NCBI RefSeq assembly: GCF_026151205.1
Contig: NC_087083.1
Coordinates: forward strand, 1,674,001-1,738,000
Length of the DNA stretch: 64,000 bases
Source: Bolinopsis microptera
Lineage: Eukaryota > Ctenophora > Tentaculata > Lobata > Bolinopsidae
Reading direction: 5' to 3'
Position numbers and translations under genes: made by a program
Notes under the pieces: model-generated
Told to the model about the DNA's origin: nothing
The model's database searches: none
Seen by the model: only the letters and a program-made list of their open reading frames with translations
Shown here: piece by piece, positions 1 to 64,000 of the stretch
Layout of the letters: each line of letters begins with the position of its first letter
Numbering within the stretch: position 1 is the stretch's first letter

Positions 1-2339
1 GAAATGAAAAAAATATTAGGCTAGAAGATTGCTCCTCAAACGAAATATTGAAAATCATAAGCGAGTTCGAAAATGGTAAAGCCAGTGACATTCCCATAAG
101 TGTAGTAAAAAAGTCATCTCATGTAATCGCACCTGTATTATCGAATTACTTCAATATCCTTATGACCAAAGGTATATTTCCTGATGTCCTGAAAACTGGT
201 AAAATAACACCTGTATATAAGAAAGGTAACCCAGAAGAAATTGAGAACTACCGTCCTATCTCCACACTGTCCGTCTTCGGTAAGATCTTTGAAAAGCTCA
301 TATATTCTAGAATATACGGATTTGTTAGCTCCCAGGGAGTTATATCGAAGACGCAGTTTGGATTTAGGAAATCTCACTCTACATCTCATGCAGTCAATTA
401 CTCTGTAAATTTGATTACGAAATCTCTTAAACTTAAGAATCATGTTTTAGGAATATTCATTGACCTAAGCAAAGCTTTTGACACTATCGACCATTCAACA
501 CTTCTTATAAAACTAGAGGGATGTGGAGTGAGAGGAGTTGCAAATAACCTCATTAAAAGCTACTTGACAAACAGGCAACAATACACCGAAGTTGTAGGAG
601 AAAAATCAGATACCCTATCTATTCAATTTGGTGTCCCACAGGGTTCAATTCTTGGACCTCTCCTATTTCTTCTTTATATGAACGACATCACAAACAGTTC
701 TAAACTAGGATCATTTGTTACCTTTGCTGATGATACCAATATATTTGTTGTCGGAAAAACAAAACGTGAGGCATATGAACGAGGAAATGAGCTTTTGTCA
801 TCATTAAAGTCTTATATGAGAGCGAATAAGTTACATATAAACATGTCTAAGTGCTGCTACATACACTTCAAACCCACCATGGCAGGTTCTAAGTTAGAGA
901 CTTTATCACACCCTGAAGTTGTATTAACTATAGACAACTTTCCAATCAAAAAGGTTTCATCCGCAAAATTTCTGGGTGTTATAATTGACGAGAACCTATC
1001 ATGGGAAGATCACATCAAAGCACTTAAGCGAACTCTAAATCATTCCACATCCACTTTATGTAGACTTCGCTGCTCCCTTCCAGAATTTCTACACCAACAA
1101 TTATATTATACTCTGTTCGAATCACATCTTTCCTACTGTATATCTGTATGGGGTGGGGCAGCGAAACAACGTATAAGCTCATTATTTACTGCTCAGAAGT
1201 ACTGTCTCAGAGTACTATTTGGTGACAGGCTGGCGTACCTTGATAAGTTTAAGACTTGTGCACGTACTAGGCCTATAGGACACCAGAAACTTGACCAAAA
1301 ATTTTTCATAAAAGAGCACACCAAACCGATATTTAAGCATAATAATATTCTAGCTATACAAAATCTCTATACATACCACAGTTACCTCGAGCTCTACAAG
1401 ATAATGAAATTCCGTGCTCCAATATCCTTACATGAAGGTTACACGTGTTCCTCGAGGAAACCCTGCCTTCTAATCTGTCAGGCAGACCCACCTGACAATC
1501 ACAACACTAGATCAACCAAAATTTTTAACATTTTAACCCCAAAATTCAGAATGACTGACTTTACTACTAGTGTAATGTGCTTGCGAGGTAAGCTAAAACG
1601 TGCGCTATTAACGAATCAACATAATCACGCCCTGCTTGATTGGACTGTCAAAGATTTTGACTGCGCAAATCTTATTTCCCAAACATTATAACTGGCTGGT
1701 CACACACATCTCAATTAAAATTACCCTAGGCTACTGTTTTCCAAGTCTTGTCCTGTGAGTAAAGTATGTGTGAGAAAGTTTTAATAAAATTATTGTATAT
1801 TTACTTTTGAATTTTAAAAATCTAATTTGAGAATGAAGTTTAAAGAAATTTTAATTAGCACTGTATAGTTTAAGATATTTATAGCTTATTATAACCATTG
1901 ATACAAAGGCCATAATCTTTCGCCAGCTCTCCAATATCCACCTTGAAAGCTTGAAGCTGCATTTTATATCCTTGAACTACACAATATAAACCAAAGAATG
2001 TTTTAGTGTAGACTTTTTGTCACAACAAGACTGCAACCTATAATAACAACTATAAACAGAACCCCTAATGTTTGCTTACAATTTTTCTTCTAGTCCTAAT
2101 CTGAGCCTTGTCTCTATAAACTTAACTGAACTAGCGTTTCGGTGTGTGCAAAAGCTTCCAGGCACGCGCATTCCTTGCCCCGTTAGTTACCTGTCCTTCC
2201 AAAACCAAACTAGCAGTCAAGGACAAAAAGTCATACACCAAATGGGCATTATATTTTATGAATTGTTTTACATCTTTTTATTCTGTAAAAATGTGCTAAA
2301 ATTAAATTTCTTGTTTCATTGAAATTTCTTGTTTCATTG
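1..2339 (+). mobile_element. CR1-like non-LTR retrotransposon, copy 1 (3' part)
   Basis: This is the 3' portion of a non-LTR retrotransposon whose 5' part lies outside the window. It has an RT open frame to 1691, a ~610-bp 3' untranslated region, and a terminal direct repeat of an 18-bp unit (2304-2321 and 2322-2339). Short tandem repeats at the 3' end instead of poly-A are typical of CR1/L2 elements. The protein is clearly related to the second element at 2384-6650 but differs at many positions, so the two are separate insertions of related subfamilies and not a recent tandem duplication. Confidence 0.85.
3..1691 (+). CDS. Reverse transcriptase, C-terminal part (CR1-like ORF2)
   Basis: The frame is open from the window edge, so no start codon is shown. 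It covers most of the RT and the C-terminal tail of a CR1-like ORF2. Visible motifs are the catalytic aspartate block GIFIDLSKAFDTIDH, the GVPQGSILGPLLFLLYMND block, and the FADDTN active-site box (FADD in place of YADD). After it come the thumb and the conserved KFLGVIIDENLSW segment. There is no frameshift or internal stop. The protein normally makes cDNA by target-primed reverse transcription in the nucleus. The endonuclease domain should lie upstream of the window. Activity cannot be judged because the 5' half is not visible. Confidence 0.9.
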   Translation, partial: NEKNIRLEDCSSNEILKIISEFENGKASDIPISVVKKSSHVIAPVLSNYFNILMTKGIFPDVLKTGKITPVYKKGNPEEIENYRPISTLSVFGKIFEKLIYSRIYGFVSSQGVISKTQFGFRKSHSTSHAVNYSVNLITKSLKLKNHVLGIFIDLSKAFDTIDHSTLLIKLEGCGVRGVANNLIKSYLTNRQQYTEVVGEKSDTLSIQFGVPQGSILGPLLFLLYMNDITNSSKLGSFVTFADDTNIFVVGKTKREAYERGNELLSSLKSYMRANKLHINMSKCCYIHFKPTMAGSKLETLSHPEVVLTIDNFPIKKVSSAKFLGVIIDENLSWEDHIKALKRTLNHSTSTLCRLRCSLPEFLHQQLYYTLFESHLSYCISVWGGAAKQRISSLFTAQKYCLRVLFGDRLAYLDKFKTCARTRPIGHQKLDQKFFIKEHTKPIFKHNNILAIQNLYTYHSYLELYKIMKFRAPISLHEGYTCSSRKPCLLICQADPPDNHNTRSTKIFNILTPKFRMTDFTTSVMCLRGKLKRALLTNQHNHALLDWTVKDFDCANLISQTL

Positions 2340-2383
2340 GTCTATAAAACTACCACTAGGTATAATAGGTCAATAAATTAAAA

Positions 2384-3241
2384 GTGGTTTATAAAACTAC
2401 CACTGTGCGAATCCCTTCTCTTCTTGCCAACTCGAAAATCGTCACGATCTCAATTGGTGCGACTAGAACTGTGCTTTTTGAATCCAAACAAGACAAAGAC
2501 CTAGATCCTATTGAGCTTGATGTGAAGTCTAACTCACTTTATACTATGACAAGGTCTTCACAAAATTGGTACCGCCACGGTGTGCCAAAATTACCTGATG
2601 ATAACCCAACAGAGGAGAGATTTTCGATCACCTTCAGATCTCTAAGCAGCCAGTCTCGACGAAGCATCGTTTTAATCGGTGATTCGAATACCAAAGATGT
2701 CAACTTTGGGGATGGTGCAGGTAAAGTTGGTCATTCCTTCCCTGGTAAACGAGTCAAGGCTGCCCGTGTCAAAGACATCGATCCACACCTGTGTGCTGGA
2801 TTCTCCAACGCTTTCCTTATGTGTGGTACCAACGATCTACGCTGTGAAAACGTAAGAAATGTCTCAGATATCCACGAGACAGTGTCAACTTTAAAGAACA
2901 AACTAACTGAAATACGTCAATTGTGTCCACTTACTAACATTTTTGTTGTACCTGTTTTACCATCAAGAATCCAAGAAATGAATAAAAATATAATGCTCTA
3001 CAACAACTTGGTACAGGAGATGATAAAGAACTGTTTTCCTAATATTTGGTTTCAGGGTATGTATGGTTTTTTAGATAACAATAAGCTATTATCGGTTAAG
3101 TTCACTAGGGGTAACGACACGATTCACTTAGGAAGTAGAGGTTTAGCTAAGTTTGTAAGCCACATGAAAAACTGTGTGTTTCTGAAGGAAAAGGTGTCTA
3201 GGGAGTCAGCACAGAGGGTTGGATCCACTGGTCCAACCTAA
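2384..3241 (+). CDS. CR1-like ORF1: AlkB-like C-terminal half plus SGNH hydrolase, 5'-truncated
   Basis: The frame opens at a GTG and no ATG precedes the first domain, so the beginning is missing. Residues 12-90 match the C-terminal half of AlkB-type 2-oxoglutarate/Fe(II) dioxygenases: a TISIGATR strand, a SLYTM turn, a histidine in NWYRHGVPK, and an arginine-rich ERFSITFR strand that would bind 2-oxoglutarate. The upstream HxD iron-binding motif is lost. Residues 95-270 form an SGNH-type esterase: IGDSNTKD (nucleophile Ser), MCGTNDLR (Asn) and DTIHLGSRG (Asp-x-x-His). Esterase domains are known in CR1 ORF1. The AlkB part is my recognition of motifs and would need a profile search. ORF1 proteins normally bind element RNA. 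Confidence 0.78.
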   Translation: MVYKTTTVRIPSLLANSKIVTISIGATRTVLFESKQDKDLDPIELDVKSNSLYTMTRSSQNWYRHGVPKLPDDNPTEERFSITFRSLSSQSRRSIVLIGDSNTKDVNFGDGAGKVGHSFPGKRVKAARVKDIDPHLCAGFSNAFLMCGTNDLRCENVRNVSDIHETVSTLKNKLTEIRQLCPLTNIFVVPVLPSRIQEMNKNIMLYNNLVQEMIKNCFPNIWFQGMYGFLDNNKLLSVKFTRGNDTIHLGSRGLAKFVSHMKNCVFLKEKVSRESAQRVGSTGPT

Positions 3242-3254
3242 CCGACACATAACT

Positions 3255-6200
3255 ATGATCATGAAATTAATTAAGGAGGTCTGTGAGCCATGCTCAAGGC
3301 CCATCAACATTGGGCAGCCCCTACTGGAATGTGAAGCCTGTCGGACAGCTATTCATACTAAATGTTTTAAAGTAGCAGGTTTCTGCCCCACCAATGGTCT
3401 ATGGGTATGTAAGGTTTGTTCACTGAACGTGATACCACGCTACAACCCCTTCTCTGGGATGATTAGTGATGGTGGTGATAAATTCTACGTAGATGAAGGT
3501 GGATGTGATGACGAAACTATTCAAAAAATTTCGAATGTTCTAGACCAATGTCAGAGCTATTCTACAACTGATCTTAATAGGGTAGTCAGGGAGCTTCAAA
3601 ACTCATGTAATCCTTCATCCACACACTCAAAATTCACATCCTACTTTGTCAACTTAGATGGTAACAAAACCAACTTCGATTGTCTTAATGTTGAACTCAA
3701 ACGGATTGAACTAAATTTCTCTGTAATTGGTATTGCTGAAACAAACACAGATGAACCTCTTAAAGAACTATACAGAATACCGCAATACAACAGTTTTTAT
3801 CAGGTCACTCAGGAGAACAAGCTGAAAGGGACTGGTGTTGCCCTGTATGTAGCAAATCACCTTAATGCAGAAGTCATAGAAAATCTTGGCTACTGCACGC
3901 CTGATATTGAATCAATCTTTGTTAAGATCACTCAATCATCCAGCAAGCTCACACTCATCTCAGGGGTCATCTATCGCCCTCCTAATGGTGACATTCATAA
4001 TTTCCTTAAGTCATTTGATCACATATGTAAACTCCTCCCTAAATCTGGTGTACGTATAATGGGGGACTTTAATGTTGACCTTCTTAAAGTGAATGGTGAT
4101 GCTGGTCATGGCAACTATACTCTTTTTGAAGAATGCTTATTTAGAAATGGTTTCGCTCCCGTTATTTCGATACCTACACATGAGAGACCAAATTGCAAAC
4201 CATCTTGTATTGACAACATCCTCACGAATGACCCTGGTAACTGTGTTCTCTCAGGTTGTATAACAGATAGAATTGGTGACCATGCTCCAACATTTGAATT
4301 CACTGACATCGAATTTGAGGTTGGTCCAAAAAGTGAAAAACATGTCCAGTACTACGACTTCAGTAATGCCAACCTTAATAAATTCCTAACCCTACTGAAC
4401 ACTGACCTCTCAAAGCTCCACACTTCTCATGAATTCTCGGATTTTACTAAATTATTTGATCGTGTACTTGATGCAACATGCAAACTTGTAAAGCCAAAAA
4501 CTACTAAACGGAATCCTATCAATAACCCCTGGATAACAGATAGTATCTCAGCAGCCGTTGAAAAAAAACATGAATTAAAAGATAACTGGATTACATCTAA
4601 AACTAAGGCAAACCCTGATGGAGACCATGTTCTCGAACAAACCTTCAAAGTATACCGAAGGATCCTCAAATCTGTAATTAACTCTGCAAAAAATACTTAC
4701 TCTTGCAACCAAATCATAGAAAATAAGCACGACCGTAAGAAGACATGGCAGATCATTAATGAACTTAGAGGGAAGTGTAAAAAGACTATAAAACCCTCAT
4801 TTATAATCGACAACAGAAAAATAACAGATAGAAGGGTTATTGCAAACGAGTTCAACAAATACTTTAACTCAATTGCCTCCACTCTAAATGAATCAATAGC
4901 TGACCTGCCTATACAGGCTTCTGAATTTTCAACATTTGAAGACTACCTCCTGCCATCCAACAATAACTCTATATTCCTATCTGACTGTTCACATACTGAG
5001 CTCATGGAAATAATTTCCAAGTTGGAAAATGGCAAATCTAGTGATATTCCGATCCGTATAATCAAAAAGTCAGCTCATTTAATCTGCCCTGTTTTAGCCC
5101 AACATTTCAACAAACTCATGATGAGCGGGGTATTTCCTGATGTTTTGAAAGTTGGTAAAGTTACTCCCATATTTAAGAAAGGAAACCAAGAGGATGTAGG
5201 AAACTACAGACCTGTCTCTACACTGCCTATATTTGGTAAGATATTTGAAAAAGTGATATACAGCCGTATCTACAGTTTCGCTCTGTCACAAAATATCCTT
5301 GATGAAAACCAATTTGGCTTCCGCAAGTCCCATTCTACTAGCCATGCTGTTAACTACTCTGTTAGGATTATTGAAGATAGCATAAAAAAACGAAACCATG
5401 TTCTAGGAATATTTATAGATTTGAGTAAAGCATTTGATACAATTGACCATAGTACACTCCTAACAAAACTAGATAGGTATGGAATAAGAGGCAATGCAAA
5501 CTGTCTTATTAAAAGCTACTTATCAAATAGAACACAGTATACAGAAGTCCTTAATGAAAAATCCGAAAACCTTATCATTAAATATGGAGTTCCACAAGGC
5601 TCTGTTTTGGGACCGCTCCTTTTTCTTCTATACATAAATGATATTGCCAATTCCTCGGATTTAGGAACCTTCATACTATTTGCTGACGACACCAACATTT
5701 TTATTGATGGAAAAACTGTAGAAGAAGCTTATGAGAAAGGCAACAAATTGCTAAGCTGTATAAAAAAGTATATGATCCTTAACAAACTTCACATCAACAT
5801 GTCAAAGTGCTGTTATATGCATTTTAAACCAAAGGCTAGTAAACCAGTAGAATTGCCAGATTCGCTTCAACTCCATATTGATGGCTTTCCAATTAAAAAA
5901 ACCAAAGCAACTAAGTTTCTTGGAGTTGTTATTGACGAACAGCTTTCCTGGGGGCCTCATATAACAGCACTTAAACGAAAGTTAAACTATGCCTCTGCCA
6001 CCTTAAATAGAATTAGGGACTCTGTACCAAAGGAACTCCATAAAGACCTCTACCACACACTATTTGAATCCCACCTCACATATTGTATCTCAGTTTGGGG
6101 TGATGCAGCACTCTTTAGGACAGCAAGTATCTGGCTGTCTCAGAAGCACTGTGTACGGGTCCTCTTTGGTGATAAAGAGGCATACCTAAACAAGTTCCTT

Positions 6201-6650
6201 ACATGTGCAAGAACAAGAGAGTTTGACAGCCAGGCACTTGACCATACATTCTTCCAACTAGAGCACTGTAAACCACTTTTCAAGCAACAAAACATCCTGG
6301 CTTTCAAAAATTTATATACATATCACACATTTATGGAAGTTTTTAAAATACTAAAACTAAGGTGCCCAGCATCACTGCAACAGCATTATCAGTCATCTTC
6401 TAGAAAGGAAACCACTATCATTTCACAACTCCCATCTAATGACTTTATATCAAGATCCACCAAAATTTGGAACACAATTGCACCTAAACTTAAGCTCTTT
6501 GACTACTCCTACAAGATTAGCCTTGCTAAAAGTCGCCTGAAAAAGGCACTTCTAAAGCTGCAACATGCTTATAATGATTCGGCATGGACCACAAGCGATT
6601 ATGACATAATGCAGCTGTCATTTGAAAACAATCCCCTTCATCAAATTTAA
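3255..6650 (+). CDS. CR1-like ORF2: PHD finger, APE-type endonuclease, reverse transcriptase
   Basis: Intact 1131-residue protein. The reading frame opens at 3219 with a TTG, but the first ATG is at 3255, 13 nt after the ORF1 stop, so termination-reinitiation is a reasonable expectation. Residues ~10-55 form a C4HC3 PHD finger (CEPC, CEAC, HTKC, CKVC). Residues ~125-365 are an endonuclease/exonuclease/phosphatase domain with IAETN, IMGDFNVDLL and IGDHAPT, which nicks target DNA. Residues ~600-880 are the RT with FIDLSKAFDTIDH, GVPQGSVLGPLLFLLYIND and FADDTNIF. No frameshift or stop is present, so this copy could supply functional enzyme in trans even though ORF1 is truncated. Confidence 0.92.
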   Translation: MIMKLIKEVCEPCSRPINIGQPLLECEACRTAIHTKCFKVAGFCPTNGLWVCKVCSLNVIPRYNPFSGMISDGGDKFYVDEGGCDDETIQKISNVLDQCQSYSTTDLNRVVRELQNSCNPSSTHSKFTSYFVNLDGNKTNFDCLNVELKRIELNFSVIGIAETNTDEPLKELYRIPQYNSFYQVTQENKLKGTGVALYVANHLNAEVIENLGYCTPDIESIFVKITQSSSKLTLISGVIYRPPNGDIHNFLKSFDHICKLLPKSGVRIMGDFNVDLLKVNGDAGHGNYTLFEECLFRNGFAPVISIPTHERPNCKPSCIDNILTNDPGNCVLSGCITDRIGDHAPTFEFTDIEFEVGPKSEKHVQYYDFSNANLNKFLTLLNTDLSKLHTSHEFSDFTKLFDRVLDATCKLVKPKTTKRNPINNPWITDSISAAVEKKHELKDNWITSKTKANPDGDHVLEQTFKVYRRILKSVINSAKNTYSCNQIIENKHDRKKTWQIINELRGKCKKTIKPSFIIDNRKITDRRVIANEFNKYFNSIASTLNESIADLPIQASEFSTFEDYLLPSNNNSIFLSDCSHTELMEIISKLENGKSSDIPIRIIKKSAHLICPVLAQHFNKLMMSGVFPDVLKVGKVTPIFKKGNQEDVGNYRPVSTLPIFGKIFEKVIYSRIYSFALSQNILDENQFGFRKSHSTSHAVNYSVRIIEDSIKKRNHVLGIFIDLSKAFDTIDHSTLLTKLDRYGIRGNANCLIKSYLSNRTQYTEVLNEKSENLIIKYGVPQGSVLGPLLFLLYINDIANSSDLGTFILFADDTNIFIDGKTVEEAYEKGNKLLSCIKKYMILNKLHINMSKCCYMHFKPKASKPVELPDSLQLHIDGFPIKKTKATKFLGVVIDEQLSWGPHITALKRKLNYASATLNRIRDSVPKELHKDLYHTLFESHLTYCISVWGDAALFRTASIWLSQKHCVRVLFGDKEAYLNKFLTCARTREFDSQALDHTFFQLEHCKPLFKQQNILAFKNLYTYHTFMEVFKILKLRCPASLQQHYQSSSRKETTIISQLPSNDFISRSTKIWNTIAPKLKLFDYSYKISLAKSRLKKALLKLQHAYNDSAWTTSDYDIMQLSFENNPLHQI

Positions 6651-7370
6651 TCCAGTGATCTCGGCCCACAGGCTCCTCCTATTAAACAATTTTGATTTTG
6701 GTAAATGTGTGCTGACTCCACCACCTATGTATTTAACCTAATATTTAGTGTATTACAGGTAGAAATTGACTTAGGTAGGTATTTTTCTCTTAGGTAGATA
6801 TTAAGAATTTGGATAATTTCTTAATTGTATGACTATTTCCATTACTGAGACGTTTTTAATATTTAATTTAGGAGGGTTTTTGGAATTTTTTTAGGACTGG
6901 TTCACAGAGTGAACAGATTCCAGATTTATATATTTTTAAACTGATATTTAATAAATGATTAAAAGAACAAATTTTAAAGTTGCCATTAGATCCAAAAATA
7001 CACCCATTATGCTCACTTAAAAACAACTCTAAATCAGTAGGCTGTCACTCTATTAATGCACCACACCGCTACCTCCACTGCACTAATAGTTAAACAATAA
7101 ATTCTACAATCCTAATTTTGTGTCGTGATGGAGACCGGTGTTCATACAAAACATTTACTAGGTTGCCGTTTGGTGTGAGCAATAGCGAACAGCACGCACA
7201 CTCCTTTGCCCCGTCAACCTATATCTAATCTATTTAAAGAGTGACAACCATACTGCACATTGAATTAGGATTCCGTTAAATATCAAATTGATTTATTGTA
7301 AACTTGTTTAATCTGTAATAAATGGCATAAAATTGAAATTTTTGTTTAACTGAAATTTTTGTTTAACTGA
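6651..7370 (+). repeat. 3' UTR and terminal tandem repeat of CR1-like copy 2
   Basis: Non-coding, AT-rich sequence ending in two copies of a 17-bp unit that starts GAAATTTTTGTTTAACT. The block from about 6870 to 7370 is repeated with few changes at 9627-9978 (with an internal gap) and 9979-10266. That recurrence defines the conserved 3' end of this family. Confidence 0.85.
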
Positions 7371-7484
7371 GTTAAAACATGTCAGTCATGTGCAAAATCA
7401 ATCAGAATGGTAAGGTGGTCAAAAAGGGAATATCCTTTCGACATAAATTATATATGCCTCAGATTTAAAAGAATTAGAAGATAC

Positions 7485-8427
7485 TTAGTTATCGTCGACT
7501 ATGATTGCAGTGTAAAATTTGTCATATGAATTGTCGACGGTGTAATTAGGGTCTGTTGTTATAGATGAGAGTAGCTGTTTCTTATACGAATCACTTAAGC
7601 TTTTAACATCGGGCAGATTTCGTAGATCTGTTGGAACATTATTCCAACATTTTGCCCCCAAGTATTGAAAGTTTTTATGTGATGTTGATCTATTAACATA
7701 TAGGTTGCAGCTTTCGCCGCTCCTAGTACCTCCTGATATGTAACTAAATTTGTTCATAAAGTTTGTAGGACAATTGTCATGGATGATTCTAAACATATAA
7801 TTTGACAGATGGAGTTGTCGTCTAAGATGGAGTGGTAACCATTTCATGTCTCTATAAACATTAAGGCTGCTCTCTGTTTGTGGAACGTTGAGAGCTATTT
7901 TGGCTACCTTTTTGTACAGAGTGTCAAGTTCAGCAAGTTTTGTCTTGCCAGCTCTACAATAGATCGTGTCTAAATAATCGAATTGTGGCAACATGAGTGC
8001 ATTGGCAAACATTTTCCTATATTTAATGGGTAGCAGTGCTTTGCTTCTATACATGGCACCAATTCTCTTCATGACCTTCCTAATAATATAATCTACATGG
8101 CTTTTGAAGTTTAATTTACTATCTAGAATGAGGCCAAGATATTTTGTCTCTTTGCACTCCTTGATTGTGAAAGTTACCTCATTACATTCAATGGTTAATT
8201 CATCATGTTGATCAACAGAATCAAACAATAGGAATTCAGTCTTCTTTTCATTGAGTGATAATTTATTAACACTGAGCCATTTAAAGATTGTCATAAGTTC
8301 TATTTTCATGTTTATAAATGTGCTTCTGCAGGTTTGATCAAAGAATAGTGCACCATCATCTGCAAATAGAAAGGGCTTAGATAGGTTACAGGCATAAATG
8401 ATGTCATTTATGAAGATACTAAATAAT
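7485..8427 (-). pseudogene. Reverse-transcriptase fragment of a different non-LTR element
   Basis: On the minus strand a continuous frame runs from about 8427 to a stop at 7485. Its upstream part, before the first Met at 8309, still reads IFINDI and then the catalytic FADDGALFF box. Downstream are SVNKLSLNEKKTEFLLF and TKYLGLILDSKLNFKSHV, the usual RT palm-thumb region. The element is 5'-truncated just before the FADD box, and the endonuclease and fingers are missing. Its sequence differs clearly from both CR1 copies upstream. It lies tail to tail with CR1 copy 2, about 110 bp apart. Confidence 0.85.
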
Positions 8428-8495
8428 ATTATTGATTATATATGTTTACACTAGCCTATATTATGATGGAGATATACATTATATAATTGCTCCAA

Positions 8496-9460
8496 GGCAA
8501 TTCAGTAGTGTGGCATAACACGGTTAAGGCACGGTTAACGCACGGTTAAGGCACAGTTAAGGCACGGTTAAGGCACGGTTAAGGCACGGTTAAGGCACAA
8601 GGGTTACATAAGGCACGGTTAACGCACGGTTAACGCACGGTTAAGGCACGGTTAAGGCACAAACTGCCCAAAAGCAACCATTATGGTCACTTAAGGCACG
8701 GTTAACGCACGGTTAACGCACGGTTGGGGAAATATAACATATAAACATACAAGTGGTTAACTAAGGCACGGTTAAGGCACGGCTAGGGAACAAGGGTTAC
8801 ATAAGGCACGGTTGAGACACGGTCACTTAAGGCACGGTTAATGCACAGTTAAGGCACGGTTAAGGCACAAACTGCCCAAAAGCAACCATTGTGGTCGCCT
8901 AAGGCACGGTTAACGCACGGTTGGGGAAATATAACCTAAAAACATACAAGTGGTTAACTAAGGCACATGATCTGAATGTGACGATCTGTAAATTTTACAG
9001 TGCGATTCCCGCTATGAATAAATTTTCTAATTGTAAAGCAACAGCCCTGCTTCGTTTGACCGTCCTATATTTGAAATCCTTATCTCGATTAACGATCTCT
9101 TCAAGTAACAAGGCTCTTCAAATTAAGTTAACATCTCCTAGAGCTCTGCCTTATGTAACCCTTGTTCCCTAGCCGTGCCTTAACCGTGCCTTAGTTAACC
9201 ACTTGTATGTTTATATTTCTTGTATGTTATATTTCCCCAACCGTGCGTTAACCGTGCGTTAACCGTGCCTTAAGCGACCATAATGGTTGCTTTTGGGCAG
9301 TTTGTGCCTTAACCGTGCCTTAACCGTGCGTTAACCGTGCGTTAACCGTGCCTTAAGAACCGTGCCTTATGTAACCCTTGTGCCTTAACCGTGCCTTAAC
9401 CGTGCCTTAACTGTGCCTTAACCGTGCCTTAACCGTGTTATGCCACACTACTGAATTGCC
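8496..9460. mobile_element. Foldback element with minisatellite arms and 8-bp target duplication
   Basis: A 965-bp element begins GGCAATTCAGTAGTGTGGCA and ends in its exact reverse complement. It is flanked on both sides by TGCTCCAA (8488-8495 and 9461-9468), a perfect 8-bp target-site duplication. The arms (about 470 and 310 bp) are built from a GGCACGGTTAA/GCACGGTTAAC minisatellite with matching interruptions, such as a block containing ACTGCCCAAAAGCAACCAT. The ~180-bp centre (8968-9150) is unique and codes for nothing obvious. The layout and 8-bp duplication recall sea-urchin TU and Drosophila FB foldback elements. It must be mobilised in trans. Confidence 0.85.
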
Positions 9461-9468
9461 TGCTCCAA

Positions 9469-9626
9469 TATTCAACACTGCTAAACAACAAATACCTACT
9501 CGCCCATAGCTTTAATGCCAAAAACACAAAAGAAAAATAAGCAAAAACGACTATGGGCAAGGAATGAAACACCTCATATTGAGCAAACAATCTATAATAA
9601 GATTTAAATTACAATTGATAATTAAT
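9469..9626. other. Short unannotated spacer
   Basis: AT-rich sequence with a small imperfect inverted repeat (CCCATAG near 9505 with CTATGGG near 9551). No coding or mobile-element signal was seen. Confidence 0.4.
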
Positions 9627-10266
9627 TTTAATATTTGATTTAGGAGGGTTTTTTAATATTTTATAGGACTGGTTCACAGTGTGAACAGATTCCAGATTTA
9701 TATATTTTTTATCTGATATTCAATAAATGATTAAAAGAACCGATTTTAAAGTTGCCATACTGAAGCCTTTAGGTCCAAAAATATATCCATTATGCTCATT
9801 TGAAAACAACTCTAAATCAGTAGGCTGTCACTCTATTAATGCACCACACCACTACCTCCACTGCACTAATAACGTAATTAGGATTACATTAAATATCAAA
9901 TTGATTTATTGTAAACTTGTTTAATCTGTAATAAATGGCATAAAATTGAGATTTTTGTTTAACTGAAATTTTTGTTTAACTGAATAGTTATACAATAAAT
10001 TCTACAATCCTAATTTTGTATCGTGATGGAGACCGGTGTCCATACAAAACATTAACTAGGTTGCCGTTTGGTGTGAGCAATAGGGAACAGCACACACTGC
10101 ACACTCCTTTGCCCCGTCAACCTATATCTAATCTATTCAAAGAGTGACAACCACACTACTGACTACACATTGAATTAGGATTCCTTTAAATATCAAATTG
10201 ATTTATCGTAAACTTGTTTATTCTGTAATAAATGGCATAAAATTGAAATTTTTTTGTTTAACTGAA
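9627..10266 (+). mobile_element. Two truncated CR1-like 3' ends in tandem
   Basis: Both pieces match the 3' UTR of the element at 2340-7370. The first (9627-9978) contains the GGAGGG-rich start and the doubled 17-bp tail but skips an internal ~200-bp block. The second (9979-10266) starts exactly with that skipped block and ends in a single tail unit. This could be two 5'-truncated insertions, or one copy rearranged by an internal duplication. No protein is encoded. Confidence 0.75.
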
Positions 10267-10349
10267 TCATCCTGCTGAATTGTTAAACTGATCTTAAATC
10301 GTAGGTATAATTTACAGAGCACTTCATTTTTTTACATAACTGGTAGTAG

Positions 10350-10376
10350 AAGCTCTTACGGGCAATTTCTGCCTTG
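10350..10376 (+). CDS. Possible 27-nt microexon of unrecognised gene A
   Basis: A pyrimidine-containing acceptor ends in TAG at 10349 and a GTACGT donor starts at 10377. The nine codons between read KLLRAISAL, phase 0 at both ends, which fits the phase-0 start of the next candidate exon at 10529. The small size makes this the weakest exon of the set. Confidence 0.25.
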
Positions 10377-10528
10377 GTACGTTAGGGACCTCTTACACAC
10401 TTTTCTAAGTTTGTTCATATGTAAAGTTTATAGATAATTTATTTTTAATTTATTAAAAGACATTATGACAAAACAAATTATTGTGATTGTAAATAAAAGA
10501 TTTAGTTTAAGTAATTTCAACGATTTAG

Positions 10529-10568
10529 TGTACAAAGCTCATGATAGACGTCTTTGGAGAAGCTATGG
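10529..10568 (+). CDS. Probable exon of unrecognised gene A
   Basis: An acceptor ending ATTTAG and a GTGAGT donor bound 40 nt that read CTKLMIDVFGEAM plus one base in phase 0. The leftover base matches the two-base start of the exon at 17670. If correct, the intron between them carries the 114-bp satellite and its nested retroelement. Function unknown. Confidence 0.45.
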
Positions 10569-10968
10569 GTGAGTCGAGACTACTCGGCCACTCGATTTTA
10601 TGATTTAATTTCTATTATCTTGTGTTTGCTGTAAATAGTTGATTAATAATAATATAGATAATTTATTGGAGCTTCTATATTATGTTAAATTTTATGGACA
10701 AACTGATCCCAGGGAGGATTCTTAACCCACCGCTTCGGCAGGTATTTGATACACCTTTCACAAGCAAGAGCCACTTTGGTCCACTTGCTGTGAGGTGTCT
10801 CAGCTACATGGGTTGGGGGTCCCCTTTTTTAAATAGTATGTCTATAGTCTTCGATTTCCGTGCAGGTTTTGGTGCCGTGCAAAGTATCATTGTCAAGGTT
10901 GCACATGCCAAGAGAAAGAAAAAGACATTAGTACCATGTAGTACCATCAGTACCATCCCCTGGACAAG

Positions 10969-11313
10969 TTGTACAAGAGAAATGAGGAAGAAAAAAAAAC
11001 TAAGTATAACTCACGAGTCATCAACACTGAAAGAGCGTCTTTCATTCCTCTAGTGTTTTCTACAGCAGGGACTACAGCACCAGAATGTGACAGATTTCAC
11101 AAACGTCTTGCTAGATTGATATCAAAGAAGAGAAAGGAGAGCTACACAGATGTTATCAACTACATCAGGACCAAGATATGCTTTGCTATGCTTAAAAGCA
11201 TAGTGGTATCAGTTCATGGTGTGAGGAGTCAAGAAGAAAAGAAAGTAACAAAAACGGTTGCTGACACAGCATTTGGACTTATACCTAGTATGACCTCTTA
11301 TGAGTGCCGTTAA
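10969..11313 (+). pseudogene. Retroelement-derived coding remnant
   Basis: The frame reads SRVINTERASFIPLVFST, then APECDRFHKRLARLI and YTDVINYIRTKICFAMLKS, ending FGLIP before a stop. I recall this block as the C-terminal part of repeated element-encoded proteins in many invertebrate genomes; I cannot assign a class. The upstream frame at 10682-11053 may be the same remnant in another frame. It lies within an intron of candidate gene A on the same strand. A second decayed copy is at 11831-12078. Confidence 0.5.
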
Positions 11314-11830
11314 ATTATTAACAGGAAAATTGTCTTAATTTTGGTTGATCAAATGTTTTATATCAGATGTTGATTTCTTAAAGATAGGTGTATATTTTTG
11401 CTATTATTTCTATGAAAGGGGAGGTACAGATAAAGTACCAAACCTTATTGTGTATATTTGGTTGCAACTCCGGTAAATGATGAAAAATGTCTCTTATGAG
11501 AGTGATACCGTGAGTTGCTTCCTTTTTTTTTTTTTTTGTAGTACCATCAGTACTGATAGTTGATGAAGAAGTTGTCAAAATATGAGAGGAAAATATTGGA
11601 TCGAAACATGTAAGGCATCTGGACATTAAGATATTAATTTTATTTGCAGCTTTTTATTTGGCCAACCGCATAATTTTCAGTCTTTGCTGTAAACTTTTAA
11701 TCAAAACAACTTACACAGTCGCAGATCGATTAGTAGACTTAATCCACAAAGATGTATATTAATGCCGTTTCAGACCTAGCGAATGGACGTGAACTTGAAA
11801 TTACGCATATCCTGTCTATATACTTTAATA

Positions 11831-12078
11831 CTCTATATATCCTATCAACAACAGGTGGAGTGGGAAGAGAAGCAAATACTTTTTCAAAAAGTTAGCTGAT
11901 AAGAATGTCTAGAAAATCAGGACAAAGATACAGTGAGGCAATGACATTTATCAGGAAAAGAATAAGATTTGACTTATTGAGAACAACAATTATAGCCCTT
12001 AGAGGAGAAAGAGGGATAAAAAGTGGTAGTGCTGTTAAAATATCAGAACTAGATATAAATTTAGAGCCAACAAATTGA
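11831..12078 (+). pseudogene. Second decayed copy of the same retroelement remnant
   Basis: After at least two frame changes the sequence reads STTGGVGREANTF, then KKLADK, then MSRKSGQRYSEAMTFIRKR and FDLLRTTIIALRGERG before a stop. This parallels the remnant at 10969-11313 position by position (TAGTTAPECDRFHKRLARLI, YTDVINYIRTKI). It is broken by indels near 11885-11905 and is non-functional. Confidence 0.55.
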
Positions 12079-13153
12079 ACTGGCTACTTTTTATTTTTAA
12101 TTTACAGAATGCTTGCTAGAGATAAAACAAAATATTATCAGACTATACATGCAGCATGAGTAACTGGTGGATAAGACTTAGGTAAAAACGGATCCGGAAA
12201 AGTCAATGCGGCACTCGGGTCTTTGGTATTGTCGTCGGTATATTGTCCATTATCTACGTTCTGCTTTCATAGTTTAAACAATAGTGAGTTCTAAATATAC
12301 AGCATCCGCACTCCTATAATTCAAAAGCATGAGTAACTCGTAGTGATGTATGATTTCTAGAAACTTTAAATTAAATTTGGCGCTCACATGTCACAGGTCC
12401 TCGTTATCATGTAATCGCAGCATGAGGTTCTGTAAATGCGCAGGGCACCTTCAAGCTTAAATTATTCACCTGCACCTTCACCCCCACGCGCAGCGTTGTG
12501 ACCTCTATTCGCAGTATTTTACACATATTTAGAGGTCGGCAATTTATTCCATTGATAATTTAAAAGTTTCAATATTTTTGTATTAAATTCTTTTTCAATA
12601 CAGTTGTAAATCGATTAAGTTTTCTTTTCGTGAAAATTTGATATACTTTCGTAAAATAGTTTTGACGTGGCAGCGATTTGAAAAGAAATTTAGCTAAAAC
12701 TGATACAAAAAAAATGGACATTTTTTGATATTAAAACATGTATAACTTGGGCTGTGTTGACAGTAGAAAAATAAATTAACCCCTATCCGAAAGGTTTAAA
12801 TTTTTTTAATGCGCCGCGCAAATCTAAGCGCGCTATTCACGTGTCAAAATCGTCAAAAACGTAAAATAGTTGATGAAGGAGCACTATGGCGCCATTTTTA
12901 CCTGATCGTATGTGAAGATTATAACTTCGCGCCATTTTGTTATTTCTGCTCGTTGTAAAATGTCAGCTGTTATCGACTGTTGTATTATATATTGCAATTA
13001 ACGATTCACGATAACAGATAATAGGGTTTTGATTTAAGTTTTCAATTAATGCCAGTCGGATAACTTTTACGAACCGGTAAGTTATTAATTGTTATTTATA
13101 TCTGTTATTTCATACTTGGTTTCGGTTTTATTCCGAACCATTTCACATTTACA
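12079..13153. other. AT-rich non-coding stretch
   Basis: No credible reading frame, RNA gene or element end was found. The stretch lies in the inferred intron of gene A, just before the 114-bp satellite. Confidence 0.4.
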
Positions 13154-14745
13154 CCAACCATTTACACTTTTTAAAACCCCTTTACAGCCAGTAAGATAAC
13201 CCACAAAACTGACTCCTGGCACTAATTTCAGGATCTCGTACGGCCAAATAATGTGTTTTACACTTATTCAACCGTTTACACTTTTTAAAACCCCTTTACA
13301 GCCAGTAAGATAACCCACAAAACTGACTCCTGGCACTAATTTTAGGATCTCGTACGGCCAAATAATGTGTTTTACACTTATTCAACCGTTTACACTTTTT
13401 AAAACCCCTTTACAGCCAGTAAGATAACCCACAAAACTGACTCCTGGCACTAATTTTAGGATCTCGTACGGCCAAATAATGTGTTTTACACTTATTCAAC
13501 CGTTTACACTTTTTAAAACCCCTTTACAGCCAGTAAGATAACCCACAAAACTGACTCCTGGCACTAATTTCAGGATCTCGTACGGCCAAATAATGTGTTT
13601 TACACTTATTCAACCATTTACACTTTTTAAAACCCCTTTACAGCCAGTAAGATAACCCACAAAACTGACTCCTGGCACTAATTTCAGGATCTCGTACGGC
13701 CAAATAATGTGTTTTACACTTATTCAACCATTTACACTTTTTAAAACCCCTTTACAGCCAGTAAGATAACCCACAAAACTGACTCCTGGCACTAATTTCA
13801 GGATCTCGTACGGCCAAATAATGTGTTTTACACTTATTCAACCATTTACACTTTTTTAAACCCCTTTACAGCCAGTAAAATAACCCACAAAACTGACTCC
13901 TGGCACTAATTTCAAGATCTCAAACGGCCAAATAATGTGTTTCACACTTATTCAACCATTTACACTTTTTAAAACCCCTTTAAAGCCAGTTAGATAACCC
14001 ACAAAACTGACTCCTGGCACTAATTTCAGGATCTCGTACGGCCAAATAATGTGTTTTACACTTATTCAACCATTTACACTTTTTAAAACCCCTTTACAGC
14101 CAGTAAGATAACCCACAAAACTGACTCCTGGCACTAATTTCAGGATCTCGTACGGCCAAATAATGTGTTTTACACTTATTCAACCATTTACACTTTTTAA
14201 AACCCCTTTAAAGCCAGTAAGATAACCCACAAAACTGACTCCTGGCACTAATTTCAGGATCTCGTACGGCCAAATAATGTGTTTTACACTTATTCAACCA
14301 TTTACACTTTTTAAAACCCCTTTAAAGCCAGTAAGATAACCCACAAAACTGACTCCTGGCACTAATTTCAGGATCTCGTACGGCCAAATAATGTGTTTTA
14401 CACTTATTCAACCATTTACACTTTTTTAAACCCCTTTACAGCCAGTAAGATAACCCACAAAACTGACTCCTGGCACTAATTTCAAGATCTCAAACGGCCA
14501 AATAATGTGTTTTACACTTATTCAACCATTTACACTTTTTAAAACCCCTTTACAGCCAGTAAGATAACCCACAAAACTGACTCCTGGCACTAATTTCAGG
14601 ATCTCGTACGGCCAAATAATGTGTTTTACACTTATTCAACCATTTACACTTTTTAAAACCCCTTTACAGCCAGTAAGATAACCCACAAAACTGACTCCTG
14701 GCACTAATTTCAAGATCTCAAACGGCCAAATAATGTGTTTCACAC
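13154..14745. repeat. 114-bp satellite array, about 14 copies
   Basis: Units begin AACCATTTACAC and repeat every 114 bp (for example at 13156, 13270 and 13384). Copies are near-identical. Diagnostic variants (CTTTTTTAAA at 13851 and 14421; CAAGATCTCAAAC at 13913 and 14483) recur 570 bp apart, so five-unit blocks were amplified as higher-order repeats. The array is cut at 14745 by a retroelement and resumes at 17453 with one partial unit. Confidence 0.95.
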
Positions 14746-17411
14746 AGGCCCCCTGGAGCAGATACTTCAGGCTGGAAGAACTTACTAGACAGACTGCAAG
14801 CCAAAATAGACGCGATCTCAGAAAATACAACGGTGCCAGACATATACGTTGTTGGAGATTTCAACTATCCAGAGATAGACTGGGAACATGGAGGCTTAAG
14901 AAGTGAAGCCAGGTGTCTTGATTTATAGAGTTTATAGACCGTAACTTTCTAACACAGGTCGTAAACCAGTCAACAAGAGAAGGTAGCACCCTAGATCTTG
15001 TACTTACAAATGTTCCTAGGTATGTCTCAGAAGTAAAGGTGAACCCCACATCTTTATCAGACCACAGCTTGGTCGAAATTCAGCTTGGTTTTAATATGAC
15101 TGGAAGAAAGAAGAACGAAACCAGCAAGACCGACCCAAACTCTTACAGGGCAGTTGATTATCACAAAGCCGATTTTGTGGCAATCAGTGATTGCCTTCAG
15201 AAAGTCGACTGGCTGAAGCTCTGGGAACTCTGTGACGAGGACTTGAACGCTTTTCTGGAATTGTTCAAGCTAACAGTGCTCCAGATTACCTTGGAGTTCT
15301 CCCCAAAGAAAGAGAGTGCAGCGGAGATTACCTCAAGAAAGAGAAGAGGGAATAAGCACGTTCATGTCATGAAAAGAAGACGAAGGAAAATGAATGCTAG
15401 GATACGTGCATTACAGGAAATGAATCCTAGCTCGAGTTTAATCCCTAAACTGAAAACGGAGGTTTCACTACTGTGTTACTCCATACAGGAAGGGACCCTT
15501 GAGAAACTGAACAAAAAAGAACTCCGGGCAGTCGATGCAATAAAGAAGAACCCCAAATACTTCTTTTCGTATGCCAAGCGTCTCCAGAAGACCAGATCTA
15601 CGATCCTGGTGTTGAGAGATGAGACTGGGGCACTAGTGGACGACCCCAGTATCAAGGCAGAGTTACTTCAGAAACAGTACCAGAAGGTATTTAGTAACCC
15701 TATGAGTGCCGATATTGATGAATGTATGAAGAGCCAAGGATTACCTCAGGGACTGGATTCCGGATTCAACGAGCTAAGCTTCACAAGAAAAGATATCATT
15801 GAAGCATTAGGAGAACTGGATCCCTATTCGGCCGCACCTGACGGAGAGATTCCTGCTAGGATACTCACAGCCTGCAAAGAACAACTTGCAGACCCGCTAA
15901 CACTCCTCTGGCAGGAATCGTTCAGCAGTGGGTATATACCAGCGGAATTAAAGACCCAATATATCACCCCTATCTATAAGAAGGGGGACAGAACGGACCC
16001 AGCAAACTATAGACCAGTGTCTTTAACCTCTCACATCATAAAGACATTTGAGCGTGTAATCAGAAAAAACCTGGTTCGTCATTTGGAAGAGAACATGATG
16101 ATCAATACGAACCAGCATGGGTTCAGAAAAAAGAGGAGTTGCATGACGCAGCTTCTCAGTCACATCGAACAGATCTACAAATCACTCAACAATGATGAAG
16201 AAGTTGATGTGATTTACCTCGACTTTGCCAAAGCTTTTGACAAGGTCGACCATGCAGTGCTGCTAGCCAAGCTTGGTCGATACGGAATTGGTGGCCAGGC
16301 TTTAAGGTGGATCAAAGAGTTTTTGCTAAACAGAAAACAAACAGTCGTTGTTGAAGGTCGCAAATCATCCTTCCAGCCAGTGGCAAGTGGGGTGCCACAA
16401 GGGACAGTCCTAGGACCGATCCTATTTATCCTGTACATCAACGATCTGTTGAACAGCATTAGCTATAGTAACGGATTCAGCTTTGCAGACGACACAAAGC
16501 TGATTGGGGCTATCCGAGGAATGAGTAGTGTAGAGTTACTGCAAGATGATCTCAACATAGTCATCGAGTGGTCACGTGTTAACAACATGGAGCTACACGA
16601 ACATAAGTTTGAGGTTGTAAACTACCCCCTGAATGGATCAAAAGCTCTAAGAGAGCTCCCGTTCTACCCAGAGACTGTTGAGTATACTACGCCAAAAGGA
16701 CACGCAATATCACCACAGGAAACTGTCAGAGACCTTGGAGTGTATGTTAGCAGCAGTAGGTCATGGGGTCCTCACATTGAGAAGACAGTTCAAGGAGCTA
16801 GAAAAATGGCGGCTTGGACATTGAGTGCCTTTAGAGACCGGTCACAAGTAGTCATGCTGACTTTATACAAAAGCATGGTTCGCTCCAAGCTAGAGTACTG
16901 CTGTCCAGTCTGGAACCCTACAAAAGTCACAGAGATACAAAAGCTGGAGACTGTACAGAGATCCTTTACTAGAAAGATATCTGGCTGCCGTGATCTCCAG
17001 TACTGGGACAGGCTGAAGAAGCTTAAGTTGATGTCCCTGCAGAGGCGGAGAGAGCGTTATTCTATTATTCATGTATGGAAAATTCTTAATGAACATGCTC
17101 CGAACGATACGGGCTTCGAGTTCAAGTCTCATCAAAGGCATGGTATTAAGGCAGAGATCCCAGCCATGAACAAAAACGCACAGTTGTCGGTTAGAACAGA
17201 TTACGACAACAGCTTTAGAGTTAGAGCAGCTCAGCTCTTCAACGTGCTCCCATCGGAGCTTCGGAGTATCACATTGCTAGACAGTTTCAAAGTTGGTCTA
17301 GGCAGATTTATGGAACAGTACCCAGACACACCACCGGTTCCGGGATACACTCCGACAAACGATAACTCAATGCTGAGCTGGAGGAGGACGCACTCGATGC
17401 AGTTGTCCTGA
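14746..17411 (+). pseudogene. Endonuclease (frameshifted) plus intact reverse transcriptase
   Basis: The first ~60 codons read GADTSGWKNLLDRLQAK and VVGDFNYPEIDW, an APE-type endonuclease, then hit a stop at 14926. The continuation is open in another frame from 14922 (FIEFIDRNFLTQVV, then LSDHSLVEIQL), so there is one small indel near 14920. From there to 17411 the frame is uninterrupted. The RT shows VIYLDFAKAFDKVDH, GVPQGTVLGPILFILYINDL and FSFADDTKLI, followed by a DLGVYVSSSRSWGPHIEK thumb segment. The N-terminal half of the endonuclease and any ORF1 are absent. The RT itself looks well preserved, which suggests a recent insertion. Confidence 0.85.
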
Positions 17412-17452
17412 GCACGCCCTGCCAAACTCACCAAAACGTACCAAACGTACGT
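14746..17452 (+). mobile_element. Non-LTR retrotransposon inserted in the 114-bp satellite
   Basis: The satellite unit is interrupted after its CACAC and resumes at ACTTATTCAACC, so the array existed first. The element is 5'-truncated inside its endonuclease domain and ends 41 bp after the RT stop in a short GTACCAAACGTAC-rich tail with no poly-A. The target duplication is at most 2-3 bp. It differs from the CR1-like family at 1-7370 in both sequence and tail. Confidence 0.85.
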
Positions 17453-17545
17453 ACTTATTCAACCATTTACACTTTTTAAAACCCCTAAGTTAAAGCCAGT
17501 AAGATAACCCACAAAACTGACTCTTGGCACTTATTTCATATTTGA
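17453..17545. repeat. Displaced partial unit of the 114-bp satellite
   Basis: A single diverged unit (TTATTCAACCATTTACACTT, with a small insertion after AACCCCT) lies directly after the retroelement. It represents the right-hand remainder of the interrupted array and its edge. Confidence 0.85.
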
Positions 17546-17669
17546 CATAATTCTGGCAATTATTATACAATTCCGTCCCTACAGTCACTGATTTGCCGTC
17601 ATTTAGTAACCACGGTATCTAAGTAACTGACTGTGTCATCTCACTTGGTAACCAAACTTTCACCCTCAG

Positions 17670-17799
17670 TAGGGTATATCTCAAAATTGAACTCTGAACA
17701 CGATTTTGATACTGAGCTAATACCTGTTGATCTTAACGACCTCTCCCCTCAAGACTTTGTGGTCTATAAGTTCGGCACTTCGGCTGTTACGTCTGCCAG
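17670..17799 (+). CDS. Exon of unrecognised gene A
   Basis: An acceptor CACCCTCAG and a donor GTAATG enclose 130 nt whose only useful frame reads YISKLNSEHDFDTELIPVDL and then NDLSPQDFVVYKFGTSAVTS. It starts with two bases of a split codon and ends with two (AG). The exon at 24956 starts with one base, so the phases join cleanly to give SARLNRKLYNN. I do not recognise the family. The mixed hydrophobic and charged composition, without repeats, looks like host coding sequence. An alternative acceptor three bases downstream is possible. Confidence 0.65.
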
Positions 17800-18613
17800 G
17801 TAATGTAGATAAAGTGACTGAGTCATATCTTATCTGGTGTAAGTTGGGTTCAACTACTATTATTTAATCCTGCATGAGAAACTAAAGTATCATGATAGGG
17901 GGCTTTTTTTATAGTTACTGACGCTGGTCCTCACTACTCCCTCATTTCCAGGTTAGTGCACTATTAGTGGGGAGGAGGTGTATTAACTTTATCAGTGACG
18001 TAACGTCAGGGGGGGGTCCAACTACAAAAAATACGAATACGAATTTCAAATTTTAGGGGTGCGTTCGTATTTATTCGTATTTTTTCGTATTTTTTACCAA
18101 AATTTTTTTACTCTAGAATTAACGAAATATCCCAGAGAAATGGATTTATAAATCCATTGGTATTCTCCACGTTATATCTTTGTATATTACACTGTATGAC
18201 ATCAGAGAAGATAACTAAGACGCAGCAAAACTGGTGAACAAATGAAAATACAATACTACGATTACCTACTAATTAATAATTGGAGTTTAGCTGCTTGTCA
18301 ATCTCACGTAAGCGTAAATGTCAAAATCACTGGGATATTATCACAATTCAGATAGTATGATGTATTAATTGTGATTTATAAAGGTCTTTGAATGCTACAT
18401 CACAGAATATTATTGCCAAATACGCATACTTTTAAAATCTGGTAAGTTGGGTCCCTAAAACGAAATTTAATCAGCTTCGGCTGAACCCATTATATATTAT
18501 AATATATAGACTATATATGGCACATTCATATTAATATTCTATCAGATCTTTCTTTAGATAAACTTATTACACAAAGTAGTCATGGTTATAGTAACAGCTT
18601 AAATTCCTTAGGA

Positions 18614-19268
18614 TTAAAAATAGAGAAAATGGGTAGAACAAAAGGAGTTAGTGGGTACACGGCAGACAGACGACCTGTCAGCCTTGCTGAATATATGCGA
18701 TGTTGACATGAACAGAGCCTGCCCGCGGAACTTGACAGCTTGCTTGAATTTTTTCTTGTCGAACCAGCCCTTGTCACCAACAGATACACGTTTACAGTCT
18801 TTTCCAAGCGATTCACATGGCCGAGAAAGTGACACCCTGGCGATACTGTAGCCTTTGATTCTCCTTTGGCGTGTATGACCTGCCATTGATGACCGACCGT
18901 CGATCATGAACTTCTCAGCAGCAGTATCAACATGGTACCAACGGCCGTCGGTTGTGACAACTCCAGTTGACTGGTTATAAATCTCCATTTCATCATCATC
19001 ATCAGACATCATTGGGAGCCTCAAGCTCAGCCTCTTCCCTGTCATCATCATCAACTAGAGTGTAACAGTCGGGTTCAGTAGGTATATCGAGTTCGCACCC
19101 GGACAGCTTTGTGTGAGCACGTATCATATCCTTCCCCATGTCGATGCCTTCCTTGAGTGCTTTCCTAAGTTTCTTGAGGCTGGTGTCTCTGCCCTTGTAC
19201 ACCCGTGTTTGGTTGGGATTGTATGTATGTATGTATGTATTTTGACACGGGGCAGCGCTAGACCCCAT
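18614..19268 (-). CDS. Unrecognised acidic ORF pair in two frames
   Basis: The frame from 19268 ends at 19002 (SLKKLRKALKEGIDMGKDMI, then TLVDDDDREEAELEAPNDV). An overlapping frame from 19054 to 18614 continues DDDDEMEIYNQSTGVVTTDG and later KKKFKQAVKFRGQALFMST. They read as one protein broken by an indel around 19005-19050. No conserved catalytic motif is visible. They could be the remains of the transposon's own protein or unrelated cargo. Confidence 0.3.
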
Positions 19269-21671
19269 GTAGTGCCCTCAACCTACTTTTAGATTTGAAG
19301 GTCATAAAGGCGACAACAATGCCAAGAGGACAGCGCAAGCCGGTGAGCTGTACACTGGGCACGCGCGCGTAATAATAGAGCTCAAACAGGTAATAGACCC
19401 CGCGAGCATATAGAATCAGGATTTTACAGGATGTGGGCAGCCGGCCCTGTGAAGGTGATGGATGCGTGCAAATCTGAGGGATTAAGGCGAGTGTATTGTG
19501 GAGCTAGCGTACTCTGATAAGTGAAGTAGCCCGAACCAGGTAGCTCACCTGCTCCGCATCGCGGGGGGCCGCTCCAGTTTACAGATGTACATGCGGAGAT
19601 ATGTCGACGCTCGTGAGTGAATGGGGAATAGCTGATTTGTGCGAAGGTAATGTGTGGGTTATGATGGTGCTGTTACTTTATAAGTTCTAAGCTTGTAGAA
19701 TGTGTTGCAAAAACCATCCTAATTGAGGTTTATTGGTTGGCGTATGTAGTGAACTAGTGGGGTTTGACGATGGAAGAGCGCTAAGATAATTTTGGGAATG
19801 TAGTATGGGCAGTGACAGATTCAAGGTTGATGGAGATAATTAAAACAACGAATATAACTGCAATTGTAAAAAGTAATAGCAAATATTTGTAAGTGAATCT
19901 CGATTGTTTGTGAATCCTCTTTATCGACACTAGGCAGAGTATGATGCTGAGGCGAAGTTCGGGACTGATCTGGTATCATCTTCCTTGAGTTTACTAATCA
20001 GATCAACCTGGAGTGATGGAACGTTTCAATTATGTGGATTTGTCGTAATCTCGTGGATTAGTCGTAAGCTCGCGCGCGCGCAGGCTCGCGCGCGCACTAA
20101 ATTTTCTGTTTAAAAAATGACGACTATTAGGTTGCTACGTCCTTGAGTTGTATGGCGTTCGCGCGTTACGTTTAATGCGGGAAATTTGAAGGACGGATTT
20201 AACCGGTTTGAGTAACTGGATTTGATTGAAGTTGTGTTTGGTGGAGCAAGGCGGTAGGTTCGTTTTTTAGGGGTGATTAGTGGGAGTGTTCTAACCTGGT
20301 GGTGGTGGAGGAACTGCTAATACCGGATGAAGGGGTACCCTGGAGGCAGTGATTGGATCTCTACTGGTTTGGAGAGTGGGAGTCCTTTATTTAGGTTGTT
20401 TGATGAATATCTGTGTCAAGTCGTCAATCTGGAATAACTCGAGTTTTAGTAATTTATAAAGTGGGCTGTAACATTGCGTTCCAGCCCTGAGAGGGAAAAT
20501 AAACTAGTAAGAAGATGTAATTATTGGAAAATTGATGCAGATTACATTTATTGACTGATCAGAACAAGGAATAATGTTATGTGGAGTCCAACTTGTAGTT
20601 ATTCATCTCATGTGATGGTTTAGCGAAGATTTCTGGATCGGAGTAGTATGATGCAGATATCAGATTTCGTAGTGCTGATCCATTGTGTCGATGTACTGCT
20701 GCTTAAACTGGTTTCCACGTATGTATGTCACAAGGGTAGCCGGGGTACTCGAATCCTAATTAGATCTCTAGCTTTGTGTTCGCCGTAGAGTGGAGAGTGG
20801 ATATCCATAGTGCTGTGTACCTGTGTAGGGTTGAAATTCCAAGGTTGCTGAAATGATGATGGTGTTAGAGAAAGACGCAAGGTGTAACATGCGTTACACC
20901 GTGGTAAGAAAGGCATTATGGTAGCAGAGAATGCATTATGACAGGAGAATGAGCGAAAGTAATGCAAATGAAAAAAGGACCGAATTGACGAGGTGATTGA
21001 GTGAGTGAGATGCTGCATTGCTACTGGCTGACTCGCCAGCAACAATGCAAGTCCAAGAAGAAAGAAGGAGAGACACTGTCCGTTATCTGGGTGAGCCACC
21101 ACCGACAGTGCTCCCACTTATGTGGGGCTGAGGGTGTTGGCTCCAAGAACCAGCCGTGAGCGAACAGCGCCTGTCCCCCTCTATGGTTAACTTGAGAGTA
21201 ACAGGACTATGCCATTCTCCAGGCCAATCCGTTCAGTAACCAGCTGACCCAGCACCACCTCTGATGGAAGATGTGGTTCGGATTGGACTTCGCTAGGATT
21301 TGTCAGTTTTTCTGTAGACACTAATGCTCCCTCGAGGAAAGACATGAGCCCCGGCGAAACTGACCAAAAACGTGGCAGGGATTCTCACCCTACTTGGTTG
21401 GGATTGGGAATCAGTGTCTTCCCCCGAGTGTGTGCAACGTCATTCGCAACAAGATGGCTGCCTTTCGCATCAAGCTCAAGGCACCGATTTTTCCTTGCTG
21501 CCCCGTGCACAACCGAAGCAATTGATAGGTTCGTCTGGCGTCCTTTGTGGAAGCCAGTGCGAAGGAAAGCAAACAATTGTTCGCAAGAGTCGGAAACAAA
21601 ATGCCAGGGAGCAATATCACAGTCCTTGTACTTAGTTGCACAAATTTGGACTATATAATGAACCATCCCTT
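19269..21671. other. GC-richer interior of the large TIR element, no gene recognised
   Basis: This stretch includes a (CG)n-rich patch near 20070-20095 and a tetranucleotide ATGT run near 19221-19238. Overlapping short frames at 20728-21117 and 21344-21666 on both strands do not resemble any family I know. A CAAGATGGCTGCC sequence at 21451 resembles a YY1 site but could be chance. Confidence 0.35.
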
Positions 21672-23212
21672 CAAGGAGGAGGAGGAGGACTGAGAAGGAA
21701 GACGAGGACGAGGAGGACGACCATGAGGAGGACTGAGGACGAGGACTGAGGAGGGGAGGAGAACTGGGGGGATGACTGAGGAGGAGAAGGACTGAAGAGG
21801 ACTGAGGAGGAGGAGGAGTAAAAGGATGAGGACTAAGGACGAGGAGGACTGAGACTGAGGACGAGAGCGAGGACGAGGAGTAGGACGACTGTTAAGAAGG
21901 AGAAGGAGGAGGATGAGGAGGAATGGGGAAGGACTGATGAGGATGAGGTCTAAAGACGACGAGGACTAAGGACGACGAGGACTAAGAAGGAAGACGAGGA
22001 CGAGGAGGACGACTATGAGGAGGACTGAGGACGAGGACTGAGGAGGGGGAGGAGAACTGGGGGATGACTGAGGAGAAGAAGGACTGAAGAGGACTGAGGA
22101 GGAGGAGGAGGAGTAAAAGGATGAGGACTAAGGACGAGGAGGACTGAGGACAAGAGCGATGACGAGGAGGAGGCCGACTGATAAGAAGGAGAAGGAGGAG
22201 GAGGACTGGGGAAGGACTGATGAGGAGGAGGTCTGGGGGAGGACTGAGGAGGAGGAGGAGGAGGAGGAGGACTGAGGAGGAGGATGACTGAGGAGTAGGA
22301 GGAGGAGGAGGACTGAGGAGGAGAAGGAGGAGGGGGAGGAGACTGAGGGGGAGGACTGGGGGAGGACTGATGAGGAGGAGGAGGACTGAGGAAGGAGGAG
22401 GAGGACTGAGAAGGAAGACGAGGACGAGGAGGACGACTATGAGGGGGACTGAGGATGAGGACTGAGGAGGGGGAGGAGAACTGGGGAAATGACTGAGGAG
22501 GAGAAGGACTGAGGACGACTGAGGAGGAGGAGGAGGAGTAAAAGGATGAGGACTAAGGACGAGGAGGACTGAGGACTGAGGACGAGAGCGAGGACGAGGC
22601 CGACTGATAAGAAGGAGAAGGAGGAGGAGGAGGAGGAGGACTGGGGAAGGACTGATGAGGAGGAGGTCTGGGGAGGGCTGAGAAGGAGGAGGATGACTGA
22701 GGAGTAGGAGGAGGAGGACAGAGGAGGAGGAGGACTGAGGAGGAGAAGGAGGAGGGGGAGGAGACTGAGGAGGAGGAGGACTTAGGAGGAGGAGGACTTA
22801 GGAGGAGGAGGACTGGGGGAGGACTGAGGAGGAGGAAGAGGACTGTGGAGGAGGATGAGGAGGAGGACTGTGGAGGAGGATGAGGAGGAGGACTCAGGAG
22901 GAGGAGGACTAAGGACGAGAACGACTATGAAGAGGACTGATGAGGAGGAGAAGGAAGAGGAGAAGAAGGAGGAGGATGAGGACTGGGGAGGAGGAGGAGG
23001 AATCAGGAGGAGGAATACTTAAGAGGAGAAGGAGGACTGATGAGAAGGAGGAGGAGGACTGAGGAGGAGGAAGAGGAAGACTCAGGAGGAAGAAGACTTA
23101 GGATGAAGAGGAGGAGGAGGAGGACTGAGGAGGAAGAGGAAGACTCAGGAGGAAGAAGACTTAGGATGAAGAGGAGGAGGAGGAGGACTGAGGAGGAGGA
23201 CTCAAGCCAATA
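21672..23212. repeat. 1.5-kb polypurine GGA-rich minisatellite
   Basis: The plus strand is almost pure purine, made of GGA, GAGGACTGA and related units. A longer module (GAAGGAAGACGAGGACGAGG) recurs near 21695, 21987 and 22413, showing higher-order duplication. Open frames here are low-complexity artefacts. The tract has mirror symmetry suited to triplex DNA formation. Confidence 0.9.
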
Positions 23213-23429
23213 ATAAGCATGTGTCACGATACAAATGTACTTGACTATACATTTAAGGCGTGCAGTGTACTATAGTGATATTATGGTATGTTTAAAGACC
23301 GGACCACAAAATATAACCCGGTACCTAGTGTTGTACTAATACATAATAATAAGTAACAGGGATAAAATCAATGAGCAGAAACAATCGATTTCACAAGAGG
23401 CGAAAGCACTCGGGTCTGAGCCTACCTAC

Positions 23430-24290
23430 CTAGGTCGATCCAGATGAAATCTGGAACGAGTTTCGTGTCAACGCTTCTCTCCATTTATCCCTATCACACA
23501 TGAGTAAACGCAGCTGGTCAGGTTCCATTCCAGTGTCTTCAAGTAGGACGTCCGGGAAGGTCTTATGTGGTCGTCCTCGATAACGCTGGCCATAGGATGG
23601 TTGCCAGAAAAGGAGTTGTTGAGCAGGTTGGTCCTGTAGACGGTAGACATGTCCTGCAAAACGAAGTCTTCGTGTCTTAAATAGTATCTGTCACCGATGG
23701 AATCTTTCCGTAAAGAACGGAGTTAGGTGTATGTGATTTCCATGAGATACCAAAGACCCTTCGTAGCATTCTAGTATAAACACCGTCTAGTGCTCTGATA
23801 TCAGCCTTTTTAAGAGTCCAGGTTTCTGCAACAGGTTCTACTGCAGTTCGAAAAATCTTAGTCTTGATCTTCCTGGACATATTAGATTTCCAAAAAGCAT
23901 CTAGACTCTGTAAAGCTTTCCATGCGAGGCCTTTCCTGACATTGATGTCTCTGCTTGTTGAGGCTATAAAGGATCCTAGGTACTTAAAGTCATGAACTTC
24001 TTCTAAAGGGTTGCCGTTAATAAAGACTCTATCGTCTGAGTTGACAGGTCGCGGGATGTTATAGGACATGTATTTGGTCTTTCCGATGTTAATAAGGAGA
24101 CCATAACGGGCTGCTATGTCAGAAATGCTTTGGCAAAGGCGGCCATTTTCGCTGAAGCTGTCAGTAATTGTTGCTAGGTCATCGGCGAAGTCCAAATCAG
24201 CAATGTAGTTACTTCCAACTTTAAACCCATCACGGGTCTGAGAGTACATGATAACTCCAACTAGTAGTGAGCATACTAGCCCCTGCAGTG
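23430..24290 (-). pseudogene. RTE-like reverse-transcriptase remnant
   Basis: Reading on the minus strand from about 24290: QGLVCSLLVGVIMYSQTRDG, then DLDFADDLATI (catalytic box), then FKYLGSFI. The frame stops at 23677 and continues one base off as RLRFAGHVYRLQDQPAQQLL and RGRPHKTFPDVLLEDTGM to a stop at 23430. That order is typical of endonuclease-RTs of the RTE type. The 5' end is truncated before the GxxQG block and there is one frameshift. Confidence 0.85.
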
Positions 24291-24504
24291 GAAAAACACA
24301 TAAAACATACTAATGGAATGTCCAATTGGTCTGTTTTCTCATCACAATACACAATATTATATAGCATACGTATTATGTAGGGGTTCTGGTTGAATTATAT
24401 CACTTCTGAGAGGTTTTAGAGATCGATTCTGTAAATTTCTCAATTTTCCGATTTTTCCGATTCCGATTTTGGCCTCATCAACCCTCATATCAAAAATCGG
24501 GTTG

Positions 24505-24505
<1 letters not shown>

Positions 24506-24536
<31 letters not shown>
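24506..24536. repeat. 31-nt poly-C run
   Basis: An uninterrupted run of 31 C. It follows AATCGGGTTGA, similar to the sequence before the terminal C8 of the large element, so it may be an expanded element terminus. The length is likely to be unstable and assembly-sensitive. Confidence 0.9.
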
Positions 24537-24955
24537 AGTTAAATGGACCAATTTCCAATAAAACATAAAATGGATCACAATATATCCCAAATTTTAATTA
24601 AAAAACGATAAAAAGGGAGCGAATTTCAAAATTTTGTGTGGGTTCATCGTTTTTGTTGTTGCACCCCCAGGTTTTATGTATGATACATGATGGTTTACTT
24701 ATTATCTTAATGTTTCTTCACTGCTAAGTTGAGCTTAGATCTGATTAATTACGAAGATGTGTGATCTTCTATATTTATCAAAATGACGATTTGTAAAAAA
24801 TACGAAAAAATACGAAAAAAATACGAATACGAATTTGAAATTTTAGGGGTGCGTTCGTATTTTTTGTAGTTGGACCCCCCCCAACGTCATGACACTCCTC
24901 ATCACGGGTATCTTGTAATGGTAACATTGTCATGGTAACAGAAATGTGTTTTCAG

Positions 24956-25032
24956 GCTGAACAGGAAGCTGTACAACAACCGGTCTGACAAGTTACAAGT
25001 GTGGACCTACATCATATCTTCTAGATGTACAG
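24956..25032 (+). CDS. Exon of unrecognised gene A
   Basis: An acceptor TGTGTTTTCAG and a donor GTTCGT bound 77 nt reading LNRKLYNNRSDKLQVWTYII then SSRCT, with one leading and one trailing base. The phase matches the exon at 17670-17799. The next acceptor in phase is at 25900. It lies only 67 bp right of the target duplication of the 6.9-kb element, so that element occupies nearly the whole upstream intron. Confidence 0.65.
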
Positions 25033-25235
25033 GTTCGTTCATTTACTGATTGATATAAGCTATTTTAATGAACTTATTTGTTTAGATTTGACGTGTTTCT
25101 CAATTGACAATTTTATACCCTCGAGATAATGAAAAATGCAAAATTCTATGAAGGATTCATTTTTAATGTTCAATTACATAAATGATAAACTTAAGTTGAC
25201 TAAATCGCTGCCTGTATTTGGATTATTTGAAGAAA

Positions 25236-25778
25236 TCAATTTGGTGTGACCACAGTACCATAAGTCGCACTGAGCATAAAACCTGTGAGCGAATCACCAT
25301 ACTTAAAGAGTGTGTGCCAGCTCATGTCCGTCTTCATAACCTCTTCCCTCCACTGACCCCATCTTGACTGCATCTCAAGAGAGCCGCATTGAACTTCCCT
25401 TTCATGCTCGAGGTTTCTTTTAACTCTCTGAAGGACATCAGCTTGTTGTTCCCGGGCGTTCATCTTCTTCCACGGTTTCTTCCATTCTCCAAAACAAATC
25501 CCTGCCCTGCTGTACGGCTGGACCATTCCTCTCACCTCTTCACAGACTAAGTCCCTCTCAGCACAATCTAGTTCCTTGTCTGGTCTCCAAACTCTCCCTG
25601 ACCTGACTTGCGGTTGAATCGCCCTTATCATGTCATCAGAAGACTGCTGGTAGGACTGTTGGAGTCGACATTTCTCCAGCTTCCAAGTATCGGACAGGCT
25701 GCTGATGGGCAAGGCCACACTAGATGTTTGACTAAATAAGCAGATGTTACTCAGTGTATGGCCTACACCCTGCCACAC
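25236..25778 (-). pseudogene. Retroelement-type coding fragment
   Basis: The minus-strand frame ends with RWGQWREEVMKTDMSWHTLF, then SLTGFMLSATYGTVVTPN. This resembles the QGxWxxW...LxWxxLWxM...RLSFLxxATYDxLPTPxNL segment I recall from RT-associated proteins of invertebrate retroelements. The upstream part (RSGRVWRPDKELDCAERDLV) is not distinctive. It lies in the last inferred intron of gene A, in antisense. Probably a remnant; function is unlikely. Confidence 0.45.
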
Positions 25779-25899
25779 CTTCTGAAATCAATGAAATTTG
25801 GCGAAACTTTCAGAAATACTAAGTTTGACCCACATGTGAAGGTCGCTTAACTAAATGTAATATGTCAGGTACAAATTCTACTAGTACGATTCGATGCAG

Positions 25900-25925
25900 T
25901 GGAAGAGGTTGAAGTTGACGTTTAA
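25900..25925 (+). CDS. Possible terminal exon of gene A
   Basis: An acceptor ending GATGCAG at 25899 is followed by two bases completing a split codon, then EEVEVDV and a TAA stop at 25923-25925. It is in phase with the exon ending at 25032. The short length leaves real doubt. Another in-phase acceptor near 26775 would give an even shorter tail. Confidence 0.35.
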
Positions 25926-28259
25926 GCACTAAGCAGTCACCCTGCCGAACAAGAAATCAGTCAGGCAAAGAGGCTAGGTTGACTAGAAACTCAATCACTG
26001 TATCCGTGGAACTTGCCGGAAGCTATGTGAGTTATTTTACCTCCTTATTTCAAATGACCTCCAAACCAATTACATTGAAGAGGTGAAGAAACCATTAATA
26101 TTTACTGCATTAAATGCAACTATAAAACCGAAATAGTAATACACTACTGACTACAAAGAAACATCTTACATGGGGCCAGGCTCATATAAGTGTTCATATG
26201 TTAGTGTTCATAGCCGTTGAAAATATGGCGGAATGACAGGCTGAATGTGGCCCAGTAGAAGAAAAAAACATTATAATTCTTTCCGACCATAATAGAAATA
26301 CAATTGAACTAGAATGAAACAAAGAGTATTACATTTTTAAATTAGGCGAGTCAACCAAATTTCACTGAGAAGCTGGACATTTATACGACAATTTAAATGC
26401 AATGTGTATGCGCCGTGATCAATGGTCACGGCGCATAACCATTGCGCCGTGACCATTGATCACGGCGCATAACCCGTAAGATGCTGCGCACATTTTTGAT
26501 TTCAAAATGGCGGGAACACATTTCAACTGCCATTGTTATACGATACATTGTAGTGCATAGTGGAGTGTGTGGTCTGATAGTAGACAGAGGATTTATTTGG
26601 AACATTTCCGGTGCCTTAAACTGTTCTCCACTGTGCACTGCACACTGACTATTTGATCGCTTAAACGAATAAGCGAGCTTTCAAAAACATAAGCTACCAA
26701 TGTTTCATGCTGAAAAAATATTCAATATTGTTTTCTTTTTACATAATTGATAATATCCCTAATATCTTTTCAGGAGTATAGGTAATCAGACACTAAAGAG
26801 GACTTGCTTCTACTAATGCATGATGTGTTAAAATGAAAGAGAAAGAGAAACCACTCATTTATGACTTACTTTTAGTATTATGTCTTTCACTGTCTTAACA
26901 ATGATATTGAAGTTGATCTTAAAAACTGACTATGAACCCTTGCTAAATGATTTGGGAAGGTGTTAGGGCTAAATATACCTGTAGACATCACTTTCAGTGA
27001 TTTTTATGAAATTAATGATTAGGATATATTTTGGGACTAAAATAAGCGCAAGACCTTCGACGTTCCTACTCCTATTATTATTTTAATCTAGCAAATATTC
27101 AAAAAAAATTTATACTGTCGTATAAATAAAATACTTAGTAATCGGATTAGGCTATTAAAAATTGAGTACTTCAATTACCAAGCTGAAATACATAATGTTG
27201 AACTCAGAAATTTTCACGCGTTGGTGGAGAAATATTCAATCCTGTGCGTAGTTTTTTTGTCACATCTATGGCAAATTTTAACCAATTTTGTTCATTCTTT
27301 CATAATACTATTTAGTAGACAAATTACTTTCGAACTGTGTCCATATTATTTATTCAAATCTAAAACAAACACCTTAATTTGGCTTCAAAATTGTTCAAAT
27401 CTGAATACGAGCTAATTACGACGCATACCGGTCACGGCACTGCGCGCAGCAGTGACCTTACTGAGGCAGTCAACCAACGCGCGGCTTTATTTTTTCCTTT
27501 TCACCCTTTTGAAAAAAGGCAATAGTGAAAGGTTACGAATGGAGGTTTTTGCAGAAAAACGTGGATTTTGGAGATAGCAGTAGGCGGGTCTGAATATGAT
27601 GTCATTCCGTCCGTTACCATGCAACGAAAAAGTTGCGCGCGCGCGAGGATTGCTTGCGGAGATGTGATGTATAGATAGCCTGTGATCTATGAATGCGCGG
27701 CGCGACTGTGTTTTAATGTATATGATGCATGTAATGTATAATATTACTATTAGGTAATACGCCCAATTTGTACGTGGCACGCATAGTGTATTGATGTGTA
27801 CACGAGTATAGTTTACCTTTGCTGATAATTTCTTGAATTACAGATACAAGTTAAGTTCTACGGCAATTGAACTGAATTTCAAGTGTTTCCCGTATTTGAT
27901 GCATAATTTATCAATATTATTATCATGAAGATTGAAGTGAGCTGATTGGAGCTTATACTTAAATTTATAGTAAATGTGAAATGGAAATCTAGCGTCCGCC
28001 AAAACAAAACAACGGGCGCAATTCTTGTTATGATATGATATGTTTTGATTGTTATCAATAAATACCAAAATTTAAATTTGTTTTCCTAAAATTTGTTTTC
28101 CTATTGACTTTCTTCGGCGGCGCGCGCGAAAAGTGGCATGCAACGTATGTCAAGAATTTCATATTGTAGGGGGTGCACAATCGTATGCGCGCCCTAAATG
28201 CTGTCGTTTTGCGTCTAGTAGACCCCCTCGAATTGGGCCGGAAGTATAAAATCAATTAG
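25926..28259. other. Mostly featureless non-coding stretch
   Basis: No supported coding or RNA gene. The only strong structure is the cruciform-like palindrome at 26408-26470, listed separately. A GC-rich CGCGCGCGAG patch near 27638 and an ACTGCGCGCAGCAGT palindrome near 27438 were also seen. Confidence 0.4.
26408..26470. repeat. Perfect 28-bp inverted repeat with nested hairpins
   Basis: The arms 26408-26435 and 26443-26470 are exact reverse complements separated by TAACCAT. Each arm is itself a hairpin (TGCGCCGTGA ... TCACGGCGCA around a 7-base TCAATGG loop), so the locus can fold as one long stem or two adjacent hairpins. GC-rich in an AT-rich setting. Confidence 0.95.
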
Positions 28260-28548
28260 AAGTAGCTTTATTTGGTCAATTAAAGTCGAAATTGTTTCAA
28301 CTTTTCCTAGTCTATAGGAAATATGTCCCTCTGATTGGCAGCACAATATATAAGCAATTGGGCCACTGGAACAGGTCTTAATCATCAAAAACCTACGTTT
28401 CACGAAATTTAAGTACATTTTCGACTCTGGCGTTTTTGCCTTTCAAGTGCGGAAAAAATCCAAGTGATGCGTAGCAGAAGGGCATATTTCCTAAAGATTT
28501 TGAAAATTTGAAACGATTTTGACCTTAGTTGACCAAATAAAGCGACTT
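28260..28548. mobile_element. MITE-like inverted-repeat element
   Basis: A left arm beginning AAGTAGCTTTATTTGGTCAA and a right arm that in reverse complement begins AAGTCGCTTTATTTGGTCAA pair over about 75 bp with scattered mismatches, and both continue to TAGGAAATATG. The interior is ~140 bp and non-coding. No clear target duplication was found, so the element is old or its ends are slightly misplaced. Confidence 0.5.
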
Positions 28549-28871
28549 GTAAAATCCCTGTCTATATATGACACAATTGTCAGCAATTTACGCCAGCCAA
28601 TATCCAAATAAATTCGTGCGCGTGCGTGAATTATAATACCTGAGCCGTCTCATATCTAGTCTTGAACTGTAACTTTTTTTTGATACCGCTCCCAACGGTC
28701 AAACCCTTTATGGGTGAAGATAAACCGAAATACAATACATAGCATGCAAATGAACAATAAATCCAGTCATCTTCAAAATGTGTTAATTGAAACTATAATC
28801 ATAAGCATTCTCTCCATAAAGTGGGAAAAACAGCATCATTAGTCCAATGTGCATATCATGTTGTTTAAAAT

Positions 28872-29140
28872 TTAATGTTTATTGTCTCGTGTCTATCCCG
28901 GCGTCGTGTGCTAGGAGGCCAAAATCGTCAGTGTGGAATGAAGATGTCCTCTTCCACGGTGTTCTGGTCCCTCTAACTCCGAGGTAGTATTACAGCTTCT
29001 AAGGCACAAGACAAAACAAATCACAATGCAAGGCAGTAACTGAAGCACTTACTTCTATAATGATGAAGAAACCTCGGACATCTTGATTCAAATTGCCTCA
29101 AATCTAAATTAAGTTAACGCACGTCGTTGAATAGGGACAC
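28872..29140 (-). ncRNA. Candidate spliced transcript, coding status unclear
   Basis: On the minus strand a GTAAGT donor (near 29052) is followed by a strong acceptor (TTGTTTTGTCTTGTGCCTTAG, exon from 28998) and an AATAAA signal at about 28879-28884. The best frame in the last exon reads SCNTTSELEGPEHRGRG but meets stops when joined to the upstream exon in any phase. A non-coding RNA or a 3' UTR intron fits better than a protein. Confidence 0.25.
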
Positions 29141-32100
29141 GGTGTTTAGATTTGATGACGGGAGCACACATTATGACGACAGAAACAAAGAAGCAGAACT
29201 AGGAAATCACGGAGGCTGCAAAGTGCAAGATATATCGATTTCATCATTTCACTGCCAATTTGAACATTCTAGGTGAGCTGCAAAGTGCAACGCGAAGTAA
29301 CGCAGTATATAAAGCTCAAAGTAACGGACATGTGACCAGGTTTTCACTGCCATGTGACTAACATGACATTGAAGTGCTGACAACTTCTTCTCTGTATAGG
29401 AATCCTCTTCATTCTGAAGACCCTTTCAAGCAGGACTTTGTAAGAGTATTATAGGTGTTTTGCAGTTACTGTGTGACCGAAAATGGCAATGTTTGCATCA
29501 TGCGTCATGTGGAGGCGCTTAAATCTACAAATTGTAACCGTGATCGTTTGTGATAGAATTAGACGCGCATGTTTTTGCGCGCTCAAAGGCTCGCTAGTAC
29601 AGTCATCAAGTTCAAGTAGAAATTTATCGCTTATTTTAGTTTTAATCAAACGTTTTATTGATCACGTTTTATTTTTAGTTATATGTGGCTTTAAGTCGAA
29701 AAACATCTCATTTTAAAAACATTTAATACTCAAAACATAACAACAGTATTACACAATTTCTCTAGTAATGATAATTTAACATTTCATGATCTAAACTTCT
29801 GCTAAATCGGATTCTTGAAAACTCATAAGCACAAGATTATTCGTTCAAAACTTTATCCCAAAACTTAATCTCTAGTCTGTATCATAATTTTAATATCCAT
29901 TATTTCAAAACATTATTCAAAGTCCTGTCTATACGTCCAAAAGTCTTTATCCTGCCTCAGTCGTACAGAGTCGTACGCGATGTCGAGGCCTTCTCGTCCT
30001 TCAGAGTCCTCTTTAGATCGTATTCTTCTTACTCCTGCTCCCCGTGTAAATCGGCTACCTCTCCAGTTTTACCATCTGAAAAAGTTTTTATTAGTATTAC
30101 ACAATCATCGACGATAAAATACTGATACCCAAACGGGTGCATTCTTAAATTAAACCGTTAATCTCGACTTGCATATCAATCAATGATTTGACGGGTAATA
30201 GCCGTCTTGCTGCAGCTCGCAAAATATTTTTCTCACGCAGCCTGAAACCGTGACGGGTATTACCCGTCAATCAATGATAAGAAAAGATTTATACCAATTA
30301 TCGCTAAAATTCATTCAAAATCAATCGGAAAATTTGGAGCGGTCGGACTTTCTTAAGACATGGTTAAGGCTACAAAACTTAACCGAAACGGACTATTTTG
30401 GGTGCAATCTTTGGAAGGTGATAACTTGGCCAACTCATAAGATGAAATCTTGAAATTTCAGATGCTGATAAAATAGCCTTTTTTGACTGAAACTCCAAAT
30501 ATCATGATGCTTCAACGTTAACAGTTGAAGTTACGAGGCCTTAAAGTTTCCATTTCACATTTATGATTTTAAATTAAAATCATAAATGTGAAATGGAAAC
30601 TTTAAGGCATAAAAAAGGCTTAAAATTTTTAACCCACTTTAGGGAGGCCATGATAAGATGATTGGAAAGTGCGGGTCAATCGAGTCTCTTATTTCTTCCC
30701 AATCTTAGTTATGTGGAACTCTAACATATAACATAGCGTCTGACTCTGCATGGACGGCGGACTAGAATATTTATGGGCGTCCCCTTAAGTGCTTAAATCA
30801 CATGCACGAAACAACGGAAAATTGGCCCAATCCGATCAAAACCAAAGTATAAGCCCAAAATTTCTAGCTCTAGAAGTTGGCTGCAAAGTGGCTGCAGACA
30901 CTACCATTGAATAGGCACAACCCAGGTTTGACTATATCTTCAGTACTGATTAGTTAGCAAAAAGTCGTCTCTTCCAAGTTCCAAAGCTACTAATATCAGT
31001 CCTTAGCGGCCAACACATCTAATATAAAGATACTTACACCTACAGACAGTGACCGACACCTCCAACACTCTGAATATACCTAAGTAAATAGTGACTGAAG
31101 GCTCTAAAGCCTTGAAATTAGTCAATTGTGGCGGATACCTACTCATAAAGCTCGTGATATCATTAACTTTAAGCGGCTGATACCTACTCCAAAGAACTCG
31201 ATGTCAGTACACACTTAATATAGATTGTGATTGACACTCCCAATAGCAGCATAATTTGTCACTAAAATTTCTACGCTTCCCGCCCACTCTCTCTTAATGA
31301 CAATTGACGAGATGCAAAAATTGCTATTTCTCTAAGAGTCTGGGTCAGTGTCCCGGATTGAGACGATTCCTGATCAAATACTGAAACTTTTGTAAGAGGT
31401 GGGGGCTCGGTATAAAATTGGGGGCTCAATGGAAGCTGGGGGTGCCTGACTGTTTCGGTGAATCGTCATAGGGCTGGTATAGCTGAGGTGCTGGATTTGA
31501 GTTATTTATTTTCCCTTTTTCCAGTGTTCTCGATGTTAAACTACAAGGTGAGCACGGTTCGTGTAACGTATTAACTTCCAGGTAAATGGATTACTAATTC
31601 AATCTCTATTACGCTGAACTTTGGAACAAATCGATCAACCCGGATATAAGTCTGCAATCCGCTTGTCACAATTAATGACGTGTCACTCATTGTTTATCTA
31701 ACTCTGCGATTTATAGCGGGAAATACACGTTGTGAAGGAGTTGGGCAGTTGCCTATAAATACCTAATGCCTAGAAGCGGATTGGATGGAAATTGTCACGT
31801 GATTACGGTTCAGAGTAGAGATTGGCTCTACTCAAAAAATTTGTGGGGAGGGTGTGATAGTTCTAATTGTCGGGCCCAGTCTATTGGCAAGCACTGATCG
31901 GGTGACTAGGAGGTGAAAATTTACTGATATTTATTTAGCTGAATTTTAGTAGACTTCTCGGGGCCCACAAATTCCCAAATCCAAATTAGATGATTCGTGA
32001 TCTTATTATATTGGAAACATTTTATCTTACGATTACGTCTATTACATACTGCAACAGGCGAATTGGTTACTTTGACCAAAATTGAACGAAAATGTGAACG

Positions 32101-32590
32101 GGATAATTGTCAATAGAGAAGAAATCATGATAAATTTGAGCTTTTATACCTATTTTATAGCGGCCGGTCCGTCTTAAAACTCTCGCCTACCAAATCCTGG
32201 GAGAGTTAAATATTACCTATCATATTTAATTCAGGCAGCATGGTGAAAACTGAACAAATCTTGCAGATTCCATAATTAATTCTAAAGTATCAAAACGTTT
32301 GGACTTGTAAAAAGGGGCGCACACTGACCTAGAAGTTACGCTGCTAATACTGAAGAAGGTTTCTGCAACTATAAACTCCCTATGCTCCGTTTAGCACACG
32401 GTTCCTATGTGATCTCCTGGGGTTTATCTCCGATTACCAACTGAAAGATGTAGTTTGACTTTAATTCTTTAATCCAAAACTTGATACGTACATTAATACA
32501 GCAAGATACTCTGAACAGGAGTTCACCCGGGCCCTTGCCCGACCTTGTTTTAGAAAAAAATGGGCGAAAGTGTGCTAGGACCCGACCGTG
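29141..32590. other. Long non-coding stretch
   Basis: No supported gene. Seen and left as weak: an acceptor-like site at 30064 with a short minus-strand frame ending at about 30030, an imperfect inverted repeat around GACGGGTAAT (30190-30273), and an isolated 23-nt acceptor-donor interval on the plus strand near 31523-31545. The 71-bp palindrome at 30538 is listed separately. Confidence 0.4.
30538..30608. repeat. 71-bp near-perfect palindrome
   Basis: The arms 30538-30572 and 30574-30608 are exact reverse complements, 35 bp each, with one central base. The sequence (GCCTTAAAGTTTCCATTTCA outward) is non-coding. Such spacerless palindromes extrude readily and are usually unstable, so it may be young or a sequencing or assembly fold-back. 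Confidence 0.95.
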
Positions 32591-33007
32591 TTAAACACCC
32601 CATTTTAAAAATATGGCTGCCTCCAATTTCAAGTTGCTCAACAGTGAACCTAACAGTACGTCATGACTCATGTGATGGTAAGGAAATGTTTCGATAGTAA
32701 AATGGATCACATCGTGACGAGAAAATTTATTTTTGATGAAAATTTCATCCAGAGCAGTTTTAAGCAAAACCAACAACGTACCTCGAGTTTGTCCTATCGT
32801 CAAAGTTACAGCGAAGTCCTCATCACACATCAGTACACTATCCTCCAGCAATCTCCACCTGAATAAGACATGCTTTGTTACAAAAACGTCTCGAAATATC
32901 GACAAAACAAATGTACCAAGTTTTATACCTGCGTGTCGGGTGCTGCCTCTAAGTTCCAGTCTCTCGTTCAGGCTATCCATGTCATTGTCAACTGTCTCAT
33001 GATTCAT
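32591..33007 (-). CDS. Unrecognised 138-codon ORF
   Basis: A minus-strand ATG frame reads NHETVDNDMDSLNERLELRG and later DSVLMCDEDFAVTLTIGQTR. A GTACGT donor follows the latter, and a GTATAA donor follows an earlier GSTRHA. Both strands are fairly open here, which weakens the case. It lies downstream of the transposase-like gene on the same strand, about 230 bp away. No family was recognised; it could be one exon of a small gene. Confidence 0.3.
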   Translation of the reverse strand: MNHETVDNDMDSLNERLELRGSTRHAGIKLGTFVLSIFRDVFVTKHVLFRWRLLEDSVLMCDEDFAVTLTIGQTRGTLLVLLKTALDEIFIKNKFSRHDVIHFTIETFPYHHMSHDVLLGSLLSNLKLEAAIFLKWGV

Positions 33008-33239
33008 GATACCTAATTTTTTTAAAGTTTTAAATATTTTTTTGATATTTTAAAATATTTTTAGTTAATTTTTTTGTTTTTAAGGCATGCATTTTATCGA
33101 GATCATACATACATATATCTTTAAATGCTATTCATTACATCCTGGCTTTATTACCATTTAACATTTTCCGAAAAGGCACAGATAAATCAATAACGTAGTT
33201 ACATGAATACCTAAGTAAGACTATGAGACCTAATTACTA

Positions 33240-33497
33240 ACTATGCTCGGCATTGATTAGAGAGTAAAGAATGTTACAATGTAGATATCTATCGATCTCC
33301 TTTGCATTGCTCACAGTGTACGACAATAACCTAGCAGATACTCCCTTTTTAGGATGTTTACCGCTTCTACTACCGATTACTATCGCTGCGCCTGAATCAG
33401 CCAGCTTGACCTTGCATGGTACAATTTGACAAGCATTGACGTGATAAAGCTGCGCCTTTGTATCCAACTCCCATTCTGAGTTGGACTGATCCGTTGC
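33240..33497 (-). other. In-frame extension after the UGA of the transposase-like gene
   Basis: Directly after the UGA (33498-33500) the same frame stays open for 86 codons, reading ATDQSNSEWELDTKAQLYHV, later ADSGAAIVIGSRSGKHPKKG and RLLSYTVSNAKEIDRYLH, before a stop at 33237-33239. The composition resembles real protein. A nonsense mutation in a once longer protein is the simplest view; stop readthrough is an alternative. No selenocysteine element was identified. Confidence 0.45.
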
Positions 33498-36400
33498 TCA
33501 GGACCCTCTCTTGGCTTCACAGAACCTAACAACAAAGCAATGCCCAAATGAGTTCAAACCAGTCAACGAGAACTCTTCACACTGTTCGCACCCATCGTTG
33601 CTTCTCACCGTTTCAACCACACCAAGGTACCATGGTGTAGAGGGGTCATCACTGTAGAACACTGCTATGAACTTCTCATCGACCAACCCATCATAAAAGG
33701 AACCCGTCAAATCAACTATATCATGCTCACCCGCATCATCACTACCCGAAGTAACACTTGCACGATGCTTAAACCCCTTCAACTCTGCGTGCCTAGCAGA
33801 AGCCTTCTCGACGAACTGATCCACCGAAATCACCGGTGCAGGCACTAAACCACTCCCATCTCCATCTACAGACTGTAACCTGAGAATACTCTTTAGGTTA
33901 CTGATACGCTGCTCTAACGGCACAGGGTCATACTTTCTGGTAGCTCGATTCCAAATCCTCTGCTTAAACAAGTCACCATGACTCTGATCAGCTGAACCAA
34001 TGCAGAGAATGACCTTCTTCTGATACTTGATCTCGTTCCAAAGATCCTTCATCAGAGCCTCAGACCTACCTTCATACCTACCCACCATGATCTCTACATC
34101 CTCCTCTGTTTGGCAGGGGCCTCCATGATCCTTTACCACACTAACCAACCCAGCCTTATCACGAACTTCCTTCATTCGCTTCTTTTTCTGCTCGTACAGG
34201 TGGAGAACCTTTTCCTGTTTAAGCTTCTTGCGATCATCGTCTCTGTGCTGGATATACAACTTAAGTGACGCAGATTTCTTAATCAGTTTTATCATTTTGC
34301 CAAACTGATCAGCTGTAATAACACCTGAGAGAAGCTTCTCGTACAAAGGACTCTTCTTGATTACCTGGTGCTGGGAAAATGTTTCAATGTTAGCAGTAGG
34401 TCCTCGGCGATAGCTTTGTCTTAGCGTCCCAACACTGTGCTCACAAGGCAGCTGGGTCGTGGCAGCCATATCAATCTTATCTGGATTTATTGCCAGCTCT
34501 CTACCAACCACTGAATCTGGACCTCCATAATACTCATCCACCTGCCTATCTGTAACCATAAGCAAGCGCTCACAAAGGAGTTTGACCATCCACTCAACCA
34601 TCTTACTCTCAATCTCGCCGTTAACTATACCACTATCTAAATCATCAAAAATCTTATCAGCCATGCGAGTATATAGAACCTTGGAACTATGAGTAAGCTG
34701 GGGGAAATCAGATAAATGAGGGAGACGAGATTTAGTAAACAACGAACTAGGATCAATAGTCAGCTGTTCTAAGTCATGCTTGAGGCTGGGATAGTAAGAA
34801 AATAGCTGACTATGCGTCAGGAGAGTATGACCGAGCCACGTTTCTGCACCGACGGCAACCAAAAATGGGGCATAGATGTGATAAAATATCAATGCGACTG
34901 AGATAACAAGCTCTATAAAGCAAGGGCACTTGATGTAATACTCGCAAGATTTAAACATTCTATTATCTTTGTGTATCGATGAAATGAAATTGTGCACATT
35001 ATCAAAGTTAAATGCAAGTATGAAGCACATTTCAGACTCCTTTCCGAATCTAGAACTATTAGGATCAAAGAAAGTGTCTTGAGGTTGTTTATTAGCTAAT
35101 AAAAACTCGGTAAAATCCTTTTGGCAAGACCATGATTGCTCTTTTTGTCTATATAGTGACGAACCTAGCATACTAAAAAGAGCGTGCAACATAGTGTAAG
35201 TACATGAGCGGCTTGAACTAAAGAAAGATGAATTAAAACCTTTGTCAACATATCGCTTTATATCAAGGAGTGATTCAATCGCATGCAACTCCTTATCTAT
35301 TTCAGAATCAAACGCCGGACTAACGTGAGCATTGCAATGGATGTAAGTTGGCCGACTATCATGACCAAGTGAAACTTTAAGCTCGGAAACTTTCTCACTG
35401 ACAGGCTTCATCTCGCCACCTAAGTCTGTTACAATGTAATCGATATTAGAAAATACATCTTTGGTCGAACTGAGGACGTCTTCATGGCTAACTGTATCAG
35501 AATCAAGAACGGCAGCATTACGTAAGGTAGAAGTTACAGCCTTGAATGAAGAATCAGTATCACTCTTAACCATCTCCATAAGCCCAAGCTGGCGATAATG
35601 CGATGTAACTTTGCTTGATACGGGGTCATTTACAGCGTTAACCACGCCAACTGTCATTACTTTGCCCTTTTTAATACTAGCCCCATCATACATGATGGTC
35701 GATGTTACAAGATTTGGGCTTTTCAGCTCTTGTGCAACAGACTGAAGAGCTAAGGGCGTGTACACATTGGCCTCAAACTTACGCAGATAGCCTTGAGTTG
35801 GAGCTGTATTCTTAGTGATCTTATGCATTGTTCTTTTGGCCGGGATACTGCTCGTGCTGCTGCTTGGATTTGGGTAAGTGGGGCCAGGATCTGATTCTGA
35901 TACATTACCTTTAGTACTATCACTAGGCAACATCTGACGTGCTCGCTTATTAGAAACATCGCTACTTAACTCCCATTCCTGATCAAAGACGTGATTTCCT
36001 AAAAGTACTAACGTTTCAAAACATTTCTCTAGCGAACAAAGACCAACGTGTCTCAAAATGGACAACGCAATATCAATCTTAGGATTGATAGATTTGCGAC
36101 TACTTCGCATAGGAATCTGGTTCGAAAGTTTCGTATCAGCAGCATCTGATCTATCATAGGATTTAGAGGCCTCAGAAATACGGAGCTTAAAATCAGGGTC
36201 ATTTGCAATTCTATCTACTTGGGCTTCTAAATCTCGGTATTGGCAAAGCTCATCATCGAGCACTTTGCATTCATTATTGGAATCCCTTAACTTAGCCTTA
36301 ATATCACATAAGCTAGCCTTGAGGTTGTCAGAATCTGCCAGCAATTCTGCGATGCTCTTATCTTTAAAGCTTATCTGAGATTGGAAGTGTTCTTGCTTGT

Positions 36401-37235
36401 GCAATAGAACGTCGATATTAGCCTTAAGCATCCCATTTTCTAGCTGTAGCTGCTTATTATCGGCCTTATGCTTCTCTAAAGTCGATGAAATGTGCTGACA
36501 ACGTGCAGATGTTATGAGCCTGGCCTTAATTTTGCTTGACACGACTTTTTTTCGAACCAGATCGTATTTGAAGGAGGAATGCCATGTCTGAACTGCAACG
36601 TTTCTGAATACCACACTGCTCCTAGGTTTACTAACTCGCTTTCGCTTAGAACTATGCGGAGTTTGAACCGGGGTACTATGACTCAATCTAGGCTTTTTGG
36701 TACGGACAGCCGGAGACGCATTATCTGAATCCTTTATGCATGTGCAGGCTACAAAGTTGGCTATATCGAACGACTGAGAAAAGAAACAGTTCCGTGACTC
36801 AGGAGTTCGGCACTTAAGAAGATATTTATGCATCTTATTCCACACCTTATCCAAAACAGCACGTGTAATATCCTTGCATTGAAATAACACAGCAAGAAAA
36901 GACAGTAAATGATCTCTAGAAAAATGTATAGCGCTAGATCTTTTGTACTTTCCTACAAATGGACCAAACTTTCTACTAGCAGGAGGAATAGCGCTTCTCT
37001 TAAAATGAAAATGCAGAAGGTAGTATATGTACTCTTTATCATTAAGTAAAGGAGAAAATTTAGCCAAAGCCTGATCAAAGCAAAGAGGAGGACTTGAAAA
37101 CATGTGCATATAGTGAAAGTCTGGGTACAATTCCTGCATCTTACTGTATACGATATTAAAGGCGTTATCAGACTTACAAATGGACAAAAGCTCCTGATTG
37201 GCGTCTTCCCATAACGAGAAATCTTGATGAGACAT
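33498..37235 (-). CDS. hAT-like transposase-derived protein, 1245 residues, intact
   Basis: One unbroken frame. Residues ~1-170 form a conserved-looking helical N-terminus; ~180-205 is a basic nuclear-localisation-like stretch (KKPRLS, SKRKRVSKPR); ~250-345 is a coiled coil. The RNase H-like core has TIMYDGASIKKGKV (Asp near 517), YIVTDLGGEM (Asp near 604), YIHCNAHVSP and, near 930, PCEHSVGTLRQSYRRGPTAN. These correspond to the D, D, Cys/His and E regions of hAT-type transposases as I know them. The C-terminus (FIAVFYSDDPSTPWYLGVVE) is like a small beta-barrel. I found no terminal inverted repeats around it, so a host-domesticated gene is possible. The ATG at 37235 follows a good acceptor (TTGCTTGTAG), suggesting a 5' UTR intron. 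Confidence 0.75.
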   Translation of the reverse strand: MSHQDFSLWEDANQELLSICKSDNAFNIVYSKMQELYPDFHYMHMFSSPPLCFDQALAKFSPLLNDKEYIYYLLHFHFKRSAIPPASRKFGPFVGKYKRSSAIHFSRDHLLSFLAVLFQCKDITRAVLDKVWNKMHKYLLKCRTPESRNCFFSQSFDIANFVACTCIKDSDNASPAVRTKKPRLSHSTPVQTPHSSKRKRVSKPRSSVVFRNVAVQTWHSSFKYDLVRKKVVSSKIKARLITSARCQHISSTLEKHKADNKQLQLENGMLKANIDVLLHKQEHFQSQISFKDKSIAELLADSDNLKASLCDIKAKLRDSNNECKVLDDELCQYRDLEAQVDRIANDPDFKLRISEASKSYDRSDAADTKLSNQIPMRSSRKSINPKIDIALSILRHVGLCSLEKCFETLVLLGNHVFDQEWELSSDVSNKRARQMLPSDSTKGNVSESDPGPTYPNPSSSTSSIPAKRTMHKITKNTAPTQGYLRKFEANVYTPLALQSVAQELKSPNLVTSTIMYDGASIKKGKVMTVGVVNAVNDPVSSKVTSHYRQLGLMEMVKSDTDSSFKAVTSTLRNAAVLDSDTVSHEDVLSSTKDVFSNIDYIVTDLGGEMKPVSEKVSELKVSLGHDSRPTYIHCNAHVSPAFDSEIDKELHAIESLLDIKRYVDKGFNSSFFSSSRSCTYTMLHALFSMLGSSLYRQKEQSWSCQKDFTEFLLANKQPQDTFFDPNSSRFGKESEMCFILAFNFDNVHNFISSIHKDNRMFKSCEYYIKCPCFIELVISVALIFYHIYAPFLVAVGAETWLGHTLLTHSQLFSYYPSLKHDLEQLTIDPSSLFTKSRLPHLSDFPQLTHSSKVLYTRMADKIFDDLDSGIVNGEIESKMVEWMVKLLCERLLMVTDRQVDEYYGGPDSVVGRELAINPDKIDMAATTQLPCEHSVGTLRQSYRRGPTANIETFSQHQVIKKSPLYEKLLSGVITADQFGKMIKLIKKSASLKLYIQHRDDDRKKLKQEKVLHLYEQKKKRMKEVRDKAGLVSVVKDHGGPCQTEEDVEIMVGRYEGRSEALMKDLWNEIKYQKKVILCIGSADQSHGDLFKQRIWNRATRKYDPVPLEQRISNLKSILRLQSVDGDGSGLVPAPVISVDQFVEKASARHAELKGFKHRASVTSGSDDAGEHDIVDLTGSFYDGLVDEKFIAVFYSDDPSTPWYLGVVETVRSNDGCEQCEEFSLTGLNSFGHCFVVRFCEAKRGS

Positions 37236-37599
37236 ATAACTATCCAGGAGCCAACAAAGCGCCTACAACTACAAGCAAACCAAAAATTTATAAGTAATGT
37301 AATTATGGCTGTCTAGTCTTGCATATAATTAATGTGGGTCCACAAGCTAAGGAATTAACGTCAATATCTTACAATAGAAATGCCATGGCCAGAAAGCAAA
37401 ACTAATAAAAAAGGCTACTATAATAAGTACATTTACTTCAAATCATGCTAAACATAAAACTTAATTTAGCAACAATGACAGGAAAGTTAAAACACGGTGA
37501 TGAAACTTATAAAATTAAAATCCACTAACTTATCTAGTAATTAAAATACAAAGAACTGCAACACGGCAACAAATCCAAACAAAAATATGAAATCTTATT

Positions 37600-37770
37600 C
37601 CTACTTGCAGCTCCGAAATGCAGCGCAAGTGACGTGACGTGTCACTCTAGCGCTCGATTTCTTTTTCTTTTTTCGAAGGGCATAAAGACAGTTACGTGAT
37701 AATTTCAACTGCGAGCGCACTAGCATTGGGTCACGTGAGCGAGGTCACGTGACCAATCGAAAAAAAGTTT
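37600..37770 (-). promoter_or_regulatory. E-box-rich region upstream of the transposase-like gene
   Basis: Two TCACGTGA/GTCACGTGACC E-boxes (about 37731 and 37744), TTACGTGAT near 37693 and TGACGTGACGTGTCA near 37631 lie 400-520 bp upstream of the ATG. A donor-like CTGCAAGTAGG on the minus strand near 37604 could end a 5' untranslated exon. CACGTG sites bind bHLH-zip factors in animals; their use here is inference. Confidence 0.35.
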
Positions 37771-38037
37771 GTGCAAATGTATACTTTTCTGAAAGATCTC
37801 ATTAAACCAAACAAGATGATGTAAGTTTTATTTCGCTACGCCGTAGTTTGTGAATATTGTGCACCCCCTACATATTGTTTGAATTTTTTTTAAAATAAAA
37901 AATATATTGGGAAAACAAGTAATAAGCCAAAGACTTCATGTTATTTTTTATGTTATCAAAAATAGCATAAATTAAAAACATTGAAACGTTATGAAAATCA
38001 TTTATAGGGTTATGCAGATTATTGAACCGAAATCAAT
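37771..38037. other. AT-rich spacer
   Basis: No gene or element end recognised. Confidence 0.4.
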
Positions 38038-38714
38038 AGTCAGTGTAATAAGCGCCAAGCGCGAGCACAGAACTTTTTTCTCTGAGTTCGATAAATTTGG
38101 TACCAAAATTTGTCTAAAAATGTGAATAAAATAAATCCACCGTGTAGCAATTTTCGCTAAAAACGCTACACGGCGCTTGTTCGCCGCGCGTGCTTTTTTC
38201 GCGAAAATTTTTAGTTTTTGGCCTATAACTTTCACATTTTCGGTTATTATCACATAATTATTATGGCATCGTAATCAACTCATCGAGACGAAACTTTTAG
38301 TACTAATATTTTAAGATTTAAAGGAAAATTATTTTCAAAATTTTTCAATCTGAACACAAGGTGTGTGAAATTTTGAACAAATTTTTGAAAAATTTGGTTC
38401 TTCAAATATTATAATTGTGGTACCAAAAGTTGCGTCTGACTAAGCTCATTACGATACTCAGATACTGTAATAATTATTTCAAAATATTCAATATTTTAGG
38501 AGTTATAGGCATTTTAAGCAATAAATTACCCATTTTTCGTCCTTTGTACATTCTTGTAATACACAGGAGGCCCACATATAGCTCGACGTTATCAGTTATT
38601 TTGCTACACGGTGAATTTGCATTATTCACACTTAGAGGCAACTTTTAGTACCAAATTTATCAAAATCAGAGAGAAAAAATTCTGTGCCAACTCATGGCGC
38701 TTATTACATAGACT
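38038..38714. mobile_element. MITE-like element with ~125-bp inverted ends
   Basis: The left end AGTCAGTGTAATAAGCGCCA pairs with a right end that reads AGTCTATGTAATAAGCGCCA in reverse complement. Similarity continues through GATAAATTTGGTAC and CACCGTGTAGC. The interior is AT-rich and non-coding. Motifs such as AATAAGCGC recur near 40799, 40886 and 42868, which suggests other fragments of the family nearby. No clear target duplication. Confidence 0.6.
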
Positions 38715-38795
38715 ACAATGAATAGTTACTTCATTGAATTATTTTACTTTTAAGTTTTAGTGCCCCGTTGAGTTAACATACTAACGCTTTGACAC

Positions 38796-40063
38796 TTGTA
38801 TCGCGTCGTGACCCCCTTTATCGTTTTTACGATACAGGGGGAGCCGAGCACTCGTTTCAAATCTGGCGAGTTTTCATTAATAATGAAATGTTTTGTTCAG
38901 CGCTAATACATAATAATTTGTAATTGCTTATTACATATATATTAAAGGCTTTAAAAACCATCCCTTATAATTGTTTTTAGCAATTATAAGCGGTTCGAAA
39001 ATAATTGCGATCGCTTAAACATTAAAAACATTTGTAATACATAATAGTTTTGTTATTCACATCATTTCCTTCGTTCACGATGTCCATGTCAATCATTCGC
39101 AGCTACGCCAATCTACGTTGCATGTAGCGTAGGTTTACAACGCGCCTGGTTGGACTCGTCAATATATGGAACAGATATTTTACGAGTATCACCCGTTAAC
39201 AATTTACGTTTAAACAGTGCGCCATCGACCGTAAGACGCGCGCGCTGACCATTGAATGGTTTTTAGCTCTTATTTCGGCCAGCACATTATATCGGAAACA
39301 ATCAAAAAGTTATAATACTTCCCATATAACAATTTTGTTGAAATTTGGTCAGCGTACGTTTGTAGCGCGATGCGTTACTGTGCCGCGCCGCGCACTCAAT
39401 GAGGCTTCTCACATGTCACAGCGATCTCTGGCTAGATCGGCGTACGTTTGTAGCGAGATGCGCTACTGTGCCGCGCCGAGCTGCCATGAATTGACATCGT
39501 CAATTAAGCGTACGTAAACACTTATGTTCTACTGAACCTAAATTTGCAATTAGTTTGAGCAACTTCGACGGTCAGAATTTGAGTTATCAACGGACTTATA
39601 CCTATTTTGTCATTTTTAGACCTCTTAATCAAGGCCAATCTCTCCCAACTAAATTAGGTTCGGTATTTAAGTATGATTGGAAGGTTCTGACAAATTTTCA
39701 GCATGATTCATGTTCAGGAACCGAAGATATAATAAAATAATTGATAATACGGCAAAAATTAACGTATTTCGTCAAATTACTCGACTTTTACACCTAATTT
39801 TGCTCCAAAAGCCGCGCACCATCAAATATGGCACCTAGGCGAAACTCACTGATCATTTCAAAAAGGTATAACAAATTTGGTACTATGAAAATTCTCACAG
39901 TCTCTAAAAACAAAAAAACCATAGTACACAAATTTTGAAAATCCAAGCAAGTTTATTTTTGTCATACCACATACGTTGTATGACCCGCCGCGCACGAAGT
40001 GCGCGGCTCCCTCTGTATCGTCAGGACTAGTGAAACGACCGTGAGTGTCACAACGTGATACAA
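38796..40063. mobile_element. Possible 1.27-kb element with imperfect inverted ends
   Basis: The left end starts TTGTATCGCGTCGTGAC and the right end in reverse complement starts TTGTATCACGTTGTGAC. Both continue to a CGATACAGGGGGAGCCG-like block. The interior contains modules found elsewhere in the window (39139-39197 and 39361-39508) but no protein. The ends are diverged, so this call is tentative. Confidence 0.4.
39361..39508. repeat. Dispersed GC-rich module, copy 1
   Basis: TGTAGCGCGATGCGTTACTG followed by TGCCGCGCCGCGCACT, later CTGGCTAGATCGGCG and GCCATGAATTGACATCGTCA. The same order with a few deletions occurs at 53769-53882. Within this copy GTACGTTTGTAGCG appears twice (near 39354 and 39442). 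Confidence 0.8.
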
Positions 40064-40174
40064 ATTTATTTTTTATCGTGCACCCCCTACTACGTTACCG
40101 AAGTTGCATGGTTGCGAAAAATATTATTTGATGCGCAGCATGAGAAACGCTAAAATGAAACGACAATGGTGGTC

Positions 40175-40423
40175 CACAGGGGGAGCTGAAACCAGGTTTT
40201 CGATCAAACGCTGCCATGTGTAGTCAAACGTCGCCAAAAGTTGCTCTCGTCCAATGAAATCGCTGCATTATGTAAGCCAAGCTCCGCATATGAATATATG
40301 TAATTCAATTATGCATACTAACTTGCAAAATGCAGCGATTTCATTGGACGAGAGCAACTGTTGGCGACGTTTGACTACAAATGGCTGCATTTGATCGAAA
40401 ACCTGGTTTCAGACCCCCCTGTG
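40175..40423. mobile_element. 249-bp MITE with ~100-bp inverted repeats
   Basis: The left arm starts CACAGGGGGAGCTGAAACC and the right arm in reverse complement starts CACAGGGGGGTCTGAAACC. The arms stay alike through GTTGCTCTCGTCCAATGAAA. GGTC flanks both sides (40171-40174 and 40424-40427) and may be part of a short target duplication. The CACAGGGG termini recall several cut-and-paste superfamilies. Non-coding. Confidence 0.75.
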
Positions 40424-40533
40424 GGTCACGACGTAATATAACGGTCGAACCCGCAACCTCGCATTTCTACTAAAAGTAAAGGTTCCCACACCCCTGTGCG
40501 CTTCCCACACCCCTGCCGCTCACCCTATGACTT

Positions 40534-40618
40534 GTGGCACAGGCGGGGATCGAACCCGCAACCTCGTGATTGAGCAGCATATCACGAGTAAGGCAGGTCG
40601 ACTAACGAACTGCGCCAC
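40534..40618 (-). mobile_element. tRNA-derived SINE-like sequence
   Basis: In reverse complement the 85-nt segment starts GTGGCGCAGTTCGTTAGTCG (A-box-like), ends CCTGTGCCAC, and contains a perfect T arm with the B box GGGTTCGATCCCC. The 7-bp acceptor stem GTGGCGC/GTGCCAC closes with one G-U pair. The middle is an 8-bp CTCGTGAT/ATCACGAG hairpin with no normal anticodon stem, so it is not a working tRNA. A second B-box-like GGGTTCGACC lies at about 40443-40452. A SINE head transcribed by Pol III is the best fit. Confidence 0.6.
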
Positions 40619-40646
40619 TAACCCACTTTTTGTTTGTATGTTGAAG

Positions 40647-40735
40647 GTTTATAACCTACTGCACTACCAGGACGCGCGCTGAGTTGGACTCGCCGACGGT
40701 CCCTGGAACAAATATTTTACGAGTATCACCCGTTG
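40647..40735. repeat. Dispersed module copy with ATTTTACGAGTATCACCCGT
   Basis: Begins GGTTTATAACCTACT, passes GACGCGCGCTGAGTTGGACT and ends in ATTTTACGAGTATCACCCGT. Related copies are at 39139-39197 and, more diverged, 63066-63157. Family unknown. Confidence 0.7.
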
Positions 40736-43154
40736 TGACAAGTGTATGACAATTTCCAACCAGGTTGAGGGGCCGGGCATCGAGAAAAGCGGTAATACTA
40801 ATAAGCGCCTTTTAATTCCTGCAGACACTTGCCCGGCGCCCGCGTTGTATTGCAACTATGTTGAGGGATGTTAGGAAAATTAAAGCGCTTATTAGCGCAA
40901 GCAAGCGCTGTTAGGTAGGGGTATAGTGAATTGAGGGTGAACAGGTTTGCAAATATCTCACGGCCTGTATTAGTATCTTATAAAATATTTGTACTGAGAG
41001 ACCGGTAGTCGGTCGAATAATTTAAAGTCTTTATCAATTTAGAAAATATTTGGAGTCAGCGTTACAAGCTGAAAGTTGTAAGGTTTATATGATTGCAATG
41101 TCCCACGGCGTGAAGCTGTAGTTAGTATTTTAAGTCTTCGTAAATTAGTAGTATTTAGAATTGTGAAGCTTTCTCGGTGGGAAAAGCAGTGGCTTAAAGA
41201 TTGTTAAAGTTTCAAATTTATTATAACTTATAGTTAAAAGAATACTTACAATTATTTTAACAGCATTGATTTTTGATCATTGTGTTGACGAACTAGCCGA
41301 GGTGTTACAAGAGTGCCATGAGAACCAGCTGAGCCTTCAACTCCCCCTTCAACTCCCCAAAGACCTGTCAACCAGCACTATACAAAAAGGGAAGCTCGCC
41401 TGCTGCTCGCTGCCTTTAGCCTTTCGCCTTTAGCCTTTCGCCTTTCTGCCTTTTCCCTTATCTCCGGCCCGGGGGTCATGCTCTGTTGTGCCCGCTCTCT
41501 CTCCACTCTTTACTAATTTTCATTATAGGTTTGTAGTTTTAAAGTTAAGTTTTTGTCATATTGTTATCGTTGCTTCAAATCGTATCAAAATGTTGATGTT
41601 AAGATTAGTTCATACTTAGGTTAAGTTCTGTTGCAGAATGCATAATATGCGGTTAAGATATTTATACACAATTATACCTCACCAGATAGTCTCGCCGCTA
41701 CTACTTGTTCCCGATCGATCCTTCCAGTAACTAGGCTAAGCTATGGGGATCTTTTCCCGAGGTATTGTTCTTACATTAAATATTAATCAAATGTTCATAA
41801 AAATAGTATTTTCCACTTGTTTAATGTTGATACACGTTTTGTAGCATTAGAATTAGATTCATTTATTGTCCGCTAATTATTTGGTTTCTAATAGTTTATA
41901 AATTCCTAGGTGATATTACGGTGAGACCCATCCCACCTGCTCTGCTTCTCCTTACCTAAGTTCCACCCGTAATATTCCATCGTAAGTTATTTGAGCCTTA
42001 TTTGTTAAGTTCCTACAAAAGTTGTACTTTCCTTTATTTAATTTAGCCTAATTAGTTAATAATTGTTACTAGATAGTCGGTCATTTTATTTATAATTTGT
42101 CTCTTTTCAGACCGTTCCTAACCGTTGTAAGACTTAGTCTATGAGTATGATATGAGAGAATGAAGCTTAGTCACGGTCAGTCACTATAGACTTAGAGTTA
42201 TTGTAATTGTATTTTTGAGTGTTGATAGTTATTAGTATTACATATTATTGTTTGATCCGTGCGGCCGTGTCCCGACATTCTTAATTAAGTTCATCGTTAT
42301 AATTAATGCGGTCTGGAAACATTGTATTGATCTACGTTTACTTCAGAGAGAGAGACAACTGGCACTGCAACCTCGTGAAACATCATCCAATCGACCGATC
42401 GTCCTTACTAATTGCTTTCCACCTCACCACATCCGCTGCCACCTTACTTGGGGTAAACGGACTTTCGTTATGATAGTTGATTCAATATTGTGGTCATATT
42501 GAAAACAATTATTTTACAATCTTATTTTCTTGTTTCAATTGGTTATCTTCCAGATATAAATTCACATAAAATTCTGAATCCATAATTACAATAGAAATTA
42601 CTGTCCTAAAATTGTATCTGTACAAAGAGAGTTTGGGCTGGGACTACTTCCCCGAGTGAGTCTCAAACCGGAAGACTTCCATAACATCGGAACTTGAATT
42701 TCCATACTCTAGTTAAAAGGAGCCCCTTATACGTAGTTAAATTAATACCATCACAATTTAATGAAATATAATAAATAAATAATCTCTAGAAGTCATGAAA
42801 AATTGGAAGCATTAAATAGGCCGTTAAGTAAGTTGTCGTGCTGAAACCCGAGTACGCCTCTTAACAAGCGCTTTATAATTCCTGATACACAAGAAACTAA
42901 ACGGTAATATAATCGCCATATTTTAACAAGGCGCTAAGCCTAAACGAGGAAAGCGATTGTAATCGCTTACAGTTATAAACATAAGTGCTTGTGAGTCGTT
43001 AATAATAATATGCCTAAAATTATAAATACGATTTTTAGAGATTTCTAAACGGCTAAATTGTAATCGCCTATAAACGCTCATAGTTATAATTGCTTATATT
43101 TATAGTTATAGTTATAAATGGTTCGACAACAAAAAACGACTACCAGTACCAGTA
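40736..43154. other. AT-rich non-coding stretch
   Basis: Contains a CCTTTAGCCTTTCG pyrimidine patch (41411-41460) and, near its end (42860-43120), clusters of TTATAATCGC-type hairpin motifs like those at 38960-39010 and 53485-53600. The 84-codon frame at 42248 has no recognisable features. Confidence 0.35.
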
Positions 43155-43519
43155 GAGCCGACCTTATTACGTAAATGTGGCACTATGGCACTTGCGGCAC
43201 TAACATGTGGCACTTGCGGCACTAACATGTGGCACTTGTGGCACTTTCATATGTAGCATGCGGCACTTGCGGCACTCACATGTGGCACATGTGGCACTAT
43301 TCACTAACATGTGGCACTTGCGGCACTATCATTTGTAACATGTGCACTATCATTTGATAGCATGCTGCATATGATAGTGCCGCAAGTGCCACATGTGAGT
43401 GCCGCAAGTGCCACATGCTACATATGATAGTGCTGCAAGTGCCAAATGTGAGTGCCATAAGTGCCACATGTTAGTGCCACAAGTGCCACAGTGCCACATT
43501 TACGTTATAAGGTTGTCTG
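43155..43519. mobile_element. Foldback element, GTGGCACTTGCGGCAC family, copy 1
   Basis: The left end GAGCCGACCTTATTACGTAA and the right end (reverse complement CAGACAACCTTATAACGTAA) open into arms built of GTGGCACTTGCGGCACTAAC units. The arms meet around a TGATAGCATGCTGCATATGA centre with almost no unique core. A longer relative is at 52645-53398. No clear target duplication; the right flank is the start of the 215-bp satellite. Confidence 0.8.
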
Positions 43520-43744
43520 AATTGAATAACACAAAAATAATAATAAAATTGACTAACAAAAAGGACATAAAAACTAATATACAGCAGCTTTATCACATAT
43601 TTTTATATCCTGTCATCACTCCTGGAGTAATATATGTTTATTGCAATAAATGTTTATTGCAATAAATATAATAATCAATAAACTAGAATATAATCTTGTC
43701 TTCTATTCAGCTCACTCTTCTGAAAACTCTTCCTCTACATTCTC

Positions 43745-43850
43745 AACCTCATCATCAACTTCATCATCTTCATCATCTTCATCATCTTCATCATCTTCAT
43801 CATCTTCATCATCTTCATCATCTTCATCATCTTCATCATCAACATCATCA
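43745..43850. repeat. TCATCTTCA microsatellite
   Basis: About 105 bp of (TCATCTTCA)n with edge variants. The serine, histidine and methionine/lysine repeats predicted from the three frames are artefacts. It lies inside the first satellite unit. Confidence 0.95.
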
Positions 43851-44238
43851 CCCCTGTCTTCATCGCTTTATCATATCCCAAAACTGAATACGTTGTCAAA
43901 TTTGTTTTTCTCTTTTTCTTTATTCTGATTTTTTGTAAAATTTTACTCTTAAACAAATAAAAAGAGCAAAAACTTAACAGCTGAATAGTATATAAATATT
44001 AAATATTGGCAACATAAATATTGAATAACACACAATTGATAATATAAAACAACTGACTAACAAAACGAACATAAAAACTAATAATAATATAATTATACAG
44101 CAGCTTTATCATAATCATATTCAAAAACTGAGTACGTTGTCAATTTTTTTCTGATTTTTTGTTCAATTTTATATAACTCTCCAGCAAATACAAAATAAAA
44201 AGAGCAAAAAGTTAACAGTTGAATAGTATATAAATATT

Positions 44239-44323
44239 TACTGGGCGCCGCTCAGCCTGTCATTCCGCAAAATTTCCATTCGGATTATGAACATAAATAT
44301 AATAGCCTAGGGTCCCCAGGTTA
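44239..44323. mobile_element. 85-bp MITE, copy 1, with 9-bp target duplication
   Basis: It starts TACTGGGCGCCGCTCAGCCT and ends GGGTCCCCAGGTTA. ATAAATATT flanks both sides (44230-44238 and 44324-44332), and neighbouring satellite units show the empty site with a single copy. An 85-bp relative at 52171-52255 has its own 9-bp duplication. Target duplications of 9 bp suggest a MuDR/MULE-type transposase in trans. Confidence 0.88.
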
Positions 44324-46748
44324 ATAAATATTAGCAACATAAATATTGAAAAACGTATATTCACGCCATTAATTTAAAAAAAACTGACTAACAAAACGGA
44401 ACATAAAAACTAATATACAGCAGCTTCCCAAAAACTGAATACGTTGTCAACGACAATTTTTTTCTCATTTTATTTATTCTGATTTTTTGTTCAATTTTAT
44501 TCTTAAGCAAAAATTTAACAGCTGAATAGTATATAAACATTAGCAACATGAATATTGAATAAAATAAAATTGATAAAACGACTGACTAAAAAACAGAACA
44601 TAAAAACTAATATACAGCAGCTTTATGATTATCATATCCCAAAACAGAATACGTTGTCAATGTCAATTTTTTTCTCCTTTGCTTTATTCTGATTTTTGTT
44701 AAATTTTATTCTTAAGCAAATAAAAAGAGCAAAAAATTACCAGCTGAATAGTATATAAACATTAGCATCATGAATATTGAATAAAACACAATTAATAAAA
44801 CAACTGACTAGTAATAGTGACTAACAAAACGGAACATAAAAACTAATATACAGCAGCTTAATCATATCCCAAAACTGAATATGTTGTCAATTTTTTTTCT
44901 TTTTCTTTATTCTGATTTTTTGTTGAATTTTATTCTTAAGCAAATAAAAAGAGCCAAAATTCAACAGCTGAATAGTATATAAACATTAGCATAATGAATA
45001 TTGAATAACACACAATTAATGAATATTGAATAACACACAATTAATAAAACAATTGACTAACAAAACGGAACATAAAAACTAATATACAGCAGCTTAATCA
45101 TATCCCAAAACTGAATACGTTGTCAATTTTTTTTCTTTTTCTTTATTCTGATTTTTTGTTGAATTTTATCCTTAAGCAAATAAAAAGAGCCAAAATTCAA
45201 CAGCTGAATAGTATATAAACATTAGCATAATGAATATTGAATAACACACAATTAATAAAACAACTGACTAACAAAACGGAACATTAAAACTAATATACAG
45301 CAGCTTAATCATATCCCAAAACTGAATACGTTGCCAATTTTTTTTCTCTTTCTTTATTCTGATTTTTTGTTAAATTTTATTCTTAAGCAAATAAAATGAG
45401 CAAAAATTTAACAGCTGAATAGTGTATACGTATTAGCAACATCAATATTGAATAACACACAATTAATGAATATTGAATAACACACAATTAATTAAACAAC
45501 TGACTAACAAAACGGAACATTAAAACTAATATACAGCAGCTTAATCATATCCCAAAACTGAATACGTTGCCAATTTTTTTTCTCTTTCTTTATTCTGATT
45601 TTTTGTTAAATTTTATTCTTAAGCAAATAAAATGAGCAAGAATTTAATAGCTGAATAGTATATAAGTATTAGCAACATGAATATTGAATAACACACAATT
45701 AATAAAACAACTGACTAACAAAACGGAACATTAAAACTAATATACAGCAGCTTAATCATATCCCAAAACTGAATACGTTGCCAATTTTTTTTCTCTTTCT
45801 TTATTCTGATTTTTTGTTAAATTTTATTCTTAAGCAAATAAAATGAGCAAAAATTTAACAGCTGAATAGTGTATACGTATTAGCAACATCAATATTGAAT
45901 AACACACAATTAATAAAACAATTGACTAACAAAACGGAACAATAAAACTAATATACAGCAGCTTTATCATATCCCAAAACTGAATACGTTGTCAAATTTG
46001 TTTTTCTCTTCCTTTATTCTGATTTTTTGTTAAATTTTATTCTTAAGCAAATAAAATGAGCAAGAATTTAATAGCTGAATAGTATATAAGTATTAGCAAC
46101 ATGAATATTGAATAACACACAATTAATAAAACAATTGACTAACAAAACGGAACATAAAAACTAATATACAGCAGCTTTATCATATCCCAAAACTGAATAT
46201 GTAGTCAATTTTTGTTTCTCTTTTTCTATATTCTGCTTTGATTTTTTGTCAAATTTTATTTTTAAACAAAAAAAGGAGCAAAAATTTAACAGCTGAATAG
46301 TATAAAAGTATTAGCTACATGAATATTGAATAACACACAATTAATAAAACAGCTGACTAACAAAACGAACATAAAAACTAACATATAGCAGCTTTATGAT
46401 TTATCATATCCCAAAACTGAATACGTTGTCAAATTTGTTTTCCCTTTTTCTTTATTCTATTTTTTTGTTAAATTTATTGCAATGTGCTCATCCTTGGCAT
46501 AAACCCTCTTGAGCAGATAAAAGGCTCCACAGTGTATAATATCAGCAGCATGAATAGCACACGATTACTGATGTTAATCAAGGTAAATGTTGATAGAAAA
46601 ACAAGTTACATTTTGTTTATTCTACATTTTACGGTCATAGCGGTAAATGCTTTTACCTATATTTGTGTCAATACTTCTGACCCATATTATTCATATAATA
46701 TGTTTATGTTATGAGGTATATTCGTCAGCTTTCCTCAGTCTGTTAAAT

Positions 46749-48458
46749 TCATGGCCGATTGATATTGTTCATTTCATACTCTGCTGTTTGGTCAGATGGA
46801 TTAACTCTTTTGTTAATTCTATTAACAATAGCACTAATAATATATGAACCTTTATGCTTGACAATTTTATACATGTCACTGTAAAATATTGGGTTAAGCA
46901 AACTGTTTATGGGCATCACAAACAGGGCGAAAACTTCAAATACATATTCTGGTACAGAACTTCCGTCAGCACCGATGAAATAGTTAGCGGTTATTATTAG
47001 GGACACCCAGCTTACCAGTTGAGATCCGATCATCAAGCAAACCTTGATCAGGAGGTCTTTGTTTTGCTGATTATCTCCCTGGTTGTCGTTTGCAATTGCT
47101 GCTGACTTGTTATGCTTCACCACTATTAAAATATATGATACTGAAACTACAGCTAACAGCACAGATATGGCAGTACAATATCCAATTTTAAAAGCTCGGT
47201 AAGATTCCTGATCCTTGAATATATTGCTTATGCAAATTGGCGTGGTCCCGTAATACCCAATCATTCTGAAGTCGAAGATCTCAGGCATATTTGTTATTTG
47301 CTTCAAATCATCCAGCATCGTTGTAATGTACTCAGTAGTCTGGTTTGGAAAGAATTTGTTATGCAGATCTGTTATGTTCTGTTCATCAAAGGAGCTCAAC
47401 AAGGGATTTTCGGCAATGTTCACCATGAAGATTTTCGATTTGAAGATGTGTTCAATTAGGGGAAGCTTTACAACTGGAAGTATTGCATGAATCAAGTTGA
47501 GGGTGAAAATGATGCAGGAACTTAAAATTATGGCTTTATAAGGAATCCTGATAAATGATACAGTGCACTGGATGCTCCTTACAATACTCATCAAAGAAAC
47601 TATCAAGAGAGATCCGTGACTTGCAAAAGAGAAGATCACCCCCAAAATATTGCAGTAAACGCTCGACCTCCACCAGTCAGAGCGTACACAATAGCCTCCA
47701 GTATATCGGAGAACGAGGGATGCCAGCACGATGAAGCAAAGATAAATTCCCATCATAAAGTCATATGCAAATATTTGTATGCAAAGAAGTCTATCAGTTT
47801 TCGCAATAACATTAGTGGCTGTGCGTTTCATTGCTTTATAACCGTTCCTTAAATTCAGAATCAAAACAGCTAATCCAAAGATGAGATTTAAACACGAGAG
47901 AGCATTCGATTTTATGAGGGATTTTGGAGAAGCTATGTTGCCTAGGTCACAGTCAATATTACACTCATCCATATTATTTGGACAATCTTTAACTTGATCG
48001 CATTTCTTATCCAGTGAAACCGACATTGCCCTTTCGCTTGTGGACACATTTTCAAGGTGGTTATAGCAGTAGAATCTGCCCGGACATCCAACTTCATCTT
48101 CACCATTTGTACAGTCTATTTCATTGTCACAAATTGACAACAGACTGGGCTTTTTATCGGCATCAAGGCTTTGACAAAAATGTAGTGCAGGAGTTTTAAA
48201 AATATTGTTTAAGCCTAGGAGCTTGCAAAACTTATACCATTGATCTGATTTTGAAAAATAACTGCTGCAATTATTTTCACAGAACATTATTAACTGCTCA
48301 TGCTGGTTAAACCATATTCTATTTTCAGAACGACTGTAATCGATTATGCATTGCGCAACTGGATTTTCCCTTTTTAACCTATTCTGGTGTCTCTGATCGT
48401 TGTTTGGACAGAAACTCTCGTCACTACCGTCTAAACAGTCTTCTTTGTTATTGCAAAT
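46749..48458 (-). CDS. LDLa-repeat rhodopsin-like GPCR, exon 2
   Basis: This exon begins at an acceptor CCCACCTCAG, phase 0, completing an LDLa module begun in exon 1 (ICNNKEDCLDGSDESFC). A second LDLa (ICDNEIDCTNGEDEVGC) and a third, looser one (KKCDQVKDCPNNMDEC) follow. Then come seven membrane helices: LIFGLAVLILNL, FMMGIYLCFIVLASLV, GVIFSFASHGSLLIVSLMSI, AIILSSCIIFTLNLIHAIL, AISVLLAVVSVSYILIVV, VCLMIGSQLVSWVSLIITAN, and a seventh ending in NPIFY, an intact NPxxY. The DRY motif after helix 3 is replaced by SIVRS. The second extracellular loop is long (~100 residues). There is no leucine-rich repeat block, unlike relaxin receptors or GRL101. Plasma-membrane receptor; ligand unknown. Confidence 0.88.
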   Translation of the reverse strand: MCNNKEDCLDGSDESFCPNNDQRHQNRLKRENPVAQCIIDYSRSENRIWFNQHEQLIMFCENNCSSYFSKSDQWYKFCKLLGLNNIFKTPALHFCQSLDADKKPSLLSICDNEIDCTNGEDEVGCPGRFYCYNHLENVSTSERAMSVSLDKKCDQVKDCPNNMDECNIDCDLGNIASPKSLIKSNALSCLNLIFGLAVLILNLRNGYKAMKRTATNVIAKTDRLLCIQIFAYDFMMGIYLCFIVLASLVLRYTGGYCVRSDWWRSSVYCNILGVIFSFASHGSLLIVSLMSIVRSIQCTVSFIRIPYKAIILSSCIIFTLNLIHAILPVVKLPLIEHIFKSKIFMVNIAENPLLSSFDEQNITDLHNKFFPNQTTEYITTMLDDLKQITNMPEIFDFRMIGYYGTTPICISNIFKDQESYRAFKIGYCTAISVLLAVVSVSYILIVVKHNKSAAIANDNQGDNQQNKDLLIKVCLMIGSQLVSWVSLIITANYFIGADGSSVPEYVFEVFALFVMPINSLLNPIFYSDMYKIVKHKGSYIISAIVNRINKRVNPSDQTAEYEMNNINRP

Positions 48459-48924
48459 CTGAGGTGGGAGGTGCAGTCATATTCATAAAACAAACAGGAA
48501 TATGTTCATTATTATTAGAAACGTGCGATAAACAAGTGGGGAGTTAATAATCTGTCGATGATCGCTTAAATTTAAGAGTTGTTTAAATGTAAATTATCAG
48601 TGACTGTTGACCCTTCGATCGCTTACACACAAAACTAAAGGGTTGCTTAAGGATTCTTAAGCATGCTAAATGCACGAAATTATATAAGGGCCGATTATGG
48701 ATTGACTACAATGAGACACAATAAGCTGCCCAATCTATGACCAAGTAATCTACCGACGAACGGAAGTTAGGGGCGACAAGGTTTGTTATTAAATTTGGTT
48801 AATTTTCGAACTTTGTTGACAGTGACAAATTTAAACGCCGTAGTATTATATAGGAATGTTGCCATTAGTGATCATTCGCACTGTTGTATTGATAAAGAAA
48901 AATATTTTCTTATTTTTTCGTTAC

Positions 48925-49437
48925 CTGTGGAAATGGGACACATCCAGGCTGTTGAGCACAGTAGAAGACCGGAGTCTGGGTTACTGACTGCTCGGTAGTC
49001 TCCCCTCCGCAATCACACTCGTCAGTTAGGCAACTAGAGAAACCATCACAGACGTAATATACAGGGATCAAACAAGTCCAATTTGTTGTGTCCAATACTG
49101 GATATTTGTGTATCGACATGGGGCAAGCATGAATGTCTTCAGGTGATAGAAGTAATGTGTCCATATTCTTCATTATGTTGTTATAAAATGGTCTATTGTA
49201 TGTCAATGAGGTGTCATTGACATTCCGATGAAGGAAATAGTCAACATCATCTCTGCACGGTCCTCTCGGATAATCTGCAAGTCCTATCGAGTAAAGAGGT
49301 GGACTTTTGTACACTTCCGTGGTTATTATTACCTTTTCTTTAGACAAGGGTTCTCGTGGGTCATTGGAGCCGAGGACGAGGTCAAGGATGAAAACTTGAA
49401 TTAATATTCCTATTATTAAATGGCTCCTTCTTGTCAT
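48925..49437 (-). CDS. LDLa-repeat rhodopsin-like GPCR, exon 1
   Basis: The start ATG at 49437 gives MTRRSHLIIGILIQVFILDL, a good signal peptide; an earlier in-frame non-ATG codon was rejected. The ectodomain has several potential N-glycosylation sites (NDTS, NWT), a cysteine-rich segment (CLIPVYYVCDGFSSC) and the first half of an LDLa module (FYCAQQPGCVPFPQ). The GTAACG donor at 48924 joins in phase 0 to 48458 over a 466-bp intron, rebuilding a canonical LDLa. The whole protein is about 740 residues. Confidence 0.85.
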
Positions 49438-49499
49438 GACACTAATTTTCAAGGACTGCCAGAAAATTCGGTATGCACGAGTGCAGCTGTCCAACGTTC

Positions 49500-50089
49500 A
49501 AAGAAAGAGGAAGAAAACTCGACTGCCCTATATCTAAGATAGTTTATTAAATACAGAATAAATACACGAATCAACGCTCGCGTTCTTGAAGATATTATTT
49601 TTAAGAAACCACTCAGCAAAATAATATAATTTGATCAATAGCAATTATTCCATGTTTGATGCTGTATCGAAAAATGAATTTGTAAAACTAAGCACTAAGA
49701 ATAAGATCCTGATCAGTAAGAGAGCGTTGATTTGTGAGAAAGCGCGATCCGCGAGCGTTGATTCGTGGATTAATAAACATTTATTCTATATTTAATAAAT
49801 TTTTATCGTGGTGTCTGCAGTTTCTGTTGCGGCTACTGCTGCAGCCTCGGGCATTGCATCATAGATTTTTAAAGAATTGATTGAGGCGATGAAAAAATGT
49901 CAAGGTATAGATAAGCGTGTTTAAGTACGCTCCCAACCGGGCAACATTTAGAGATACCGCATTTTTTCCAGCCATGCCGGTATCCAGTCTTCTCCTTTTA
50001 TAGCAGAGAGGTGGAACCGTACCACAGTAGGACTCCACATCGCCGACATTGTAAACATTGTATTGCAATGTCAAATTTTAATTGAATAT
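49500..50089. other. AT-rich region upstream of the GPCR gene
   Basis: Presumed to hold the promoter of the minus-strand GPCR gene, but no convincing TATA box or other element was picked out. Confidence 0.3.
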
Positions 50090-50355
50090 GTAAAGTTTTT
50101 TGTCGCACTTTAGGTCGTGTCGCACTACAGTACAGGTATCGTACTGTAGTGCGACAGTGTCGGCCTTGAAAATTCTCTGTCGCACTACGGTACGTGTTGC
50201 ACTACGATCCAGGTAGCGTACTTTAGTGCGACAGTGTCGAACTTGAAGGTTTTGCACTAGGGTACGTGTTGCACTACGATCCAGGTAGCGTACTTTAGTG
50301 CGACAGTGTCGAACTTGAAGGTTTTGCACTAGGGTACGTGTCGCACTACAGTACG
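50090..50355. repeat. 72-bp tandem repeat of hairpin-forming units
   Basis: GTGTTGCACTACGATCCAGG recurs at 50194, 50266 and (start only) 50338, a 72-bp period. The unit contains GTAGCGTACTTTAGTGCGAC, which pairs with GTCGCACTACAGTAC. The first member, 50119-50155, is a perfect 15-bp hairpin with a 7-base loop. The short open frames across it are by-products. Confidence 0.88.
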
Positions 50356-51304
50356 GAAACCAGTGAGAAGAATAATATTAATAACAAGGTTGGAAATGTC
50401 TCGTCCGTATATAAAAGTTTGGCATTGAAATCAGATTTACCGTGGACGATCAGAGTATTATATCCACCAGCGTGCGCTTTTTCGCATAGCGGGCTCTCAC
50501 CAGCCCGCTGTCAAAGGGCCCGATATCTCTACAGCCCGCTCATGATATAGCCCGCTTATAACAAGTGACATTTAATTTGACCAGTAGCAATATAGCCCGG
50601 AGTTCTCTAAAATATTTTCAGTTTCTGTATCGTCTCCATGTGAAATTCCGTAAGACAACAACTTACAAGTTACTTAGAACTATAGTTAAAACCGGTTTAA
50701 TTCATTAATCTATTAATGATGAATTCAATTGCAATAATCGTACAGTGAGCTAATTAGTGTAGTTTCTGTTTCTAAATTCCCACGGCAATATGCAGTGGAT
50801 GTAAAGAATGTATCAACTGTAAACTCTGAGCGCACCCTCTATCGGACGCTATATTAGTTGTCACGCAGTTTGCCATGATTGGCTCATAATGAACACGTGA
50901 CACTGACACACTGTTACTATGGTTACCAAATTCGTGGAGACGTCCAGACTAAATTCTAAGCCGGTGATCTCTATTATAGTATCGATAATTGTTTTGTGTT
51001 TACCATTTCAGTTGTGTTAACCATTTTCATTTCACTAGTTCAGTCGATAAATCTTGAAATGTAGGCCGAAATTTTACGTGTTATTCTATTGTGTTCCCGA
51101 AAGATATTCTGCCCTGTTTTTGTTTTGAAACTGCCATTTAAATTGATGTTATGAATTTGATCTTTAACTTTCATATTAAATGTCCATGATCAGACTGTGA
51201 TCTCGAGCTCTCTGGGTTACTACTTTGAAGTGTCCAGTCACTCAGTAGCTGCTACAGAAACTGTAGTAACTGGTTACCCGGGTAACCCTGGTTACCCAGG
51301 TAAC
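50356..51304. other. Non-coding stretch
   Basis: Contains scattered AGCCCGCT/AGCGGGCT inverted motifs (50487-50555) and, at 51273-51288, a perfect GGTTACCCGGGTAACC palindrome followed by a partial second copy. No gene recognised. Confidence 0.4.
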
Positions 51305-51369
51305 TGACATGATAATGACAACTAACTTGGTAGTAGAGGGCTCTGTGGCTACTGGTGGTGCTTGTTCTG

Positions 51370-51575
51370 GTTCCAGGGAGGGAGAGGGGAGAGAGGTAGA
51401 AAAGTATAGAGGAAGATTAGGAGAGAAAGATGGGGAGAGGAGGAGAGAGGGAGATAAAGAGAGAGGGATAGAGGGAGAGAGGGACGTAAGGAGAGTGGGA
51501 GAAGGAGAGAGGAAGATAGGGAGAGAGGGATAGAGGGATAGAGGGAGAGAGGGAGAGAAGGAGAGAGGGAGAGAC
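51370..51575. repeat. GA-rich simple repeat
   Basis: Polypurine GAGAGAGGGAGA-type sequence on the plus strand. Open frames of charged residues here are artefacts. Confidence 0.9.
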
Positions 51576-51944
51576 GCCTATATTTTGATCGTTTACATTA
51601 AAATATGTACCTGAAACAATGAGCTGAAACATTGTTTGATAGCAGCCGGTTTTTCGTTCTATAGACAGTCATTTTGGCCTGTTTTACATCTTAAACCAAA
51701 AGCAACATGATTTTTTCGTAACTTTTCTGAAATCTTGTACATTAATTTGCTGTGATTGTTGCAAACTGAAGCTTCGTGATAAACGCCCGCTGATGGATAT
51801 ACACGATATCATTCCTCGCCTCGAGGGCGGAACTATCGTATTAGAAACATGTTGAAACTGAAAGTAAAAGTGAAACTAAATTAAAAACGGATCTCTTGAA
51901 GAAACTAAAGTAAAAACTAATATCTGTAAGAAAAAGCTCACGCT

Positions 51945-52158
51945 GGTGGATATAATCCACATCACCTCGACCCGCGGGCGGAAAAATCGTATAGCACTCG
52001 GGCCCGATGGGCCCTCCGTGCTATACGAAAATATGTCCTCCTCGGGCTAGCGCCCTCGGGGACATATGAAATATTGCACGCGCGTGCGCGTGCAATATTT
52101 TGTTCCGCCCGCAAGTCTCCGGTGATATGTATATATAAGTATATACCCATCAACGGAT
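51945..52158. mobile_element. Cloverleaf-folding inverted-repeat element
   Basis: An outer stem GCGGGCGGAA (51974-51983) pairs with TTCCGCCCGC (52103-52112). Between its arms sit three successive hairpins: CGTATAGCAC/GTGCTATACG (51988-52027), ATATGTCC/GGACATAT (52031-52067) and ATATTGCACGCG/CGCGTGCAATAT (52071-52098). GGATATA-type sequence outside the stem is also imperfectly inverted. A related half-copy (GATGGATATACACGATATCA to GAGGGCGGAA) lies at 51791-51834. Non-coding; class unknown. Confidence 0.75.
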
Positions 52159-52170
52159 GGTACCCGTAAT

Positions 52171-52255
52171 CTTACTGGGCGGCGCTCAGCCTGTCTTTCC
52201 GCCGAATCTCTATGCAATTATGAACATAAATATAATAGCCTGGGGTCCCCAGGTA
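52171..52255. mobile_element. 85-bp MITE, copy 2, with 9-bp target duplication
   Basis: The same element as at 44239-44323, also 85 bp, starting CTTACTGGGCGGCGCTCAGC and ending GGGGTCCCCAGGTA. It is flanked by ACCCGTAAT at 52162-52170 and 52256-52264. The two copies share TGAACATAAATATAATAGCC exactly, so both are fairly young. Confidence 0.88.
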
Positions 52256-52644
52256 ACCCGTAATAAAAATGGTTAATATTTGTTTTAATTGTTCATGTTT
52301 CAGAAATTAGAACCGGCAACGAGACGCATCTCATTTTCAGCATGTTATAAACATTTAAGTGTAAGTTCATATACTCTGTTATGTGTTGAGTTCAGCTTTT
52401 ATGGTTAAGGTTCAAGCTTGCTGGTCTCTTGCTCGCTTCTCAGCAAGAAAGACTAGCAAGCTAGGTAACTATAAACTTAAACCGTATTACTCCAAACTCT
52501 GACCATAAACAATAAAATTTGCTGTTTGCGTTTAACTGGTATTTAACGTGTCCAAAATAGCAGTGTTTTTGTTAATCAACAATAACAAATAATGAAATAA
52601 ACCATTAGGGAAGCAATTTTTTATGTCATGGAGAGATTTGGAAT

Positions 52645-53398
52645 GAGCCGACCTTATCACGTAAATGTGGCACTGTGGCACTTGTGGCACTATATCATGT
52701 GGCACTTGCTGCACTCACATGTGGCACATGTGGCACTAACATATGTAACATGTGGCACATGTAGTTGACCGATGATCACAATAGTAATACAATCATGTCA
52801 TTTGTAATTCGTAATCGTATGTAATTATGGTTCATATATATGATAAGAACACTGATCAATTCAAGCTTAACAAGCCAAATTATGATATCAATCATTAAAC
52901 AAATTAATATCGTCTTGAGCGTTATTTATGATTGCTGATCGCAGTATGAATCGGGCAGAATTATATTTCACGATAATATCGTAAAAATCAATTTTATAAC
53001 TTAAAGTTGAAGTAGCAACCAGTTCAGTTGACGATTCTTGCAACAACAAAAAAAGCAGTATTGTACCACAAGTGCCACATGTGAGTGCCACTAGTGCCGC
53101 ATGCTGCATATGATAGTGTCGCAAGTGCCACATGTGAGTGCCACAAGTGCCACATGCTACATGATGATAGTGTCGCAAGTGCCACATGTGAGTGCCACTA
53201 GTGCCGCATGCTGCATATGATAGTGTCGCAAGTGCCACATGTGAGTGCCACTAGTGCCGCATGCTGCATATGATAGTGTCGCAAGTGCCACATGTGAGTG
53301 CCACTAGTGCCGCATGCTGCATATGATAGTGCCGCAAGTGCCACATGATATAGTGCCACAAGTGCCACAGTGCCACATTTACGTTATAAGGTTGTCTG
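52645..53398. mobile_element. Foldback element, GTGGCACTTGCGGCAC family, copy 2
   Basis: Same termini as copy 1 (GAGCCGACCTTATCACGTAA on the left; reverse complement CAGACAACCTTATAACGTAA on the right). The right arm has about five units of AGTGCCGCAAGTGCCACATG type. A ~300-bp AT-rich core (52760-53060) separates the arms, so copy 1 may be an internal-deletion derivative. ORFs through the arms are artefacts. Confidence 0.8.
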
Positions 53399-53464
53399 TA
53401 CCAGTACCAACCGATTTTCCATTGGCTGTTGTGATATTGATACACTTATTATAGTTATATAGCA

Positions 53465-53882
53465 CTTTACTTTACTTTTTAGGCGCTTTTAGACAATTAT
53501 AATCGCTTTCCCGGTCCGTATAAGAAGCTATTATAAATCATGTTTATAAGTAACTATTTTCGAACCGCTTATAATCGCTAAAAAAAGATTATCGCCGAAT
53601 AAATTATATAAATGTATTCTAATCGTGACTGGTTATTTTCTCAGCAAAGCCTTTGTAGTTGTACGTAATTGAAATTCAAATAATTTACTTTCAGTAATTT
53701 GTTTGAACTCGATAAAATTAAAACTTTATATTTAAAAAGATTTCATATAAAAGAATCATAACTATTATTGTAGCGCGATGCGTTACTGTGCCGCGCCGCG
53801 CACTTAACAAGGCTTCTCTGGCTAGATCGGCGAGATGCGCTACTGTGCCGCGCCGAGCTGCCATGAATTGACATCGTCAATT
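53465..53882. repeat. Dispersed modules: TTATAATCGC hairpins plus GC-rich module copy 2
   Basis: 53485-53600 carries CAATTATAATCGCTT and TTTTCGAACCGCTTATAATC, inverted relative to a match at 38985-39005. 53769-53882 repeats the TGTAGCGCGATGCGTTACTG module of 39361-39508, including the terminal GCCATGAATTGACATCGTCA. Co-occurrence of both modules at two loci suggests one composite element. Confidence 0.65.
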
Positions 53883-53990
53883 AAAACTATAACTATAAGT
53901 GAAACAAGTTTTTGAATAATAAAACTAATTGCAATAACGAAAAATAGATTTATCAACTCTCGGTTAAAACAGATAAAAATGACTAAAATG

Positions 53991-53996
53991 TTTATT
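53991..53996 (-). terminator. Polyadenylation signal of the PAN-repeat gene
   Basis: AATAAA on the minus strand, about 110 nt past the inferred stop codon at 54105. Confidence 0.5.
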
Positions 53997-54104
53997 TTTA
54001 ATACTTCGTATTGTTCTATTAACGAGAAATCATTCATTCACATTTCGTTCTGCATACTTATAACTGACCGATCAGTTAATTAGCAAAGGGTCCACGATGT
54101 TTCG

Positions 54105-54614
54105 TTAGTAGGACTCCAATCGTGGATGACAGGTCCTTTTCTCAAAGTATATTTGTTGCTGCTATACGGTTCCTGAAGTTTGATTTGTTAATAAAGGCCT
54201 AAATTTAACGAGTGTTTTCTTAAACTTAAAGTTAAACCAACATATTATTATAATAGAAGAAAGTTTCGCCCAATATAATAGCGATATAGTTACTTTGAAA
54301 TCAATAAACACAAACAAATGCAAGCAATGTTTTGAATCGTTTGACTGTCGAATCTAGCGAATATGTCCTAATTTAAAAATAAAAGTTTACCTGGGTGATA
54401 ATCGATTAATTAATTAATTACTCTATTACCTGGGTGATAATTAATTAATCAATTAAGTAATTAATTAATTAATTTATTAATTACTCTGTTACCTGGGTGA
54501 TACCCTTGCAGGCGTCGTTTTCCACGCAGGCTTTTTGAGCATCCTCCAAGTTTACATATTTAGTTCGGGAAGCGTAAGAATAAAGGAAACTACCCAGGTG
54601 CATGCACCAAACAT
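54105..54614 (-). CDS. Fifth, divergent PAN-like segment and C-terminus (exons 13-14)
   Basis: Exon 13 reads MHLGSFLYSYASRTKYVNLE then DAQKACVENDACKGITQ, a PAN/WSC-like helix with the C-x5-C spacing. Exon 14 probably reads QIYFEKRTCHPRLESY and ends at TAA 54105-54107; its acceptor GTATAGCAG is plain, and a second acceptor near 54136 would give a different tail. The segment lacks the GADIK motif. Confidence 0.65.
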
Positions 54615-57600
54615 CTGGGAGAGTGATATAATTATATAGAATTTTAACAAACATCGTCATTTATATGATGAAATCAAAGATGGGACCACATACTACCATA
54701 ATCATTATCAGCAATTAAAACTTCAGCACCAGGGTCAACATGGAAAATGAAGGAAATAAAGCTGTCGATAAGAAGAATTAAAATAATTTGATAAACTAAC
54801 CTACACGATCATGAAATTAATAAGCAATCAACTAATTAACGCGCAATTAACCTCCACATTTGAGATTTCTGCTGTTAACTCCTGCCATATCCTGAGGATC
54901 AGCACCGAACTCTTTGTTCTTCAGCCAGCACCGGGAGGTGGATGGTTGGTGGGTCACAGAAACACAGCCAGCCTGGTCAGCACATAACGCTGAACAGTCC
55001 TCTATGGACACTACGTTATCAACCTGAGATGTGGTTCGGGTCGAGAAGATGATAAGACTTTTGGTATTATTTTCGAAAATTTTGGCTTGTTTTATCTTTA
55101 CTCAAGCGCGCTGTAATATGCCTAAACGTAAAAGACTTCAGGCGATAATTGGATATCTCGCGAAATTAAATCAGTACCGCTCAGAAATTGTATTTAATTA
55201 AATATATCATACCCGTTTGATGTCAGCTCCACGGAAATCGTAGCTTTCTTTTACACATCCCTCCTCGACTATAAAGATTCCATGGTTATCATTAGAAGGA
55301 CGATTGTCACAATGGGAGAAGATTTTTATTCCGGCTTGTAGCTTTAGATTGTTGATAGATGTTTTGCCTCAAAAAACAAATTCTAACAATCCTAATGTCC
55401 ACTTACGATTTAACTTTAAGAGTCTTAGGCGATGCTATAGAGAAAAATCAAGTTTTGTAATTTTTGAGTTGTCACCATGAAGGCACTCAACCATGAATTA
55501 TGATCCTTGTCAAATGCTCCAAGATCTACATTATATTCTACTTTATACTCTACTTTATACTCTACTTTATACTCTACTTTATACTCTACTTTATACTCTA
55601 CTTTATACTCTACTTTATACTCTACTTTATACTCTACTTTATACTCTACTTTATACTCTACTTTATACTCTACTTTATACTCTACTTTATACTCTACTTT
55701 ATACTCTACTTTATACTCTACTTTATACTCTACTTTATACTCTACTTTATACTCTACTTTATACTCTACTTTATACTCTACTTTATACTCTACTTTATAC
55801 TCTACTTTATACTCTACTTTATACTCTACTTTATACTCTACTTTATACTCTACTTTATACTCTACTTTATACTCTACTTTATACTCTACTTTATACTCTA
55901 CTTTATAATCTACTTTATACTCTACTTTATACTCTACTTTATACTCTACTTTATACTCTACTTTATACTCTACTTTATACTCTGAAGAACAACTAGGGTT
56001 CTCGAAGGGTGCTCAAACAAATGACCACGTTTTTACCCTTAAGACAGTCATTGACAAATATACCAAGGTTAAGAAAGCTCGCCTCTATGCATGCTTTGTT
56101 GATCTAAGAAAGGCCTTTGACACTGTATGTAGGGACCTCCTTCTGCACAAAATCACATGCCTTGGAATAACTGGAAACTTCTTCAATTGCCTAAGTGATA
56201 TGTATAGAAACTCAATAGCTCATATAAAAATCTCCAAACTCTTGTCCCCTAATATTGACATTGGAAAAGGAACAGAGCAGGGACACCCCCTATCACCGGA
56301 CCTTTTTAAAATCTATATCAACGACTTGTCATCTCTCCTGAAATCTGTTGGTGATTATCCTATTCTAGCTGACGTCCTAATATCACATCTGCTCTGGGCT
56401 GACGATCTTGTCCTACTTGCCATAAGTCCCAAGGCCTTGCAAGACAATATAAACATCCTATTCGACTTCTGTAACTCTATGGGCCTTGAAGTAAACTTAA
56501 AAAAAACCAAGATTCTCATATTCTGCCCTCCTAAAAGAAAACAATCCTATGAAACATTCATTTTGGGAGGCCAGCCCATCCAACACACCGAAAAATACTG
56601 CTATCTTGGCATTATATTCCACAGAAATGGATCTTTTACAGCAGCAAATACTGAACTGAGGGCCAAGGCTCTCCGTGCTCTCTATGGCCTCAAAGGCAAT
56701 ATCGTCAAAGATGCCCTCTCTCACCGTTCCCTAAACATTCTATTTGACTCTCTAATAAAACCGATACTGCTCTATGGCTGCCAAATCTTATGTCCTCACT
56801 CAAAAACCATGAGATACCTCTCCAAAACAGATAGCAAAGCCAACCCCCAGCATACTCTCAGGTACATCTCACAAGACCACTATGAAAGATTCCACCTTAA
56901 GTTTATCAAGTGGTCCTTGTCTGTCCATTCAAAAGCATCAAATATAGGCTGCTGGGGCGAAAGTGGGCGCCACCCCCTCTTCTTTGAAGCCTGCAAACTT
57001 GCAATAGATTTCTATAGTCGTCTTGAAAGCACTGAAAATGAACTTCTCTCCGCTGCATTTCACGAGCAGATTATGCTGGGCCTTCCTTGGTACACCAACA
57101 TCTCTAATCTTCTCACCAAATATAACTTCCCCCACTCATCCTCTTCAAAATCCAAGCTCTCTACCCAAATCAGTCACAACATGAGGGAAGAATTTGTGGA
57201 TACCTGGAAATCTGCCAAGGCATCCTCACCTAAATTAGAATTCTACAATCAAATTAAACATGATTTTGAACCAGAAACATACTTAGGAGTGGTTAAGATC
57301 CCCGATGCTCGGAAAAGCTTAACAAGGTTTCGTATTAGCTGCCACAATCTTTACATTGAGAGGGGCCGTTACGAAACCCCCCTAGTACCAAGAGAACATC
57401 GATGGTGCACTTTTTGCTTTCTCAGCAAGGGGCTTAAGCCTATTGAGGACGAAATTCATGTTCTAACTGACTGTTTACTCTACTCCTCAGTTAGAGAAAA
57501 ATTTAACTTCCATCCCAAAAATATTACTGACCTAGCCGGTTTGCTATCCGATAAAACACTAGACCCTACAAAATTTACTGCCACAGCAAGAGCAATCCAT

Positions 57601-60600
57601 TCAATTCTCTCTGTGAACGAACATTTTACAGCCTACTATAAGAGCCCAGATTTCCACTCAAATACTGGCCAATGCATAATGCTATAGGACCTCAAAAATA
57701 GTATTATAAAACATTTCTATTTTATCCCTACACATTTGTAAATAACTAGAATTGTGTAACCTTAAATTATTTCAGAATTATAACTATTGTGAATTCAATA
57801 AAATAATTATCACTTTTGTATCCTTGTATCCTTGTATCCTTGTATCCTACTCTACTTTATACTCTACTTTATACTTTACTTTGTACTCTACTTTATACTC
57901 TACTTTATACTCTACTTTATACTCTACTTTATACTCTACTTTATACTTTACTTTATACTCTACTTTATACTCTACTTTATACTCTACTTTATACTCTACT
58001 TTATACTCTACTTTATACTCTACTTTATACTCTACTTTATACTCTACTTTATACTCACCGCTGTTAACGAGGAAACAGCTCAAGTTAATACTGTTCACAG
58101 TATCTTGAGCTGATTTTCCATTTTCACCATTAGGTTTGCTCTTCAACCAACAGTCCTGAGTCGATGGTCTGAAAGGGGTGGTACTTTATTTCAGCCATAA
58201 AAACATTGGTTGGGAGCAAAACTCAGAAAAATGAGACACTTAGCATTTCTACAAAAGATCTGCAGCCACTCAACCTGTGAGTAAGTGAAACACAACTGTC
58301 CTCTACGTAGCAGAGCGCTTCACACTCCTCGATAGTGTAGATGGGGTTAACGTTCTTAATATCAGCACCCCAGTAGTCAACTCCTTCATCAACACAGTCA
58401 TTACCAGACGACACTTGAGCTGCTACTCCGTCTGAGTTAAAGTGAACGAGAATCTGAGTTTTACAGTGGATGATGTCGGTTGGGAGCTTTATTTGCAATT
58501 CAGTTAAAGTTTAGACTTTTAAAGAACATCACATATGCCCCATAGAACACAATACAAGAATAGCTTAGTAAAGGTGCTGGGATACTCCAGAAAAATCTTG
58601 TTATGATACCCGTAAAATATTTATATGAAATATTGAAAGATCGTCGATGAGTTGCGAAGGTTATAAACCTACAACACAACGCACGGCTCCAAAATATTCA
58701 TTTCACACAGAGAAATATATCCTTGGGTTTAAATACATACCGAGGCAAGATAAAGCAACACTATCGACTCGATCGTTATCTTCAGGTCTGGCTCCGTTCT
58801 CCGAATACTTGACCCAGCAGTCTCCATTGACCTTAACAAACGCCACAGACTTTGCATCTTGGGTTTTCCTGTGGGGTTTATATCTTTACTGTCAATGAAA
58901 TATTAAATAAACATCACTTTTTGTACAGTTAAGTATGGACGCTATGGGTCAGAGGTATGTTAAAAGGGATTTCAGATATATTTGCGTACGAAAAATAATG
59001 AATATAATAAAAAATAATGACTTTTCTCTTTCGTGCAACAATTATGGAATAATTGAAATTGTACAATGGCTGAAATACTGACAGAGATCTGACCTGGCTT
59101 CTTCAACACACTCCATGACAGACGAAACACCAGAGACCTTCTTAATGTCAGCTCCCCAGAAGTCGAAGTTTGTTTTCACGCAGTTGTTGTTCATCAGCAT
59201 TGCACCTGAAATTATCAGTTTATTTTAACTTCATTAAAAGATGTTGATTCTGGTGGGGAGGTGAGAGTGTGAGACATATTTTTGACAGTGAATTTGGGAT
59301 TTGATCGGGCAATAATCAAAGCTGATTGGTCTGTTTTTCATTTTTGTCACGTTTAAAAAAAAATGTACTAGTCCTACCTTGACAGGCGAGGTTAGCGCTG
59401 ACACATCCAACTTTTGGGGCGGGGTTCTGACCGTACATGAGGTTCTTCAACCAGCAGTCGGTGCCATAGTACGTCATCGACAGACATCCTGCTTGTTTTC
59501 CGCACTGAAAGTATGTGATTGTGTTTTTAAAACCATAATTTTGAGAAAAAAGTAAGAATAGTAAGGGAAGATTATGAATATTTTCTGTATAAGCTTTTAT
59601 GACTCTTTTAAAATTAAAACTTATTTAAATTGAAAAAAGTTTAAAGATTGTACAAACCATTGCAAGACATGATTCAGCAGAGTCGACGTTTGTTATTTTC
59701 TTGATATCAGCTCCTTGGTAGTCGAAGTCCTGGACAAAACAGCTTTCTTGACTCACAAGGTTGACTGGGGAAACAGGATTATCAATTACTCAATTGAATA
59801 AACATGGTATTGAAAAATACAATAACAAGATCGAGTTGTAATTGAGAACGATGAGCAAGGTTAAAAATATTGAGCAGCTTAAGTCAACAATGTTATGGCT
59901 TCAGCTGCTCTATTCTTTTGATTTAAATAACCTGAACTAATTCAAAACTTCCACAACAAACGAAAAACAGCTAACAAAAAAAGCAACAGAACTCACGTGG
60001 AGCCGAGTTATCGAAGACAGCGAGACCCAGGCTGTCATCGTAGTTCCAAACTTGTGTTTTGACGGTCGTGGTAGCTTGACGGCAGTTTGCATCATTGTCA
60101 GAGAAAGCCTTGTTGTACAAAACTTGTCCTTTGTTCTTGATAGTTACTCTGTCAGCTGTTTTCTCCACCCTGGTAATTGTTTTAGATCAGTGAGTAAGAT
60201 TTAAAAATTTAATATGTAAAACACACTTTGACATTAAAAAACAAATTTAAGCATATATTTTAGCATTATTTGGGAGATATAAAAACATTTATAGTGTCTT
60301 CACAAGGTCTCCACATTCCAAACTCACACAAGGATGATGTTTTTGTCGCCAGATTCACATTTCATTGCCCCATCCTCCATGGTGAAATCAGTTTTCTCCC
60401 CATCATACCAGTTCCTCGCACCAGCAGCGTTACAATAAATGTTTCCTTTTACCTAGAGGTAAAACTACACGTAACGACTACAATTATTGAACCAAGGTAA
60501 AGATTGAAATCCAAAGTAAAAATCCAGCTAATCATTGCTTTCCTACATTCTTATACCCAGGCAAATCTCAATCTTAGTACATATACTTGTGAACTTATCT

Positions 60601-61243
60601 AAATGAATATGAAATAAGCCTAAAATGGGAACCTTAAGTCCAAACGAACCTGAAAAAAGAACTTAACCTCACAAATGTGAATGACGAAAGCCAATAAATC
60701 ATGCAAGGTGGTTCATGACTAAAGGATAACTCACCTTACTATAAAGCTCGACATGGGAGTTGGCACCATCAGCACGTCTGAGGAAGAGCTTGAACCAAAC
60801 AGATCCCTCGCAAGGGAGCTTGACGTAGAACCGCTCCACGGCTAAGTTAGAAAAGTCTGTGGAGACGACGGCTTGTTCCGAGACGGAGAAAGGAAGCCAG
60901 TTAACACCACTTTGCGCTGTAAGAAAGAATTGAGAATTGATATTTTGCTCAAGTTTTTATTGGGCATATTTCTGAATAGATATACCACCAGATCATTAAA
61001 AATGTTTTTGAATGCCATAGCAAGGGCTTATTAGATGTAATAACCAAATTTTTCGAAAATCATTTTTGGACTCATACATTGTATAAGGACTCATATATTG
61101 TATAACTATAACTATAAGGACTCATATATAATAAAAACAAACAACGAAGCTTGAAGCTTAAATTTTAACTTAACTTTAAACTTACCACTAGCGCAGAGCA
61201 CGTAAATCAATCCCAGAAGGGTGATAGAAACGAGGCGTGTCAT
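54105..61243 (-). CDS. Secreted PAN/Apple-repeat protein, 14 exons, ~560 residues
   Basis: Exons (minus strand, high to low): 61243-61186, 60916-60735, 60452-60328, 60169-59997, 59764-59658, 59504-59378, 59205-59094, 58868-58741, 58431-58275, 58168-58059, 55268-55213, 55023-54852, 54614-54493, 54158-54105. Every junction is GT-AG and every phase joins; the total is 1683 nt. The protein starts MTRLVSITLLGLIYVLCASA, a signal peptide, then an unrecognised ~160-residue domain and about five PAN-like repeats with the hallmark GADIK after a cysteine and a CWLK or CWVK near the middle. Every repeat is bounded by phase-1 introns, the usual mark of exon shuffling and duplication. No membrane anchor is seen, so it is probably extracellular. 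The 3'-most exon is the least certain. Confidence 0.85.
54852..55268 (-). CDS. PAN repeat 4 (exons 11-12)
   Basis: Reads EEGCVKESYDFRGADIKRVD, then SIEDCSALCADQAGCVSVTH and STSRCWLKNKEFGADPQD, ending NLKCG. It is the closest paralogue of repeat 3, with THQPSTSRCWLK against THRPSTQDCWLK. It lies 2.8 kb from exon 10 across the RT-bearing intron. Confidence 0.85.
55531..55983. repeat. TATACTCTACTT minisatellite, left block
   Basis: About 37 copies of a 12-bp unit, nearly perfect apart from edge changes and one TATAATCTACTT. All three plus-strand frames are open over most of it, giving meaningless LLYT, ILYF and STLY repeats. Confidence 0.95.
55984..57687 (+). CDS. Reverse transcriptase, 5'-truncated but open
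   Basis: The frame is open from the minisatellite junction. It reads ACFVDLRKAFDTVCRDLLLH (first catalytic Asp block), GTEQGHPLSPDLFKIYINDL, and HLLWADDLVLLAISPKAL with the ADD catalytic pair, then CYLGIIFHRNGSF. A zinc-knuckle-like CTFCFLSKG...HVLTDC segment near the end is typical of many non-LTR RTs. The first Met is at 56200 but the domain starts earlier. Fingers and endonuclease are missing. The frame continues without a stop into the minisatellite as far as a TAA at 55906-55908. Confidence 0.85.
   Translation, partial: EEQLGFSKGAQTNDHVFTLKTVIDKYTKVKKARLYACFVDLRKAFDTVCRDLLLHKITCLGITGNFFNCLSDMYRNSIAHIKISKLLSPNIDIGKGTEQGHPLSPDLFKIYINDLSSLLKSVGDYPILADVLISHLLWADDLVLLAISPKALQDNINILFDFCNSMGLEVNLKKTKILIFCPPKRKQSYETFILGGQPIQHTEKYCYLGIIFHRNGSFTAANTELRAKALRALYGLKGNIVKDALSHRSLNILFDSLIKPILLYGCQILCPHSKTMRYLSKTDSKANPQHTLRYISQDHYERFHLKFIKWSLSVHSKASNIGCWGESGRHPLFFEACKLAIDFYSRLESTENELLSAAFHEQIMLGLPWYTNISNLLTKYNFPHSSSSKSKLSTQISHNMREEFVDTWKSAKASSPKLEFYNQIKHDFEPETYLGVVKIPDARKSLTRFRISCHNLYIERGRYETPLVPREHRWCTFCFLSKGLKPIEDEIHVLTDCLLYSSVREKFNFHPKNITDLAGLLSDKTLDPTKFTATARAIHSILSVNEHFTAYYKSPDFHSNTGQCIML
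55984..57847 (+). mobile_element. 5'-truncated non-LTR element inside the minisatellite
   Basis: Its left edge is the end of a minisatellite unit and its right edge is a 3' tail of four TTGTATCC units (about 57815-57847), after which the minisatellite resumes. That shows insertion into a pre-existing array. It is antisense to the host gene. Confidence 0.88.
57848..58053. repeat. TATACTCTACTT minisatellite, right block
   Basis: About 17 copies of the same 12-bp unit as 55531-55983, with a few TATACTTTACTT variants. It ends six bases from the exon-10 donor of the PAN-repeat gene. Confidence 0.95.
58059..58431 (-). CDS. PAN repeat 3 (exons 9-10)
   Basis: Reads DCVDEGVDYWGADIKNVNPI, then IEECEALCYVEDSCVSLTHR and STQDCWLKSKPNGENG. 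The acceptor at 58432 (CACTTTAACTCAG) is preferred to the longer open frame upstream because only it restores phase. The donor after NS at 58058 is followed within six bases by the 12-bp minisatellite. Confidence 0.85.
58741..59205 (-). CDS. PAN repeat 2 (exons 7-8)
   Basis: Reads CVKTNFDFWGADIKKVSGVS, then MECVEEARKTQDAKSVAFVK and GDCWVKYSENGA, ending ALSCLDG. The internal intron is phase 2 here, not phase 0. The second cysteine pair of the other repeats is missing, so this is the most diverged repeat. Confidence 0.85.
59378..59764 (-). CDS. PAN repeat 1 (exons 5-6)
   Basis: Reads CFVQDFDYQGADIKKITNVD, then AESCLAMCGKQAGCLSMTYY and TDCWLKNLMYGQ, ending VSANLACQG. The introns enter in phase 1, split the repeat in phase 0, and leave in phase 1. 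Confidence 0.85.
59997..60916 (-). CDS. PAN-repeat gene, N-terminal domain exons 2-4
   Basis: Three exons encode SGVNWLPFSVSEQAVVSTDF, KLPCEGSVWFKLFLRRADG, VKGNIYCNAAGARNWYDG, IILVVEKTADRVTIKNKGQV and TQVWNYDDSLGLAVFDNSAP. The alternating hydrophobic strands, paired cysteines and a terminal LGLAVFDN suggest a beta-sandwich carbohydrate- or ligand-binding fold. I do not recognise a named family. Exon 4 could be read 12 codons further before a stop, but its GTGAGT donor at 59996 fits the next exon's phase. Confidence 0.75.
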
Positions 61244-61326
61244 TTTGATAAAACCAACTCTAACCTTTTAATAATATAACCGATACGCAAGTTAAAAATG
61301 AATGGTAAAATTAAAAATGAGCTCTG

Positions 61327-61336
61327 CTATTTATAG
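61327..61336 (-). promoter_or_regulatory. TATA box of the PAN-repeat gene
   Basis: CTATAAATAG on the minus strand, 84 bp upstream of the start codon at 61243. This predicts a 5' UTR of roughly 50-60 nt. Confidence 0.55.
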
Positions 61337-61669
61337 TTACTCCTCAAATCAATCATGCCCCCATCGAAAGGAGTCTACAGTAATATGAAACGAGAGAAAG
61401 GTAATCTTAGATTCAGAATGCGATGAGAGTTATATAGACTATATGCAGGTATAGTGCTTTGTTTTTCGGCGACGGCTTATAGTTCTTGACCGAGGTCCTT
61501 TTTCTTAATACTTAGATAACTTAACTAAATATTCCACACGGGTGTTCGTGCGGTGGACGCCTTGAGCAAAGCACGTGTCATTCCGCTACTAACCTGCGGA
61601 GATCCTGTCAAAATTCATTTTTCATGCGGCTCAAATCATTTTCTTTATATATTTTCTCTATATATTGTG
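61337..61669. other. Upstream region of the PAN-repeat gene
   Basis: Presumed promoter-proximal DNA; nothing further recognised. Confidence 0.35.
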
Positions 61670-61920
61670 TTATCGCTCCAAATTAAAAGCAGCTTCGAAT
61701 TGAGTCACGAAGTTCAATAAATGGCTCATAACGTGACGCTCTTCTGCACGCACAGCACATTGCAATGTTAATGACCTGAACCTTTGCAGTTGCTCACTCT
61801 CCAATACACGAGCAGGACATTTCTTGAGTCTGTAATTCCGGCATCTCCAGGTATAGAGATAGTTGGGGTCAGTGGCGTAACGCGTTGTTTTAAAAATTGT
61901 CCCACATTCAAACAGCGCCT
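61670..61920 (-). pseudogene. FLYWCH-type zinc-finger fragment
   Basis: The minus-strand frame reads EALFECGTIFKTTRYATDPN, then YLYTWRCRNYRLKKCPARVL. The spacing YxWRC...KCPAR is that of FLYWCH zinc fingers, which are common in MULE-type transposases. The final His pair is poorly preserved and the frame begins in a 17-C homopolymer (61921-61937). Probably a decayed transposon piece. Confidence 0.5.
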
Positions 61921-62054
61921 CCCCCCCCCCCCCCCCCATGATGTATTGTAAAGTTACTTAAAAGTTAGTAATCAAGGAGCTGGTTATAACATTCCCGACT
62001 AAACAACTTCCAACCCGGTGTTTAAGAGGTGGATTAATTAAATTTAAAGGGAAA

Positions 62055-62878
62055 TTGGTAGATCACCGACCGGCTATAAGCCGGTTATAAGCCGGCTATA
62101 AACCGGCTTATAGCCGGCTACAATTTTTATAGCCGGCTATAAGCCGGCTTATAGCCGGTTAATAGCCGCTTACATTTGTTGTTGAGCGACGGCTATTAGC
62201 CGGTTATAAGCCGGCTATTAGCCGTTTAGGTATCGGCTATAAGAAATTCAGTGAAAACGGCTATTAGCCGGTTATAAGCCGGCTATTAGCCGTTTAGGTA
62301 TCGAAAGTGGTTATAAGCCGGCTATAAGCCGGCTATAAGCCGGTTATAAGATATTAACTCAACTTCATCGTACTGAACGATAGTCAGGAGCCGGCTATAA
62401 GAAATTCAGCGAAAACGGCTATTAGCCGGTTATAAGCCGGCTATTAGCCGTTTAGGTATCGAAAGTGGTTATAAGCCGGCTATAAGCCGGCTATAAGATA
62501 TTAACTTAACTTCATCGTACTGAACTGAGTTAATATCTTATAACCGGCTTATAACCACTTTCGATACCTAAACGGCTAATAGCCGGCTTATAACCGGCTA
62601 ATAGCCGTTTTCACTGAATTTCTTATAGCCGGCTCCTGACTATCGTTCAGTACGATGTAGTTGAGTTAATATCTTATAACCGGCTTATAACCACTTTTAA
62701 TACCAAAACGGCTAATAGCAGGCTTATAACCGGCTGATAGCCGTCGCTCAACAACAAATGTAAGCGGCTACTAACCGGCTATAAGCCGGCTTATAGCCGG
62801 CTATAAAAATTGTAGCCGGCTCTAAGCCGGCTTATAGCCGGTTAGTAGCCGGCTTATAGCCGGTCGGTGATCTACCAA
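62055..62878. mobile_element. Foldback element, AAGCCGGCTATTAGCCGG family
   Basis: An 824-bp palindrome. The left end TTGGTAGATCACCGACCGGC is matched exactly by the right end in reverse complement. The arms are GGCTATAAGCCGGTTATAAG-type minisatellite with shared unique islands such as TCGTACTGAACGATAGTCAG. They meet near 62525 almost without a spacer. No target duplication was seen. Some TTTAAA similarity outside the ends hints that the true termini lie slightly further out. Confidence 0.8.
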
Positions 62879-64000
62879 CTGGCCAATTTAAACTGCTACT
62901 TGCGTGAGCGTAAAAAAAGGGTGTGGCCTATTAACTTAATAAACTTAACAACCTGAAGTCTGAATAATTTGATTTGGAATCATGGTTTACCCCACTCAAA
63001 ATAATGATGCAGTTTTAAGACAAATTAAAATATATCATAAGGTAGTATAACATATTGTACTTTTAGGTTTATAATCTACTATTAACAAAACGCGCCGAGT
63101 TGAAATCGTCGACGTTCTTGAATATTTGAAATAAATATTTTACGAGTATATCCCTTTATTAAATAACATACTAGTAAACATATATAATAATAATATGCGT
63201 ATATCCTGATTTAAAGACGTTTGATGCTCCAAAAAATTATATGCATAAAGACTTTATAATATGAAAACAATGAAGTTCAAAAAAACTTAAACAGTCCAGT
63301 TGCTGCAAATTTCAGTCACTAAATTTAAATTGTATAATCCTTTTCGTTTGAACTTCTTGTACATCAGCTCCTTTTTAGTTGTCTGGCTAACTGATGACCT
63401 GCAAATATTTATTCGACAATTAGATATAAACATTTTAAATATAACCGTAACTTAAATTGATCATTACAAAAACCAAATATGACCGATGCGATACTTCAAC
63501 TCCAAATATTTTGCCGGAGAAAAAATAACGGAAGCTTTTTTGTCAATCCAATCACCTGATCACACGTGGATGATGCAAATGATTGATTATTCTATACACT
63601 CCACTGTCACGTGACTTTTTAAAACTTGTTCTCTATTATTCTTCAATCTGTTCTCTAATATTATATAGCTGGCCCCGAAGGACTATTCGACCCTCTAATC
63701 TGATCCCAACCCGAACTCTAACCAAATCCCATGCAAAAGTATATGCTAAGACCCTAACCCTAACGAGAAATTAGACCAACTTCCTTATACGATCATTTCA
63801 CGTGATCTATACAGTTTTTTGCCAATATCTCGCCAGGGGAGCATTTTAACCCTATGTCATAGGGGTGATTCCGAAAATACATCTATTCAATTTGGTTTAA
63901 ACTTTTTTTAAAATCTCGAAGATCGACTGTAGAGTGATTTAGCAAGGTCGATCACACGTAATGAATAAACTCGTTATTGCTTTATTGGTGATGCCTCATA
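62879..64000. other. Non-coding end of the window
   Basis: Holds a diverged copy (63066-63157) of the GGTTTATAA...TTTTACGAGTAT module also at 40647. A short CCCTAACCCTAAC at about 63752-63764 is telomere-like but too short to mean much. No gene recognised. Confidence 0.4.

Follow-up and report, generated by a model that had tools for sequence, protein, structure and literature searches.

The ctenophore Bolinopsis microptera carries CR1-like non-LTR retrotransposons whose full-length ORF1, as read from sequence, comprises a PHD-like finger, a linker or coil, a complete AlkB-type Fe(II)/2-oxoglutarate (2OG) dioxygenase resembling ALKBH2 and ALKBH3, and an SGNH esterase, and is followed by an ORF2 with an APE-type endonuclease and a reverse transcriptase (RT). 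The window analysed here, 64,000 nt of contig NC_087083.1 (positions 1,674,001 to 1,738,000, forward strand), contains a truncated copy of such an element (Table 1).

A sequence-only reading of this stretch had proposed an AlkB-like domain joined to an SGNH hydrolase in ORF1 of a retroelement, from the strands TISIGATR, SLYTM, WYRHGVPK and RFSITFR ahead of the esterase motifs GDSN, GTND and DTIH. All of these lie in frame in one plus-strand ORF, and residues 21-90 of that ORF match PF13532 (2OG-FeII_Oxy_2, the AlkB family) at 41.0 bits (E=3.1e-10; cut-off 31.2 bits), which by its score is not a chance match; the profile search suggested at the time is thus significant, with the esterase following directly. 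Identity to an intact copy elsewhere in the genome (L029) spans the interval given in Table 1 and is absent before position 2418, so the window copy is 5'-truncated at about that point. The break falls inside the AlkB domain, directly after the HxD strand, and the remnant, which retains the catalytic histidine (nt 2576-2578) and both arginines, has lost HxD and cannot be an active dioxygenase, as had been recognised from the letters alone. The span first assigned to the feature (2384-3241) is right at its end and wrong at its start, since nt 2384-2417 (about 34 nt) are flanking DNA; the 16 leading codons of the open frame are likewise flanking, and the ORF1 remnant begins only after them. An APE-RT ORF2 comes next both here and in L029, in keeping with the attribution to a retroelement. 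Pfam identifies RVT_1 (E=4.6e-38) and Exo_endo_phos_2 (E=2e-5) in the window ORF2, and places its PHD-like finger below cut-off (E=0.004-0.007).

Table 1. Features of the window (positions within the 64,000-nt stretch)
Feature	Position	Strand	Remarks
Second, related element: 3' part of ORF2	3-1691	+	60% aa identity; SGNH of its ORF1 sits upstream, outside the window
18-bp tandem duplication, 3' end of upstream element	2304-2339	+	
Open frame with ORF1 remnant	2369-3241	+	290 aa; C-terminal ~274 of 692 aa; family alignment from residue 17
5'-truncated CR1-like non-LTR retrotransposon	2418-7370	+	99.5% nt identity over 4,954 nt to intact copy L029
AlkB domain, C-terminal half	2418-2644	+	PF13532 profile 121-194, E=3.1e-10; keeps H70, R84, R90; HxD strand missing
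SGNH hydrolase (esterase) domain	2657-3178	+	GDSN, GTND, DTIH; PF00657 E=1e-4, just under cut-off
ORF2, 1154-aa frame	3186-6650	+	PHD-like finger, APE-type endonuclease, RT; 56-nt overlap with ORF1
17-bp tandem duplication TGAAATTTTTGTTTAAC, 3' end of AlkB-carrying element	7334-7370	+	L029 alignment likewise stops at 7370
3' end of ORF2, another AlkB-carrying family (551-aa ORF1, L041/L048)	7485-8435	-	97.8% aa identity to L048 ORF2 residues 684-997

This copy lies between other repeats, and the window carries pieces of two AlkB-carrying families. A near-perfect 20-nt direct repeat, TGGTYTATAAAACTACCACT, occurs at 2338-2357 and again, 47 nt further on, at 2385-2404; both units fall after the upstream element has ended and before the truncation point, and may be a trace of insertion. 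A further tandem duplication of 17-18 bp lies at 9947-9984, and a minisatellite with an 11-bp unit, CACGGTTAAGG, occupies 8519-9449, in both orientations within about 1 kb.

The genome search covered 264.65 Mb on 13 large contigs, and found at least 151 PF13532 matches (a lower bound: 588 first-look candidates, 150 scored), present on all 13 contigs and nearly all within repeats. The ORF1 fragment of the window has 136 matches, about a dozen of them long and 94-100% identical, with many others at 45-50% and many at 34-37%. Intact AlkB-bearing frames of some 550-880 aa exist, among them L029 (C8:11195500-11203500), in which an open ORF1 of 692 aa overlaps an open ORF2 of 1154 aa. The longer copies predicted by the sequence-only reading, with HxD...H...R in a single ORF, are therefore real, and the full-length copies carry HxD...H...R...R. 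In the ORF1 of L029, a PHD-like finger (142-194) is followed by a coil or linker, AlkB (352-492; PF13532 E=2.1e-21) and SGNH (approximately 500-690). Truncated and flanked by other repeats, the window copy could suggest that AlkB and SGNH were joined by chance, or by an assembly error, at this one locus; matches in such number, on every large contig and in intact frames, rule this out, and we give the idea practically no credence.

The label CR1-like fits these elements by anatomy, as far as sequence allows: elements of the L029 type have an ORF1 and an ORF2 with APE endonuclease and RT, and no LTR, and they combine an ORF1 with PHD-like finger and esterase, an ORF2 with PHD-like finger, APE and RT, and a 3' tandem duplication. 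The fingers of the ORF1s are weak in Pfam (E 0.001-0.007; PHD_4 at 4e-6 in L037), with a conserved Cys/His pattern. The 3' repeat of vertebrate CR1 is 8 bp, and the 17-18 bp units here differ from it in length.

Both enzymatic domains are strongly conserved. In an alignment of 15 ORF1s (A1), with identities to L029 as low as 18%, the residues H413, D415, E417, H472, R486 and R492 (L029 numbering) are invariant, as are the esterase positions G555, N557 and H655. Across a broader set of 90 AlkB rows from all loci, which includes some duplicated loci and three cellular genes and is biased toward high-scoring, open copies, there are zero substitutions at H413, D415, H472, R486 and R492 in all covering rows (85-87), and the acid four residues after the first histidine is glutamate in 85 of 86. 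The SGNH blocks I (GDS), III (GxND) and V (DxxH) are likewise invariant in alignment A5 (G16-D17-S18, G65-x-N67 and D162-x-x-H165), and the ZfL2-1 ORF1 esterase (4c1b) is among the matches of the SGNH profile search (E=1.2e-5).

Pairwise Nei-Gojobori estimates for the AlkB domain show that it is under purifying selection, with dN/dS mostly 0.04-0.2: 0.10 for L033/L034 (Z=5.5), 0.19 for L029/L031 (Z=3.3), approximately 0.04-0.06 in a family with an ORF1 of about 843 aa (at dS ~0.9) and 0.13-0.18 between Helitron copies (at dS ~0.9-1.2). The linkers are far less constrained, with dN/dS of up to 0.66 in a Helitron-like frame. These low values indicate that AlkB has been kept as a functional protein while the elements multiplied. 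The pair L021/L022 is an exception that counts against maintained function, its AlkB dN/dS of ~0.85 being like that of a decaying copy.

What kind of AlkB is this? A profile built from 14 AlkB domains places ALKBH3 (E=4e-24) and ALKBH2 (E=2e-22) at the top of the PDB sequences, followed by ALKBH8 (9e-14) and bacterial AlkB (1e-8). The AF2 model of the L029 domain (pLDDT 84.7, pTM 0.83) predicts the double-stranded beta-helix (DSBH) fold of AlkB; Foldseek matches it to ALKBH2 (E=3e-13), and in the VIA comparison it scores Z=21.7 with ALKBH3 (rmsd 2.4 over 179 residues) and Z=21.4 with ALKBH2, against about 18 with bacterial AlkB, FTO and ALKBH5. In the alignments the acid at H+4 (HSDDE or HSDNE) is the same as in ALKBH2/3. 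Among solved relatives the element domain is thus nearest to ALKBH3 and ALKBH2, in sequence and in predicted fold. The ALKBH2 and ALKBH3 structures among the matches listed are mostly DNA complexes, several with 1meA or 3mC lesions. Likeness to ALKBH2/3 is no proof of a particular substrate; our best guess, from knowledge of the family, is one of m1A/m3C type.

Cellular versions of both enzymes are retained by the host: ALKBH2 (L001, E=4e-60 to human ALKBH2) and ALKBH3 (L003, E=1.6e-27). Grouping with the latter is a 505-aa frame (L002:553-2067, plus strand; C2:9634900-9638448) with a C-terminal AlkB (E=1.8e-28) and without SGNH, which is probably another AlkB gene of the host, the third, with a long extension at its N-terminus. 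In a tree of 47 AlkB domains, unrooted and with long branches, the cellular ALKBH2/3 sequences form a small clade (90/88) apart from most element lineages, and the family of about 843 aa is closest to it (98/93). Several deep element clades are evident, and a tree of this kind gives no count of captures. A scan of viral contigs and of bacterial and archaeal genomes with a few short patterns yielded no close relative of the domain that tblastn confirmed, and so points to no recent donor among viruses or bacteria.

Single-exon EF-hand genes, nearly identical to one another, also form long tandem arrays in the host genome, with a unit every ~0.94-1.03 kb and up to about 15 copies, at C13:11.083-11.094 Mb, C5:17.013-17.026 Mb, C1:22.000-22.007 Mb and C3:3.416-3.427 Mb. 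The two array units that were read are both photoprotein-like, one of them matching mnemiopsin 1 (E=1e-125, ~88% identity over 204 aa); berovin is another best PDB match of these proteins. Photoproteins of this kind by themselves mark the genome as that of a ctenophore, and their amplification is remarkable.

AlkB and SGNH occur together well beyond the L029 family. ORF1s carrying both, with an RT downstream, fall into six families, a count over the families with ORF2 read; the four further AlkB families L074, L076, L087 and L089 lie outside it. Besides the L029 family these comprise four with downstream APE-RT ORFs (L041/L048, L042/L049, L043/L050 and L007/L051) and one with a downstream RT ORF (L047/L052). 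Their ORF2s are only 25-30% identical to that of L029, and those of the L041, L043 and L007 families cluster at about 50% identity or more. The domain is also found in Helitron-like frames of ~2,500-3,400 aa (L044/L056, L045/L055 and L046/L053) with a PIF1-type helicase downstream of AlkB. In L044/L056 and L045/L055 the frame also contains SGNH, DUF6570 and Helitron_like_N, with SGNH N-terminal to AlkB; in the third pair the frames of AlkB (L046) and PIF1 (L053) were each read on their own, and showed no SGNH. The pairing of AlkB with SGNH thus takes at least three forms: AlkB-SGNH, AlkB-long coiled linker-SGNH and, in the Helitrons, SGNH-AlkB.

Two of the RT-linked families bear on how this pairing spreads. 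Between the 611-aa ORF1 family L043/L050 (C3) and the 646-aa family L007/L051 (C5), ORF2 together with the downstream DNA and 3' UTR is 97.7% identical at the nucleotide level over 3.47 kb, whereas the ORF1s are just 51-75% identical; third-position identity is ~0.96 in ORF2 and downstream, against 0.26-0.64 in ORF1. Near-identical ORF2s beside divergent ORF1s imply that ORF1 modules are exchanged, and the sequences are best explained by recombination that replaced the whole AlkB-SGNH ORF1. L033/L034 form a milder mosaic, with third-position identity of 0.88-0.94 at the ends and 0.54-0.66 in AlkB. Reticulate evolution of ORF1 is known in the Jockey superfamily (PMC4120745); here, it is an enzyme pair that moves.

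We think it somewhat probable, from sequence and modelled fold, that the ORF1 AlkB works on RNA or cDNA of its own element and removes m1A and m3C that block reverse transcription. In such a scheme, the ORF1 protein would bind element RNA as a ribonucleoprotein, and its AlkB domain would oxidatively strip N1-methyladenine and N3-methylcytosine from single-stranded element RNA or from the first cDNA strand. The methyl groups removed would be damage, or marks written by the host, that stop reverse transcriptases, and target-primed reverse transcription could then run through the demethylated template. The Helitron transfer intermediate is single-stranded DNA, and ALKBH3-type enzymes prefer single-stranded DNA; in the Helitron-like elements the same module might work on this exposed intermediate. 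The SGNH domain would have a role of its own, with lipids or membranes as its target, in line with what has been proposed for the esterase of ZfL2-1 ORF1, which has hydrolytic activity and binds phospholipids (PMC3905857). That methylation can matter to such a polymerase is known from the RT of the Bombyx R2 non-LTR retroelement, which is impeded by m1A and other methylations, and AlkB treatment takes m1A and m3C off RNA and raises cDNA capture (PMC12140624). Such a role of AlkB on nucleic acid of its own element gains plausibility from the ALKBH2/3-like family and from the conservation of the domain. Counting against it, the presence of ALKBH2 and ALKBH3 in the host could make an element-encoded enzyme redundant unless it acts in cis. 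More tentatively, AlkB plus SGNH may travel as a unit of two enzymes, passed on through exchange of ORF1 among several non-LTR lineages and into ctenophore Helitrons; elements with exposed single-stranded intermediates would thereby gain base demethylation in cis before reverse transcription or replication.

The main rival to repair of the element's own template is that the domain removes a mark set by the host, epigenetic or epitranscriptomic (m6A on element RNA or 6mA on element DNA), so that the element escapes silencing, with lesions playing no part. To our knowledge, m6A erasers lack the acid of the H-x-D-x-E motif, which the element domains share with ALKBH2/3; the domain is also closest to ALKBH3 and ALKBH2 and more distant from FTO and ALKBH5, in sequence and in fold. 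The PHD-like finger of ORF1 does suggest a link to chromatin, and in orchid Ty3/gypsy elements a captured AlkB has been shown to demethylate m6A in vitro (PMC9289625), a precedent that, by analogy, also counts against the m1A/m3C reading. We consider mark erasure unlikely on this balance. A substrate other than the element's own nucleic acid is more doubtful still: 2OG oxygenases are diverse in what they hydroxylate, and candidates would be RNA of the host (tRNA, for instance), one of its proteins or histones, or a lipid, with the domain working jointly with the esterase. The three ways in which AlkB and SGNH are joined hint at such joint use, but the nearest solved relatives all act on methylated nucleic acid bases. 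Finally, ORF1 proteins primarily package RNA, and an AlkB fold could conceivably grip it, which would leave the domain an RNA-binding or structural scaffold in which catalysis is irrelevant. This we hold to be very improbable, given that no covering row, even among very divergent lineages, shows a change in the complete set of Fe and 2OG ligands, while the linkers around it diverge freely.

If demethylation of the element's own template is indeed its role, this would be self-encoded template-cleaning, without a described precedent in any non-LTR element or Helitron, and a natural counterpart to the AlkB step of tRNA sequencing. With a second, catalytically intact enzyme that acts on methylated bases, some retrotransposons would have control over the chemistry of the template they copy. 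Such elements allow one to test directly whether methylated bases restrict retrotransposition in animals, and prompt the question of alkylation or methylation pressure in the germ cells of ctenophores. Exchange of ORF1 modules beside nearly identical ORF2s shows a possible route by which enzymes spread between elements.

How, then, do these elements compare with known systems? Literature on AlkB with non-LTR elements, CR1, Helitrons or ctenophores, with subscription papers and Repbase outside the scope of the search, reports no such domain. The element domain shares with the cellular m1A/m3C demethylases ALKBH2 and ALKBH3 the Pfam family, the DSBH fold (Z ~21.5) and the HxDxE...H...RxxxxxR set, but is only ~22% identical to them, exists as many divergent copies inside a retrotransposon ORF1 beside SGNH, and separates from the host ALKBH2/3 in the unrooted tree. 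Helitrons (Rep-Hel) are matched by Helitron_like_N and/or PIF1 helicase downstream of AlkB in L044/L056, L045/L055 and L046/L053, and differ in that SGNH and AlkB here stand N-terminal in a single frame of ~2,500-3,400 aa; we know of no Helitron reported with AlkB.

Closest in overall anatomy are the CR1/L2-type ORF1 proteins with an esterase (ZfL2-1 ORF1p, the 'type IV' ORF1), which share the SGNH esterase, the upstream coil and the APE-RT ORF2 (PMC3905857, PMC4120745), while the element described here has a second catalytic domain, AlkB, between coil and esterase. A 2013 study regarded ORF1 proteins with the SGNH esterase as unique because they contain an enzyme (PMC3905857), and a survey of 448 Jockey-superfamily ORF1s lists RRM, CCHC, PHD, coiled coil and esterase, the esterase in vertebrate groups only, and no AlkB (PMC4120745). 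Plant RNA viruses (Alpha- and Betaflexiviridae, Closteroviridae) are also selfish RNA genomes that encode AlkB, with repair of their own RNA as the proposed role (cited in PMC9289625); they differ in being positive-strand RNA genomes with neither RT nor SGNH. Within the partial literature searched, the nearest earlier case is the orchid Ty3/gypsy element (Phalaenopsis Gypsy_Pa_2799), likewise a retroelement with a captured AlkB-type demethylase, active on m6A in vitro (PMC9289625). That element is an LTR retrotransposon of a single plant lineage, with LTR, gag-pol and integrase and with AlkB, of m6A-demethylase type, as a separate extra ORF, whereas in B. microptera the RT partner carries an APE endonuclease and AlkB lies within ORF1 itself.
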